Assembly: GCA_018003655.1 (NCBI GenBank)
Contig: JAGNDY010000012.1
Location: forward strand, 1-35,003
Length of the DNA: 35,003 bases
From: Candidatus Nanopelagicales bacterium
Lineage (GTDB): Bacteria; Actinomycetota; Actinomycetes; S36-B12; UBA10799
Direction of reading: 5' to 3'
Shown here: one piece after another, positions 1 to 35,003 of the stretch
Layout: each line of letters starts with the position of its first letter
Position numbering within the stretch: position 1 is the stretch's first letter
Made by a program: the position numbers and the translations under genes
The notes under the pieces: model-generated
Database searches by the model: none
What the model was told of the DNA's origin: nothing
Seen by the model: only the letters and a program-made list of their open reading frames with translations

Positions 1-341
1 TCTTCGTGGACGGATCCAGCGTCGGAGACCTTACTGAATCGTCGCTGAAGGACAGGCGGATCCTCGGTGAGGAGGGCTTCGTGTCGATTTTCATTGCCGT
101 CGATGTGGATGCCTGCAAAGTCGTGGCGGGCCCGTTGATCCAGGCGCGTGGATTTGCCGAGACCGACGACGTGTTCGACGATGTCATCCCGCAGGTTCGC
201 GATCGCGTCGAGCAGGCACTCGCCGACGACGTGGTCGATCCCCACCAACTCCAGCAGGTGGTTCGCCGTGTGGTCGGTAAGTGGGTGAGCGCGACCCATC
301 GTCGCCGACCGATGATCGTGCCGGTCGTCGTGGACGCCTGA
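1..341 (+). CDS. rnj: Ribonuclease J, C-terminal fragment (5' truncated by window edge)
   Basis: Only the last ~112 codons are present; the frame is open to the window start. The fragment begins FVDGSSVGD, which matches the conserved [VI]DGxxVGD motif opening the C-terminal domain of bacterial RNase J. It continues with the beta-rich segment ILGEEGFVSIFIAVD and ends VIVPVVVDA after a basic stretch (KWVSATHRRRP). RNase J is a metallo-beta-lactamase-fold 5' exonuclease and endonuclease in mRNA decay and rRNA maturation; the catalytic part lies outside the window. Its position 75 nt upstream of ftsK fits the usual actinobacterial order. The GTG at 6 is an internal codon, not a start. Confidence 0.88.
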   Translation, partial: FVDGSSVGDLTESSLKDRRILGEEGFVSIFIAVDVDACKVVAGPLIQARGFAETDDVFDDVIPQVRDRVEQALADDVVDPHQLQQVVRRVVGKWVSATHRRRPMIVPVVVDA

Positions 342-403
342 CTCGGCCGGAATCGTGGCGGCGACACGCACCGGAGTTCTCCCGAGCCGCGTGCGTGCGC
401 GGT

Positions 404-409
404 TAGGGT
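404..409 (+). promoter_or_regulatory. Candidate -10 element TAGGGT of ftsK, leaderless type
   Basis: TAGGGT lies exactly 6 nt before the ftsK ATG, the spacing expected when transcription starts at or next to the start codon. No Shine-Dalgarno sequence stands in front of ftsK, and no clear -35 is seen. The same hexamer-to-start spacing recurs before rimO, miaB and dapF. Inferred from pattern only. Confidence 0.45.
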
Positions 410-415
410 TCGAAC

Positions 416-3052
416 ATGGCGACCCGTACGCCCACCTCAACTTCCCGGTCCAAGAGTTCTGGCTCCGGCTCTTCCGCGCGCCGTTCTTCTCGATCCGGCG
501 GTGGAACCAATCGCAGCAGTGGTTCGCGCAGCAGTAGCAACTCACGCCGCGGCGGCTCGAAGTCATCGAAGGCGAACACATCGCGATCCAAGCAGCCGCA
601 GCGCACACACAAGCCGAATCCCGCGATGCTCGTTCTTATCGCCTTGGCGCGGGGTTTGCGAGCAATCTGGATGGCCACTGCGCACGGACTCGGTGGTAGC
701 GCCAGGGCGTTCGGCCCCAGCGACCCTGATCTGTTACCGGCGCAACGGCGAGACGGCACCGGGTTGTTCTTCCTTGTCGCGGCGCTGGTGGTCGCGGCAG
801 TGTCCTGGTTCGGCCTCGCTGGCATCGTCGGCGCTGTCGTGGAAGCCCTCACAGCCGGCCTCATCGGCGGGCTGTCCATGGTGCTGCCGTTCCTTTTCCT
901 GTGGATCTCGTGGCGTTCGTTGCGCACACCGACGGCTCGCCTGCCCCGGACCGTGTTCACCGGGTGGGTGGTTACCGGAGTCGCTGCCTGCGCGCTCTGG
1001 CAGGTATTAGCTGGCGCGCCCGTGCCCAGTGACGGTGTCGCCGCCATGCGGGGTGCAGGCGGCTGGATCGGCTGGCTCGCGACCGCGCCAGTGGTTGCCC
1101 TGATGGGCTCAGTGCTGACCGGGCTGCTGGCGACTGCGGCCTTGGCGGTCGGAATCATCATGATCACCGGCACGCCGTTCTCCGAAGTCATGTCGCGCAC
1201 GCGCGAGATTTTCCGCGGTGGGCCATCGGACGAGGACGAGTACGACGACCCGACGATCGACGATCATCATCCCGTTCAGGCGAGCGGAGAGGGCCAGCCC
1301 AGCAAGCAGGGCAAGGCGAAGAAGGCTGGCAGATTCGGATTGGCAGCCCGACTCGGACTCTCCCGCCCGGAGCCCGCCGAGCCGATCGATCTGGTTGGGA
1401 ACGAGCCCTTCGCCGCGGTCGTCACCGGGGCAGCGGGAGCCGACCAATCAGGCGGTCACGCGACTGTTGGCACAGATCAGGAGCCAGGCTCGGCCGACGT
1501 GGCATCGACTATGACCGACATCGCACCTGTTGGGGCGAACGCGCATCCTAAACCGCGAGCAGAGCAGCTGTCTTTGGCCGGCGACATCATGTATCAGTTG
1601 CCCAGCGCCACCATCCTCAAGGCCGGTGCCGCGCCCAAGTCGGCGACCAAAGCCAACGACCGCGTGGTCGAGGCATTGACCGGCGTGCTCGAGCAGTTCG
1701 AGATCGACGCGCGTGTCACTGGATTCACCCGCGGCCCGACCGTCACCCGGTACGAGGTGGAGCTCGGTCAAGGAGTCAAGGTCGAGCGCGTCACCGCGCT
1801 GAGCAAGAACATCTCCTACGCTGTGGCCAGTGCCGAGGTCCGCATCCTGTCCCCGATCCCGGGCAAGTCCGCCATCGGTATCGAGATCCCGAACTCCGAC
1901 CGCGAGCTCGTGAGTCTGGGCGATGTGCTCCGCAGCGGTGCCGCGACGTCGGATCACCACCCGATGGTTGTTGCCCTCGGCAAGGATGTCGAAGGCGGTT
2001 TCGTGTGCGCCAACCTGGCAAAGATGCCGCACCTATTGGTCGCCGGTGCGACCGGCGCCGGAAAGTCGAGCTGCATCAATTCGCTCATCACTTCCGTGCT
2101 GATCCGGGCGACCCCCGACGAGGTTCGGCTCATCCTGGTTGACCCCAAGCGCGTCGAATTGACGATTTATGAGGGCGTCCCACACCTCATCACGCCCATC
2201 ATCACCAACCCGAAGAAGGCCGCCGACGCGCTGCAGTGGGTCGTCAAGGAGATGGAGATTCGGTACAACGATCTCTCCGACTTTGGGTTCCGACACATCG
2301 ATGACTTCAACAAGGCTGTCCGTGCTGGCGCGGTCAAGCAGTTGCCCGGTGTCGAACGGGAACTGGCCCCGTACCCGTACTTGCTCATCGTCGTGGACGA
2401 GTTGGCGGATCTGATGATGGTGGCACCGCGCGATGTTGAGGACTCGGTCGTCCGGATCACTCAGCTTGCCCGAGCCGCTGGCATCCATCTGGTCCTCGCA
2501 ACGCAGCGCCCGAGCGTCGACGTCGTGACGGGTCTGATCAAGGCAAATGTCCCGAGTCGCCTCGCATTCGCCACTTCCAGCCTGGCCGACAGCCGGGTGA
2601 TTCTCGACCAGGCTGGCGCCGAGAAACTCGTTGGTCAGGGTGATGGTCTATTCCTGCCGATGGGGACGAGTAAGTCAATCCGGGTTCAGGGCGCGTTTGT
2701 GACCGAGGCGGAGATCCGATCCGTCGTCGAGCATTGCAAGAAGCAACTGAAACCGGAGTACCGCGACGACGTCTTGGCCACAGCCACCGTCACTGCCGCG
2801 ACACCGGAAGACATCGGTGATGATCTCGATGTCCTGCTGCAAGCGGCCGAATTGGTCGTCAGCACCCAGTTCGGCTCCACGTCGATGCTGCAACGCAAAC
2901 TGAAGGTCGGTTTCGCCAAAGCGGGCCGACTGATGGACTTGATGGAGTCCCGAGGAATCGTCGGGCCGTCGGAGGGTTCAAAGGCTCGCGATGTGCTCGT
3001 CGGGCCGGACGACCTGCCAGCCGTACTTGCCGATCTGCGTGGGGAGTCCTAG
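416..3052 (+). CDS. ftsK: DNA translocase FtsK
   Basis: An 878-aa septal DNA pump that moves chromosome termini across the division site and activates dimer resolution. Residues 1-70 are a very basic Ser/Arg/Lys/Gly-rich tail. Hydrophobic membrane segments follow between about 115 and 260, then a charged linker to about 380. The motor has its alpha/beta part from about 415. Walker A, GATGAGKSS, is near residues 543-551, and Walker B, LLIVVDELADLM, near 655-667. The C-terminal winged-helix gamma domain (TSMLQRKLKVGFAKAGRLMD) spans about 820-875 and would read chromosome polarity sequences. The ATG at 416 is chosen because it begins the basic tail and lies 6 nt after TAGGGT. The large antisense frame over its 5' part is a composition shadow. 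Confidence 0.97.
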   Translation: MATRTPTSTSRSKSSGSGSSARRSSRSGGGTNRSSGSRSSSNSRRGGSKSSKANTSRSKQPQRTHKPNPAMLVLIALARGLRAIWMATAHGLGGSARAFGPSDPDLLPAQRRDGTGLFFLVAALVVAAVSWFGLAGIVGAVVEALTAGLIGGLSMVLPFLFLWISWRSLRTPTARLPRTVFTGWVVTGVAACALWQVLAGAPVPSDGVAAMRGAGGWIGWLATAPVVALMGSVLTGLLATAALAVGIIMITGTPFSEVMSRTREIFRGGPSDEDEYDDPTIDDHHPVQASGEGQPSKQGKAKKAGRFGLAARLGLSRPEPAEPIDLVGNEPFAAVVTGAAGADQSGGHATVGTDQEPGSADVASTMTDIAPVGANAHPKPRAEQLSLAGDIMYQLPSATILKAGAAPKSATKANDRVVEALTGVLEQFEIDARVTGFTRGPTVTRYEVELGQGVKVERVTALSKNISYAVASAEVRILSPIPGKSAIGIEIPNSDRELVSLGDVLRSGAATSDHHPMVVALGKDVEGGFVCANLAKMPHLLVAGATGAGKSSCINSLITSVLIRATPDEVRLILVDPKRVELTIYEGVPHLITPIITNPKKAADALQWVVKEMEIRYNDLSDFGFRHIDDFNKAVRAGAVKQLPGVERELAPYPYLLIVVDELADLMMVAPRDVEDSVVRITQLARAAGIHLVLATQRPSVDVVTGLIKANVPSRLAFATSSLADSRVILDQAGAEKLVGQGDGLFLPMGTSKSIRVQGAFVTEAEIRSVVEHCKKQLKPEYRDDVLATATVTAATPEDIGDDLDVLLQAAELVVSTQFGSTSMLQRKLKVGFAKAGRLMDLMESRGIVGPSEGSKARDVLVGPDDLPAVLADLRGES

Positions 3053-3070
3053 GCCCTCGAGCCAGACACC

Positions 3071-3076
3071 TACCCT
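3071..3076 (+). promoter_or_regulatory. Candidate -10 element TACCCT of rimO, leaderless type
   Basis: TACCCT sits in the 30-nt gap between ftsK and rimO, exactly 6 nt before the rimO ATG. The purine-rich GGGAG that follows is too close to the start codon to act as a Shine-Dalgarno sequence, so a leaderless transcript is a reasonable reading. No -35 is recognisable. Confidence 0.45.
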
Positions 3077-3082
3077 GGGAGC

Positions 3083-4450
3083 ATGTCGCAACGCCGGGTA
3101 GCCATGGTCACCTTGGGCTGTGCGCGCAACGACGTCGACTCCGATGAGCTCGCCGGCCGTCTACTTGCGGACGGCTGGACCGTCGTTGACGATCCCGACG
3201 ACGCCGACGCGGTGTTGGTCAATACCTGCGGGTTCGTTGAGGCGGCCAAGAAGGATTCGATCGACACGGTTCTCGGCCTGCAGGACGGTTCCCGAAGCGT
3301 CGTAGCCGTTGGTTGCCTGGCAGAGCGATACGGCGACGAGCTGGCGCAAGCACTGCCGGAGGCCAACGCGGTCTTGGGCTTCGACGCGTACCCGGAGATC
3401 TCAGCGCAGTTGGCTGCCGTGGTGGCCGGTGAGCAACTGCCCTCGCACACACCGCGAGACCGACGCAAACTCCTACCGATCTCGCCGGTGGATCGCCAGG
3501 ATTCGCAGGCGCAGGTACCGGGCCATTCACCGCAACGGATCCGACTCGAGACCGGACCGATCGCGTCGCTGAAGATCGCCTCGGGCTGTGACCGAAGGTG
3601 CAGCTTCTGCGCGATCCCATCGTTTCGGGGATCATTCGTATCGCGACGTTCGGGCGACGTCCTCACCGAAGCGCGCGCGCTGGTATCCGACGGCGTGCGT
3701 GAGTTGAACCTGGTGAGCGAGAACTCCACCTCCTACGGCAAAGACCTCGGTGATCTGCGACTGCTTGAGACGTTGTTGCCCGAGCTCGCTGGTCTGCACC
3801 CGGATCTGCGCATCCGACTCGCCTATCTGCAACCGGCCGAAATGCGGCCGGGCTTGGTGGACGTCATGACGTCAACGACGGGAGTTGCACGGTACTTCGA
3901 CCTATCGTTCCAGCACGCGAGCCCGCAGGTGCTGCGCAGCATGAAGCGCTTTGGTGGGATCGATGATTTTCTGGCTCTGGTCGCACAGATCCGAGTCAGT
4001 GCTCCCGACGCGGGGCTACGGACCAATGTGATCGTTGGATTCCCTGGGGAAACCGAAGCCGATCTGCTGATCTTGGAGGACTTCCTGGAGAAGGCGTCGC
4101 TGGATGCGATAGGCGTCTTCGGATACTCCAACGAAGACGGAACCACCGCCATGAAACTGCCCGATCACCACGATCAGGCGACGGTGGACCAACGAGTTGC
4201 CCGGATCTCGGAACTTGTCGAGAACCTGATGGACGAGCGAGCCCACGAGCGGGTTGGCTCAGTTGTCTCGGTATTGGTTGAGCGCTTCGATGCGCAGGGT
4301 CAAGCGGTCGGCCGAGCCGAGCACCAGGGGCCAGAGGACGGCGATGTCACCATCGTTTCGCCGAGTCGCTCGCGCATCGGAGAGGTCATTCATGCCAGGG
4401 TTTCCTCTGCAGAGGGGGTAGACCTGTTCGCGACGGAGGTAGACGAGTGA
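3083..4450 (+). CDS. rimO: Ribosomal protein S12 methylthiotransferase RimO
   Basis: A 455-aa radical-SAM enzyme that adds a methylthio group to the conserved aspartate of ribosomal protein S12. The N-terminal domain has its three cluster cysteines at C13 (VTLGCARNDVDS), C49 (VNTCGF) and C78 (AVGCLAERYG). The VTLGCxxNxVDS opening separates RimO from MiaB. The radical-SAM CxxxCxxC motif is C169, C173 and C176 (SGCDRRCSFCAIPSFRG). A TRAM-like beta domain ends the protein from about residue 390. The stop overlaps the pgsA start (GTGA), so the two are translationally coupled. Second methylthiotransferase of the window after miaB. Confidence 0.96.
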   Translation: MSQRRVAMVTLGCARNDVDSDELAGRLLADGWTVVDDPDDADAVLVNTCGFVEAAKKDSIDTVLGLQDGSRSVVAVGCLAERYGDELAQALPEANAVLGFDAYPEISAQLAAVVAGEQLPSHTPRDRRKLLPISPVDRQDSQAQVPGHSPQRIRLETGPIASLKIASGCDRRCSFCAIPSFRGSFVSRRSGDVLTEARALVSDGVRELNLVSENSTSYGKDLGDLRLLETLLPELAGLHPDLRIRLAYLQPAEMRPGLVDVMTSTTGVARYFDLSFQHASPQVLRSMKRFGGIDDFLALVAQIRVSAPDAGLRTNVIVGFPGETEADLLILEDFLEKASLDAIGVFGYSNEDGTTAMKLPDHHDQATVDQRVARISELVENLMDERAHERVGSVVSVLVERFDAQGQAVGRAEHQGPEDGDVTIVSPSRSRIGEVIHARVSSAEGVDLFATEVDE

Positions 4451-5136
4451 CCACTGGTGATCCTCGTCCCGTCCCAACCAAGAAACCCGTCCGTGAGCTA
4501 CTAGCTCCAAAACCCGATCCGGTAAGCCACCCGACGTCAACGTCGCGGTTGGCAAACGTCCCCAATGCGCTCACGGCATTGCGGCTACTGCTGGTCATTC
4601 CCTTCTCGTGGCTGTTGTTCACCGGTGGTGACAGCAATGGTTCGCGAACGGCGGCAGCGATCATCTTCGTCATTGCTTCGGTCACCGACTACCTGGACGG
4701 GGCGCTCGCTCGCAAGTACGACTTGGTCACCAACTTTGGCAAGATTGCCGACCCGATAGCCGACAAGGCCCTGACAGGTGTTGCTCTTATCGGCCTCAGT
4801 TATCTGCACGACCTGCCGTGGTGGGTGACGATCGTCATCCTGTTCCGGGAGATAGCCGTCACAGCACTGCGTTTCTGGGTCATTCGCCACGGAGTCATAG
4901 CCGCGAGCCACGGCGGAAAGGCCAAGACCGCCACGCTGATCTTGGCGATCCTCATGTATCTGTTACCGCTGACCGGTTTCCTGGCAGACCTTCGGGTCTG
5001 GGTGTTGGGACTGGCGGTCATCCTGTCGGTGGTGACCGGGATCGACTACCTGGTGCGGGCGATCTTGCTACGGCAGAACTCCGAGCGGACGAAGATGAAG
5101 CGGGCGACTGCGAGTCGACAACGAGAAAGGGCCTGA
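4447..5136 (+). CDS. pgsA: CDP-diacylglycerol--glycerol-3-phosphate 3-phosphatidyltransferase (PgsA-type)
   Basis: A 229-aa integral membrane enzyme that makes phosphatidylglycerol phosphate from CDP-diacylglycerol and glycerol-3-phosphate. The full CDP-alcohol phosphotransferase signature DG-x2-AR-x8-G-x3-D-x3-D is present (DGALAR, then G, D and D within KIADPIAD), at about residues 85-107. Several hydrophobic helices follow, and the C-terminus is basic (KMKRATASRQRERA). The GTG start at 4447 is supported by GGAGG at 4435-4439 with 7-nt spacing and by the 4-nt overlap with rimO. Residues 1-35 are a polar, Pro/Thr-rich extension. Substrate assignment follows the family and the ftsK-rimO neighbourhood; another CDP-alcohol transferase specificity cannot be excluded. 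Confidence 0.9.
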   Translation: MTTGDPRPVPTKKPVRELLAPKPDPVSHPTSTSRLANVPNALTALRLLLVIPFSWLLFTGGDSNGSRTAAAIIFVIASVTDYLDGALARKYDLVTNFGKIADPIADKALTGVALIGLSYLHDLPWWVTIVILFREIAVTALRFWVIRHGVIAASHGGKAKTATLILAILMYLLPLTGFLADLRVWVLGLAVILSVVTGIDYLVRAILLRQNSERTKMKRATASRQRERA

Positions 5137-5139
5137 ACT

Positions 5140-7602
5140 GTGGCTGGTTTGCGCTCACGAGTCTCCCGCGTCCGGCGAAAAAAGCTCGGCGAGGACACCA
5201 GGGACGCTCAACAACAGCGCACGAAACTGAAAAACTCTGGTCTTGTGGACTTGGAGTGGTTCACCGCATTGACCAGCAGGTCGTTTATTTCGGTTGAAGC
5301 CGCGATCGATTTCTACCTCGACCAGCCGCAGCCGCGGCCCGCGTTGAGTCCGTGGATGCAGACAGCGCCCGAGACGTCGAAGCTTGGCAAGGGCGGGGAT
5401 CCCTTGCTGAACTTCCTGGCAAAGTCCGGCCGATTCGCGCATTTCCCCTTCCTCGACAGGCGCCAGTTGGCCGTGGCCGAGGGAGTAAAGCGGCCGTGGT
5501 TGGCGGCTATCAGGGACATCGGTTCCGATGACCTGATGCCGGTCCATGGCGACTGGGTTGGGCCCGTCCCAACCTACGGTCAATGGCGCGAAGCGATGAT
5601 TGCGGCAGCTCAGCGCGTTGCGGCTCAGCGAGGCCCGCAGGTGCCATCGCAACAACCAGACCGATCGTCCCCGCGCACACTCGGCGAGGTTTCACCGCAG
5701 ACTTCACCTGTGCCGGACGGCGACGAATGGGAGTCTGAGCTCCGAGCGAGGCACGAGGTGGATTGGCAAGCCGTCGCCGACGTGCAGGCGAATCGAGTCA
5801 ACGGTCGAGTCTCGGTCGTGATCCCTACGTTCAACGACTGGAAGATGACCGTAGCGGCAGTTAGGTCGGTGCTGAGGTTCTCAGCGGGGACCGATGTCGA
5901 GGTAGTCGTCGTTGACAACGGCAGCGAACCAAACTGCAGCTTGGTTCTCGCCGGTGCGTTGTCGTTCGATCCACGGATCAAGCTAATCCGCCAGCCGATC
6001 AACCTGAACTTCGCGCTCGGCTCGAACGTCGGGTTTGCCGAGTCATCCGGCCAGACAGTGGTCTTCCTCAACAACGACACCGATGTTCGGGCAGGTTGGC
6101 TCGACGCGTTGGTCGACGGGCTAGCCGACTCAGATGTGCGCGGGGTGCAGCCGTTGCTGTTGTATCCCGACGAGACGATTCAGTCCGCTGGCACGATTCT
6201 GCCCGATTGCGGCGGATTGCCCAGCCACTTCCTCGTCGGCTTCCCGGCCGATGATGCCTACGCCCTCGAGACCATCGAGTGCTCAGTCGTCACGGCCGCG
6301 GCACTTGCTATGCGCGCGAGCGAGGTGACCGCGTTGCGCGGCTTTGACACGGCGTATATCAACGGTTGGGAGGACGTCGATCTCTGCTTGCGGGCGCTGG
6401 AACGGTGGGGTGGGCACTTTGAGGTGACCTCGTCGTCAGTCGTCGTGCACCACGAGAGCAAGACACCCGGTAGGGGCAAGCATATTGCTGCGAACCGGAC
6501 GCTCTTCACCCAACGGTGGGCCGGCCGGATGCCACCGGCGGACGCAGTTGCGCACTGGCGCAGTGCTGGTTTGGATGTGGCTCGCTGGGATCCTGGGGCG
6601 AGCGTCTCGCCGGGCGCGGGACGGGCGCCGGCACCAGTTCTTGTGCGGCCGGAATCTGTGGTTCTCGATGGGCGGGCCGCAGGGCTGCCCTCCCTGCGCT
6701 GGGCGATCAAAATTGCTGCTTGGCCAGGTCCACGGGGGGAGCATTGGGGCGACGTCCATTTTGCCGCCGATCTGGCTCGGTCGCTGCGGCGCCTCGGCCA
6801 GGAGGTCGTCGTGGATCCGCGGACCAGCACTCAGCGACCCACCAGCGGCCTTGATGACGTGGTCCTCGTCCTGCGTGGGCTCGACGAGGTCGACCCACAG
6901 CCAGGGCGGGTCAACATGATGTGGGTGATCAGCCATCCGGACATGGTCACGCCCACAGAGTTGGCCCGATTCGATATCTGCTTCGCTGCGGGAGCACCGT
7001 GGGCGCAGCAGATGACCGACGAGGGCGACATCCCTGTTCGCACATTGCTGCAGGCGACTGACCCCGAACGGTTCCATCCCGGGGTGGCTGAGCCGGATAC
7101 CGGTGAGGCTGTGCTCTTCGTCGGGGGATCGCGCCGACAGATGCGTCCGATCGTGCGGGACTCGATCGCGGCTCACGTTGATCTGGCTGTGTACGGCGGA
7201 GGATGGCGGGGAGAGTACGAACTGCCTACCGGAGTTCTACGCGCCGAGTACCTGCCCAATCAGGTCGTTCCAGCGGCCTATCGTTCGGCCGGCGTCGTTC
7301 TGTCTGATCATTGGGCCGACATGGCCGAGGCCGGGTTTCTTTCCAACCGGCTCTTCGACGCCGTCGGCGCGGGCGCGCGGGTCATCTCCGATGACGTTCC
7401 CGGGATTGAGGACGTGTTCGGCGATGCCGTAGCGATCTACCGAACCGTTGACGATCTGGAGCGCCTCTGCTCGCCGAAAGGTCGGTCAACGCTACCTAGT
7501 GAGGAGCAGCTGCAGGTCGCGGCGCAGACCGTACGGCGAGAGCACTCGTTCGATGCCAGGGCGTGGGAGTTGCTCAACGCCGCAGTACTGGCACGCGGGT
7601 AG
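5140..7602 (+). CDS. Two-domain glycosyltransferase: N-terminal extension, GT2 domain, GT1/GT4-like C-terminal domain
   Basis: 820 aa. Residues 1-200 are a basic leader followed by a segment (AIDFYLDQ ... LSPWM ... GGDPLLNFLAKSG) of the kind found ahead of some polysaccharide glycosyltransferases. A GT2 (GT-A) fold starts near 223 with RVSVVIPTFNDW. It has VVVVDNGSE, the metal-binding stretch FLNNDTDVRAGW near 308-319, and GWEDVDLCLRA near 407-418, resembling rhamnosyltransferase-like GT2 proteins. A second domain from about 530 to 815 (VMWVISHPDMV, LFVGGSRRQMRPIV, VVLSDHWADMAEAGFLSNRLFDAVGAGARVI shortened here to its ends) resembles GT-B enzymes with a C-terminal nucleotide-sugar half. The GTG start lies 3 nt after the pgsA stop behind GAGAAAGG, so it may be read from the pgsA transcript. 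Probably adds two sugars to a cell-surface glycan; donor and acceptor unknown. Confidence 0.85.
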   Translation: MAGLRSRVSRVRRKKLGEDTRDAQQQRTKLKNSGLVDLEWFTALTSRSFISVEAAIDFYLDQPQPRPALSPWMQTAPETSKLGKGGDPLLNFLAKSGRFAHFPFLDRRQLAVAEGVKRPWLAAIRDIGSDDLMPVHGDWVGPVPTYGQWREAMIAAAQRVAAQRGPQVPSQQPDRSSPRTLGEVSPQTSPVPDGDEWESELRARHEVDWQAVADVQANRVNGRVSVVIPTFNDWKMTVAAVRSVLRFSAGTDVEVVVVDNGSEPNCSLVLAGALSFDPRIKLIRQPINLNFALGSNVGFAESSGQTVVFLNNDTDVRAGWLDALVDGLADSDVRGVQPLLLYPDETIQSAGTILPDCGGLPSHFLVGFPADDAYALETIECSVVTAAALAMRASEVTALRGFDTAYINGWEDVDLCLRALERWGGHFEVTSSSVVVHHESKTPGRGKHIAANRTLFTQRWAGRMPPADAVAHWRSAGLDVARWDPGASVSPGAGRAPAPVLVRPESVVLDGRAAGLPSLRWAIKIAAWPGPRGEHWGDVHFAADLARSLRRLGQEVVVDPRTSTQRPTSGLDDVVLVLRGLDEVDPQPGRVNMMWVISHPDMVTPTELARFDICFAAGAPWAQQMTDEGDIPVRTLLQATDPERFHPGVAEPDTGEAVLFVGGSRRQMRPIVRDSIAAHVDLAVYGGGWRGEYELPTGVLRAEYLPNQVVPAAYRSAGVVLSDHWADMAEAGFLSNRLFDAVGAGARVISDDVPGIEDVFGDAVAIYRTVDDLERLCSPKGRSTLPSEEQLQVAAQTVRREHSFDARAWELLNAAVLARG

Positions 7603-7668
7603 TGCCGTGGTGGCCGTTTGTTTGTTGCCGCGAACACACTGCGCTGGGCGACAGGTGCGTCGCGCGGT

Positions 7669-8841
7669 TCAGAAGCGATTGCGGTCTCGTTGACCGCTAG
7701 CGGTCAACTTGGATGGTAAGAACGAGGCAGCACGCCGACTCAGCCTGTATGCCCTGCTCCGCTTGATCTTGCGGAGTTCCCTCCTGGCCTGCTTGCGAGC
7801 TTGGACCGCCCGCTTTCTGGCGCGGACCGCGCGCCGGCGACGATCCTGCAATTCCTGGACCGTTTCGTTGCGTTCGCGGTCGATGGCTGCGAATTGAAGT
7901 GCCAGGGGCCGCAACTTCTCAACTTCAACTGCGGTAATCGCGTGGTCGTTCGTCGGGTCAAGGATCGGGAAGAGGAGGTCGGGGCGAATCGCGTTGTCAC
8001 CCAACAGCGTTAACGCTTCCGGTATCGACGTCTCTAGTCGGTACCTGTCCAACGGGATTCCGGCTTCGATCTCGGAGGCAGTCGGATGCCGCAGCACATA
8101 TGAGTGCAGCAACCGCTCCTGCTGGTAGCTGCGATAATCCATCATTCCGTGATGGTTCGGGCTGGGCTGCAGGTCAGGATTGGCCGCATACGCCAGGCCA
8201 GCATTGATGACTTTGCGCTCCAGTTGCTCGTAGGAACGCCACGGCAGGTGGAGGACCTCGATGGAGTCCGAGGTGACCTGGACCGAACGCTCTGCCTGGA
8301 CAAAGTGATTTCCTTGCGCGACCGTCACATCTGCACGACCACGATGGAAGGTGTCGCTGGTCGGGTGCGCAAACAAGCCCACGGTGAGTAGTTGCTCAAT
8401 CGACCGTTGGTCTCGCCACACTAGGCGCCGGACGCCGTTTCCCGAGTAAGCCGGTGGGCCGACCAGGTTAACGACTGGCACGGTGACGGCGTCCACCTCG
8501 CTGGGAAGTTCGGCTAACGCATCAACAAGTCGGTTTGAACGGTTGGTTGCGAACCAAAACTCGTCAGCATCGGCGTTCAAGACCCAGTCGGCATTGTGTT
8601 CGGCGAACGCGCGCCGGGCCATCTTGGTAACAACTTCGTGCTGTTGTTTGCGGTGTATCGGGTCATGGTGGAGTTCGAGAATTCCGGCTCCTTGGTAGGC
8701 ACTCAGGATCTCGGTGGTGCCATCAACTGAGGCATTGTCAGTTGCGATGATCAGGTCGACGCCCTGGGCCAGGTGGTGTTCAATCATTGCCGCAATGATG
8801 TCCGCCTCATCGCGCACCATCATGGTCATGACGACCTTCAT
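7669..8841 (-). CDS. Glycosyltransferase family 2 (Glyco_tranf_2_4-like) with basic coiled-coil tail
   Basis: 390 aa, encoded opposite to its neighbours. The opening MKVVMTMMVRDEADII and the nucleotide-binding segment ATDNASVDGT are typical of this GT2 subgroup. A DxD-type metal site, NADADEFW, lies at residues 89-96. Residues ~310-390 are highly charged and heptad-like (many Arg/Lys/Glu), ending in RSRAYRLSRRAASFLPSK, a variant of the basic tail seen in nearby proteins. Role: transfer of a sugar to a surface glycan or lipid carrier; specificity not inferable. The start codon has no Shine-Dalgarno sequence; instead a hairpin ends 2 nt upstream of it. The gene converges with the 820-aa glycosyltransferase gene, 66 nt apart, and diverges from the methyltransferase gene. 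Confidence 0.82.
   Translation of the reverse strand: MKVVMTMMVRDEADIIAAMIEHHLAQGVDLIIATDNASVDGTTEILSAYQGAGILELHHDPIHRKQQHEVVTKMARRAFAEHNADWVLNADADEFWFATNRSNRLVDALAELPSEVDAVTVPVVNLVGPPAYSGNGVRRLVWRDQRSIEQLLTVGLFAHPTSDTFHRGRADVTVAQGNHFVQAERSVQVTSDSIEVLHLPWRSYEQLERKVINAGLAYAANPDLQPSPNHHGMMDYRSYQQERLLHSYVLRHPTASEIEAGIPLDRYRLETSIPEALTLLGDNAIRPDLLFPILDPTNDHAITAVEVEKLRPLALQFAAIDRERNETVQELQDRRRRAVRARKRAVQARKQARRELRKIKRSRAYRLSRRAASFLPSKLTASGQRDRNRF
7689..7708. repeat. Perfect 20-bp palindrome near the 3' end of the GT2 gene
   Basis: GTTGACCGCT is followed directly by its reverse complement, giving a gapless 20-bp palindrome inside the last codons of the minus-strand glycosyltransferase gene. It could be a protein-binding site or part of a transcript-end hairpin. 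No T-run is adjacent in either direction. Confidence 0.6.
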
Positions 8842-8843
8842 CG

Positions 8844-8878
8844 CGGGAACCCGTTCTGTGGATGCGCGACGGTTCCCG
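8844..8878 (-). promoter_or_regulatory. Hairpin in front of the GT2 start codon
   Basis: CGGGAACC and GGTTCCCG form an 8-bp perfect inverted repeat with a 19-nt loop. In the mRNA of the minus-strand GT2 gene the stem ends 2 nt before the ATG and fills the place of a ribosome binding site. It may limit translation or mark a promoter-region operator. The rest of the 250-nt divergent region (8842-9091) shows no further clear element apart from the Shine-Dalgarno of the methyltransferase gene. Confidence 0.35.
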
Positions 8879-9091
8879 GGTGGAACCCGCTGCTGCAGTC
8901 ACATCCAGAATACCCACCGGCCGTCTTGGTCGCCGGGAGCGCAGGTGAGTAGAGCCGTGATCAGTTGAACCCAGACCGGCACAGCCAGAGGGCAATTGCG
9001 GACAGTCGCTTAGCATGTCCTGATCTACTTTGTTTGACTTTGCTTGGGCCGGGAGAGACCGATCTTCCAGCCGAATAGGGAAGGTTCCTGC

Positions 9092-10105
9092 ATGGATCGC
9101 GTCGACAAAGTCTTTGCTTTTGCAGATCGATCCGGTCGTGGTTTGGAGTTTGGGCCGTCGTATCGGCCGCTGGCACCCAAGTCGGCCGGCTTCGATGTTG
9201 TGACTGTTGATCACACCACCCGCGAGGAGTTGGTCAAGAAATACCGAGCCTACGAGCGAACGCAGGAGCAGCTTGACGCGATCGAGGAGGTGGACCTGAT
9301 TTGGGATGGCGGGAGCTTTGCGGACCTAGTCGACGAGAAATTCGACTTCATCATCGCCTCGCATTTCATTGAACACACGGTCGACATGATCGGCTTCCTG
9401 CAGGACTGCGAGCGCATGCTGAAGCCAGGTGGGGTTCTGACGTTGGTGGTGCCAGACAAGCGGTTCTGCTTCGACATGTTCCAACCATTGACCACGGTGG
9501 GTGATGTGATTGACGGGCACCTCAGTGACCTGCAATACCACCCCGCCGGGGCCGTTGTGGACCACTTCGCGTACACCAGCACTCGTGGCGGCACGGGCGC
9601 ATGGGGTCCCAAATCACGAGCACCCATCAAACTCAATGAGACGGACCTCGCACCATCTACCTACAAAGTCGAGCGTGGAAGCGAGCAAGCTGAATACATC
9701 GACGTCCACCGGTGGAAGTTCACGCCCTCGTCGTTCACACTGTTAATGCAAGACCTGCGGGATTTGGGGTACCTGCAGATGGCAGAGGCTGGTGGCTTCG
9801 GCACCACCGGTTGCGAGTTCTTCGTGACCCTCACGACAGATGCCAGGAAAATTGAACGGCGCGACCGATTCGAGCTCCTACTCAAGACCGAGTTTGAGCT
9901 TCGCAGTGTGCGAATCCCCGAACTCGACTCACTGGATATCAACCCGAACCCACAGACCACACGGATCGCTCGCCTACAGAAGAAGGTCGCCCAACTAAAG
10001 GAGGAGAATCGCGAACTGAAGCGGTCGACCTCGTGGCGGGTGACTAAACCAATACGCAAGGCGTCCAAGGCCGCGAAGTCCGCGCGCAGACGCGTCTCGG
10101 GCTGA
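9092..10105 (+). CDS. SAM-dependent methyltransferase with C-terminal coiled-coil/SWRVTKP tail
   Basis: 337 aa. The Rossmann-type methyltransferase core has a motif I variant GLEFGPSYRP at residues 17-26, an acidic VVTVDH at 36-41, FDFIIASHFIEHTVD near 84-98 and the post-motif LKPGGVLTLVVPDKR at 110-124, as in class I (Methyltransf_11-like) enzymes. From about 290 a heptad-rich coil (LQKKVAQLKEENRELKR) leads to STSWRVTKPIRKA and a lysine/arginine-rich end. The context of glycosyltransferases suggests it caps or decorates a surface sugar, which is inference. The ATG at 9092 is preferred over an in-frame TTG at 9044 because GGGAAGG (9078-9084) stands 7 nt in front of it. Confidence 0.82.
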   Translation: MDRVDKVFAFADRSGRGLEFGPSYRPLAPKSAGFDVVTVDHTTREELVKKYRAYERTQEQLDAIEEVDLIWDGGSFADLVDEKFDFIIASHFIEHTVDMIGFLQDCERMLKPGGVLTLVVPDKRFCFDMFQPLTTVGDVIDGHLSDLQYHPAGAVVDHFAYTSTRGGTGAWGPKSRAPIKLNETDLAPSTYKVERGSEQAEYIDVHRWKFTPSSFTLLMQDLRDLGYLQMAEAGGFGTTGCEFFVTLTTDARKIERRDRFELLLKTEFELRSVRIPELDSLDINPNPQTTRIARLQKKVAQLKEENRELKRSTSWRVTKPIRKASKAAKSARRRVSG

Positions 10106-10141
10106 AGGCGATCGCAGGGTCACAGCGCCGCGCCGAACCGC

Positions 10142-10158
10142 AGCCAACTCCGTTGGCT
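10142..10158. terminator. Hairpin between convergent genes, possible bidirectional terminator
   Basis: AGCCAAC-TCC-GTTGGCT is a perfect 7-bp stem with a 3-nt loop. It lies in the 65-nt space between the ends of the methyltransferase gene and the convergent coiled-coil gene. Only a short T-rich stretch follows, so termination is likely but unproven. Confidence 0.45.
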
Positions 10159-10170
10159 CGTGCCTTTGAG

Positions 10171-10623
10171 TTAGTCCCCTCGTGCTTTTCGGAGGGGCTT
10201 GGTAATCCGCCAACTACGGCGTCGTTTCATCGACCCCAGCTCAGTCGCGATCCGCTTGCGAGATTCTTGAGCACGTTCGAGCTTTTCCTTCAGCGCGGTA
10301 TTGTTCGCGTGGGCATTTGCCAGCCGATTGGATGTCTGTCGTAGCTCCCGCCTGGTCAGCATCAGCTCCCGATTCTGGGAACGAATCATCTCGGCCTGCG
10401 CCGCCACTACATCGGAAAGGCCCTCCCAGGTCTTCGTCGGGTCAGGTGTCTCGTAGGTCAGGTTGCTGCTGCTGGCCTGTCGCTTTGCCAGATCCGCGCG
10501 CTTTGGCGTCAATCCCGGTTGGCCCCCGTCGGGTAATGCCAGGCGATAGGTCAACTCCATCAACTTGTATCGGGCGAACCCTTCGAAGAAGTCGGAATCG
10601 GTAATCGCGTCTGAACTAGTCAC
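10171..10623 (-). CDS. Small coiled-coil protein with SWRITKPLRKA tail, function unknown
   Basis: 150 aa with no recognised enzyme domain. An N-terminal half (MTSSDAITDSDFFEGFARYK ...) leads to a long heptad region at about 75-130 (AQAEMIRSQNRELMLTRREL ...). It ends in RRRSWRITKPLRKARGD, nearly the same tail as the methyltransferase. The GTG start at 10623 overlaps the end of the GT61-like gene by 8 nt and has AAGGAG just upstream, so the two are coupled. It could be a scaffold or partner that gathers tailed glycan enzymes; that is a guess from shared tails and position. Its last codons can form a CCCCTC/GAGGGG hairpin that might aid termination. Confidence 0.72.
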   Translation of the reverse strand: MTSSDAITDSDFFEGFARYKLMELTYRLALPDGGQPGLTPKRADLAKRQASSSNLTYETPDPTKTWEGLSDVVAAQAEMIRSQNRELMLTRRELRQTSNRLANAHANNTALKEKLERAQESRKRIATELGSMKRRRSWRITKPLRKARGD

Positions 10624-11785
10624 TTGATTCTCCTTGTTCCTCAGTCGGAGCGGATTGTTGCTTGTCCGTCAAGTCTCGCAATTGACTCATGGCCGAGCCG
10701 AGAACCGCAGGGTCGAGGTGCCAGCTGCCGATCCACGCTGCTCGAGCGGGCTGTCCATCGGTCCCCCGCTGCTTGTCATCGGGGTCACCTTCAACGATGT
10801 TCAGCTCGGCTCTGCCCATCCCGGCGCAAAGAGGGTCCAAGGGGTTGGGATTCAGTCGACTGCGCAACACGGTCATCTGCGTTCCCGGTGCGGCGAACAT
10901 CACCAGGTGCATGGCGCTGCCGACTTCGCCGGAAATGGCGCGCGCACTATGGATGATCTGAATCTGTTCTGCTAGCGGCATGGTCTCGGGTGAGACGATT
11001 GAGTAGCCCGCCGCCGCCATAGTCGCGTCGACATCCGCTCGGTTGACGAGGTGACGGGGTGTGTTCGCTTCGTCTTGGTGCACTTGCTTGCGGGACAGAT
11101 GTATCAGTTCGCCTCGTGACCGGCTGCCCTGGTTCAGAGCGTTCGCGCGCATGTTGGCGAAGACGTTGATCCGATCTGCATCGAAGCTGGTTCCCTGCCT
11201 TGCGGTCGTCGCCAGGTAGAGCTCGCGGACTAGGACGTTTTCCCTTTCCGGAATCCGCACGATCGGCCGACCGATGATCCCTGCCATTTCGAGAAGGCCC
11301 TCGAGGGCGGCCGACATGGTGGAACTGGCAACGAACGGCACGTCCCGATCGAGGACTGCGTGCAATAGCGCTGCCCTTGGCAATACGTCCAGTAGACAGT
11401 GACCGAAAACCCAATCGCCGGCTTGGCCGATCCACGCGCCGGAATCCAACGTGTCGGCTGGATCATCTGCGAACGTCGGCCAAAGAAAGGCGGCGTGGGC
11501 CTCCACGTCAACAGCGGCATGCCAAGCCGAGCCGGTGGGCCAAACCATGCCCGGCAGCATTGCCCCAGAACGACTGACACATCGTCCATCAACGACGCGG
11601 AAAGCCAGACCAGGAACAGGTGTCGGAGCCGCCGGAACCTCTGCGCTACGCCAAATCCCGTTGCCGCGGTCGTAGCGGCGAGCGATTGGCGGCCCGACAA
11701 CTGAGGTGGTTGCTGGCGCGTCGTGGATGAGCGTCACACCAGCGGGTAGTGATTGATCGACTGCCCAGTTCTCCAGACTCCACAT
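10616..11785 (-). CDS. GT61-like (DUF563) glycosyltransferase; 5' end uncertain, possible frameshift
   Basis: From the ATG at 11785 the product is 389 aa, beginning MWSLENWAVDQSLPAGVTLI. Family features of DUF563/GT61 enzymes are visible: GQAGDWVFGHCLLDVLPRA in the middle, a HLSRKQVHQDEANTPRHLVN segment, and near the end EQIQIIHSARAISGEVGSAMH plus MFAAPGTQMTVL. The frame stays open upstream to 12277 but there it only shadows the epimerase gene and is rich in Cys, Trp and Ser. A plausible N-terminus (VSTKLAAKGRHIPHVNFVQP ...) exists in another frame between about 11909 and 11800. The intact gene may therefore start near 11909, with one extra base near 11790-11820. No good Shine-Dalgarno precedes 11785. 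It lies downstream of the epimerase gene on the same strand. Confidence 0.72.
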   Translation of the reverse strand: MWSLENWAVDQSLPAGVTLIHDAPATTSVVGPPIARRYDRGNGIWRSAEVPAAPTPVPGLAFRVVDGRCVSRSGAMLPGMVWPTGSAWHAAVDVEAHAAFLWPTFADDPADTLDSGAWIGQAGDWVFGHCLLDVLPRAALLHAVLDRDVPFVASSTMSAALEGLLEMAGIIGRPIVRIPERENVLVRELYLATTARQGTSFDADRINVFANMRANALNQGSRSRGELIHLSRKQVHQDEANTPRHLVNRADVDATMAAAGYSIVSPETMPLAEQIQIIHSARAISGEVGSAMHLVMFAAPGTQMTVLRSRLNPNPLDPLCAGMGRAELNIVEGDPDDKQRGTDGQPARAAWIGSWHLDPAVLGSAMSQLRDLTDKQQSAPTEEQGESSD

Positions 11786-11915
11786 TGATGAAGCCCCGAC
11801 CGGTGTGATCACGTGATGACAATACAAACGTGTTGGTCGTGTTCGGCGGCTGCACGAAATTGACATGCGGAATATGGCGCCCTTTGGCCGCCAGCTTGGT
11901 TGACACCAAGTCGGG

Positions 11916-12512
11916 TCACTGCAGCCCCGAGCGGTACTCCGCGCAGGCTTCGTAGGTTGGGAGCAGTCCGCCAGACGCGGCCTCGCTAAGGCTCGGCGCT
12001 TGAGCATCCTTGGGTGACAACAGCGGCTCCACGTCGGACGGCCAGTCAATGCCGATCTCTGGATCGAGCGGATTGATGCCGTGTTCCCGGCTGGGGGCGT
12101 ATGGCGTGCTACAGAGGTAGAGAACGGTTGATTGATCTTCCAGCGCGAGGAATACATGCCCAAGGCCCTCGTTGAGGTAGAGGGCGCAGCGATTGTCAGG
12201 ATCGAGTCGAACTGTCTCCCACTGACCAAACGTGGGCGAGCCAACCCGAACGTCCACGGCAACATCGAGCACGGCACCAGTCACGCAGGTGACGTATTTG
12301 GCCTGACCGGGTGGGACGTCAGCAAAGTGAATGCCGCGCATCGAGCCGCGCGTCGACACCGAGCAGTTCGCCTGCGCTAGATGTAGGCCATGGCCGACGG
12401 TGGGTGCAAACACGTCCTCCTTGAACCATTCCAGGAAGTATCCGCGCGAGTCCTCATGTCTCTTGGGTTGCATGAGGTAAGCACCCTCGATCGACAGGGG
12501 TGTCAGTTCCAT
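11916..12512 (-). CDS. rfbC: dTDP-4-dehydrorhamnose 3,5-epimerase family protein (RmlC-like)
   Basis: 198 aa, the usual length of the family. RmlC-type cupin signatures are clear: RHEDSRGYFLEWFKEDVF, the catalytic-histidine motif GSMRGIHFADVPPGQAKYV, AVDVRVGSPTFGQWETV, and YAPSREHGINPLDPEIGIDWP near the C-terminus. The enzyme epimerises dTDP-4-keto-6-deoxyglucose at C3 and C5 on the way to dTDP-L-rhamnose. Related actinobacterial enzymes serve other deoxysugars, so the final sugar is open. Other rhamnose genes (rmlA, rmlB, rmlD) are not in the window. The ATG at 12512 is chosen over one at 12557 because AAGGAG stands about 6 nt upstream and the protein then starts MELTPLSIEGAYLM. Confidence 0.85.
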   Translation of the reverse strand: MELTPLSIEGAYLMQPKRHEDSRGYFLEWFKEDVFAPTVGHGLHLAQANCSVSTRGSMRGIHFADVPPGQAKYVTCVTGAVLDVAVDVRVGSPTFGQWETVRLDPDNRCALYLNEGLGHVFLALEDQSTVLYLCSTPYAPSREHGINPLDPEIGIDWPSDVEPLLSPKDAQAPSLSEAASGGLLPTYEACAEYRSGLQ

Positions 12513-12649
12513 GGTTGCTCCTTGCGGATTGGTGCGCGTCTGAGTACCTGCTTGCATGGTTCCACACGCGTCCCGTCGCCCGGCGAAACCGCGGCGCGGA
12601 ACAAGTAGCCTGCGGTGTGCGCCGGGCGAAGTGGTGGGAGTGATGATCT

Positions 12650-13129
12650 ATGACGAGCCAGACACGCGTTGTCGAGCTGATCGCGGAGCTGACTTCGCGC
12701 GGCCAGACCGTCGCCGTGGCGGAGTCGCTGACTGGTGGTCTGCTGGCAGCGGCGTTGACGCAGGTCCCTGGTGCTTCCGCCTGCGTGCGCGGTGGAATTG
12801 TCGCCTACGCCACCGACCTGAAAGCACACCTGCTCGGCGTGCCCACAGAGCTGCTGGAGCAGCGCGGACCGGTCGACCCCGAAGTCGCCAAGGCCATGGC
12901 GCGCGGTGTCGCGGCCCTATGCGGCACCGGCATGGGTATCGCGACGACTGGAGTGGCCGGACCCGATCCCCAGGGCACGGCACCGGTCGGTCTGGTCTAC
13001 ATCGCCACGTACCTCGCCGGCGATGGAACCGAGCAAGTCGAACAATGCAGGTTCAACGGGTCACGTGACCAGATCCGAACCGCCGTTGTCGAACGCGCGG
13101 TTGAACTGGCGCTGGCCAGATTTCAGTGA
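12650..13129 (+). CDS. pncC: Nicotinamide-nucleotide amidohydrolase (CinA C-terminal domain, PncC-type)
   Basis: 159 aa, a stand-alone CinA C-terminal domain. Motifs include VAVAESLTGGLLAAALTQVPGAS near residues 26-48, the RGGIVAYATDLKAHLLGV segment, GPVDPEVAKAMARG, and the glycine-rich IATTGVAGPDPQG near 103-115. The enzyme deamidates nicotinamide mononucleotide to nicotinate mononucleotide in NAD salvage. The molybdopterin-like N-terminal domain of long CinA proteins is absent, as is common in Actinomycetota. The ATG at 12650 follows a GGGAG stretch. It diverges from the epimerase gene (gap about 137 nt from that ATG) and precedes clgR in the usual order. Confidence 0.92.
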   Translation: MTSQTRVVELIAELTSRGQTVAVAESLTGGLLAAALTQVPGASACVRGGIVAYATDLKAHLLGVPTELLEQRGPVDPEVAKAMARGVAALCGTGMGIATTGVAGPDPQGTAPVGLVYIATYLAGDGTEQVEQCRFNGSRDQIRTAVVERAVELALARFQ

Positions 13130-13300
13130 GGTGAACATTGGGTCATGCCCGAGCAAATCGGCAGGAATCTTTGAGCGCGTCGTGGTGTTATTGCTGCCAA
13201 TGGAATCCAGCTTCGCTCGAACCGGTCTCGGGGTAATCGCCTCGACGTCGCCGAGCGGCCCGGGGTACCGTTGGAGTTCACTTCAGGACGGAGGGCGCAA

Positions 13301-13579
13301 ATGATCGTTTTGCGAAGCGTGATTGGCAGTCAATTGCGCCGGGAACGGCTTGATCAGGGCCGCACCCTGCGCGAGGTGTCATCTCAAGCTCGGGTGTCGC
13401 TCGGATACTTGTCAGAGGTGGAACGCGGGCAGAAAGAAGCGTCGAGCGAGTTGTTGGCCGCTATCTGTGGTGCCCTCGACGTGCCGTTGTCCCAAGTGCT
13501 GCGTTCGGTCAGTTCCGAGGTTGCCACGCACGAGGCTGAGGTGCGGCCCAAGACCAAGCCCGCGCTCTCTGTCGCCTAA
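13301..13579 (+). CDS. clgR: Xre-family transcriptional regulator ClgR
   Basis: 92 aa. A single helix-turn-helix domain covers about residues 8-68. The very conserved ClgR core [21 protein letters not shown] with [20 protein letters not shown] is present. ClgR activates clp protease and other proteostasis genes in actinobacteria and is itself turned over by ClpP. The protein ends ALSVA, a small nonpolar tail that could serve as the degradation signal (inference). The ATG at 13301 is preceded by GGAGG; an in-frame TTG at 13271 is unlikely. A TACCGT at 13265-13270 with TCGACG 17 nt before it is a possible promoter. The pspA gene that often follows clgR is missing. The final VA-stop lies inside a tandem repeat. 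Confidence 0.93.
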
Positions 13580-13618
13580 CCGCGCAGTCGCCTAACCGCG
13601 CAGTCGCCTAACTTCGCA
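13571..13618. repeat. Three tandem copies of a 16-nt repeat across the clgR/lhr convergent ends
   Basis: GTCGCCTAACCGCGCA occurs at 13571-13586 and 13587-13602, and once more with two changes at 13603-13618. The first copy supplies the last two codons and stop of clgR. The third contains the stop codon of the convergent helicase gene. Each copy carries TAA on the plus strand and TTAG on the minus strand. Confidence 0.85.
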
Positions 13619-16600
13619 CTCGGGCCCCGCTCGGGGTCAGCACAAATCCGGCCGCCTCAAGTTCGGCAAGCACATCGGCTCCGCGCACATCGACTCCGTC
13701 ACACCGCTCAATCCGCAAGCCGGGAATTCGGCGGGAGAGGGCAGCCTGCGCCAAGTGAGTGAAAGCCGACGATCGCAGGCGAGTCTCAGTCGTGAACGTC
13801 AACAGGCTCTTACCGCCCTTTTCCACAAACACCGCCAACTGCCCATCGACCAGCACCACGAGTGCGCCGGACTTTCGCCCCGGCCGGTGGCCACCGCCGC
13901 CCTCTGAGCCGTCGGTGGGCCACGGCAGGGCCGCACCATAGGGATTCGCCGGGTCGCAGGCGGCGAGCAGGACGATCTCGGGAGCGTCCGCGATTGCCGG
14001 GTCTCCCAGTCGTCGCGCTTGCAGCCTCAGTTGGTCCACCGCTCCCGGCGACGCGAACTGAGCGGCACCCAAACCCTCGACAAAGTAGCCTCGGCGGGTA
14101 CGTCCGGCGTCCTCCAGCACCGAGAGGACCCGGTACATCGCGGCAAAGCCACCAGCCAAGTCCTCTGCGGCGACAGCGCCACGAGTCACGACGCCATATC
14201 GGTCCAGCAAGGCATTTGCCATGGCGGCGGATCGTCGTGTGTGGTCCGAGCTTCGGTCTGGAACCGCCGCCCAGCGCCCCACTGCCACTGGGGATCCCGC
14301 ACGACTCGCCAGATTCGCTCGGGCAAGGCGGGCGGCTCTGGTTCGGGATCCCGCACCGAGCTGATTGCGCGAACTCGCTCTGGTTCGACCCCCATTGCCC
14401 GATGCGTCGTTGGTTCCACGCCCCAGCGACGCGCGTAGGGGCGCAATCGTGTCGGCGGTGACCCGACCTTCCCACACCAAATCCCACAGTGCGGTCAACA
14501 GCGTGGAATCGCGATCCACGTCAGTCCGCTCGCGCAGTTCGCGGAACAACCAAGCCCCGCCACCGGTCAGCACGTCCAGCAGGGCGGCCGAGACCGGTTC
14601 GGCAGTTGCTGCTGGGCTCGGCAGCGGCAGCAGCAAGTCAGCAGTCTCGGCTGGGGAGAGGCACACCCAGCCGTCACCGCCTGGCAGCCGTCCCCGTCCG
14701 CACCAACTGACTTCACCGGCGGAGGTCAGTTCATCGAGCATGGCCGACTGGTAGTTGGCGACCCGCGCGGGCAAGATCAGGCTCTCGAGCGCGGAGACAG
14801 GCACGGCTGCTCCGGCAAGGCGTTCGACTGCCTGCAGGACGGCGTCGGTCCCGCGGCCTGGCCGGGTAACGCCGGACCAGATCGGCGAGAACATGCCAAG
14901 CGCTGCCGGGCTGACTGGTTCGGCCTCCTGTCGCAGCGCGGCAATGGATCGTCGGCGCAGCCGACGCAGCACCTCGACATCGCACCATTCGGTGCCCAGG
15001 CCTTCTGGTCGGAACTCCCCGCTGACCACTCGGCCGTTGGCGGCCAGGCGTCCCAGGGTTGACTGGGCCACCGCAGTTCCGATGCCAAAGTGCTCGGCGA
15101 CCTGGGCGGTCGTGAAGGGCCCGTGTGTGCGGGCATATCTGGCCATGAGTTCGGCCAGCGGATCATCCCCGCCGTCCAGGAACGCATCCGGCAGACCAAC
15201 CGGCAGGGCCGTGCCGAGGGCATCGCGCAGTCGGCCGGCATCCTCGATGGCTGCGACCCGATCCTCGCCAGCGATCCGTACGTCGACGGCGCGGCGGGCA
15301 CTCACCAGTTCCCTGAGCCAACTCGCCTCGACTCCGCGTCTCGACCAGTCCGCAGCGGCTAGCGGTCCGAGCATCCGCAGCATGTCGGAGGTGTTCTCCA
15401 TTGACCGTGCTGCCCGCTGCTCGGTGAGGTAGCCGATCTCGGCCTCAACCTCGGCTATGGCAGTCGGATCGAGAAGTTCGCGCAGCTCGACGTAGCCGAG
15501 CAACTCAGCGAGCAGTTCGGTGTCCAGCGTCAATGCGGCCGCACGACGTTCGGCCAGCGGCGAATCACCCTCGTAAAGGAACGATGCGACGTAGCTGAAC
15601 AACAGCGTTCGAGCGAATGGGCTCGGCATCGGCGTCACTACGTGCTCAATCCGGATGGACCGGTTGCGCACCTCACGGAGTAGCTCGATCAGTGCGGGCA
15701 CATCGAATACATCCTGCAGACACTCGCGGACCGTCTCGATGACGATGGGGAAGGACGGGTACTGCGAGGCGACGCTAAGTAGTTGCGCGCTGCGTTGGCG
15801 CTGTTGCCACAGCGGGCTTCGTTTGCCAGGGTCACGACGCGGGAGGAGCAGCGCACGGGCAGCGCACTCACGGAATCTGCTGGCGAACAGCGCCGAACCG
15901 CCGACCGCGGCGGTGACCAACTCGTTGATGTCCTCGGGATCGGGGAAGAGGGCCTCGGTTGCGGCTGCGATCGCCGCGTCGTCATCGGTGTCGGGCAGCC
16001 GCAAGACGATGCCGTCATCGGCGTGCATGACCTGGGCGTCGACGCCGACGACTTCTCTGACCCGGTCGGAGATCGCCAAGGCCCACGGCGCGTGCACGCG
16101 AGCGCCAAACGGCGAATGCAGCACCAGGCGCCAGTCACCGAGTTCGTCGCGGAATCGCTCCACCACCATCGTCCGGTCGTCGGGAACGTGGTCCGTCGCG
16201 TCCTTCTGTTCGTGGATGTACCGGACCAGGTTCGCTGCCGCCCAATTGTCCAGTCCTTGGTCTTGTAGCGCCTTGGTGGCGTCTGCTTGGCTGGCATCGG
16301 CAACGGCGCGGGTGGTCGCGCCAATCGCCCGGCCGAGTTCAACGGGCCTTCCGAGCGCGTCGCCGTGCCAGAACGGCAGCCGTCCGGTTTGGCCCGGTGC
16401 GGGGGAGACCAGGACACGATCGTGGGTGATCTCCTCGATGCGCCAGCTGGAGGCACCGAGAGCGATGACGTCGCCGACCCGCGATTCGTAGACCATCTCC
16501 TCGTCGAGTTCGCCGACCCGTGATGCCTTCTCGCCGACCAGGAACACGGCGAACAGCCCGCGGTCGGGGATCGTCCCGCCGGAGGTAACGGCTAGTCGTT

Positions 16601-18233
16601 GGGCACCAGGCCGCGCGGTCAGGGTGTTGGTGGTGCGATCCCACACCACCCGGGGGCGCAACTCGGAGAAGCCGTCCGACGGATAGCGACCGGCGAGCAT
16701 GTCAAGCACAGCGTCGTACGCCGACTGCGGCAGCGAGCCGAACGGGGCCGATCGACGGATCAGTGCGAGTAGCTCATCGGCATTGACCTCATCGATGCTG
16801 ACTGCCGCGATGATCTGCTGGGCCAAGACATCGAGTGGATTGCGGGGAATGCGCGTTGCCTCAAGTTGGCGATCGTTCATCTGGTTAATGACGACGGCCG
16901 CCGCGAGTAGATCGCCGCGGTGCTTGGGGAAGACGACCGCTCGGCTGGTCTCGCCGACTTGGTGGCCGGCTCGTCCCGCTCGCTGCAGACCGCTGGCCAC
17001 CGATGGCGGCGCCTCGACCTGGACGACCAGATCGACCGCACCCATATCGATGCCCAGTTCCAGGCTGCTCGTTGCCACCACTGCGGGTATCCGCCCGGCC
17101 TTCAGGTCATCCTCGATCAGGGCCCGTTGCTCTTTGCTGACAGATCCATGGTGCGCCCGCGCCAAGGTGGTTCCGGCGCCGGCAGCACTTCCCGATCCCG
17201 CCATGATCTGGGCGGGTGGCTTCGCCGGCACCTCCTGTCCGGGCCGCAAAGCCTCGAGTTCAGTGGAGGTCTGCCCGACGCTGACGCGCTCTGCGTGAAT
17301 CTCATTGATCCGCGCGGTGAGACGTTCAGCCAGGCGCCGGGAATTGGCGAATACCAGGGTGGACGTGTGTGCCTCAATGAGGTCGACGATGCCGTTCTCG
17401 ACGTGTGGCCAAATCGACGGAGTCTCTGGTGCGTCGTCCAACTCGTCGGACAGTGAACCCTCCGACGGTCGCGGCGCCGGTGCGGTCATGTCCTCGATCG
17501 GAACGACCACGCTGAGTTCAATGTGTTTGTCCGAGGGCGGATTCACAACGTCGACCGGCCGTCCCCCCGCCAGGAACAACGCGACCTCATCGATCGGCTG
17601 CACAGTCGCCGACAGGCCGATGCGTTGCGCTGGCTTGCTGAGCAGGGCATCGAGACGCTCCAATGAGACGGCCAGATGCGCCCCCCGCTTGGTGCCGGCA
17701 ACCGCGTGGACCTCGTCAATGATGACGGTGTCGATTCCGCGCAGGCTCTCGCGCGCCTGGGAGGTCAGCAGGAGGAACAACGATTCCGGCGTCGTGATCC
17801 AGATGTCCGGCGGCGCGTTCGCCTGTCGGCGTCGCTCGTCGGCCGGGGTATCTCCGGTTCTGATACCGACCGTGATGTCCGGAATCGCGACGTTGGCCCG
17901 TCCAGCCTCACGGCGTAGTCCGTTGAGGGGACTGCGCAGGTTGCGTTCCACATCCGAGGCCAGTGCTTTGAGCGGGGAGATGTACAACACGCGAGCACGA
18001 TGCTTCTTTGTTGGCGTGGGCTCCAATGACAGGCGGTCGATCGCCGCGAGGAATGCCGCCAGGGTCTTGCCCGATCCGGTCGGCGCGACCACCAGCGTGT
18101 GGGCACCGCGACGGATCGCTTCCCACGCACCAACCTGGGCGGCGGTAGGTGCCGCGAACGCAGATTGAAACCACTCCCGAGTCAAGGGGTTGAAGTCCGC
18201 GAGCGACTGCTGCGGATCGGGTGGTGGAACCAT
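13608..18233 (-). CDS. lhr: Lhr-type ATP-dependent helicase
   Basis: 1541 aa, the size of full-length Lhr (helicase core plus large C-terminal domain). Superfamily 2 motifs are Walker A APTGSGKT at about residues 50-57, ISPLKALASD, TTPESL near 148-153, and DEVH at 173-176 in IIDEVHAVAGTKRGAHLA. The second RecA fold has FANSRRLAERL, VATSSLELGIDMGAVD and QRAGRAGH. Winged-helix and Lhr-specific regions fill the rest. Lhr is a 3'-5' ssDNA translocase that unwinds DNA or RNA-DNA hybrids and is mutagen-inducible in mycobacteria. The ATG at 18233 has GAGGA 7 nt before it; a longer frame to 18377 would run into the DUF3046 gene. Divergent from DUF3046 and close to recA, as in many actinobacteria. Confidence 0.94.
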   Translation of the reverse strand: MVPPPDPQQSLADFNPLTREWFQSAFAAPTAAQVGAWEAIRRGAHTLVVAPTGSGKTLAAFLAAIDRLSLEPTPTKKHRARVLYISPLKALASDVERNLRSPLNGLRREAGRANVAIPDITVGIRTGDTPADERRRQANAPPDIWITTPESLFLLLTSQARESLRGIDTVIIDEVHAVAGTKRGAHLAVSLERLDALLSKPAQRIGLSATVQPIDEVALFLAGGRPVDVVNPPSDKHIELSVVVPIEDMTAPAPRPSEGSLSDELDDAPETPSIWPHVENGIVDLIEAHTSTLVFANSRRLAERLTARINEIHAERVSVGQTSTELEALRPGQEVPAKPPAQIMAGSGSAAGAGTTLARAHHGSVSKEQRALIEDDLKAGRIPAVVATSSLELGIDMGAVDLVVQVEAPPSVASGLQRAGRAGHQVGETSRAVVFPKHRGDLLAAAVVINQMNDRQLEATRIPRNPLDVLAQQIIAAVSIDEVNADELLALIRRSAPFGSLPQSAYDAVLDMLAGRYPSDGFSELRPRVVWDRTTNTLTARPGAQRLAVTSGGTIPDRGLFAVFLVGEKASRVGELDEEMVYESRVGDVIALGASSWRIEEITHDRVLVSPAPGQTGRLPFWHGDALGRPVELGRAIGATTRAVADASQADATKALQDQGLDNWAAANLVRYIHEQKDATDHVPDDRTMVVERFRDELGDWRLVLHSPFGARVHAPWALAISDRVREVVGVDAQVMHADDGIVLRLPDTDDDAAIAAATEALFPDPEDINELVTAAVGGSALFASRFRECAARALLLPRRDPGKRSPLWQQRQRSAQLLSVASQYPSFPIVIETVRECLQDVFDVPALIELLREVRNRSIRIEHVVTPMPSPFARTLLFSYVASFLYEGDSPLAERRAAALTLDTELLAELLGYVELRELLDPTAIAEVEAEIGYLTEQRAARSMENTSDMLRMLGPLAAADWSRRGVEASWLRELVSARRAVDVRIAGEDRVAAIEDAGRLRDALGTALPVGLPDAFLDGGDDPLAELMARYARTHGPFTTAQVAEHFGIGTAVAQSTLGRLAANGRVVSGEFRPEGLGTEWCDVEVLRRLRRRSIAALRQEAEPVSPAALGMFSPIWSGVTRPGRGTDAVLQAVERLAGAAVPVSALESLILPARVANYQSAMLDELTSAGEVSWCGRGRLPGGDGWVCLSPAETADLLLPLPSPAATAEPVSAALLDVLTGGGAWLFRELRERTDVDRDSTLLTALWDLVWEGRVTADTIAPLRASLGRGTNDASGNGGRTRASSRNQLGAGSRTRAARLARANLASRAGSPVAVGRWAAVPDRSSDHTRRSAAMANALLDRYGVVTRGAVAAEDLAGGFAAMYRVLSVLEDAGRTRRGYFVEGLGAAQFASPGAVDQLRLQARRLGDPAIADAPEIVLLAACDPANPYGAALPWPTDGSEGGGGHRPGRKSGALVVLVDGQLAVFVEKGGKSLLTFTTETRLRSSAFTHLAQAALSRRIPGLRIERCDGVDVRGADVLAELEAAGFVLTPSGARVRS

Positions 18234-18307
18234 CCACCCATCCTCGCTGGTCTGCCTGACATCGAACCAGGCAGACTCCGGTATATGAACGATGACGAGG
18301 CACGCCC

Positions 18308-18502
18308 ATGCGCCTGACCGAATTGTGGTCGCGGCTGGAGACCTCGCTAGATCCGTCGTACGCCCGATCCTGGGCACACGACCACGTCATCGCTGGCCTG
18401 GGCGGCAAGACCGTCGACGAGGCCCTCGCCGCAGGCGTGGATGCGAAGGTCGTCTGGCGCGCGATCCACGCCGAATTGCAGCTACCGCCGTCGGCTCGTT
18501 GA
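18308..18502 (+). CDS. DUF3046 family protein
   Basis: 64 aa, matching the small actinobacterial DUF3046 family in length and sequence (MRLTELWSRLETSLDPSYAR, then a histidine-containing WAHDHVIAGLGGKTVDEAL). No function is established for the family; it is usually found just upstream of recA, as here. GAGG at 7 nt before the ATG supports the start. It diverges from lhr with a 74-nt gap, which must hold promoters for both. Confidence 0.88.
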   Translation: MRLTELWSRLETSLDPSYARSWAHDHVIAGLGGKTVDEALAAGVDAKVVWRAIHAELQLPPSAR

Positions 18503-18618
18503 GCAGACATCATGTCCGAGGTGCGCGGGACCAATCCTGGGTTGCGTGCGCTGACGGAAAGTCGGGATCTTCCGGCGTCGGAAATAGTCGAACCTTCGCG
18601 GCGTGTTCGACTTCCATT

Positions 18619-18632
18619 CGAACACGTGTTCG
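18619..18632. promoter_or_regulatory. LexA-binding SOS box upstream of recA
   Basis: CGAACACGTGTTCG is a perfect 14-bp palindrome of the form CGAAC-N4-GTTCG, the actinobacterial LexA operator. It lies 165 nt before the recA start codon. A second, wider inverted repeat GTCGAAC-N11-GTTCGAC lies just upstream at 18587-18611. Confidence 0.9.
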
Positions 18633-18759
18633 GTCTACTCTCTGGTTTGCCAACAGTTGTCCAGAGTCAAATCATCCACACGTCCGCGTTCTCCACAGAC
18701 CACTCGGCGTGCGGGGAAATGTCGGCCGTGGCAGCTAGCGTCATCTGCAACACGTACGC

Positions 18760-18790
18760 GAGGGGATAGGCCCCTCCCGGCAAAGAGGGG
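18760..18790 (+). promoter_or_regulatory. Alternative hairpins in the recA leader covering the ribosome binding site
   Basis: The leader has GAGGGG (18760-18765), CCCCTC (18771-18776) and GAGGGG (18785-18790). The last is the recA Shine-Dalgarno sequence, 7 nt before the ATG. CCCCTC can pair with either GAGGGG but not both: with the first it leaves the ribosome site open, with the second it hides it. The pairings are exact; function is inferred. Confidence 0.5.
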
Positions 18791-18797
18791 TTACACC

Positions 18798-19868
18798 ATG
18801 GCCAAGAGCAACGACCGTCCCGCAGACCGAGATCGCGCACTTGATTCAGCGCTTGCCCAGATCGAGAAGCAATTCGGCAAGGGTTCGGTGATGCGACTCG
18901 GTGACGAGGATCGCCCGCCCGTCGCCGTCATTCCAACCGGCGCGATTGCTTTGGACGTCGCGTTGGGTATAGGTGGACTCCCGCGTGGTCGCATCGTCGA
19001 GATCTACGGACCGGAGTCATCGGGTAAGACAACCGTTGCACTGCACGCGATCGCTAGTGCCCAAGCCCTCGGTGGTACAGCTGCATTCATCGATGCTGAG
19101 CATGCGCTCGACCCCGAGTACGCGGCCCGGCTCGGTGTGGACATCGACAACCTGCTGGTCAGCCAACCCGACACCGGGGAGCAGGCACTCGAGATCGCCG
19201 ACATGCTCGTCCGATCCGGAGCGCTGGACATTCTGGTCATCGACTCTGTCGCGGCACTGGTACCCCGCGCGGAGATCGAAGGAGAGATGGGCGATAGCCA
19301 CGTAGGTTTGCAGGCACGTCTCATGAGCCAGGCATTGCGCAAGATGACGGGTGCCCTCAGTGCGTCGGGAACGACGGCGGTGTTCATCAACCAGTTGCGC
19401 GAGAAGATCGGCGTCATGTTCGGCAGCCCGGAGACCACCACGGGTGGCAAGGCGCTGAAGTTCTACGCGTCCATCCGGCTGGATGTGCGTCGGATCGAGA
19501 CATTGAAAGACGGCGCTGAAGCCGTCGGAAACCGCACGCGCTGCAAGGTTGTAAAGAACAAGATGGCGCCACCGTTCAAGCAGGCAGAGTTCGACATCGT
19601 TTACGGCGAGGGAATCTCGCGTGAGGGCAGTCTGATCGACATGGGCGTTGAGCACGGGTTCGTGCGCAAGGCCGGAGCCTGGTACACGTACGAGGGCGAC
19701 CAACTCGGCCAAGGCAAGGAGAACTCACGCAACTTCCTGAAAGACAACCCCGACCTCGCCAATGAGCTTGAGAAGCGCATCAAGGAGAAGCTTCAGATCG
19801 GCCCGCAGCTCGACGCTCCCGTCGACGAGATTGTGCTGCCAGCCGAGCCAGCGCCCGTCGATCTGTAG
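18798..19868 (+). CDS. recA: Recombinase RecA
   Basis: 356 aa. RecA forms the strand-exchange filament on single-stranded DNA and stimulates LexA self-cleavage. Walker A is GPESSGKT at residues 71-78. Also visible are [11 protein letters not shown], the Walker B region [17 protein letters not shown], loop 1 [19 protein letters not shown] and loop 2 region [21 protein letters not shown]. No intein interrupts the gene, unlike M. tuberculosis. The start is the ATG at 18798 with GAGGGG 7 nt upstream; the frame is open further upstream but that part covers the promoter and SOS box. recX follows after 6 nt. Confidence 0.99.
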
Positions 19869-19874
19869 AACCAC

Positions 19875-20453
19875 ATGGGCAGGAGTAGAAGTTCCTTCCG
19901 CCCGACGGCGCAGGAGCCCCTTCCCGGCACTGGGGAGGGGCTACCTGACGCCAACCCGGAGGACGTCGCGCGAACCATTGCCCTGCGAGCACTCGACCAC
20001 GCGCCCAAGACACGCCACCAACTCGCCGAACTGCTTGAGTCAAGGGGCATCCCCGATGACGCGGCGGCCACGGTGCTCGACAGGTTCGAGGAAGTCAGGC
20101 TCATCGACGATGCGCTGTTTGCCCAGATGTGGGTTCGTTCTCGGCACAGCAGTCGCGGATTGGCACGTCGGGTACTCAAGCACGAACTGCTAACCAAGGG
20201 CGTAGCGCAAGACGACATCGACGTTGCGCTTGAACAGATCGATGACGAGTCCGAACGCCTTGCTGCCGAGGACCTCGCCAGGCGCAAGATCCGATCGATG
20301 ACACGGCTGGAACGGGCCGCTGTCAAACGGCGGCTATTCGCGATGCTCGTCCGTCGCGGCTATTCGAGTTCAGTCGCATCGAAGGCAGTGGAAGTCGTGC
20401 TTGCCGAGCAGGCATCTGAGGTCGAGGCGCAGGAGGGCAGCGCCGTACCCTAG
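19875..20453 (+). CDS. recX: Regulatory protein RecX
   Basis: 192 aa, a small helical protein that modulates RecA filaments. The three-helix repeats are recognisable: [23 protein letters not shown] near residues 37-59, [17 protein letters not shown] near 75-91, and [22 protein letters not shown] near 152-173. The first 30 residues are polar and variable. It follows recA by 6 nt without its own obvious ribosome site, so it is probably read on the recA transcript and is SOS-induced with it. Its stop codon overlaps the putative -10 of miaB. Confidence 0.94.
20446..20451 (+). promoter_or_regulatory. Candidate -10 element TACCCT of miaB, leaderless type
   Basis: TACCCT runs into the recX stop codon and ends exactly 6 nt before the miaB GTG. 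It would let miaB be expressed independently of the SOS-driven recA-recX transcript. Same hexamer and spacing as before rimO and dapF. Confidence 0.45.
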
Positions 20454-20457
20454 GGGC

Positions 20458-21924
20458 GTGACTGCCGACCAGCGGACGTTCGAAGTGCGCACCTACGGGT
20501 GCCAAATGAACATCCACGACTCAGAGCACCTCGGCGGGCTGCTGGCCGAGGCTGGTTACTCCCAGGTCGACGACGGGCAAACGCCGGACCTCATCGTCTT
20601 CAACACGTGTGCGGTTCGTGAGAACGCCGACAATCGCTTGTACGGTAACCTCGGTCAACTCCGACCGCTGAAGATCGCCAATCCAGACCTCCAGATCGCC
20701 GTGGGTGGCTGCCTTGCGCAGAAAGACCGTCACAAGATCATTGAGCGGGCACCCTGGGTAGACGTCGTGTTCGGAACGCACAATCTGGGCTCGCTGCCAG
20801 CACTACTCGACCGGGCGCGCTTCAACCACGAGGCACAAATCGAGATCGACGAGTCGCTTCAGCAGTTCCCGTCCGAGCTGCCCACAAGACGGCAGGCGGC
20901 GCATTCGGCATGGGTCGCCGTCTCGGTGGGTTGCAACAACACCTGCACGTTCTGCATCGTGCCGAGCCTGCGCGGCAGGGAGCGTGATCGGCGCCCAGGT
21001 GACGTGCTGGCCGAGGTCCAGGCGCTGGTCGCCGACGGGGTCGTCGAGATCACCTTGCTTGGGCAGAACGTCAACGCCTATGGCGTGGAGTTCGGCGACA
21101 GGCAGGCGTTTGCCAAGTTGCTGAGGGCATGCGGGGAAGTCGAAGGATTGCGACGTGTTCGATTCACGAGTCCACACCCACGCGACTTCACCGATGATGT
21201 GATCGAGGCGATGGCTCAGACCCCCAACGTCATGCCGCACCTGCACATGCCGCTTCAGTCCGGCAGTGATGCCGTGTTGGCTCGTATGCGACGCAGTTAC
21301 CGATCGGAGCGCTATCTGGGAATCATCGACCGGGTTCGTGACCGGATCCCCGACGCAGCCATCACTACCGACATCATCGTGGGCTTTCCGGGGGAGACCG
21401 AGGAGGACTTCCAAGCAACCCTTGAGGTCGTGCGTCGGTCTCGGTTCGCTAGCGCATACACGTTTCAGTACTCCAAACGGCCAGGCACGCCCGCCGCGGA
21501 GATGGACGATCAAGTTCCACCCGACGTCGTCAAGCAGCGATACGACCGGTTGGTTGAACTCGCCAACCAGATCAGCTGGGAAGAAAACGGCGCACTGGTG
21601 GGTCGAGAAGTCGAGGTTCTTGTGTCCAACGACGCAGGCAAGAAGGACAAGCAGACCCACAGGTTGTCCGGGCGGTCGCGGGGCAATCGGCTCGTCCACT
21701 TCAACCCAGGTGACCACGCACCGCAACCCGGTGACTTGGTGCGGACAGTGGTGACCCACGCCGCGCCGTATCACCTAGTGGCCGACGGGGTTCCTGTGGC
21801 GGTGGAGGCTACGAGCGCGCGCGTGGACTCGGCCCATTCCGGCTGCGGCATCGACGTTCAACCAGGAAGTGGACTGGTGCAGCCGAGAGTCTCGCTGGGC
21901 ATGCCGACGCTGCTCGCCCGATGA
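20458..21924 (+). CDS. miaB: tRNA-2-methylthio-N6-dimethylallyladenosine synthase MiaB
   Basis: 488 aa. MiaB adds the methylthio group to i6A37 of tRNAs reading UNN codons. N-terminal cluster cysteines are C15 (TYGCQMN), C51 (FNTCAVRE) and C85 (VGGCLAQKD). The TYGCQMNxxDSE opening is diagnostic for MiaB. The radical-SAM motif is C159, C163 and C166 ([18 protein letters not shown]). A TRAM domain follows from about residue 375. The GTG at 20458 is chosen because the longer frame enters recX coding sequence and because the TYGCQMN motif then falls at the usual place. miaA, which makes its substrate, is next. Confidence 0.97.
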
Positions 21925-21934
21925 CGTCGTCGTT

Positions 21935-22879
21935 GTGAACCAGTCTGCTTCGGCAAGCAGTCACCCGCGACCACCGATCATCGCGATCGTTGGCCCCACC
22001 GCAGTCGGCAAATCGCAGTTGTCATTGGAACTCGCGCAGCGGTTCAGCGGCGAGATCATCAACGCCGACTCGATGCAGCTCTACCGGGGGATGGACATCG
22101 GCACCGCCAAGCTCCCGGCTGATCAGCGCCGCGGCATCCCGCACCACCTGCTGGACGTGTGGGACCTGAACCACTTGGCCAACGTCGCTGAATACCAGCG
22201 GCTCGCCCGGGAATGTATCGACGTGGTTCAGGCGCAAGGCAAGCTCCCAATCCTGGTGGGCGGCTCGGGACTTTACGTGAAGGCAGTCATTGATGACCTG
22301 CGGTTCCCTGGAACGGCGCCGGAGGTTCGTCAGCGACTCGAAGCGCGACTGCAGCTTGAGGGGTCCGCCGCGCTGCACGCCGAGCTCGGCCGACTCGACC
22401 CGCTCACGGCGGCGCGTATCCCGCCAGCCAACAGCCGCAGAGTGATCCGGGCACTGGAGGTCATCGAGATCACCGGTAGCCCCTATTCAGCGTCGCTGCC
22501 CACGGATCGACCGTTCCTATCCGCCAGCATCGTTGCCCTCGATGACGATCGGCAGGTTTTGTACGACCGGATCGAGACCAGAGTCGCCCGGATGTGGGAA
22601 GCGGGGCTGGTCGACGAGGTGCGCCAACTCCGTGACGAGCACGGCCTAGCCTCGGCCCCAACCGCGTCCCGGGCACTCGGTTACGCGCAAGTGCTCGACC
22701 TGTTGGCCGGACGATGCGATGAGGTCGCGGCCAAACAAGCCACCGTGATCGCCACTCGCAGGTTCTCGCGCCGACAACGGAGTTGGTTCGCCAAACACGC
22801 GCGCACGACGCCGTTCAACGCCAGCGATCCACGGCTCGGCGACGAGGTTGCCCGCCACGTTGGCTCAGTCGTTCAGTGA
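21935..22879 (+). CDS. miaA: tRNA dimethylallyltransferase MiaA
   Basis: 314 aa. MiaA transfers the dimethylallyl group to A37 of tRNA, the step before MiaB. The P-loop GPTAVGKS is at residues 20-27. Also conserved are NADSMQLYRGMDIGTAK, the GIPHHLLD motif, LVGGSGLYVKAV and NSRRVIRALEV. C-terminal features include the ATRRFSRRQRSWF motif common to MiaA. The GTG at 21935 is taken as start because upstream in-frame codons overlap the miaB end; no strong Shine-Dalgarno sequence is seen, so the start is less certain than the gene. Confidence 0.95.
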   Translation: MNQSASASSHPRPPIIAIVGPTAVGKSQLSLELAQRFSGEIINADSMQLYRGMDIGTAKLPADQRRGIPHHLLDVWDLNHLANVAEYQRLARECIDVVQAQGKLPILVGGSGLYVKAVIDDLRFPGTAPEVRQRLEARLQLEGSAALHAELGRLDPLTAARIPPANSRRVIRALEVIEITGSPYSASLPTDRPFLSASIVALDDDRQVLYDRIETRVARMWEAGLVDEVRQLRDEHGLASAPTASRALGYAQVLDLLAGRCDEVAAKQATVIATRRFSRRQRSWFAKHARTTPFNASDPRLGDEVARHVGSVVQ

Positions 22880-22931
22880 GGCAGGCGAGCATCAGGACCC
22901 TCGTGCGATGCCGTCGCGCGGCTAACCTGCG

Positions 22932-22937
22932 TACCCT
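22932..22937 (+). promoter_or_regulatory. Candidate -10 element TACCCT of dapF, leaderless type
   Basis: TACCCT ends exactly 6 nt before the dapF GTG, in the 64-nt gap after miaA. No Shine-Dalgarno sequence is present. It probably drives dapF and the four overlapping genes behind it. Confidence 0.45.
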
Positions 22938-22943
22938 TGCGCC

Positions 22944-23837
22944 GTGAACGCATCGCCCCCGGCCATCGAGTTCTTCAAGGGACACGGAACGGGCAACGAC
23001 TTCGTCTTGTTCCCAGACCCAGATGGTGAGTTGCTGCTCACCGAAGACATGGTTGCCCGGATTTGTGACCGTCGCTTCGGGATCGGTGGCGACGGCGTGA
23101 TCAGGATCGTTCGGACCACGGCCATCACCGAGGCCGAACACGTTCGCGACAAGGCTGAGTGGTTTATGGACTACCGCAATGCTGATGGTTCGTTGGCCGC
23201 AATGTGCGGGAACGGCAGCCGCGTCTTCGCTCGATACCTGTTGGACAAGCAACTAGTCGACGGCGACTTCACGATCGCAACCCGCGCTGGCACTCACGCA
23301 TGTCGGGAGGAGTCCGACGGGTCGATCAGTGTCGACATGGGCTACCCAATTGAAGGTCCAGACGACCCCGAGGTCGCTGTCACACTCGGTGACCGAAGCT
23401 GGCCAGCCGACGCACGGTGGCTGCCAAACCCCCACGCCGTCGTCTTCGTTGATGACGTAGCTGCACTCGGCGATATCGCCGGCGCAACGGTTACTCAGGG
23501 CAGCGAACGTTTCCCCGATGGACAGAACATTGAGTTCGTCTCACACGTTGACTCTCCGGCCGATCACCCAGGCGATCCCGCTGGGCCGTCTGCGCGGATA
23601 CGGGTGCTCGAACGTGGCGTTGGCGAGACGCTTTCGTGTGGCACGGGTGCGTGTGCAGTTGCTCTTGCGGTGCGTGCTCGGTTGGGGCTCACAGGTACGG
23701 GAACTGTATGTGTTGACGTTCCCGGCGGCACGGTCGTTGTCACGCAAGGCAGTGATGGCCGAGTGACTCTGACCGGCCCCGCCGCGATCGTGGCTAGCGG
23801 CCAGTTCGATCCGGTGTGGTGGAAGGGACTTGCATGA
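22944..23837 (+). CDS. dapF: Diaminopimelate epimerase
   Basis: 297 aa. DapF converts LL- to meso-diaminopimelate for lysine and peptidoglycan synthesis. The two-base mechanism needs two cysteines, both present: C88 in MCGNGSR and C232 in LSCGTGACA. Also seen are the N-terminal FFKGHGTGNDFV and FGIGGDGVI motifs, PNPHAVVFVD and RVLERGVGETLSCG. The GTG at 22944 gives a normal N-terminus. The stop overlaps the start of the next gene (ATGA), so translation is coupled. Confidence 0.97.
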   Translation: MNASPPAIEFFKGHGTGNDFVLFPDPDGELLLTEDMVARICDRRFGIGGDGVIRIVRTTAITEAEHVRDKAEWFMDYRNADGSLAAMCGNGSRVFARYLLDKQLVDGDFTIATRAGTHACREESDGSISVDMGYPIEGPDDPEVAVTLGDRSWPADARWLPNPHAVVFVDDVAALGDIAGATVTQGSERFPDGQNIEFVSHVDSPADHPGDPAGPSARIRVLERGVGETLSCGTGACAVALAVRARLGLTGTGTVCVDVPGGTVVVTQGSDGRVTLTGPAAIVASGQFDPVWWKGLA

Positions 23838-24637
23838 GTGACACGTTCTCGGCTGACGACGACGTCGCCTATGGTGCTCGCGTGCGCACCGGGATCGGCA
23901 CGCTGGGTGGGGCATTCTTCGTGTCGCCGCAAACCCGTCAGGCGGGCAAGGACCTGGGTTTGCGGGGTTGGCCGACCTACTTTGTCGGACGCTGTGGCGT
24001 GTTGGGCCCGGTGGATGCTGATGTTGTCGCGGCGGTATGTGGCTTCTTCCCGTTGAGTTTTGTCAGGCGTGCCTGGGCAGAGGGTCGCGAACTTGACTTT
24101 GACCAGGCCGTCGAGGTTTATCTTCGGGCGTGCCAAGAGTGGGGGACGGTGAACCTCGGTGACGACCGTGCCACCCGTCGCGTCGCGGAGCTTGCCCAGC
24201 GCGTCGTCGAACACAGTTCGCCGATGGGTGCCCCGCTGTTCGCCGGCTGGCGGACCCTGCCACTGGCGGATGAGACCGGAGCAAGGCTGGCGCAGCTGCT
24301 CACGACGTTGCGTGAGCTGCGCGGAGCGCACCATCTGTCCGCCGTGATTTCTGCCGGGCTGACACCTCGCGAGGCTGTCATCGCTGGCCCCGGGGGTTCG
24401 GCCAACGCCACCTTCTTCGGCTGGGACAACGTGGAACTTGATCCCGCGCGGATTGAGGCGGTCGGGGTTGCCCGAGCTGAGGCGGAGCGCCGGACGAATC
24501 GCATGATGGCCGACAGTTGGAGCGTGCTGGACTTGGGCGAGCGGGCTGACTTCGCAACTCTGCTCGATGACTTGCTTGCGCGGGTGACCTCCGACAGCGG
24601 GGATGCGGCCAGCGTCGTTCCTGGGGGTGTCAGATGA
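23834..24637 (+). CDS. SCO6745-like (HTH_67/SalK-type) family protein, function unknown
   Basis: 267 aa. The layout resembles the actinobacterial SCO6745 family: an N-terminal part in which a GLRGWPTYFVGRCGVLGPVDADVV segment precedes GFFPLSFVRRAW, a middle segment LAGWRTLPLADETGARLAQLL (here FAGWRTLPLADE), and the LRELRGAHHLSAVISAGLTPREAVI stretch with its paired histidines. A winged-helix-like C-terminal end follows (GWDNVEL ... RIEAVG). No catalytic role is established for the family. The ATG at 23834 overlaps the dapF stop and the gene's own stop overlaps the next start (ATGA), placing it in a coupled run dapF - this - membrane protein - hflX. Confidence 0.65.
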   Translation: MSDTFSADDDVAYGARVRTGIGTLGGAFFVSPQTRQAGKDLGLRGWPTYFVGRCGVLGPVDADVVAAVCGFFPLSFVRRAWAEGRELDFDQAVEVYLRACQEWGTVNLGDDRATRRVAELAQRVVEHSSPMGAPLFAGWRTLPLADETGARLAQLLTTLRELRGAHHLSAVISAGLTPREAVIAGPGGSANATFFGWDNVELDPARIEAVGVARAEAERRTNRMMADSWSVLDLGERADFATLLDDLLARVTSDSGDAASVVPGGVR

Positions 24638-25413
24638 ACACTGAAGCAGTGCAGGTGGATGAACTACCCCCGTTCAGGCAGGAGATCAAGACCACGTTGG
24701 GCCGGCAGTTCCGTTGGCCGTTCGACGACCTTCAGGTCATTGCTTTCAACGCGGTGTTGGTGATCGGTGGCTGGTTTCTGCTCAGTCCGGCCGCGGTGTT
24801 TCGCTTCACCTCACTGATCTTCCTGCCAGCCGCTATCGCCTCGTGGACGTTCGCCGATGTTCCCGCGACCAACCTGTATGGCGCCGATCCCGAGTTGACG
24901 CTGCAGCGGATCGACGATCCGGTCGCACTTCGGCGGCTGTTCTCGGTCAGAAACGTGGTTTTGTGGATACTCATCTCGCCGATCTGCTTCGCGTTGGCGT
25001 GGGGACTGGCACCGTCTGAGGGCAAGTGGGTGCTGTCAGCAGCCATCGCCGTCGCGGTGATGTGCATGCCGTTCGCCTACCTGGGACTGTGCTCGCTGGT
25101 TGCGCCGCTGCTGCCATTTCACAGAATGCCGCTCAAACAGCGGATGCATCGACGAGACACTTGGTTGCGTTGGGGTGTGGGCGTGGTGATTCCCTATGTA
25201 TTGACCACGCCGGCCGCCTTGCTGGCATTGAGCCCATTCATCCTCGTCTACAACCTCCTCGGCCAACAACAAGAGCATTTCCTGCTCGCAGCCGTGCTGA
25301 TGACGCCCTGGTGTTTCTTGCTATGGCGTGTCGGTCTGCATTTGGCAACTCGCTTGACTGAACGCCGACATGACTGGCTGGTGGCGTTCTTGTCGGACCC
25401 GTCACGTGGATAG
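24634..25413 (+). CDS. Predicted integral membrane protein, function unknown
   Basis: 259 aa with about six hydrophobic helices, for example VIAFNAVLVIGGWFLLSPA near residue 35, FTSLIFLPAAIASWTFADV near 58, VVLWILISPICFALAWGL near 108, two long ones at about 130-160 and 185-215, and FLLAAVLMTPWCFLLWRVGL near 220. A polar loop with PATNLYGADPELTLQRIDDP lies between helices 2 and 3, and a basic MPLKQRMHRRDTW loop precedes helix 5. I recognise no family. It overlaps its upstream neighbour by 4 nt and hflX by 8 nt, so it is co-translated with them. Possibly a partner of the SCO6745-like protein; nothing in the sequence proves it. Confidence 0.78.
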   Translation: MNTEAVQVDELPPFRQEIKTTLGRQFRWPFDDLQVIAFNAVLVIGGWFLLSPAAVFRFTSLIFLPAAIASWTFADVPATNLYGADPELTLQRIDDPVALRRLFSVRNVVLWILISPICFALAWGLAPSEGKWVLSAAIAVAVMCMPFAYLGLCSLVAPLLPFHRMPLKQRMHRRDTWLRWGVGVVIPYVLTTPAALLALSPFILVYNLLGQQQEHFLLAAVLMTPWCFLLWRVGLHLATRLTERRHDWLVAFLSDPSRG

Positions 25414-26836
25414 CAACGAGTCAGACATCGACTTCCACCAAGACGAGCGCGAGTCGCTTCGGCGGGTCGCGGGGTTGTCCACCGAGCTGCAGGACATCAC
25501 CGAGGTCGAGTACCGGCAGCTTCGACTTGAGCGTGTGGTGTTGGTGGGGGTCTGGACCACCGGCACCTCTGAGGCGGCCACCCGCTCACTACACGAGTTG
25601 GCCCGGTTGGCCGAGACCGCCGGCTCCGAGGTACTCGAGGGTGTCAGTCAGCGGCGAAACAAGCCCGACGCTGCGACGTACATCGGTTCGGGCAAAGCCC
25701 ACGAGTTGGCTGCGATCGTGGACGAACTCGGAGCAGACACCGTCATTTGCGACGGCGAGCTGACCCCGGGGCAACTCCAACAACTGGAGAAGATCGTTGG
25801 CGTCAAAGTCGTCGACCGGACGTGGCTGATCCTGGATATTTTCGCCCAGCACGCGCGAAGCCGCGAAGGCAAAGCGCAGGTGGCGCTGGCTCAGATGAAC
25901 TACATGTTGCCGCGATTGCGTGGCTGGGGCGCTGCGATGAGCCGCCAGGCGGGCGGTATCGGAACCAGAGGGCCGGGCGAGACCAAGATCGAGACAGATC
26001 GGCGCCGAATTCGAACCAGAATGGCCAAGTTGCGGCGCGAGATCGCAGCGATGTCCACTGCCCGGGAGGTTGCCCGTTCGTCGCGGCGACGCTCGCGGAC
26101 TCCGTCGGTAGCCATCGTCGGCTATACCAATGCCGGAAAGTCGAGCCTGCTCAATCGGCTGACCTCGGCCGGTGTCCTGGTGCAAGACGAGTTGTTCGCA
26201 ACCGTTGATCCGACCGTGCGCAAGTTGACGACGCCGTCGGGTCGACAGTTCACGATGTCCGACACCGTGGGGTTCGTTCGGCACCTGCCCCACCAACTCA
26301 TCGAGTCGTTCCGGTCAACGATCGAAGAGGCAACCGACGCCGATTTGCTACTCCACGTCGTGGACGGCTCCGCTGAGTCCCCGGCCGAGCAGATCGCCGC
26401 CGTCAGGACCGTCCTGGCCGACGTTGGCGCGGACGACGTCCGAGAACTCCTCGTCGTTAACAAAGCCGATATCGCCGATCCGACGATGCTCGCCGAGCTC
26501 AATGCGGCTGAGCGCCACGTGATATCGGTCTCGGCGTTGACCGGTGAGGGCTTTGCGGAACTGGCCCTGCGCATTGAGCAGGAGTTGCCCGCGCCAGAGG
26601 TTGAGGTCGACCTGGTGGTGCCATACGCGCACGCCGAACTTGTTGCCCAAGTTCACCGCGAGGGGGACATCGTGGAGTTGGAACATCTGTCCACCGGCAC
26701 GCGGGTGCACGCGAGGGTGGGAAAGCAGCTCGCGCGCTTGTTGCAGGAGGTCGCAAACGCGCCCGAAATGCCGGGGATTTCCGATGCCGACAGGCAGTAT
26801 GAACCCGATGACCGCAACGGAGACCGAATCCCCTAG
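25406..26836 (+). CDS. hflX: GTPase HflX
   Basis: 476 aa. HflX is a ribosome-binding GTPase that splits stalled or hibernating ribosomes. The HflX N-terminal domain includes DAATYIGSGKAHEL and the LTPGQLQQLEKIVGVKVVDR region (abridged), followed by MSRQAGGIGTRGPGETKIE, a family hallmark. GTPase motifs are G1 GYTNAGKSS at 239-247, G3 DTVGFVRHLP and G4 NKAD. The GTG at 25406 is preferred; the in-frame TTG/ATG region upstream lies in the membrane protein gene. The downstream diguanylate cyclase gene starts inside its 3' end. Confidence 0.95.
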   Translation: MDSNESDIDFHQDERESLRRVAGLSTELQDITEVEYRQLRLERVVLVGVWTTGTSEAATRSLHELARLAETAGSEVLEGVSQRRNKPDAATYIGSGKAHELAAIVDELGADTVICDGELTPGQLQQLEKIVGVKVVDRTWLILDIFAQHARSREGKAQVALAQMNYMLPRLRGWGAAMSRQAGGIGTRGPGETKIETDRRRIRTRMAKLRREIAAMSTAREVARSSRRRSRTPSVAIVGYTNAGKSSLLNRLTSAGVLVQDELFATVDPTVRKLTTPSGRQFTMSDTVGFVRHLPHQLIESFRSTIEEATDADLLLHVVDGSAESPAEQIAAVRTVLADVGADDVRELLVVNKADIADPTMLAELNAAERHVISVSALTGEGFAELALRIEQELPAPEVEVDLVVPYAHAELVAQVHREGDIVELEHLSTGTRVHARVGKQLARLLQEVANAPEMPGISDADRQYEPDDRNGDRIP

Positions 26837-29645
26837 CGCGCTAGGACCGGTTGGCGCTAGCCGCCGCACTTCGCTGGTGGTGCACGGACTCATGGTCGGC
26901 GCCATCGTGGTGGCGGCCGCAGCGGTCTGGAGTCCCTCGCAGCTTGATTTCATGGCGCTGGGGATTGCGATGGTTCTCGCTGGCAGTAGCGTCATGGTTG
27001 CCTTCGTCGACCGATCGCTTCGCGACACCTCTAGTGTGCGCCGATCCGCGATTGTCATTGTTGTGGCCGGGGCACTGGTGCTCGTCGGATTCGGTGCGAC
27101 GACGATCGTCGCCGCGGGTCCCACGACGGCGTGGCAGACCCTGCTCAACGTGCGAAGCATCGCGATGGCGGGGTTCATCGTCATTGCCGTCCTGCGGTAC
27201 CCCCGGCCGATGCAAGGGTCACGGGAGGACCGACTTCTCGTCTGGATCGACTTCACAGCCGCGGCAGTCGCCTGCATCGTGATCACGGCTGTGGTCGTGG
27301 TGCCATCGACGGCGGGGTCCGGGCCGGTCGGCGCGCTTGCCGACGTGCGACCGTGGGCCGACGCGGTGATTGCTGCCTTTGCCGTCCTGCTGGCCTGTAG
27401 GTCAAGAATGCCCGGCGCTTTGCCGTTTCGACAGATCCTGCTGCTGGTGCTCGCCGGTGGGGTCTTCGTGCTGACCAACGCGATGACTGTCGTACTGGGC
27501 TCCAGTCAACGCGGAATCGACGCCGAGTTGCTGGCATTGGCCCTTCAGTTGATTGGCGTGTGGCTTGTTGTCCTCGCGGCGTTGCGACCTTCGGCCGAAC
27601 GCGAGTTGCCTGGCGAGATCCGCTCGCGCGAATGGCTGACACTCACGGTTCCGTTGGCGCCGGTGGTGGCGGCGCTTGTGTCACTGGTTTGGTTAGCCAC
27701 CAAGAGCGGCATGGATAGTGGGCTACTGGTGCTCATTGGGTCCGTTTCAGTCGGAGTCTGCTTTGCGGCGCTGCTCGTTCTGCGTCACGTGTTGGCTCGT
27801 GGTGGCGCTTCCCGGCCCACAGTTGCGCTTGCCGACTCAGCTGCCCCGTGGCTCCACACGGTGGTCGATGCCGCACCGGACATGGTCACCGTTGCCGACT
27901 TGCGCTGCCGGGTGGTCTATCAGACACCATCGGTATCTCGGGTTCTGGGCTTCGAACCCGGTCACTGGCACGATCGGCTCATCTACGACTTTGTCCACCC
28001 GGACGACCACGGCGCGCTCGCCGAAGTGACCGCCAAGGCGGCCCGGGAAATCGGTCGACCGCGAACCGTTCGGTTGCGACTGAGGTGTCGTGACGGTTCC
28101 TGGCGCGAGTCCGACACCGCAGTCACTGCATTGCCCGGAGAAGAGGGGCTGCCCGGATACGTGTTGCGAACCAAGGATGCCTCGGAGTTTCAGCGCAGAA
28201 AGGGCACGGAGTCCCAAACCAAACACCTCGACGAGCTCACCGGATTGGCAAATCGGTCAGCGTTGTTGACGCACGCAGATCAGTCCATCCTTGGCGCCGC
28301 TCCTGGCAACGTCGCCGTCCTTGCTCTGGACCTCGACGGCTTCCGGGCCATCAACGACACGATCGGGCACGACACCGGCGACGAGATCCTCCGCCAAGTG
28401 GGTGCCGCGCTGCAGCGATGTGTTCGACCGTGGGACCTCGTTGCCAGGACAGGTGGCGATGAATTCGCTGTCCTGATCGTCGGGGCTAACGCTGAACGCT
28501 CCGTTGGTCGGGTGCACGAGCGGCTCCAGCGGGCACTGTCTGCGGTTCTGATCCCAGATGGCAGAGAAGTCCGCATCGCCATTAGCGCCGGTTACTCGGT
28601 CAACGACAGCGGCATTGAGAGCTCCGAGCAACTCGTTCGTAATGCTGACCTTGCCCTTGGTCGCGTTCGCACGGCCAGCCGTGTCGAGGTGCTTCGTTTT
28701 GAGGCGTCCATGCACGATGCCCTTGTTGAGCGGATGCACGCGGAGCACGAGTTGCGCTCCGCCGTTGTGCAAGGGCGCCTGGAACTCGCCTACCAACCGA
28801 TTGTCCGGCTCAGCGACGGGATGCCGATTGGTGCAGAGGCGCTGATTCGTTGGCGTCATGCCACTCGGGGGCTGGTACTGGCTGGCGACTTCGTTCCGCT
28901 GGCCGAAGAGATGGGAATCATCCACGAGCTGGGAGCGTGGGCGTTGCGGCAAGCCTGCCGTGACCTGGCGCAACTGCGTCGCGACGTCGATGGGCTTGCC
29001 CAGTTCTCCATGAGTGTCAACGTCTCGGGCCACCAGCTCGAACCCGCCTTGCTCGACGAGGTCCGTAGCGCTCTTGAGGCCGCCGGCATCGGTCCAGCTG
29101 ACTTGGTACTTGAGGTAACCGAATCCGTTCTGGCAGATCACCCAGAACACGCCGCCGAAGTTCTGCGTGAGGCCCGTGAGCTCGGCTGCCGCGTGGCTTT
29201 CGACGATTTTGGAACCGGCTACTCGTCGCTGTCGTACCTCGCCCAATTCCCCGTCGATGTGCTGAAGATTGACAAGAGTTTTGTGCAGGACGTGGACACC
29301 AGCGCACAGAGCCTCGCGTTGACGCGCACCATTGCCTCGCTGGGGCAAGCGTTAGGTCTGCCAGTTGTCGCTGAGGGTGTCGAGACGTCGGAGCAGGCAG
29401 TAGTACTGCGAGAACTGGGTTGCGAAAACGCTCAGGGCTATCTGTTCAGCCAGCCGGTTCCGCTCGAGTCGTTGCAGCAGATCCTGTCGCTAGGTACCCC
29501 TATCGGCCCGACTGGGCGAGGCGGGCCGAAAGGGATTGCCCCGCGAGAAAACTCCGACGCGGTTGTCGTGCTGCCGGATCACTCTGCTGCGCCAGTAGCG
29601 CGAACGCAGGAGCAGTCCGTCGACGATCGATTCCCTGCGGGCTAA
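26799..29645 (+). CDS. Membrane PAS-GGDEF-EAL protein (cyclic di-GMP synthesis and breakdown)
   Basis: About 948 aa. Eight or more hydrophobic helices occupy residues ~30-330. A PAS sensor domain ([15 protein letters not shown] ... GFEPGHWHD) follows at about 350-468. The GGDEF domain has an intact GGDEF signature at 552-556 and [13 protein letters not shown]. The EAL domain has EAL at 680-682 (GAEALIRW), plus [20 protein letters not shown] and VVAEGVET. Both the cyclase and phosphodiesterase motifs look complete, so either or both activities are possible. Starts at ATG 26799 or 26808 both overlap hflX; the frame further upstream is hflX shadow. Its stop codon overlaps that of the convergent lexA. 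Confidence 0.93.
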
Positions 29646-30406
29646 ACCCGCCGCAGAACCGACACCACCCGTCCCAGAATCCGTGCTTCGTCGCCCAGAA
29701 TGGGCGCGTAGGACGGATTGTGGGGCATGAGCCACACGTGACCGTCGCGACGCTTGAGCGTCTTGACGGTGGCCTCTTCGCCTAGCAACGCGGCCACGAT
29801 CTCGCCGGATTCAGCCGTGTCCTGCTTGCGAACGACGACGTAATCGCCGTCGCAGATTGCGGCGTCAACCATCGAATCGCCACTGACGTGCAGGAGGAAG
29901 AGTTCACCGTCACCGGTGATGTCACGGGGGAGGGGGAAGATCGCCTCGACCGATTCCTCCGCGAGAATCGGTCCGCCAGCGGCAATTCGACCAAGCACCG
30001 GCACCAGCGCCGTGCTGCTACGCAGGGCCGCGAGTTCGTCGTCAACTTGATTGGTCGACGGCTCGATACGGGGAGCATCCTCGTCGGTCATGACCTCCAG
30101 CGCGCGTGGGCGGTTCGGGTCGCGCCGTAAGAAGCCCTTCTCCTCGAGTACCCGGAGTTGGTGGGCGACGCTGGAAGGGCTCGTGAGTCCGACCGCATCT
30201 CCGATCTCACGGACGCTCGGGGGATACCCACGGGCCTCTACCGCTTCTTTGATGACCTCAAGGATCCGTTGCTGCCGCGCCGTCATTCCGCGTGCTGCGG
30301 TGGTTGCCCTGGGCAATGCGCTCACGGCGTTGTCTGTGGTGGCGGTGCGCGACCGAGGCGCCTTCTTCGTCTTCTGTGGGCCAGTTTGACTCGTGTCCGT
30401 TGCCAC
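29642..30406 (-). CDS. lexA: SOS repressor LexA
   Basis: 254 aa. The N-terminal winged helix-turn-helix covers about residues 40-105 ([40 protein letters not shown]). The self-cleavage site is A143-G144 in GRIAAGGPI. The catalytic dyad is S178 (HVSGDSMVD) and K215 ([10 protein letters not shown]). RecA filaments trigger cleavage after DNA damage. The GTG at 30406 is supported by GAGGAGG about 7 nt upstream; the longer frame to 30562 runs through the LexA boxes. Residues 1-38 form a basic, Thr-rich extension. The gene is probably autoregulated through the box 78 nt upstream. Confidence 0.97.
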
Positions 30407-30483
30407 CGCGTCCTCCTCGGTGTGGATGGAGAGCCTTGTTGGCTTCCCGTTGAGGTAACCGTAGCGATGAAAATCGATCAAAT

Positions 30484-30497
30484 CAAACATATGTTCG
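30484..30497. promoter_or_regulatory. LexA box proximal to lexA
   Basis: Read on the minus strand this is CGAACATATGTTTG, one mismatch from CGAAC-N4-GTTCG. It lies 78 nt upstream of the lexA GTG and probably mediates autorepression. Confidence 0.78.
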
Positions 30498-30553
30498 AAA
30501 CCGTGTCGCCAAATGTCGGCCACTGGTGTTATCAATAGAACACGCGTTCGATT

Positions 30554-30567
30554 CGAACACATGTTCT
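30554..30567. promoter_or_regulatory. LexA box proximal to the LysM gene
   Basis: CGAACACATGTTCT, one mismatch from CGAAC-N4-GTTCG, lies 57 nt before the LysM gene ATG. Extra half-sites crowd the same stretch (GTTCG-ATT-CGAAC at 30546-30558, GTGTT-N8-AACAC at 30526-30543). Confidence 0.8.
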
Positions 30568-30623
30568 AGTCAGCGGAAGACAGGAGCCTCGCAGGAGTGA
30601 GGCGAACAGTGGAGGTGGTTTAG

Positions 30624-31094
30624 ATGGCCGGAGCGGTGGTCTCTGCGGGTTATGGGAGGACTAGGCCAAGTGGGCGCTCCGCCCAGCATCGGCCGGAGCG
30701 CTCGCAACGGCGAGCAACCAGTGCTGCAACTGGCGGACGGACTGACGCGTTGGAGTTGCCGGAGTTCATGCGCGCTGGTAGTTCTGCAGCCGCCAACCCC
30801 GCGCGAGTGCGATGGATAGTGGGGTTCGCGTTGGCGGTGACGATCGGTGCGACGCTCGGCTTTCTCCCAGGCGCGGGCTTTTCGCTATCGCACGTTGAGG
30901 CCGATGCCGGCGCGGGGGAGTCGGTTGCTCAGCGGGTTGAGACAGTTCAATCCGGCGACAGCCTCTGGGTAGTCGCGCAGCGCACTTTGCCAGGTGAGGA
31001 CACCCGCAAGAGCATGGATCGGATTCGGCGATTGAACCAGTTGCAGGACAGCGGTTTACGGCCAGGCCAGGAACTGCTCATTCCGCCACGCTGA
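30624..31094 (+). CDS. LysM-domain membrane protein, probable SOS-induced cell-division suppressor
   Basis: 156 aa. A basic cytoplasmic region (1-60) is followed by one transmembrane helix (RWIVGFALAVTIGATLGF, about 63-80) and a C-terminal LysM domain (QSGDSLWVVAQRTLPGEDTR ... LRPGQELLIP, about 105-154) that would bind peptidoglycan outside. The same design, divergent from lexA, is found in Mycobacterium (Rv2719c/ChiZ), and Corynebacterium has the functional analogue DivS; both are DNA-damage-induced and block division. The LexA box just upstream supports the same role here. GGAGGT 7 nt before the ATG fixes the start. A hydrolase activity cannot be read from the sequence. Confidence 0.82.
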   Translation: MAGAVVSAGYGRTRPSGRSAQHRPERSQRRATSAATGGRTDALELPEFMRAGSSAAANPARVRWIVGFALAVTIGATLGFLPGAGFSLSHVEADAGAGESVAQRVETVQSGDSLWVVAQRTLPGEDTRKSMDRIRRLNQLQDSGLRPGQELLIPPR

Positions 31095-31101
31095 TGCAGG
31101 T

Positions 31102-31123
31102 CGGGCACGGCGTGACACGCCCG
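31102..31123 (+). terminator. GC-rich hairpin after the LysM gene
   Basis: CGGGC and GCCCG pair around a 12-nt loop, which itself can form GGCG-TGACA-CGCC. It starts 8 nt after the LysM stop codon and has no T-run. It may end the LysM transcript. Confidence 0.35.
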
Positions 31124-31245
31124 GGGCGGTGTGGGTACGTGCTTGCGATATGGCCTCTGACCTGCGGCGATGCCACCGCGCGCGACACGACATTGATCAG
31201 TTGGTGCGAAGTGCTTGCGCGGAAGCGATCCGAGTCATACGGTTC

Positions 31246-31261
31246 CCCCTACATGTAGTGT
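31246..31261. promoter_or_regulatory. NrdR-box-like site upstream of nrdR-nrdJ
   Basis: CCCCTACATGTAGTGT matches 12 of 16 positions of the NrdR box consensus as I recall it (ACACWATATATWGTGT), including the whole WGTGT half. A weaker partner (9 of 16) lies 15 nt downstream at 31277-31292, the usual tandem spacing. NrdR would repress its own operon here. The 31124-31245 stretch upstream holds nothing else recognisable. Confidence 0.5.
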
Positions 31262-31330
31262 TACAACCGTGTAATTAGTCCACAGGTTGTGGCCAATGGT
31301 GCACAGGATCTCCCCAAGCGATCCCCACTG

Positions 31331-31339
31331 TTATCCACA
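31331..31339 (+). promoter_or_regulatory. Perfect DnaA box TTATCCACA before nrdR
   Basis: TTATCCACA equals the consensus high-affinity DnaA box, 40 nt before the nrdR start codon. An inverted repeat CCACA-GGT-TGTGG at 31280-31292 nearby contains further DnaA-like half sites. DnaA control of ribonucleotide reductase genes is known in E. coli; here it is inference. Confidence 0.5.
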
Positions 31340-31378
31340 AAACCGCCGATTTCGACCCTGATCGGAGCTCGCAGACCG

Positions 31379-31933
31379 ATGCATTGCCCGTATTGCCACC
31401 ACGACGACTCGCGGGTCGTCGATAGCCGCACGGCAGAAGATGGTGCCGCTATCAGGCGACGCAGGCAGTGCCCGGAATGCACCCGCCGATTCACGACGGT
31501 CGAGACCGCGTCGCTGCAGATCGCCAAGCGTAGCGGCGTAGTTGAGCCGTTCAGCAGGACCAAGGTCGCTGCTGGCGTTCGAAAGGCGTGTCAGGGGCGA
31601 CCAGTCAGCGATGACGACATTGCCTTGTTGGCCCAGCAGGTCGAGGAAGCAGTGCGCGTCATCGGGAACCCTGAGCTGCCCGCTCACGAGGTTGGCACCG
31701 CAATTCTCGGACCCCTGCGTGAGCTCGATGAGGTCGCGTACCTCCGATTCGCGTCGGTCTATCGCAGTTTCGAGAGCCTCGAGGACTTCGAAGCTGAAGT
31801 CGCGATGCTTCGAATGGAGCGAGCGGCACAGGTTCCCAACGGCGACATAGAACAGACGATCGACATCACCGATGTAACAGCAGCAAAACCCGCAAGCACG
31901 ACCGGCACGAATCCCCATCCCCCCGCAATGTGA
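31379..31933 (+). CDS. nrdR: Transcriptional repressor NrdR
   Basis: 184 aa. NrdR senses ATP/dATP and represses ribonucleotide reductase genes. The zinc ribbon uses C3, C6, C31 and C34 (MHCPYC ... CPEC). The ATP-cone domain covers about residues 46-140, with [20 protein letters not shown] and the closing [19 protein letters not shown] Pro/Thr-rich tail follows. The ATG at 31379 puts the zinc ribbon at the very N-terminus, as in all NrdR proteins; the frame upstream is regulatory DNA. nrdJ starts 54 nt downstream. Confidence 0.97.
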
Positions 31934-31939
31934 TTCGTT

Positions 31940-31957
31940 GGCCACGGGTCCGTGGCC
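31940..31957 (+). promoter_or_regulatory. Strong hairpin between nrdR and nrdJ
   Basis: GGCCACGG-GT-CCGTGGCC, a perfect 8-bp GC-rich inverted repeat, lies 18 nt before the nrdJ ribosome site AAGGAGG (31975-31981). It could tune the nrdR:nrdJ ratio by partial termination or by mRNA processing and stability. Confidence 0.45.
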
Positions 31958-31987
31958 GCATTGTTCCGCCCTTGAAGGAGGCACCAA

Positions 31988-34885
31988 ATGGCCGAATCGG
32001 TCAACAGTTCCCGCTCGACCGACCACGCTGACCCGGCTGGCCATGTGCCGATCAAGGAGAGAAAGGGTCCAGAGGTGTCCGTTCATCGCACTGGTCTGAC
32101 GATCAACCGGCTCTTCACCACCCCCGGCGTGCATCCATACGACGAGGTCGAGTGGGAACGTCGGGACGTCGTGCAGACGAACTGGAAGACGGGAGCGACC
32201 GTCTTTGAGCAACGCGACGTCGAGTACCCGACCACCTGGTCGGTCAACGCATCGACGATCGTCACCACCAAGTACTTCCGTGGCGCGGCCGGCTCCGATC
32301 AACGGGAATGGAGCCTGCGCCAACTCATTGACCGGGTTGTTCTGACGTACACCAAGGCGGGCAAAGAGAACGGTTACTTCGGCACCGAGGAAGATGCTGA
32401 GGTCTTTGAGCACGAACTGACCTGGATGCTGCTGCACCAGGTGTTCTCGTTCAACTCGCCGGTGTGGTTCAACGTGGGTACGACCTCGCCGCAACAGGTT
32501 TCCGCCTGTTTCATCCTGGCCGTCGACGACACGATGAACTCGATCCTCAACTGGTACCGCGAGGAAGGCCTGATCTTCAAGGGTGGGTCAGGCGCGGGTC
32601 TGAACATTTCGCGCATTCGCTCCAGCAAGGAACTGCTGCGCTCGTCTGGCGGAACCGCCAGCGGTCCAGTCTCGTTCATGCGCGGTGCTGACGCGTCCGC
32701 TGGGACGATCAAGTCCGGTGGTGCAACCCGTCGCGCGGCGAAGATGGTGGTTCTCGATGTGGATCATCCGGATATCGAGGAGTTCATCGAGACCAAATGG
32801 CGCGAGGAAGAAAAGATTCGCGCCCTGCGCGACGCCGGATTCGACATGGACCTCGGTGGCAAGGACATCACCAGCGTCCAGTACCAGAACGCCAACAACT
32901 CGATCCGTGTCTCTGATGAGTTCATGCGCTCGGTCGAGGGTGGCGAGAGCTTCGGTCTGCGCTCCCGCACAGATGGCTCGGTAATTGAAGAGGTTGACGC
33001 CAAGACCCTTTTCGACACCATCTGCAAGGCTGCCTGGGCGTGTGCTGATCCCGGTATTCAGTACGACGACACCATCAACGACTGGCACACCAACCCCGAG
33101 ACTGGACGGATCAACGCGTCCAATCCGTGCAGTGAGTACATGAGCCTGGACAACTCGTCGTGCAACCTGGCCAGCCTCAACCTGTTGAAGTTCCTCAAGG
33201 GCGACGACACATTCGACGCTGAACGTTTCGCCAAGGCGGTAGAGATTGTCATCACGGCGATGGATATCTCCATCTGCTTCGCGGACTTCCCAACCGAGGC
33301 TATCGGCGACACGACTCGTGCGTACCGTCAGTTGGGGATCGGCTACGCGAACCTCGGAGCGTTGCTGATGGCGACCGGACTGGCCTATGACTCCGACGGT
33401 GGCCGAGCTTTGGCCGCAGGCATCACCAGCCTCATGACCGGTACCGCTTACAAGCGTTCCGCCGAACTCGCCGGTGTTGTCGGTCAATACGACGGTTACG
33501 CCCGCAATGCCTCAGCGCACGCTCGGGTGATGCGCAAGCACGCTGCCGCCACCGATTCCATTCGTACAGTGGGCACCCTGGACAGCGACGTGGTGCAGTA
33601 CGCAGCCCGTGAGTGGGAAGAGTGCCTGGCAATAGGGACCGAGAATGGCTGGCGCAATGCGCAGGCCAGCGTGCTCGCTCCGACCGGCACGATCGGTTTC
33701 ATGATGGATTGCGACACCACCGGCATTGAGCCCGACTTCTCGCTGGTCAAGTTCAAGAAGCTCGTCGGCGGCGGTTCGATGCAGATCGTCAACCAGACGA
33801 TCCCTCGTGCGCTGCACCGCTTGGGATACACCGGCGAGACCGTGGAGGCGATCGTCGAGCACATCGCCGAGAAGGGCCACGTCATCGATGCCCCTGGCCT
33901 GAAGCCCGAGCACTACTCGGTCTTTGACTGCGCCATGGGCGAGCGCGCGATCACACCTATGGGTCACGTGCGAATGATGGCCGCAGTTCAGCCATTCATC
34001 TCAGGCGCCATCTCAAAGACCGTGAATATGCCGGAGACCGCGACCATCGAAGAGGTAGAGGAGATCTACCTCGCGGGCTGGAAGACTGGCCTGAAGGCGC
34101 TTGCGATCTACCGCGACAACTGCAAGGTCGGCCAGCCACTCAACGATGCGAAGGCAACCAAGGCAGAGGTCAGCACAGACGTCCAGGTTGAGTACCGGCC
34201 CGTTCGCAAGCGGCTTCCGAAGTCGAGGCCAGCACGCACGGTGTCGTTCAGTGTGGGCGGCGCCGAGGGTTACATGACGGCCTCGAACTACCCGGACAAC
34301 GGCCTCGGCGAGATCTTCCTGAAGATGAGCAAGCAGGGGTCGACGCTCGCCGGCATGATGGACGCCTTCTCGATCGCGATCTCCATCGGGCTGCAATACG
34401 GAGTCCCGCTTGAGCAGTACGTGCAGAAGTTCACCAACATGCGGTTTGAGCCAGCAGGTATGACCGACGATCCGGACGTTCGGATGGCGCAGTCGATCAT
34501 GGACTACATCTTCCGCCGGCTGGCATTGGACTTCTTGCCGCAGGAGACCCGTGAATCGTTGGGAATCTTCACTGCCGAGGAGCGAGCCGAGCAGGTAGCC
34601 AACACCTATGGCAATGCATCGGCCGAGATTGCAGGCGGAGACGTCGAGGCGGTCGTCGAGTCCATGGCGCAGTCGGCACCGGTTTCACCCGCCGAAGACG
34701 CAGCTAGCAACGCGCCTGTCTCCAAGGCTGAGCGACGCGAGGTGCATTCCTCCGCGGAACTCCTCGAGGTGATCCAAGGCAAGGCAGCCGACGCCCCACT
34801 CTGCTTCACGTGCGGCATCAAGATGCGCCCGGCTGGTTCCTGCTACGTCTGCGAAGGCTGCGGGAGTACGTCCGGCTGCAGCTAA
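31988..34885 (+). CDS. nrdJ: Vitamin B12-dependent (class II) ribonucleoside-diphosphate reductase NrdJ
   Basis: 965 aa, normal for the long actinobacterial class II enzyme. It makes deoxyribonucleotides using adenosylcobalamin, independent of oxygen. The redox pair is C174 (VSACFILAVDD) and C392 (NSSCNLASLN). The radical-site motif N379-P380-C381-S382-E383 (ASNPCSEYMS) is intact. The APTGTIGFMMDCDTTGIEP segment and a late ATP-independent core follow. The C-terminus carries a cysteine cluster, CFTCGIKMRPAGSCYVCEGC, for zinc binding and redox relay. The ATG at 31988 has AAGGAGG at 6-nt spacing. No cobalamin riboswitch is visible upstream, so control seems to be by NrdR. Confidence 0.98.
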   Translation: MAESVNSSRSTDHADPAGHVPIKERKGPEVSVHRTGLTINRLFTTPGVHPYDEVEWERRDVVQTNWKTGATVFEQRDVEYPTTWSVNASTIVTTKYFRGAAGSDQREWSLRQLIDRVVLTYTKAGKENGYFGTEEDAEVFEHELTWMLLHQVFSFNSPVWFNVGTTSPQQVSACFILAVDDTMNSILNWYREEGLIFKGGSGAGLNISRIRSSKELLRSSGGTASGPVSFMRGADASAGTIKSGGATRRAAKMVVLDVDHPDIEEFIETKWREEEKIRALRDAGFDMDLGGKDITSVQYQNANNSIRVSDEFMRSVEGGESFGLRSRTDGSVIEEVDAKTLFDTICKAAWACADPGIQYDDTINDWHTNPETGRINASNPCSEYMSLDNSSCNLASLNLLKFLKGDDTFDAERFAKAVEIVITAMDISICFADFPTEAIGDTTRAYRQLGIGYANLGALLMATGLAYDSDGGRALAAGITSLMTGTAYKRSAELAGVVGQYDGYARNASAHARVMRKHAAATDSIRTVGTLDSDVVQYAAREWEECLAIGTENGWRNAQASVLAPTGTIGFMMDCDTTGIEPDFSLVKFKKLVGGGSMQIVNQTIPRALHRLGYTGETVEAIVEHIAEKGHVIDAPGLKPEHYSVFDCAMGERAITPMGHVRMMAAVQPFISGAISKTVNMPETATIEEVEEIYLAGWKTGLKALAIYRDNCKVGQPLNDAKATKAEVSTDVQVEYRPVRKRLPKSRPARTVSFSVGGAEGYMTASNYPDNGLGEIFLKMSKQGSTLAGMMDAFSIAISIGLQYGVPLEQYVQKFTNMRFEPAGMTDDPDVRMAQSIMDYIFRRLALDFLPQETRESLGIFTAEERAEQVANTYGNASAEIAGGDVEAVVESMAQSAPVSPAEDAASNAPVSKAERREVHSSAELLEVIQGKAADAPLCFTCGIKMRPAGSCYVCEGCGSTSGCS

Positions 34886-34891
34886 TTGCAG

Positions 34892-34932
34892 ATGAGGCTG
34901 TCCCGAACCACGCGGGCTCGGGACAGCCTCAT
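34892..34932 (+). terminator. Strong hairpin terminator after nrdJ
   Basis: A perfect 15-bp stem (ATGAGGCTGTCCCGA with its reverse complement) and an 11-nt loop begin 7 nt after the nrdJ stop. No T-run follows, which is common for actinobacterial terminators. The last 70 nt of the window after it show no recognisable feature. Confidence 0.85.
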
Positions 34933-35003
34933 TGCTGGGACCCACCCGCCGCGGGTTGAGATTGTTGCTCTCCCAGACGTAGCGCGGCTGGGTCTACTCG
35001 AAC

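What the first reader, a model, noticed from the sequence alone, without database searches (positions are those of the whole stretch)
7669..10623. Shared coiled-coil plus SWRxTKPxRKA tail on unrelated proteins of the module
The methyltransferase ends in a coil followed by STSWRVTKPIRKA. The 150-aa protein ends in a coil followed by RRSWRITKPLRKA. The GT2 enzyme ends in a charged coil followed by RSRAYRLSRRAA. Enzymes with different folds carrying one tail suggest a common docking or membrane-surface tag, with the small protein as a tail-only scaffold. Similar tails occur on glycan enzymes elsewhere, but I know of no assigned function.
Basis: partly seen in the sequence, partly recalled or inferred. 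Interest (0 to 1): 0.55.

Follow-up and report, generated by a model that had tools for sequence, protein, structure and literature searches.

The report
Coiled-coil membrane tail on glycan enzymes
Two neighbouring proteins of a small sugar-polymer gene island carry the same coiled-coil plus SWRxTxPxR tail, a module found on many bacterial glycan enzymes and also at the membrane end of WbdD, the molecular ruler that sets O-antigen chain length in E. coli.

Summary
The shared tail is real on two of the three proteins. The methyltransferase (9044-10105) and the 150-aa protein (10171-10623) score 44 and 39 bits with a tail profile; a third copy sits on another methyltransferase elsewhere in the genome. 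The GT2 tail (YRLS) is not a member by profile. Of 120 pattern hits in public genomes, 96 are the module: a coil in fixed heptad register, then SxSWRxTxPxR, then a basic amphipathic stretch. It sits on methyltransferases and other enzymes, C-terminally or joined to GT2/GT4 domains, in glycan loci. Methyltransferase orthologues without it show that it is separable. Key link: the E. coli O9 and O8 chain terminators carry the same motif (SRSWRMTKGYR, NSRSWRITQPLR) where the molecular-ruler coil meets the C-terminal region that published work assigns to membrane and polymerase binding. I conclude that the tail is a membrane-proximal base for coiled-coil glycan enzymes (confidence 0.6). The 150-aa protein, whose start overlaps the end of a GT61 gene, may supply it in trans. 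The membrane role is inferred for the window proteins. The window is not a WbdD system: short coil, no WbdD-like C-terminal region, no adjacent transporter.

The parts
9044..10105 (+). methyltransferase (Methyltransf_23 type) with C-terminal coil and SWR tail
   Evidence: ORF, Pfam, tail 44.3 bits
9950..10030 (+). coil of the methyltransferase, core I-L-V-L-(N)-L in the common register
   Evidence: sequence; register
10031..10057 (+). motif SWRVTKPIR
10058..10102 (+). basic end KASKAAKSARRRVSG
10171..10623 (-). 150-aa protein, mostly coil plus SWR tail, no enzyme domain found
   Evidence: ORF, no Pfam family over its cut-off, 38.7 bits, AlphaFold helix 62-147
10216..10440 (-). coil of the 150-aa protein (residues 62-136)
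10189..10215 (-). motif SWRITKPLR
10616..10635 (-). AAGGAG, GTG start of the 150-aa gene and overlapping TAG of the GT61 gene: probable translational coupling
   Evidence: sequence
10616..12277 (-). GT61 glycosyltransferase without a tail, upstream partner gene of the 150-aa protein
   Evidence: Pfam, sequence
7669..8841 (-). GT2 enzyme; its coil plus SRAYRLSRRAA end (7726-7758) is not a confirmed member of the module
   Evidence: Pfam
5140..7602 (+). GT2-GT4 fusion of the same island
   Evidence: Pfam

Best explanation
The tail is a separable membrane-proximal base module of coiled-coil glycan enzymes. The coil runs in fixed heptad register into S-x-S-W-R-x-T-x-P-x-R. There the hydrophobic stripe shifts by one residue and the chain goes on as a basic amphipathic helix, which most likely lies in the inner face of the cytoplasmic membrane with Trp at the interface and Arg on lipid phosphates. 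The coil holds the catalytic head at some distance above the membrane, where the lipid-linked glycan grows, and probably oligomerises the enzyme. In WbdD this is the point where the chain-length ruler meets its membrane- and polymerase-binding end. In the window the methyltransferase carries the base on a short coil. The 150-aa protein, whose start overlaps the end of the GT61 gene, probably supplies a base and coil in trans to GT61 and perhaps to the methyltransferase. Shown: the module, its register, its spread, its modularity and its place in WbdD. Inferred: membrane binding of this very motif, oligomerisation, and the trans role.
For: Register locked to the motif over 95 rows: LIVMF 62% in the core register, 9-14% in four off registers, and the coil was not in the search pattern. 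Tail stripe at +10, +14 (67% against 18%). From the Pro on, more amphipathic than 90% of own shuffles in 47 of 95; mean charge +3.9. Same motif in E. coli O9 WbdD at 594 of 708, E 3.4e-7 with a profile made without it, in the O8 terminator (40.2 bits) and in Klebsiella WbdD (17.4 bits). Published: amphipathic helix puts WbdD at the membrane, WbdD 1-600 expresses well, full length is hard to solubilise (PMC3447403); C-terminal region recruits WbdA (PMC3482155). Enzymes on the N side are largely methyltransferases, GT2/GT4 on the C side, the order of terminator-coil-polymerase proteins (PMC11231755). Tail absent from four orthologues. GT61/150-aa overlap.
Against: No direct evidence that the nine residues bind membrane; in WbdD the literature that I saw places the membrane helix in the C-terminal region without naming this motif, and the motif could be only the end of the coil. 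In WbdD itself P+6 and R+8 are changed (SWRMTKGYR). About half of the rows (48 of 95) are not clearly amphipathic by the shuffle test. In some proteins large GT domains follow the motif, so it is not always an end. The window coil is short, the WbdD-like C-terminal region is missing and no exporter is adjacent. One tail-only ORF lies by a proton pyrophosphatase, not by glycan genes.
Confidence: 0.6

Rival explanations
1. The motif is first of all a protein docking site: it binds a partner glycosyltransferase or exporter, as the WbdD C-terminal region recruits WbdA, and membrane contact is secondary.
For: Strict side-chain conservation (S, W, R, T, P, R) in chains of quite different context exceeds what a simple lipid anchor needs, though the invariant columns were part of the pattern. 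The WbdD C-terminal region recruits WbdA (PMC3482155). Terminators and polymerases sit on its two sides.
Against: No single partner family accompanies it: neighbours are diverse glycan genes, ABC2_membrane in 4 and Wzt_C in 2 of 107 sampled ORFs, and the own genome has no Wzt_C. The C-side is amphipathic and basic.
Confidence: 0.25
2. The tail is only an oligomerisation coil; the SWR motif is a capping or register-setting element of the bundle without membrane or partner role.
For: Textbook heptads in strict register; the WbdD coil makes trimers (PMC3482155).
Against: The conserved part lies beyond the coil, with a shifted stripe and strong positive charge, and in WbdD it borders the membrane- and polymerase-binding region.
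Confidence: 0.11
3. Chance resemblance of two Arg/Lys-rich C-termini.
For: Pattern hits by chance do occur: two of four in the own genome are wrong-frame accidents and 24 of 120 census hits were judged false. Chance may explain the GT2 resemblance.
Against: Two window hits against 0.01 expected; profile E-values 1.8e-12 and 1.7e-10 in the own genome, though both rows are in the profile; register lock in the census.
Confidence: 0.02

Closest known systems
WbdD, chain terminator and molecular ruler of E. coli O9/O9a and O8 (ABC-transporter-dependent O antigen)
   Same: Methyltransferase head, coil, then S-x-S-W-R-x-T motif at the coil's membrane end.
   Different: WbdD has a long ruler coil, a ~110-aa C-terminal region after the motif, and Wzm/Wzt and WbdA beside it; the window methyltransferase has a ~27-residue coil, 15 residues after the motif and no exporter nearby.
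Coiled-coil terminator-polymerase proteins of Klebsiella O12 (WbbB), O7 (ORF6) and O4 (ORF7), as described in PMC11231755
   Same: Modular order terminator - coil - polymerase, like the census proteins with methyltransferase before and GT2/GT4 after the motif.
   Different: Their sequences were not read here, so presence of the motif is untested; the window proteins carry no GT after the motif.
Amphipathic membrane helices of glycosyltransferases and LPS enzymes (LpxB, PimA, LpxK, as reviewed in PMC6286764)
   Same: Amphipathic helix with basic residues, in PimA with a Trp, that associates a glycan or lipid enzyme with the membrane.
   Different: Those belong to the catalytic domains; here the segment is a separable module behind a coil.

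Membership tests
SWR tail module (defined here by profile A4) | Coil in register plus SxSWRxTxPxR, profile score | tested here: met
   Methyltransferase 44.3 bits, 150-aa protein 38.7 bits; both rows are in A4. The 150-aa protein has Arg, not Ser, at -2
SWR tail module (defined here by profile A4) | Same, for the GT2 enzyme | tested here: not met
   2.0 bits, coil part only; matrix -8.7, reached by 192 of 1792 background ORFs
WbdD-type chain terminator and ruler | Terminating enzyme head (methyltransferase or kinase) | tested here: inconclusive
   Methyltransferase by Pfam; that it caps a glycan end is unknown
WbdD-type chain terminator and ruler | Motif S-x-S-W-R-x-T at the membrane end of the coil | tested here: met
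WbdD-type chain terminator and ruler | Long extended coil acting as ruler | tested here: not met
   About 27 residues of coil in the window methyltransferase; the 150-aa protein has a helix of 86 residues but no head
WbdD-type chain terminator and ruler | C-terminal region of about 110 aa after the motif | tested here: not met
   15 and 5 residues follow the motif
WbdD-type chain terminator and ruler | Wzm/Wzt exporter and polymerase beside the gene | tested here: not met
   None in the window (not every small ORF was scanned); one Wzm homologue elsewhere in the genome, no Wzt_C
In-plane amphipathic membrane helix | Basic amphipathic segment | tested here: inconclusive
   47 of 95 rows pass the shuffle test; mean charge +3.9; the window tails were not in that test
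In-plane amphipathic membrane helix | Binds membrane | not testable with these tools
   Needs localisation or liposome experiments

The most novel reading that the evidence does not exclude
SWRxTxPxR is the signature of one general bacterial device, a membrane socket in which glycan enzymes of unrelated folds stand together: their coils assemble, also between different proteins, over the growing lipid-linked chain. Headless tail proteins such as the 150-aa one are trans-acting posts whose coil length sets the working height, so that chain-length rulers of the WbdD kind are one special case of a device used far beyond ABC-transporter O antigens.
Probability: 0.25. Interest if true: 0.78.

Novelty: new variant of a known kind. 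Interest (0 to 1): 0.55.

Why it matters
A tail seen on many anonymous methyltransferases and glycosyltransferases gets a testable role through a protein whose mechanism is known. If right, membrane-organised and perhaps length-controlled glycan assembly could be recognised from a nine-residue motif in many phyla, actinobacteria included. It also singles out a conserved point of WbdD, beyond the end of its solved structures, where ruler meets membrane and polymerase, as worth mutating.

Tried and rejected
Orthologue trail: the GT2 enzyme has one weak match besides itself in 148 genomes of its order; GT61 has one partial match, on the same contig as a methyltransferase orthologue, and that contig shows no tail. 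The 150-aa protein alone found no relative in genome contigs.

A Tyr/Phe variant of the motif as a second tail class, to save the GT2 claim: 5 hits after a coil against 1 for the reversed pattern, and of the 5 only the GT2 itself and one SFRVTAPLR protein look right. Rejected.

PDB searches with the tail find only generic coiled coils. A 31-aa tail peptide found nothing in plasmids. Single-sequence AlphaFold of the methyltransferase was unusable (mean pLDDT 38).

Recurrence of tail-only proteins: eight small complete ORFs by rule. But L071 and L078 overlap another frame that in L071 is an FkbM methyltransferase, so a frameshift is possible, and L086 and L141 have conflicting frames. I rely only on L042, L115, L118 and L151, plus a 145-aa ORF in L065. 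Starts are not certain, and L042 lies beside a proton pyrophosphatase, not beside glycan genes.
Full report
WHAT IS THERE. The window holds a five-gene glycan island, 5140-12277, between housekeeping genes (FtsK, a UPF0004/radical-SAM protein and a CDP-alcohol phosphatidyltransferase on one side; an Lhr-type helicase and RecA on the other). Genes: GT2-GT4 fusion (5140-7602, +), GT2 (7669-8841, -), methyltransferase (9044-10105, +), 150-aa protein (10171-10623, -), GT61 (10616-12277, -). The 150-aa gene starts with GTG inside the end of the GT61 gene (8-nt overlap), behind AAGGAG, so it is probably translated together with GT61. The methyltransferase lies on the other strand, so the two tail-bearing genes are not one operon.

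THE OBSERVATION. A DNA pattern for the nine-residue motif hits twice in the window, against a mean of 0.01 in shuffles. In the own genome it hits four times; the two outside the window are accidents in wrong frames. In 148 genomes of the order (own genome included) it hits 26, and the backwards control hits 5 (counted from its table). Reading the loci, the clear cases outside the own genome (L005, L006, L008, L012, L015, L017, L021, L022, L023, L027, L028, L031) all have a coil before the motif; the rest are mostly chance frames, and L030 has the motif near a C-terminus without a clean coil.

CENSUS. A rule (open frame, few Gly/Pro upstream, Ser/Thr at -2) accepts 94 of 120. By eye I drop L114 and add L117, L118 and L123, which gives 96 of 120. 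Titles of accepted loci include proteobacteria, actinobacteria, Acidobacteria/Holophagae, Bacteroidetes, Opitutaceae, Dehalococcoidia, Melainabacteria and Tissierellia. The pattern favours some codons, so numbers per phylum mean nothing. Of 81 with a complete 3' end, 34 have at most 30 residues after the motif, 24 have 31-140, and 23 have more.

THE MODULE. Profile A4 holds 95 rows: 93 of the 96 (L034, L078 and L123 left out as odd, near-identical to L071, or too short upstream) plus the two window tails. The coil register is locked to the motif: core at -22, -19, -15, -12, -8, -5, filled by LIVMF in 62% of cells, against 9-14% in the four registers that share no core position and 40-41% in the two that share half. 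The coil was not part of the search pattern; the acceptance rule used only Gly/Pro content and position -2. After the motif, hydrophobics continue at +10 and +14 (67% LIVMF against 18% at the other free places), one residue out of the coil's phase. The segment from the Pro on is more amphipathic than 90% of its own shuffles in 47 of 95 census rows, and motif plus the next eight residues carry +3.9 charges on average (census rows only).

BEARERS AND CONTEXT. N-sides of at least 100 aa (78 of 96 scanned): FkbM methyltransferase 19, Methyltransf_11-type 12, Methyltransf_24 6, GT2 7, GT4 5, sulfotransferase 2, and single pyruvyl-transferase, PIG-L and PhyH cases (counts are per family and can overlap). 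C-sides of at least 140 aa (31 scanned): GT2 20, GT4 20. Neighbouring ORFs: 107 of 385 near true hits show GT4 10, epimerases 6, GDP-mannose dehydratase 6, ABC2_membrane 4, Wzt_C 2; 110 of 119 near false hits show none of these among the 25 families listed. The two sets differ in taxonomy, and only part of each family list is printed. Context is glycan synthesis, but an ABC exporter is near only some.

SEPARABILITY. Four methyltransferase orthologues in the order (37-41% identity over the catalytic part) end 7 to 29 residues after the match, without the tail. So the second refuter, part of the catalytic fold, fails too. The own genome has a third tail, on a Methyltransf_24 protein. In 197 genomes of the phylum, drawn with a completeness filter of 90, 10 have a tail at E 1e-4 or better, the own genome among them with the most, three. 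Large genomes had not all candidates scored, so this is a lower bound.

LINK TO WBDD. WbdD came to mind from memory; I fetched E. coli HS (serotype O9 by recall; the record annotates an O9-family Wzm/Wzt) and read its terminator. It has EIEKIHRSRSWRMTKGYRYLG with the motif at 594 of 708. A4, made without it, finds it at E 3.4e-7 among 8504 ORFs. The methyltransferase beside Wzm/Wzt of the O8 family has HNSRSWRITQPLRWLS, the canonical form, 40.2 bits; an O9-family variant 31.5; a Klebsiella protein annotated WbdD 17.4. In that comparison O8 and O9 proteins match only over residues 325-437 and 557-665, that is coil end, motif and what follows (33.6-34.5%). So in a known system too, the segment with the motif is shared between terminators that otherwise differ. 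The ~110 residues after the motif in many census proteins align with the WbdD C-terminus and have no convincing Pfam match. A profile of 15 of them, without WbdD, finds Klebsiella WbdD at 4e-4, O9 types at 5e-4 to 2e-3 and O8 only at 0.056, so this second kinship is likely but not strong.

WHAT PAPERS SAY (passages seen, unless said otherwise). PMC3447403: WbdD has a C-terminal amphipathic helix that puts it at the inner membrane; WbdD 1-600 is expressed at more than 100 mg per litre, full length is difficult to solubilise. The construct end, 600, falls inside the motif (my reading). PMC3482155: the C-terminal region recruits WbdA; the first part of the coil makes trimers. PMC11231755: extended coiled-coil proteins mark terminated glycans, with the terminator at the far end and the polymerase near the membrane, in one or more proteins (passages and first part of the discussion). 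PMC6286764: coil deletions shorten and insertions lengthen the chains. The primary papers (Clarke 2009, Hagelueken 2015, and a third that I recalled as Liston 2015) are not held under the DOIs tried. Solved WbdD chains end at 556 at the latest. Text searches for strings of the motif found no paper on it (one search was swamped by unrelated words, 40 of 473 listed). Within these searches of open-access papers the motif is not described.

MECHANISM. The best reading is a membrane-proximal base: coil above, hinge at S-x-S-W-R, basic amphipathic helix in the membrane face. Shown are the module, register, average amphipathicity, modularity and its place in WbdD. Inferred are membrane binding of this very motif and oligomerisation. 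For the 150-aa protein, AlphaFold from the single sequence gives one helix, 62-147, with block pLDDT above 90 from residue 81; produced together with GT61, it would be a post in trans. That is a proposal. The third tail, on the GT2 enzyme, fails the profile.

MEMBERSHIP. The window methyltransferase works, I think, like the base of WbdD but is not a WbdD: the coil is short, the WbdD-like C-terminal region is missing, and no Wzm/Wzt was found beside it. The genome has a Wzm homologue at the end of contig C8, in a stretch with a LytR-CpsA-Psr gene and a GT2, and no Wzt_C.

Noticed in passing
L187 (G032:C79) 3093-9072: Three consecutive genes of a same-family genome (GT4, GT4, FkbM-GT4) each have a coil followed by a deviating motif (LWRVTSAPR, WWRMTAPGR, WWRATNPGR) before the GT4 domain.
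   Followed up: partly
A3 members, e.g. L088:4846-5190, L147:5184-5516, and the WbdD C-terminus in L152: A ~110-aa region directly after the motif (R-x-P ... RFPxL ... LxPxAxxxYxxL) recurs in many proteins and probably in WbdD, without a convincing Pfam match.
   Followed up: partly
L071:557-1863 and L078:4289-5583: In two near-identical deltaproteobacterial bins the tail frame overlaps a large ORF in another frame (an FkbM methyltransferase in L071): a shared frameshift or a true overlap.
   Followed up: no
L099:1-316: One Melainabacteria ORF carries two coil-plus-SWR units in tandem (SWRLTRPLR and SWRWSLPLR).
   Followed up: no
L042:3502-5952: A 118-aa tail-only ORF starts 4 nt past the end of a proton-pumping pyrophosphatase gene.
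   Followed up: no
G061:C76 (L217, L218): Homologues of the window methyltransferase and, partly, of the GT61 protein lie on one contig of another genome of the order, about 17 kb apart, without any tail.
   Followed up: partly
L153-L155 (G000:C8): The own genome's Wzm homologue lies at a contig end in a stretch with a GT2 and a LytR-CpsA-Psr gene, perhaps a wall-polymer exporter.
   Followed up: partly
window 5140-12277: The glycan genes form an island between a phosphatidyltransferase gene and an Lhr-type helicase/recA region; possible insertion, not tested against relatives.
   Followed up: no
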